Part shown: positions 1-10,998 of the stretch, piece by piece
How the letters are laid out: each line of letters opens with the position of its first letter
Position numbering within the stretch: position 1 is the first letter of the stretch
Source: Bacteroidaceae bacterium
GTDB lineage: Bacteria > Bacteroidota > Bacteroidia > Bacteroidales > Bacteroidaceae
Length of the DNA: 10,998 nt
Reading direction: 5' to 3'
Assembly (NCBI GenBank): GCA_017557475.1
Contig: JAFYYO010000400.1
Location: forward strand, 1 to 10,998
The notes under the pieces: generated by a model
Database searches by the model: none
What the model saw: the letters and a program-made list of their open reading frames with translations, nothing else
Told to the model about the DNA's origin: nothing
Made by a program: the position numbers and the translations under genes

Positions 1-2085
1 AAGCAGAACTCCGACGAACCTGACCGCTACGAGATTCAGCGCTACAAGTCGGATTATGTCTATCAGCAAAACATGCTCTTCCCCCGTATGTACAGCGAAC
101 AGCATGCTGGAGCCTACGAGAGTTGGATGGGAGGCGTAAAGGGAACCGTCAAGACATACGAGCGTTGCGGCGAGATGGTGCAGATTAAGACACCAACGCA
201 GCTCGAGAACTTGCGTTTCTTCCTCAGCTATCAGGTCAACTTCATGTACTGGCGCTACTTCATGTGGAACTTCGCAGGACGCCAGAACGACTTACAAGGC
301 AATGGCGAATGGGAGCATGGCAACTGGATAACAGGCATCCCGTTCCTCGACAACATGCGACTGGGCGACCAAAGCAAGCTGCCAAGCGAACTCCGAGAGA
401 ACAAAGGACATAATGTCTTCTACTGCCTGCCGCTCTTGCTCGGCCTCATCGGTCTGCTCTGGCAACTCTTCAAGAACGACGAGAAGACACAGAACGGCGA
501 AGGCGAAAAGCAATTTGGCATCGTCTTCTTCCTCTTCTTCATGACTGGTCTCGCCATCGTGCTTTACCTTAACCAAACGCCAATGCAGCCTCGTGAACGC
601 GACTATGCATACGCCGGCTCCTTCTACGCTTACTCTATATGGGTAGGTCTCGGAGTGGCAGGCATCGCCTACTACCTGCAGAAGCTGCTGAAGAACGAGA
701 TGGTTTGCGCAGTGCTCAGTTGCCTTTGCGTCCTCGTGCCCATCCAGATGGCAGGGCAAACGTGGGACGACCACGACAGAAGTGGCAGATATACCTGCAG
801 GGACTTCGGCCGCAACTACCTTGAGTCGCTGTCGAAAGGCGACTTCCCAATCATCTATACCAACGGCGACAACGACACCTTCCCTCTTTGGTATGCTCAG
901 GAGACGGAAGGCTTCCGCACCGATGCCCGCGTTTGCAACCTCTCCTATCTGCAGACCGACTGGTACATCGACCAGATGAAGCGTCCGGCCTACGACTCGC
1001 CAGCCGTTCCCATCCACTGGAGCAGGCTTCAGTATGTGGCAGGAACAAGAGAAGGCATCAGCGTCCGACCCGGAACTTTGGAACGACTTATTGAGTCCTA
1101 CAAGGATGACCCAGAAACGCTCCGCAACATCCTTGGTGACGACCCGCATGAACTCACGAGTATCATCGAGAATTGGGTGCTCAGCGACAATCCTGAGTTG
1201 CGCTTCATCCCGACTGACAGCATCGTCCTGACCATCGACAAGGAGGCTGTTCGACGCAGCGGCATGATGATTGCCGGCGACAGCATCCCCGATAAGATGC
1301 ACATTAGCCTCAAGGGCAAACGCGCCGTCTACAAGAGCGAGATGATGATGTACGAGATGATTGCTCAGTGCAACTGGGAACGTCCCATCTACATGGCTAT
1401 GACGGTTGGACCTGAGAACAAGGCTACCGTTCAGGACTTCTTCGTGCAGGAAGGCCTTGCCTATCGTATCACTCCCTTCAACACTACAAAGAGCGGCAAG
1501 AACATCGACACTGAGAAGATGTACGAGAACCTGATGACGCGCTTTACCTTTGGTGGTATCGACAAGCCAGGACTGTACATCGACGAGACCGTGATGCGTA
1601 TGTGCAACACCCATCGCCGCATCTTCTCGCAACTGGCCTCTCGTCTTGTTCAGGAAGGAAAACTTGACAAGGCCGAGAAAGTTGTGGAGAAGGCAGAGGA
1701 GGTCATTCCTCCTACCACGATTCCTCACAGCTATAGCGGCGGCTCACTCGAGTTGGCTCGTGTCTGGAACTCTGTCGGCAGGAAGAAAGAGGCTTGCGAC
1801 ATTGCTTATCCTGTTGCGGTTCAAGCCGCAGAATATCTTGAGTGGTACCTGAACTTGCCTGGCAAGATGCTCCTCCTCAGCGAGAAGGATTGCATGTACT
1901 ACATCTATCAGATGCACGCCGCAGTGGGTATCATGGAGAGTGCCGGCAGCGACAAGACGATAGAGCTTGCTAAGAAGCTCGACCTCTACAACCAGATGCT
2001 TCAAACTCGCCTCTATGGTAGTGTGGGAATGGATGCTGAAGAGGAATCATCCGACTACGAAGAAGACGAGGAAGACACGCTGTAG
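1..2085 (+). CDS. DUF2723 family membrane protein (3' part; possible protein O-mannosyltransferase)
   Basis: The frame is open from base 1, so the gene starts outside the window; the first ATG at 73 is internal. The visible 694 residues have about four hydrophobic membrane segments (near visible residues 138-156, 172-190, 205-227 and 232-249). A large soluble part follows, beginning with a WDDHDRSGRY motif and an IIYTNGDNDTFPLWY-type motif that I associate with DUF2723 proteins of Bacteroidetes. The last third looks alpha-helical and TPR-like, and the protein ends in a strongly acidic tail (EESSDYEEDEEDTL). DUF2723 is related to eukaryotic TMEM260, an O-mannosyltransferase, so a role in envelope protein glycosylation is plausible but inferred. 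The catalytic N-terminal half cannot be seen here. The deacetylase gene follows after 11 bp, suggesting cotranscription. The family call is firm, the activity is not. Confidence 0.85.
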   Translation, partial: KQNSDEPDRYEIQRYKSDYVYQQNMLFPRMYSEQHAGAYESWMGGVKGTVKTYERCGEMVQIKTPTQLENLRFFLSYQVNFMYWRYFMWNFAGRQNDLQGNGEWEHGNWITGIPFLDNMRLGDQSKLPSELRENKGHNVFYCLPLLLGLIGLLWQLFKNDEKTQNGEGEKQFGIVFFLFFMTGLAIVLYLNQTPMQPRERDYAYAGSFYAYSIWVGLGVAGIAYYLQKLLKNEMVCAVLSCLCVLVPIQMAGQTWDDHDRSGRYTCRDFGRNYLESLSKGDFPIIYTNGDNDTFPLWYAQETEGFRTDARVCNLSYLQTDWYIDQMKRPAYDSPAVPIHWSRLQYVAGTREGISVRPGTLERLIESYKDDPETLRNILGDDPHELTSIIENWVLSDNPELRFIPTDSIVLTIDKEAVRRSGMMIAGDSIPDKMHISLKGKRAVYKSEMMMYEMIAQCNWERPIYMAMTVGPENKATVQDFFVQEGLAYRITPFNTTKSGKNIDTEKMYENLMTRFTFGGIDKPGLYIDETVMRMCNTHRRIFSQLASRLVQEGKLDKAEKVVEKAEEVIPPTTIPHSYSGGSLELARVWNSVGRKKEACDIAYPVAVQAAEYLEWYLNLPGKMLLLSEKDCMYYIYQMHAAVGIMESAGSDKTIELAKKLDLYNQMLQTRLYGSVGMDAEEESSDYEEDEEDTL

Positions 2086-2096
2086 TTCCGCAGTCT

Positions 2097-2711
2097 ATGT
2101 TCATCGAACAGCCACCACGAGTCTTCCGTTGGTTCTATCCCCACGCTTTGTGGCGGATCAACCCTGACAGGAAGGCCGTCTATCTCACCTTTGATGACGG
2201 TCCCATCCCTGAGGCGACGCCTTTCATCCTCGACACACTCGACCGCTTCGACGTCAAGGCAACCTTCTTCATGGTGGGTGAGAACGCTGTGAAGTACCCG
2301 CATCTGCTCGAGGAAGTACGCCTTCGTGGTCACGGCATAGGCAATCACACATACAATCACATCTCTGGTGCTCGACACAGACCCTGGACGTATCTAGCCA
2401 ACATCAAGCGAGCCAACGACATCCTACACACCAACCTCTTCCGCCCTCCTCATGGGTGGATCGGTTTGATTCAGTATCGTGTGATTCGCTACTGCGGCTA
2501 CAAAGTCGTGATGTGGGACGTTGTGACGCGCGACTATAGCCGTTTGCTCACGGCCGACGACGTAGTAAATAATGTGAAACGCTACACTCGAAACGGCAGC
2601 ATCATTACTATGCACGACTCGCTCAAGAGCATCGACAAACTCAAGCACGCCTTGCCGGAGATACTCGCTTGGCTGAAACAGGAAGGATATGAGTTCGGCA
2701 TTATTGAATAG
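2097..2711 (+). CDS. Polysaccharide deacetylase family protein (NodB homology domain)
   Basis: This 204-residue protein is a compact NodB/CE4-type hydrolase, a family that removes N-acetyl groups from chitooligosaccharide, peptidoglycan or exopolysaccharide. All expected motifs are in order: TFDDGP at 31-36 (the two Asp include the catalytic base and a metal ligand), HTYNH at 84-88 (metal-binding His pair), RPPHGW at 116-121, VMWDV at 138-142, and ITMHDS at 170-175 with the catalytic His. There is no signal peptide or membrane segment, so a cytoplasmic or unconventional location is likely. Bacteroidetes commonly carry a short version like this one, and the substrate is unknown. It starts 11 bp after the DUF2723 gene, and its last 23 bp overlap the next gene, so the three are probably one transcript. 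Confidence 0.88.
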   Translation: MFIEQPPRVFRWFYPHALWRINPDRKAVYLTFDDGPIPEATPFILDTLDRFDVKATFFMVGENAVKYPHLLEEVRLRGHGIGNHTYNHISGARHRPWTYLANIKRANDILHTNLFRPPHGWIGLIQYRVIRYCGYKVVMWDVVTRDYSRLLTADDVVNNVKRYTRNGSIITMHDSLKSIDKLKHALPEILAWLKQEGYEFGIIE

Positions 2712-3600
2712 CAAAGACATCAAAACCCAGGCCCTGAGCTTGGGTTTTGTCGCATGTGGACTTGCTCAGGCCGAGCCCGTGGCTGAGAACTTTGCCGTCC
2801 GCTACCGCCGTTGGCTGGCTCTCGACTTCTGCGGAGAGATGGATTATATGCGTCGGAATGTCGAGATGCGCCTGAAACCCGACCTCCTTGTGCCTGGAGT
2901 GAAGACGATTGTGAGCCTTGCCATGAACTTCATGCCCGAGTCGCGACAGCCCGCCATCAGTCTTTACGTGCAAGGCCAGGACTATCATGATGTCATGCGA
3001 GAGCGGATGCGAAGGCTCATGGAGGACATGCATCTCGAAGGACGATGCTTTGTCGATACGGCTCCAGTCATGGAGCGTTACTGGGCTTGGAAGAGCGGAA
3101 TAGGGGTCGTCACTAAGAGTGGACTCATCAGCGTGCCAGGTTATGGGCCGACAGTCTTCCTTGGAGAACTCTTTCTGACACAAGAAGCCGACCTCTACGA
3201 CGAGCCGCTACCCGACTCTCTGCCAGAAGAATCAGGATGGGCCTCGCTTTGTCCTGCCCTGACTCCCGAAGGGCTTGATGCCCGCAGATGTATCAGCTAT
3301 CAGACCATCGAGCATCGCGGCCCTCTGCCTGAAGAGATTAAACTTAGCATGACCTTCTACGGATGTGACCGTTGCCTGCGTGCCACGCCCCAATTTGCTG
3401 AGGCAAAACCTACAAACGAGGCTGCTTTCCAGCCCTCCGAAGCACTCCTGCAGATGAAGCCCAGCGACTGGCAAGGCCTCACGGAAGAGCAATACCGAAG
3501 CCTCTTCAAGGGTTCTGCCGTCAAGCGAGCCAAGTTTGACGGTCTGAAACGCAACATCGAGCGTTGGCTCAACCAGTTTAGACTTGGGAATAAAGACTAG
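2689..3600 (+). CDS. QueG-like epoxyqueuosine reductase homologue lacking one [4Fe-4S] site
   Basis: The 303 residues align by eye along the whole length of QueG, the cobalamin and iron-sulfur enzyme that reduces epoxyqueuosine to queuosine in tRNA. Family landmarks: LGFVACGLAQAEPV (18-31), GEMDYMRRN (49-57), LLVPGVKTIVSLAMNF (66-81), QDYHDVMRER (97-106), VDTAPVMER with the conserved Asp at 123, LDARRCISYQTIEHRGPLPEE (196-216) and FKGSAVKRAKFDGLKRNI near the end. The usual CxxCxxCxxxCP motif is reduced to a single Cys-Pro (C188), with roughly ten residues missing. The second motif keeps C201, C226 and C229 but has Thr where the last Cys of the CP pair belongs (residue 233). The normally conserved GxGWxGKN segment reads GIGVVTKS (137-144). 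The frame is intact and base use resembles the neighbours. ATG at 2689 overlaps the deacetylase gene by 23 bp. The family is secure; whether it still makes queuosine is doubtful. Confidence 0.82.
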   Translation: MSSALLNSKDIKTQALSLGFVACGLAQAEPVAENFAVRYRRWLALDFCGEMDYMRRNVEMRLKPDLLVPGVKTIVSLAMNFMPESRQPAISLYVQGQDYHDVMRERMRRLMEDMHLEGRCFVDTAPVMERYWAWKSGIGVVTKSGLISVPGYGPTVFLGELFLTQEADLYDEPLPDSLPEESGWASLCPALTPEGLDARRCISYQTIEHRGPLPEEIKLSMTFYGCDRCLRATPQFAEAKPTNEAAFQPSEALLQMKPSDWQGLTEEQYRSLFKGSAVKRAKFDGLKRNIERWLNQFRLGNKD

Positions 3601-3654
3601 AAGTTTCCTCCCCCACTCCACACGCTATCCCCCGACACGACGTGCCTCGAGGCC

Positions 3655-3742
3655 AGTACCTCCCAGTCAGGATTGCAGTACCTCCACGGTTGTACTCGAG
3701 TACCTCCACGGTGTGACTGAAGTACTCGCCAGAAAGGACCGT
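3655..3742. repeat. Four-unit, 22-bp-phased degenerate tandem array in a convergent gap
   Basis: The stretch 3601-3754 between two converging genes has no credible gene. AGTAC recurs at 3655, 3677, 3699 and 3721, exactly 22 bp apart. The first three units share AGTACCTCC, and units two and three share 14 bases (AGTACCTCCACGGT). The junction of units two and three forms a perfect 12-bp palindrome, GTACTCGAGTAC, at 3692-3703. The other half of each unit is diverged. Function is unknown. Confidence 0.6.
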
Positions 3743-3751
3743 TCGAGTACT
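3721..3751. terminator. Possible bidirectional terminator hairpin
   Basis: AGTACTCG (3721-3728) and CGAGTACT (3744-3751) are perfect inverted arms of 8 bp around a 15-base loop. The hairpin lies 3 bp beyond the stop codon of the PHP gene on the minus strand and about 120 bp beyond the QueG-like gene on the plus strand. No T-run follows in either direction, so this is a weak candidate resting mainly on its position. Confidence 0.25.
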
Positions 3752-3754
3752 GAG

Positions 3755-4471
3755 TCAAATCGCTCCAATATACGTTAGGAAGCGGCCTGCGTCATAGTTC
3801 ATGATGAGTTCGTCAGGGAAGTTTGTCTCCTGCAGAAGCGGCCAAATGAAGCCGTAATTGGCAATATCGTAGCTGATATGAGCGTCGCTGCCCAGCACGA
3901 CAGGCACTTCGTAGCGCTTACAAAGCCGCAATATTTCGAGGTTGTTGGCACGAGCCTTCTCCTTCTTTCGGTTGGGATTGAGGCTGCTGTTATTAATCTC
4001 GAGAAGCGTCTTCGTTTCCTTTGCCGCCAAGACAATCGGCTCGAACAGGAGGTCGGCGGTGCCGTCGCCAGGATGCGAGATAATTTGCGTCCACGGATTT
4101 CTTATGGCAGCCAGCATTCCATCGGTGTTCTCCTCAATCGTTCCTCCTTCCCAGCAGAGCAGATGAATGCCGGCGATTCGGATATCGAGCCGTTGATAAT
4201 GGAACTCATCAAGGTCGAGCGTGCCCTTCGTATCCAAGATGTTCAGCTCAGCGCCAAGCAGGAGACGGAGGTTCCCATGCTGTCGGGGTACCACATGTAA
4301 GTTGCGGAAATAGATAGGGTTGCAAGTTCCAGGAATGCCCGGAGCATGTTCCGTAATGCCGAGAATCTCGAGGTTCTTCTCCTGAGCCGCAGTCACCATC
4401 TCCTGCAGGCTACTGTAAGCGTGCCCACTCATGATGGTGTGCGTGTGAGGATCAAGTGATATCTTCTTCAT
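3755..4471 (-). CDS. PHP-domain phosphoesterase, YcdX-like
   Basis: This 238-residue protein belongs to the PHP (polymerase and histidinol phosphatase) superfamily, closest to E. coli YcdX. Numbering from the ATG at 4471, the metal ligands are complete: H9 and H11 (DPHTHT), H17, H42 (TEHAPG), E75 (GAELNI), H103, H133 (ISHPGDG), D196 and H198 (GSDAH). Up to H133 these sit exactly two residues later than the YcdX ligands H7, H9, H15, H40, E73, H101 and H131, which strongly supports a trinuclear metal site and phosphatase or phosphodiesterase activity. The physiological substrate is not known. A longer frame would begin with TTG at 4477; I prefer ATG because MKKISLDPHTH matches the usual start of the family. 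It is the last gene of the minus-strand unit and overlaps the end of the rluA-like gene by 20 bp, so it is probably translationally coupled. Confidence 0.88.
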   Translation of the reverse strand: MKKISLDPHTHTIMSGHAYSSLQEMVTAAQEKNLEILGITEHAPGIPGTCNPIYFRNLHVVPRQHGNLRLLLGAELNILDTKGTLDLDEFHYQRLDIRIAGIHLLCWEGGTIEENTDGMLAAIRNPWTQIISHPGDGTADLLFEPIVLAAKETKTLLEINNSSLNPNRKKEKARANNLEILRLCKRYEVPVVLGSDAHISYDIANYGFIWPLLQETNFPDELIMNYDAGRFLTYIGAI

Positions 4472-6047
4472 CTTCAAATGTATGTCCTTCTAATGTAATA
4501 CTATAAGCATGCAGCATCAACCTATCTGCAGGTTTCCCGTAAAGTCTGTCGCCGACAATCGGATTGTTCAAACCGAGCGGATGAGCGCAGTGAACTCGTA
4601 ACTGATGGGTGCGTCCAGTAATCGGAGAAAGCTCCAACAGGGCATGACCATCCTTGTTTTCCAAAACCTTATAATGTGTCTGAGCAGGCTTCCCATGCAG
4701 TTTATCGACCATCTGACGAGGGCGGTCGTCGAAGTCGGGACGCAAAGGAAGACTGATTTCTCCCTCCTCTCCGACAGGCATCTCGCGTTCGAGGAGGGCA
4801 TGATAGACCTTTTTGATGCGGTGATGAAGGAAGAGGTCTTGCAGCTCATGATACTTCTCCTCGGTCAAAGCAACGAGCATCAAACCGCTTGTATCCATAT
4901 CGAGTCGATGCACAATAAGAGGTCCTTTTTCCGATGGAATGGCACTTTTTAGGGCATCAAGCACGTTTGGCTGGTCATCTTTACCAGGCACGGAAAGCAG
5001 TCCTGCAGGCTTACTCACAACAGCCAACTCGCCATCATTATAAATAATGTGCAACTGGGAAAGCAACTTCTCTCGGTCTGCAAGCAAGGGATTCGGCTCA
5101 ACATCGAGACCTTGCAGCATATGGCGAAGAATCGGACGGCATTTACTGTTGCACGCAGGGTAGTAATGTCCGTCGAGGCGCAACTCGTCGGAAGGCGACG
5201 CACCCACCCAAAACTCCGCCATACAAAGGGGACGCAAACCCTCTCGATAGGCTGCTTGCAGGAGTCTGGGCGCACAACATTCCCCTGCTCCCGAGGGAGG
5301 AACAACGGGATGGAACAGTTCGAGCAACGACTTCTCTTCGCCTTTGGCATTGAGGAACACGAACTGTCGGAACAGCCATTGTTGCAGGGCGACGCTCCTT
5401 TCATGCCGCTCTTGTTGCAACAACTCGATGTTTTGTTGGGTTTCACGAAGCAAAACTTCATCTTCGGCTATTCGTTTCTCCCAGGACAACTTGAGTCGGC
5501 GGTACTCGGCCTTCTCGAACTGACTTTGACGAACAAGCTGTGCCCCCTTTCCATCCTCCCCCGAGGGGGAAGCATTTTTACGTTGGCGATCCCGCTCTGC
5601 CTTATGTTGTCGCATAAGCTCCTTGAAAGCAGATAGTTCTTCTGCCATCTTCTCGCGCAACGGACTTGGCTTTAGAGTTCGCTGCAACATTTCAATCTGT
5701 TGGTTTAGATTACTGATGGCGGCCTCTTCCTCTTGGAAATAACAGCCGGGAGCCATGAGGTCGAAGACGGGAGGAACAAAGTAATCGTGCTGCGTCCTGC
5801 CGTCGAGTGTGCCGGAAAAGGCAGCGAGGAAGCATCTCTCTTCACCCTTCGAGACCACCAACACCCCAAGCATCTTGCCTTTAGAGAGTTCTTCATGCCA
5901 CTCTGGATGCTGCTCAATATAACTACGAACCTCGTCTGCCGCTGCAACACAAAGTGGATGAGGTTCATAGCAGAAAGGGAAAGTGAACTGCTTAGGAGCA
6001 GCGACTTCCTCAACAGAAACAGGGAGGGGATGAATCGTCACAGCCAT
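4452..6047 (-). CDS. RluA family pseudouridine synthase with long N-terminal extension
   Basis: The C-terminal third (about 330-531) is an RluA-type pseudouridine synthase, which isomerises specific uridines in rRNA or tRNA. It has the entry segment IIYNDGELAVVSKPAGLLSVPG, the catalytic motif HRLDMDTSGLML with Asp383, KKVYHALL, and the late motifs PITGRTHQLRVH and GDRLYG. The first 315 residues are an extension seen in Bacteroidetes members: FPFCYEPHPL near the start, LAAFSGTLDG and VPPVFDLM around 74-99, a charged probable coiled coil at about 105-222, then PPSGAGEC (250-257) and a FYPAC-like segment GHYYPACNSKC (293-303). The cysteines of the last two elements (C257, C258, C299, C303) may form a metal site, which is inference. 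A low-complexity linker (SPSGEDGKG, 160-168) breaks the coiled coil. The RNA target cannot be read from sequence. Its start overlaps the end of the wbqC-like gene by 10 bp. Confidence 0.88.
   Translation of the reverse strand: MAVTIHPLPVSVEEVAAPKQFTFPFCYEPHPLCVAAADEVRSYIEQHPEWHEELSKGKMLGVLVVSKGEERCFLAAFSGTLDGRTQHDYFVPPVFDLMAPGCYFQEEEAAISNLNQQIEMLQRTLKPSPLREKMAEELSAFKELMRQHKAERDRQRKNASPSGEDGKGAQLVRQSQFEKAEYRRLKLSWEKRIAEDEVLLRETQQNIELLQQERHERSVALQQWLFRQFVFLNAKGEEKSLLELFHPVVPPSGAGECCAPRLLQAAYREGLRPLCMAEFWVGASPSDELRLDGHYYPACNSKCRPILRHMLQGLDVEPNPLLADREKLLSQLHIIYNDGELAVVSKPAGLLSVPGKDDQPNVLDALKSAIPSEKGPLIVHRLDMDTSGLMLVALTEEKYHELQDLFLHHRIKKVYHALLEREMPVGEEGEISLPLRPDFDDRPRQMVDKLHGKPAQTHYKVLENKDGHALLELSPITGRTHQLRVHCAHPLGLNNPIVGDRLYGKPADRLMLHAYSITLEGHTFEDEEDIT
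5557..5570. repeat. GC-rich mini-palindrome inside the rluA-like coding region
   Basis: TCCCCC-GA-GGGGGA forms a 6-bp GC-rich stem with a 2-base centre. On the coding (minus) strand it encodes part of the SPSGEDG linker that interrupts the coiled coil. It may be a small repeated element tolerated at a protein linker, or simple low-complexity sequence. Confidence 0.35.
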
Positions 6048-6595
6048 AGTAATCCCTCCGGACCTTGATTAAAGAGCAAATCGACAATGCTGAGATCAGG
6101 CAAAAACCCGTGGCGAGAGGCAAACATTTGGTAATAGGAACGAGCCTCGAAAGGCGGCATCTGCGCAAAAGCATCACCTTCGTACGCGGAAGTGCGAGTA
6201 AAGGGCTTCGAAATGTCGAGCAAAGAGGCAACCAACGCCATGAGTTCTTCGTTGAAATCGGCAAGGAACTCCCACCTTTTAACATAAAAAGGCGCGAATT
6301 CATCGGCATAATACTCGAAGAAAGGAGATTGTCTGTAGCTGCTTTCTAAAGCAATCCAATGCTGATGTCGCCAGTTTCCGTGGTCGCTGATTCGTATGTC
6401 GCGCATCAACGTCTTACCGTCCGACTTAACGACAGGAATGGTAAGGGCGAGCGCACCATTGGGACTGTCTATCCAGCAACGGTTTCGAAGCGTCTGCTTA
6501 GTGAAGTGGTCACAAACCTCAAGCCGCACCTCGTCAGCACGATAGTAAGCACTATAGTGAGAAATCGGGGCGAGATAGCAGCAAGGCAGAAGCAT
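6038..6595 (-). CDS. WbqC-like family protein
   Basis: The 185-residue protein resembles the WbqC-like family: an N-terminal LLPCCYLAPISHYSAYY, then a segment with KQTLRNRCWI and ALTIPVV, a central W-R-H-Q-H-W motif (NWRHQHWIALESSYRQSPFF) and YYADEFAPFY. WbqC proteins are found beside O-antigen or other glycan genes in some bacteria, but no biochemical function is established that I can name. No signal peptide or membrane segment is visible, so it is probably cytoplasmic. Its ATG shares one base with the TAA stop of lepB (TAATG), a typical coupling junction, and its end overlaps the rluA-like gene by 10 bp. Being downstream of lepB in one transcript matches my recollection of Bacteroidales gene order. 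The family call is moderately firm and the function is open. Confidence 0.8.
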   Translation of the reverse strand: MLLPCCYLAPISHYSAYYRADEVRLEVCDHFTKQTLRNRCWIDSPNGALALTIPVVKSDGKTLMRDIRISDHGNWRHQHWIALESSYRQSPFFEYYADEFAPFYVKRWEFLADFNEELMALVASLLDISKPFTRTSAYEGDAFAQMPPFEARSYYQMFASRHGFLPDLSIVDLLFNQGPEGLLWL

Positions 6596-8046
6596 TATTT
6601 GATGTTGTCAACCAGCGAAAATAGGCGATTCCATCGAATATGATGGCCGCTGAACCAAGGTCTGTCGGCATCGGTACTCAGCCAGATGAAGATGGGCTTA
6701 CCCACGATGTGGTCCTCTGGAACGAAGCCCCAATAGCGAGAGTCCGCAGAGCAATGGCGGTTGTCGCCTTGCATCCAGTAGTAATCCATCTGGAATGTGT
6801 ACTCCGTAGCCTTTTCTCCATTGATGATGATGTCGCCTTCAGGAGTTATCTTCAAGTCGTTGCCCTCGTAATTACAAATGGGACGCTCATAGATGGCAAT
6901 GTTCTCCAAAGTCAACTTGATGCTTTCTCCCTTCTTGGGAATCCAGATAGGACCGTAGTTGTCTTGAGTCCAACCGGTATAGAAGTTCTGTGGATAGAGG
7001 TCCTCCGTCCCGTGATTCTCGAATGGAGTCACGCTTGCGACATATTCCGGATGCTGCTCCAAAGCCTTCTTTGCCTCGAAGGTCAGGGGCATTTCACCGG
7101 TCTGATACATATCTTGAACGTCCTTCATGCTGAGACCAAGCTCGTAGATGAGGTCCTCAGGCAAGTAGCTGGTGTTCATTTCGACGTGGTAATTGAACTG
7201 CACATTCTTGGGTGCGGGATTCTCCTTGCCATCGAGATAGACCACACAATCGCGGATTTCGAGTGTCTGACCCGGCAGTCCGATGCATCGCTTCACATAG
7301 TTCTCGCGACGATCAACCGGCCTCCACCCTACTTCGCCAAAGTCCTGAGGAGCAAGGCGAATGTATTGTTTGCCCAATTCATACACGGTGCTGTAGTACT
7401 GACGCTGCTCCAAAGGCGTCATATCTTCAGGCTGAGGCACCGTTCCTGTCTGCTGTTGATAAAGTTGAGAGCCTATTCCGTAGCAAAGCGCGTAGTATTG
7501 CGTCTGGTATCGAGGGTCGCTAACGATGCTGTCGCCTGCAGGATAGTTGAACACCACGATGTCGTTAAGTTGAACAGGCTTCGGGCTTACGCGCTTATAT
7601 TTCCACTGTGGCCACTCGATGTAACTCTTGCCTCCAAAGGGAAGAGTATGTTGACAAAGAGGCATATGAAGAGGCGTCTGCGGCACTCGAGGCCCGTAGC
7701 TCATCTTGCTTACAAGCAGGTAGTCGCCCACCAAAAGACTCTTCTCGAGCGAACTTGACGGGATTGTGTAGTTCTGGAAGAAGTAGATGTTGACGAAATA
7801 GACTGCCACAAGCGCAAAGACAATCGCGTCAACCCAACTCATGACAGTGCGGACGACGGGATTCTCAGCATCCTTCCACCAAGTCCAAGGAATGAGTCGA
7901 GTGACGTAAGCATCAAATATGAAAGGCACGACGATGAGTCCCCACCAAGCATCAACCCAGTAGAGGAAAGCGATAAAGAGTGCGATGGCGATGATCGCCT
8001 TTCCCCAATCCTTCGCAGTAGCTTTGTATCTTTTCTTCTTTGTCAT
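6595..8046 (-). CDS. lepB: Signal peptidase I
   Basis: This 483-residue membrane serine protease removes signal peptides from exported proteins at the outer face of the inner membrane. Two hydrophobic segments (about 17-45 and 66-90) precede the catalytic motif IPSSSLEKSLLVGDYLLVSKMSYG, where Ser99 aligns with the catalytic Ser90 of E. coli LepB. The general-base motif is NYVKRCIGLPG with Lys252 (E. coli Lys145). The last conserved box is QGDNRHCSADSRYWGFVPEDHIVGKP (426-451), with Ser433 and Asp435 at the positions of Ser278 and Asp280. It is much longer than E. coli LepB (324 residues) because of insertions between the Ser and Lys motifs (about 172-245) and between Lys and the last box (about 282-375), as is usual in Bacteroidetes. 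A Cys (C432) replaces the common Asn in GDNRxNS. It begins 8 bp after dapB and shares one base with the wbqC-like gene. Confidence 0.96.
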   Translation of the reverse strand: MTKKKRYKATAKDWGKAIIAIALFIAFLYWVDAWWGLIVVPFIFDAYVTRLIPWTWWKDAENPVVRTVMSWVDAIVFALVAVYFVNIYFFQNYTIPSSSLEKSLLVGDYLLVSKMSYGPRVPQTPLHMPLCQHTLPFGGKSYIEWPQWKYKRVSPKPVQLNDIVVFNYPAGDSIVSDPRYQTQYYALCYGIGSQLYQQQTGTVPQPEDMTPLEQRQYYSTVYELGKQYIRLAPQDFGEVGWRPVDRRENYVKRCIGLPGQTLEIRDCVVYLDGKENPAPKNVQFNYHVEMNTSYLPEDLIYELGLSMKDVQDMYQTGEMPLTFEAKKALEQHPEYVASVTPFENHGTEDLYPQNFYTGWTQDNYGPIWIPKKGESIKLTLENIAIYERPICNYEGNDLKITPEGDIIINGEKATEYTFQMDYYWMQGDNRHCSADSRYWGFVPEDHIVGKPIFIWLSTDADRPWFSGHHIRWNRLFSLVDNIK

Positions 8047-8054
8047 AGTATGGT

Positions 8055-8771
8055 TTAGAATTTAAATAAGTCAGACATTGTGAGCAAACCTGTGTGCTCT
8101 TTCGTGTATTCAGCCGCAAGGACGGCTCCCATCGCGAAGCCCCGACGGTTGTGGGCATCGTGAGTGATGGTTATCATGTCCTCCGGAGAATCATAAGTTA
8201 TGGTATGAATGCCAGGAACTTCTTTCTGGCGGATGTCATCGATACGCAAAACTTCCGGCTTTGTCTCGTGAAGTCCCCAACGCTGCTTGCGGTCGAGGTT
8301 TTCCACAATCTGTTCTGCCAGCGTGATAGCCGTGCCAGAAGGGGCATCGAGCTTGTGGATGTGATGCGTCTCGACGAGGTTCACGTCGTACTGCTCGAAG
8401 CCGTTCATGATCTTGGCCAAGTACTTGTTGACCGCCGAAAAGATAGCTACGCCCACACTGAAGTTGCTTGCCCAGAAGAGTGTCTTGCCCTCGTCGGTAC
8501 AAGCTCTGCGGACTTCAGCCTCATGGTCCTTCATCCAACCGGTACTGCCACTCACGACCTTAACGCCTGCAGCCCAAGCCTTAAGGTAATTATCATAGGC
8601 GGTCCAAGGCGTTGTGAACTCGATGGCGACATCCGCACTTGCAAAAGCGGGACTCTTGAACTCGTCTTGATTGTCGATATCGATAATGCTGACGATTTCA
8701 TGACCACGTGAAAGTGCGATTTCCTCTATCATACGGCCCATCTTGCCGTAGCCTATAAGTGCTATTTTCAT
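8055..8771 (-). CDS. dapB: 4-hydroxy-tetrahydrodipicolinate reductase
   Basis: DapB reduces hydroxy-tetrahydrodipicolinate with NAD(P)H, a cytoplasmic step on the way to meso-diaminopimelate (for peptidoglycan) and lysine. The protein has an N-terminal Rossmann motif IGYGKMG (6-12), a conserved VAIEFTTP (48-55), GSTGW (75-79), SNFSVGV (102-108), and the substrate-binding and catalytic signature ETHHIHKLDAPSGTA (134-148) with the His pair 136/137 and Lys140. HNRRGFAMGAVLAAEY (207-222) is the conserved C-terminal block. At 238 residues it is shorter than the E. coli enzyme (273), but no core motif is missing. It is first in the five-gene minus-strand unit, with a -7-like box 22 bp upstream of its ATG. 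The short predicted leader leaves no room for a lysine riboswitch. Confidence 0.97.
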   Translation of the reverse strand: MKIALIGYGKMGRMIEEIALSRGHEIVSIIDIDNQDEFKSPAFASADVAIEFTTPWTAYDNYLKAWAAGVKVVSGSTGWMKDHEAEVRRACTDEGKTLFWASNFSVGVAIFSAVNKYLAKIMNGFEQYDVNLVETHHIHKLDAPSGTAITLAEQIVENLDRKQRWGLHETKPEVLRIDDIRQKEVPGIHTITYDSPEDMITITHDAHNRRGFAMGAVLAAEYTKEHTGLLTMSDLFKF

Positions 8772-8793
8772 ACGTTACCTGATTATTTTCGTG

Positions 8794-8801
8794 CAAAAGT
8801 A
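8794..8801 (-). promoter_or_regulatory. Probable promoter -7 box for dapB and the genes after it
   Basis: Read on the minus strand this is TACTTTTG, a full match to the Bacteroidetes sigma-ABfr -7 consensus TAnnTTTG. The implied transcription start gives a leader of roughly 15-20 bases before the dapB ATG. No convincing -33 TTG lies at the normal 19-21 bp spacing. Confidence 0.55.
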
Positions 8802-8823
8802 ATGCTTTTCGCGCAATTTTGCG

Positions 8824-8831
8824 TACTTTTG
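8824..8831 (+). promoter_or_regulatory. Probable promoter -7 box for the DUF2851 gene
   Basis: TACTTTTG matches the Bacteroidetes -7 consensus TAnnTTTG and lies 34 bp before the ATG at 8866, implying a leader near 28 bases. It is the mirror image of the box at 8794-8801. A -33 element at standard spacing is not clear. Confidence 0.5.
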
Positions 8832-8865
8832 TTTCACAAAATAAGTTAACGGAGCCAAAATAAGG

Positions 8866-10113
8866 ATGGAAAGGCTGCTGCACTATGTATGGAAGCACAA
8901 GATATTGCCCCTGAAACCGCTCACCACAGAAGACGGGCAGGAAGTGGAGGTTATCGACCCAGGTTTGCACAATCACAATCAGGGTCCTGACTTCTTTAAT
9001 GCCAAAATTCGGCTGGGCGGAACGGTTTGGGCAGGCAATGTCGAGGTGCATCTTCGCTCGTCGGATTGGTACAGACACAGTCACAACTCCGATCCCGCCT
9101 ACAATAGCGTCATCCTGCATGTCGTTGGAGAGATAGACGGAGAGGTCAAGACGGAGGAAGGAAAGACGCTTCCTCAGGTCCAACTCGACATTCCTCAGAG
9201 CATCCGACAGCGTTATGAGGAGCTTCAGAAAACTGAGGATTATCCGCGATGTCATCGCATAATTTCCTCGATTCCATCGGTAAAAGTGCACCAATGGATG
9301 GATGCTTTGCTCGTCGAGAGGCTGAAAGAAAGGTCGGAGTTGGTAGTCTCGAGAGCGGAAAGAACTGGAGGCGACTGGGAACGCGCCACTTTTGTGACAC
9401 TGAGCAGGAGTTTCGGCTTCGGTCTCAACGGCGATGCCTTCGAGCGTTGGGCCATGCGAATTCCGCTTTCGGCGGCAGGCAAACATCGCGACGACCTGTT
9501 CCAAATCGAGGCCCTTTTCCTCGGAATGGCGGGCCTCATTCCTGAGGTTCAGGCGGTTAAGAGCGAGCGAGAGGTTCAGCTTCTCCAGCAAGAGTTCGAT
9601 TTCCTGAAGCACAAGTTCAGCCTCGGAGAAACGATGGAAAAGGCAGATTGGCGTTTTCTTCGGACTCGTCCTCGCAATTTCCCCTTCATGCGAATCCTGC
9701 AGATTGCGGAACTTTATCACAGCGGTCGAGCACAGATGAGCAAGTTGCTGGAGGCAAAAAGCGTGGAAGAACTACAGAAGTGTCTGGAAGTGAAGGGAAT
9801 GACGGCAGCAAGTAGGAGGCTACTCATCATCAATACTGTGGTGCCTTTGCTCTTTGCTTATGGCCGCCACATCAGCGACGAGGACATTTGTCAGCGAGCT
9901 TGCCGACTCTTGGAGGAGCTTCCAGCCGAGAATAACTACATCCTGCGGCAATGGAAAGATTGCGGTCTGGAGGTCTCGACGGCTGCCGACAGTCAGGCTC
10001 TCATCCAGCTGAAACGCCAGTATTGCGACCGTATTGACTGCCTCAGATGCAGGTTCGGATACGAGTACCTTAAGGGCAGTTCTCAACGACCCCAGTTAAG
10101 TTGGCAAACATAA
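8866..10113 (+). CDS. DUF2851 family protein of unknown function
   Basis: This 415-residue protein matches what I know of DUF2851, a family common in Bacteroidetes and without assigned function. The N-terminal signature runs from VIDPGLHNHNQGPDFFNAKI (29-48) through WAGNVEVHLRSSDW (55-68) and HSHNSDPAYNSVILHVV (71-87). The middle is largely helical (140-350). A cysteine cluster sits near the C-terminus, C387-x4-C392-x2-C395, in QLKRQYCDRIDCLRCRFGY, and may bind metal. D42 followed by E60-V-H62 is spaced like the acidic core of PD-(D/E)xK nucleases, with His in place of the usual Lys; this is a speculation from spacing only. There is no signal peptide or membrane segment. The stop codon lies inside the first unit of the 22-bp array that follows. 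Confidence 0.85.
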   Translation: MERLLHYVWKHKILPLKPLTTEDGQEVEVIDPGLHNHNQGPDFFNAKIRLGGTVWAGNVEVHLRSSDWYRHSHNSDPAYNSVILHVVGEIDGEVKTEEGKTLPQVQLDIPQSIRQRYEELQKTEDYPRCHRIISSIPSVKVHQWMDALLVERLKERSELVVSRAERTGGDWERATFVTLSRSFGFGLNGDAFERWAMRIPLSAAGKHRDDLFQIEALFLGMAGLIPEVQAVKSEREVQLLQQEFDFLKHKFSLGETMEKADWRFLRTRPRNFPFMRILQIAELYHSGRAQMSKLLEAKSVEELQKCLEVKGMTAASRRLLIINTVVPLLFAYGRHISDEDICQRACRLLEELPAENNYILRQWKDCGLEVSTAADSQALIQLKRQYCDRIDCLRCRFGYEYLKGSSQRPQLSWQT

Positions 10114-10169
10114 CACGATATGATCGCAAACATAACACGTTATGATTGCAAACGTAACACGTTATGTTT
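10104..10169. repeat. Three-unit, 22-bp tandem array of imperfect palindromes
   Basis: GCAAAC starts at 10104, 10126 and 10148, exactly 22 bp apart. Each unit carries a dyad: CATAACACGATATG (10109-10122), CATAACACGTTATG (10131-10144; 6-bp arms, 2-base centre) and CGTAACACGTTATG (10153-10166). A degraded fourth unit (CAAACG) begins near 10170. The array overlaps the DUF2851 stop codon and ends 38 bp before the thioesterase ATG. It could be an operator array, a slippage-derived repeat or part of an intergenic RNA element. Confidence 0.7.
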
Positions 10170-10211
10170 TCAAACGACACCAGAGTAATGAAAAAACAAG
10201 CACAGAAATGA
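10120..10211 (+). other. Possible chain of two small upstream ORFs leading into the thioesterase
   Basis: An ATG in the first repeat unit (10120) opens a 22-codon frame that ends with TAA at 10186-10188. That stop shares a base with an ATG at 10188 (TAATG). The second frame encodes MKKQAQK and stops with a TGA that overlaps the thioesterase start (ATGA at 10208-10211). The linked stop-start junctions could couple translation, but short frames arise easily by chance and no ribosome-binding signal supports this. Confidence 0.2.
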
Positions 10212-10627
10212 AATACGCTTACGAACTGAAGATGAAGGTGCGCGACTATGAGTGCGACCTCGAAGGAATCGTCAACAACGCTAATTATCAGCACTATATG
10301 GAGCACACTCGCCACGAGTTCCTGCTCCAGGCGGGCATCAGTTTTGCCGACATGCACAGCCGCGGCATCGATGCAGTCGTGGCTCGCATCACGATAGCCT
10401 ACAAGTCGCCGCTCCGCAGTCGCGATGAATTCCTCTCTTGCCTCAATATCAAACAGGAAGGCGTCCGTTACGTCTTCAACCAAGACATTTATCGCGTCAG
10501 CGACATGAAACTGGTTGCCAGAGGCAAAGTCGATACCGTCTGCCTCGTCGACGGCAAGCTGAGCCGTTGCAAAGAACTGGAAGAGAAACTAAGATTAAAT
10601 GATGAAGTTAAAGAGGAAGTAATATAA
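10208..10627 (+). CDS. Acyl-CoA thioesterase, hotdog (4HBT/YbgC-like) family
   Basis: The 139-residue protein is a single hotdog-fold domain of the 4-hydroxybenzoyl-CoA thioesterase type, which hydrolyses acyl-CoA or related thioesters in the cytoplasm. The family signature is VRDYECDLEGIVNNANYQHYMEHTR (11-35). Asp17 aligns with the catalytic Asp of YbgC, and VNNANY with its VYHANY. The later strand ITIAYKSPLRSRDEF (61-75) is also typical. The frame could extend up to an ATG at 10142, adding 22 residues, but that start lies inside the 22-bp repeat array and the extra residues do not look like the family. MKYAYELKMKVRDYE from 10208 is the natural start. The true substrate is unknown. It precedes dprA, an arrangement I recall from other Bacteroidales. 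Confidence 0.88.
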   Translation: MKYAYELKMKVRDYECDLEGIVNNANYQHYMEHTRHEFLLQAGISFADMHSRGIDAVVARITIAYKSPLRSRDEFLSCLNIKQEGVRYVFNQDIYRVSDMKLVARGKVDTVCLVDGKLSRCKELEEKLRLNDEVKEEVI

Positions 10628-10675
10628 GGAAGTTAAGCCAGCAAGCTGGCTGGAAGTTAAGCACTTCGTGCTGGA
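10628..10675 (+). repeat. Two direct mini-hairpin repeats after the thioesterase gene
   Basis: GGAAGTTAAG occurs at 10628-10637 and 10652-10661, 24 bp apart, each followed by a small hairpin. The first is GCCAGC-AA-GCTGGC (10637-10650). The second is AGCAC-TTC-GTGCT (10660-10672). The lead sequence is shared but the hairpin stems differ in sequence while pairing is kept, which suggests selection on structure. The first unit directly abuts the thioesterase stop codon, so one hairpin could act as a transcript end or stabiliser. Confidence 0.6.
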
Positions 10676-10721
10676 CGATACAACTTCAGACGAAACAGCT
10701 ATCATCCTGTGCAAAGCACAT

Positions 10722-10801
10722 AACTTCCACGAGCGAAGCGAGTTAACTTCTATGAACGAAGTAAATTAATTTCCATGAGCGAAGCGAATTAACTCCATTA
10801 A
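10722..10801 (-). repeat. 23-bp tandem array, inverted relative to the repeats at 10628
   Basis: Three 23-bp units begin at 10722, 10745 and 10768 with AACTTCC, AACTTCT and AATTTCC, each containing a GA(G/A)CGAAG core. A partial fourth unit (AACTCCATTAA) starts at 10791. Read on the minus strand the units begin GGAAGTTA or a near variant followed by a CTTCG core, so they are the same family as the two plus-strand units at 10628-10675, facing them. Position 10702-10729 read on the minus strand also resembles the second plus unit, including GGATGAT against GGACGAT. The array ends 8 bp before dprA. The 182-bp space 10628-10809 contains no other gene or recognisable promoter. Confidence 0.6.
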
Positions 10802-10809
10802 AAGAAAAC

Positions 10810-10998
10810 ATGACCGACCAGGAAACGCTATACATGATGGCACTCACGCAAGTGCCTTCGCTCAGCCTCACCAATCTGCATCTGCTGATTGACGAGCTGG
10901 GTTCGGCAACTGCGATCTACGAAAACCGCAAGGATCTGAAGCAAGTTTTGCCGTCTGCTTCGAAGAAATTTCTCGATGGAATGGGCAATTTTTGCAGT
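10810..10998 (+). CDS. dprA: DNA-processing protein DprA (5' part)
   Basis: The frame opens with MTDQETLYMMALTQVPSL at the ATG at 10810 and stays open to the end of the window (63 codons). This matches the N-terminal helical (SAM/HhH-like) domain of DprA/Smf, including the common TxVPxL turn and the following helix LHLLIDELGSATAIYENRKDL. DprA loads RecA on incoming single-stranded DNA during natural transformation and is widely conserved in bacteria that are not known to be competent. The diagnostic Rossmann-like domain lies outside the window. The identification therefore rests on the N-terminal match and on its position after the thioesterase gene. Confidence 0.75.
   Translation, partial: MTDQETLYMMALTQVPSLSLTNLHLLIDELGSATAIYENRKDLKQVLPSASKKFLDGMGNFCS

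Follow-up and report, generated by a model that had tools for sequence, protein, structure and literature searches.

QueG is a B12 enzyme that completes the tRNA modification queuosine, and its two iron-sulfur clusters form a textbook electron chain. The reductive dehalogenases (RdhA; 4ur3, 4ras) likewise have two clusters and act on organohalide substrates; the B12-processing protein MMACHC/CblC (PDB 3sc0) is not known to carry an iron-sulfur cluster. QueH (PF02677), whose family is not known to be related to QueG, is a B12-independent epoxyqueuosine reductase that presumably catalyses the same step as QueG.

PMC4646009 assigns C184, C187, C190 and C243 of S. thermophilus QueG to the distal cluster and C194, C210, C236 and C239 to the B12-proximal cluster, and attributes a narrow EPR signal (g 2.06/1.94/1.90) to the proximal cluster of QueG. 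In the same source, a catalytic role is ascribed to the DYH motif of QueG, which is missing from the reductive dehalogenases, and to an Asp; in the QueG crystal, the loop of the distal cluster shows disorder, and the surroundings of this cluster are formed in part by a conserved B12-domain loop. Both clusters are described there as close to the protein surface, which would in principle allow electrons to enter at either one, and little is said to be known about the proteins that act as redox partners for class III B12 enzymes (PMC4646009).

Here, we describe a QueG-like gene in the window, by which the whole analysed stretch of DNA (10,998 nucleotides) is meant, and compare its product with these systems.

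Results

The window gene and its domain matches

The start of the 303-aa open reading frame (Table 1) overlaps the 3' end of the upstream deacetylase gene. Its product matched PF08331 (QueG_DUF1730) with 59.7 bits (cut-off 25.1), and it did not reach the equivalog cut-off of TIGR00276 (194.6 vs 200 bits); PF08331 and a weak PF13484 match were the only domain matches at E ≤ 0.001. At the same threshold, the only PDB relatives retrieved by sequence were the two solved QueG enzymes (5d08, 5d6s). The protein aligned to residues 2-313 of 5d08_A only; the long C-terminal domain of the solved enzymes, made up of three HEAT repeats, is missing, as it is from most canonical members of the genus, where a short QueG is usual (open frames of 299-345 aa among the rows of the smaller QueG tree described below, except for L071 with 390 aa and L072 with 388 aa).

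The window gave no match to Rfam at the gathering threshold and none in a tRNA scan. Towards the end of the window, three tandem 22-nt copies (10097-10162) span the junction of a DUF2851 gene and a thioesterase gene, and three imperfect 40-nt copies with a 23-nt period (10721-10806) lie downstream of the thioesterase gene.

Table 1. Positions of the features discussed in the text (window coordinates unless a locus is named).
Feature	Position	Strand	Basis
Polysaccharide-deacetylase-like gene, directly upstream of queG	2097..2711	+	PF01522
Predicted queG orthologue with reduced ferredoxin module, 303 aa	2689..3600	+	ORF reading
D98-Y99-H100, catalytic DYH motif of QueG, intact	2980..2988	+	120/120 best listed homologues; 108/108 alignment rows
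D123, alignment equivalent of catalytic Asp D130 (S. thermophilus QueG)	3055..3057	+	120/120 best listed homologues; 108/108 rows
Loop G137-G145, GIGVVTKSG in place of canonical G-x-G-x-x-G-[KR]-[NH]	3097..3123	+	Alignment rows
Linker replacing the CxxCxxC stretch of motif one; distal ligands 1-3 missing	3202..3249	+	Alignment
C188 (TGT), proximal-cluster ligand retained	3250..3252	+	120/120 best listed homologues; invariant in 108 rows
C201 (TGT), proximal-cluster ligand retained	3289..3291	+	119/120 best listed homologues; invariant in 108 rows
C226 (TGT), proximal-cluster ligand retained	3364..3366	+	120/120 best listed homologues; invariant in 108 rows
C229 (TGC), proximal-cluster ligand retained	3373..3375	+	120/120 best listed homologues; invariant in 108 rows
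Thr233 (ACG) at the site of the canonical last distal-cluster Cys (Cys-Pro)	3385..3387	+	T in 118, M in 1, V in 1 of 120 best listed homologues; C in 79/79 canonical rows
Palindromic element in queG linker	L005:5696-5854	+	
Palindromic element in queG linker	L070:1460-1597	+	
Palindromic element in queG linker	L073:1457-1621	+	
Palindromic element in queG linker	L075:1460-1618	+	
Palindromic element in queG linker	L074 frame positions 1460-1630	reverse complement	
Palindromic element in queG linker	L124 frame positions 1990-2130	reverse complement	

Ligand map and predicted structure

Alignment to solved QueG placed the four Cys of the window protein on the B12-proximal ligand set; the distal relay cluster is therefore left without any of its four ligands, and the B12-adjacent cluster retains its full set. 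The canonical Cys at 10, 7 and 4 residues before C188 are all missing, and, compared with canonical QueG (TIGR00276; 5d08, 5d6s), a loop of the form GxxG[KR][NH] is replaced in addition to the four distal-cluster Cys. The first-pass annotation had held that exactly one cluster's worth of cysteines was gone, on an assumed pairing of the Cys between the two clusters. The count agrees with the ligand map in PMC4646009, and the pairing proved correct by the S. thermophilus QueG assignment given there and by the alignment to solved QueG. Direct reading confirmed the four retained Cys and the codon ACG at the Cys-to-Thr exchange.

An AlphaFold model retained the QueG fold, as judged by alignment to 5d08_A; this fold is partly borrowed, because the 108-row alignment on which the model was built includes canonical QueG rows. 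The linker was the low-confidence part of the model, with pLDDT values of 81 and 67 for residue blocks 171-180 and 181-190.

Conservation and selection

In a homology search, 8000 candidates were scored and 7545 matched, and the best 120 of these, i.e., the nearest matches only, were listed, with the window's own protein as P0001. None of the 120 best listed homologues contained the CxxCxxCxxxC motif, and D98, Y99, H100 and D123 were kept in all of them. The deposited names among these 120 included 'DUF1730 domain-containing protein' three times and epoxyqueuosine reductase twice.

Pairwise analysis, in which pairs share branches and those with dS outside 0.05-1.2 were dropped, revealed a median dN/dS of 0.134 over 128 pairs of four-Cys genes, compared with 0.163 over 18 canonical pairs. 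A stop codon inside the QueG match was found in none of the 36 genomes with a reduced (four- or five-Cys) QueG. Purifying selection maintains the reduced QueG. Most reduced relatives that were scored lay, like the window gene, just below the TIGR00276 cut-off, and that of G017 lay just above it.

Distribution in genus, family and phylum

Relatives of the window were surveyed in 139 genomes of the genus of G003, a metagenome-assembled genome (Bacteroidaceae). QueG was found in 72 of them, and the ligand columns of one QueG were read in every one of the 72. All genomes with a title are metagenome-assembled, so that some of the gene absences may be assembly gaps. The full set of eight Cys was present in 36 genomes, four Cys in 27, and five Cys in nine, the last form missing the three motif-one Cys and keeping the last distal Cys. 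In G704 (L251), one of the 27 four-Cys genomes, one Cys stands where the spacing would place the third distal ligand, and position 233 is Asn; in G001, a contig also ends in a 126-aa fragment of a four-Cys QueG. A second complete queG beside the reduced gene was found in none of the reduced genomes of the survey except G005, where an extra eight-Cys QueG (L013, G005:C6:236-1108) lies on a 4.1-kb contig. This copy and the QueG of G101 are nearly the same in sequence, and the contig is probably a binning contaminant. In a 101-genome sample, weak TIGR00276 matches to proteins of 710-1202 aa (G039, G040, G043, G104) were left out of the QueG count.

The carriers of reduced QueG are bacteria of the gut and the rumen. 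The first-pass annotation had envisaged that close relatives with all eight Cys might expose the gene as a one-strain artefact; full sets occur only in more distant species of the genus, whereas the close clade, 28 rows including the window, is without them.

In the family survey, 179 of 301 genomes matched, and among the matches listed only G003, G060, G558 and G544 were set apart by score (at least 557 bits, the next being 437); the 30 family loci that were read comprised these four reduced and 26 canonical ones. In the phylum survey, 282 of 296 genomes matched, 279 of them above the cut-off. Those below were G003, with the four-Cys form, G400, whose queG lies in two pieces on two contigs with all eight ligands on the ferredoxin piece, and G369, whose 35-bit match looks like a different protein. 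No reduced QueG was found elsewhere in the phylum among the loci read, which were 30 of the weakest scorers (picked by eye) and three higher ones; all 29 QueG proteins of the 30 had the distal Cys.

Changes accompanying the loss of ligands

Alignment columns were compared over 108 rows (79 canonical, 5 five-Cys and 24 four-Cys). Position 142 is Gly in 79/79 canonical rows, Cys in 5/5 five-Cys rows, and Thr or Ala in 24/24 four-Cys rows. It lies within the loop GxxG[KR][NH], which in the genus has W or F after its first Gly, and we infer this loop to be the B12-domain loop that faced the distal cluster. Position 154 is Ser or Thr in canonical rows and Pro in five-Cys and four-Cys rows including the window, and position 205 changes from mostly Leu to Gln in the reduced rows, again including the window. 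The C188-C201 spacing is 13 residues in the window protein, compared with 14-16 in 77 of the 79 canonical rows. Nine five-Cys loci (L060, L061, L062, L064, L065, L125, L247, L249 and L250) combine a new loop Cys (GxG[EQ]FC) with the surviving last distal Cys; Cys142 and the surviving Cys233 may pair in this form.

The codon of C48 (2830-2832) encodes Cys in 22 of 24 four-Cys rows and in 0 of 79 canonical rows, in which His or Gln mostly stands, and C120 is enriched in the four-Cys clade. Both could belong to some replacement site. Relocation of the missing ligands to another part of the protein was rejected: CxxCxxCxxxC is missing from 120/120 best listed homologues, and columns 48 and 120 were the only ones to gain Cys (more than half of four-Cys rows, below 0.3 of canonical rows), too few for four ligands.

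Phylogeny, locus and order of losses

A larger QueG tree of 73 rows was calculated with the motif-one, loop and last-Cys columns left out; it adds L059 and 13 loci to a smaller tree, from which L059 (299/303 residues as in L002), L069, L077, L078 (partial) and L014-L029 (repeats of L001-L012 or pieces) had been omitted. In the larger tree, the 37 reduced rows (the window and 36 genomes) formed one clade with support of 99/99, and so did the 28 four-Cys rows (99/99); the nine five-Cys rows grouped with moderate support (89/82). The corresponding values in the smaller tree were 100/99 (reduced), 100/97 (four-Cys) and 98/98 (five-Cys), and in this tree as drawn the window QueG falls within the canonical QueG proteins of the genus.

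Of 58 queG loci tested, both canonical and reduced, 57 have the deacetylase gene upstream in the same orientation (in L040 only a piece at the locus edge); L035 has none. This neighbour marks the ancestral queG locus, and since canonical and reduced genomes share the locus, the reduced gene is the queG orthologue itself and not a spare copy. On the downstream side, the gap between queG and a PHP-domain gene (3601-3757 in the window; compared in L003-L010 and L012) differs in length between relatives, the extremes being about 0.1 kb and nearly 3 kb; this junction therefore gains and loses DNA.

The simplest order of loss is that the motif-one loop was replaced first and that the then idle fourth distal Cys was lost afterwards. 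It had been argued at first pass that the losses respect the pairing of ligands in clusters. The pairing is real, but a single coordinated event does not account for it, as nine genomes keep the fourth distal Cys after losing three; the pattern reflects order and relaxation, because the fourth ligand is free once three are gone.

Queuosine pathway context

QueH (PF02677) was above its cut-off in 0/36 reduced-QueG genomes, 0/36 canonical-only genomes and 59/67 QueG-less genomes (n = 139). QueG and QueH thus alternate across the species of the genus (72 vs 59 genomes) with no overlap above cut-off, and eight genomes have neither. In the four-Cys genome G002, a partial QueH match below cut-off (20 bits) contained an internal stop. 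The search for a second queG or queH that had been proposed at the outset yielded no queH in the 36 reduced genomes, and a second complete queG only in G005. In the 101-genome sample, QueA was present in 100 and TGT in 90 genomes; among its 23 reduced-QueG genomes, QueA was found in 23 and TGT in 20. Reduced QueG is the sole candidate epoxyqueuosine reductase in the genomes searched.

In a TGT tree of 89 genomes, a weak guide to species relationships because it rests on a single gene, 17 four-Cys genomes lay in one clade with G044, which has neither queG nor queH. The exchange of queG and queH required five changes on this tree when genomes with neither gene were left out, at least two of the five being forced by well-supported branches; none of them falls inside the four-Cys clade. 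QueG was swapped for QueH more than once nearby, and not where one-cluster QueG occurs. The mutual exclusion would also result from two phylogenetically clustered traits; the hypergeometric value calculated for it takes no account of kinship, and the independent swaps are few.

Palindromic elements in the vacated linker

The stretch from FLGELF to CPALT measures 46-57 residues in L005, L070, L073, L074, L075 and L124, compared with 22-25 in seven relatives without a long insert. These six long linkers are coded in frame by near-perfect palindromes (Table 1), with predicted RNA folding energies of -94 to -108 kcal/mol, and we take them to resemble the in-gene palindromic elements of Rickettsia. 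The arm of five of the six belongs to one dispersed family with matches in 25 of 28 genomes searched; the palindrome of L073 differs from this family. A 30-base arm had 111 matches in G005 (57 forward, 54 reverse) and 87 in G077; several reduced genomes had no more than one to four, and three genomes with canonical QueG lacked matches; the reversed arm, used as a control, matched in none of the 28 genomes. The tested 30-base arm was not found in the window. Long linkers also occur in the canonical relatives L071 and L072, and linker tolerance is therefore not unique to the reduced form.

Discussion

Judged from its sequence, the window gene appears to be the organism's real queG orthologue, and its product is probably an active epoxyqueuosine reductase with the proximal cluster only. 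The first-pass proposal that the enzyme works with one cluster and an altered route for electrons is thereby supported as the best reading, on the strength of the ligand map, the clade, the selection and the standing of the gene as sole reductase candidate. In such an enzyme, a low-potential donor would reduce the proximal cluster directly, without the outer relay cluster; the proximal cluster would reduce cob(II)alamin to cob(I)alamin, which in turn would reduce epoxyqueuosine-34 of tRNA to queuosine. The vacated outer site would have become the variable linker, and the loop inferred to face it would have changed along with it.

The new job considered in the first-pass annotation would correspond to a neofunctionalised QueG that keeps B12 and one cluster for another substrate, for B12 processing or as another reductase. 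It is unlikely given the orthologous locus, the invariant DYH motif and Asp, the retention of QueA (23/23) and TGT (20/23), the lack of an eight-Cys QueG alongside except on the short contig of G005, and QueH, which is missing in 36/36 reduced genomes and never co-occurs above cut-off in the 139 genomes. That the gene might be dead or decaying, with epoxyqueuosine being tolerated, could be read from the hypervariable linker that accepts palindromes and from the TIGR00276 score below cut-off, but the match is free of stops in 36/36 reduced genomes, the median dN/dS is 0.13, and the proximal Cys and catalytic residues are near-invariant in the best 120 listed homologues, which makes decay very unlikely.

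A distal cluster that is still built with other ligands (C48, C120, Thr233 or linker residues) would give two clusters with unusual coordination. The Cys of G704 at a former ligand spacing speaks against the one-cluster reading. In favour of such a cluster are the near-fixation of C48 among four-Cys rows and its absence from canonical ones, the enrichment of C120, and the combination of Cys142 with the last distal Cys in five-Cys forms (5/5 rows; also L125, L247, L249 and L250); with three adjacent ligands gone and no conserved linker Cys in the best 120 listed homologues, we regard it as highly improbable. The window is an 11-kb stretch, and an assembly or sequencing artefact might on that account be suspected, but the chance of this is negligible: the other 119 listed proteins and 27 four-Cys genomes share the pattern, which rules out an artefact of a single contig.

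Returning to the reading as a one-cluster epoxyqueuosine reductase, we tentatively propose a wider account, attractive but somewhat more doubtful than not. The protein would be a natural class III B12 enzyme working on one [4Fe-4S] cluster, the first in the open-licence literature searched, in which no report of a one-cluster QueG was found. The outer relay, nearly class-wide, would have been dismantled stepwise, three loop ligands before the fourth; the five-Cys forms would have halted halfway, and a Cys142-Cys233 pair may lend them stability; the donor would dock at the proximal cluster, and the old ligand loop would be a tolerated landing site for dispersed palindromes. Reduced QueG is intermediate between MMACHC/CblC and the two-cluster enzymes in cluster number only.

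For annotation, it matters that the TIGR00276 cut-off just misses the window gene and most of the reduced relatives scored. The findings suggest that an electron chain known from textbooks to need two clusters can be shortened to a single one. If true, an enzyme with the B12-adjacent cluster alone would demonstrate that the outer one can be dispensed with, and a one-cluster QueG would be a minimal system for finding the electron donor. The genus amounts to a natural experiment in which QueG occurs intact, half-dismantled and with one cluster, and in which QueH replaces it elsewhere.
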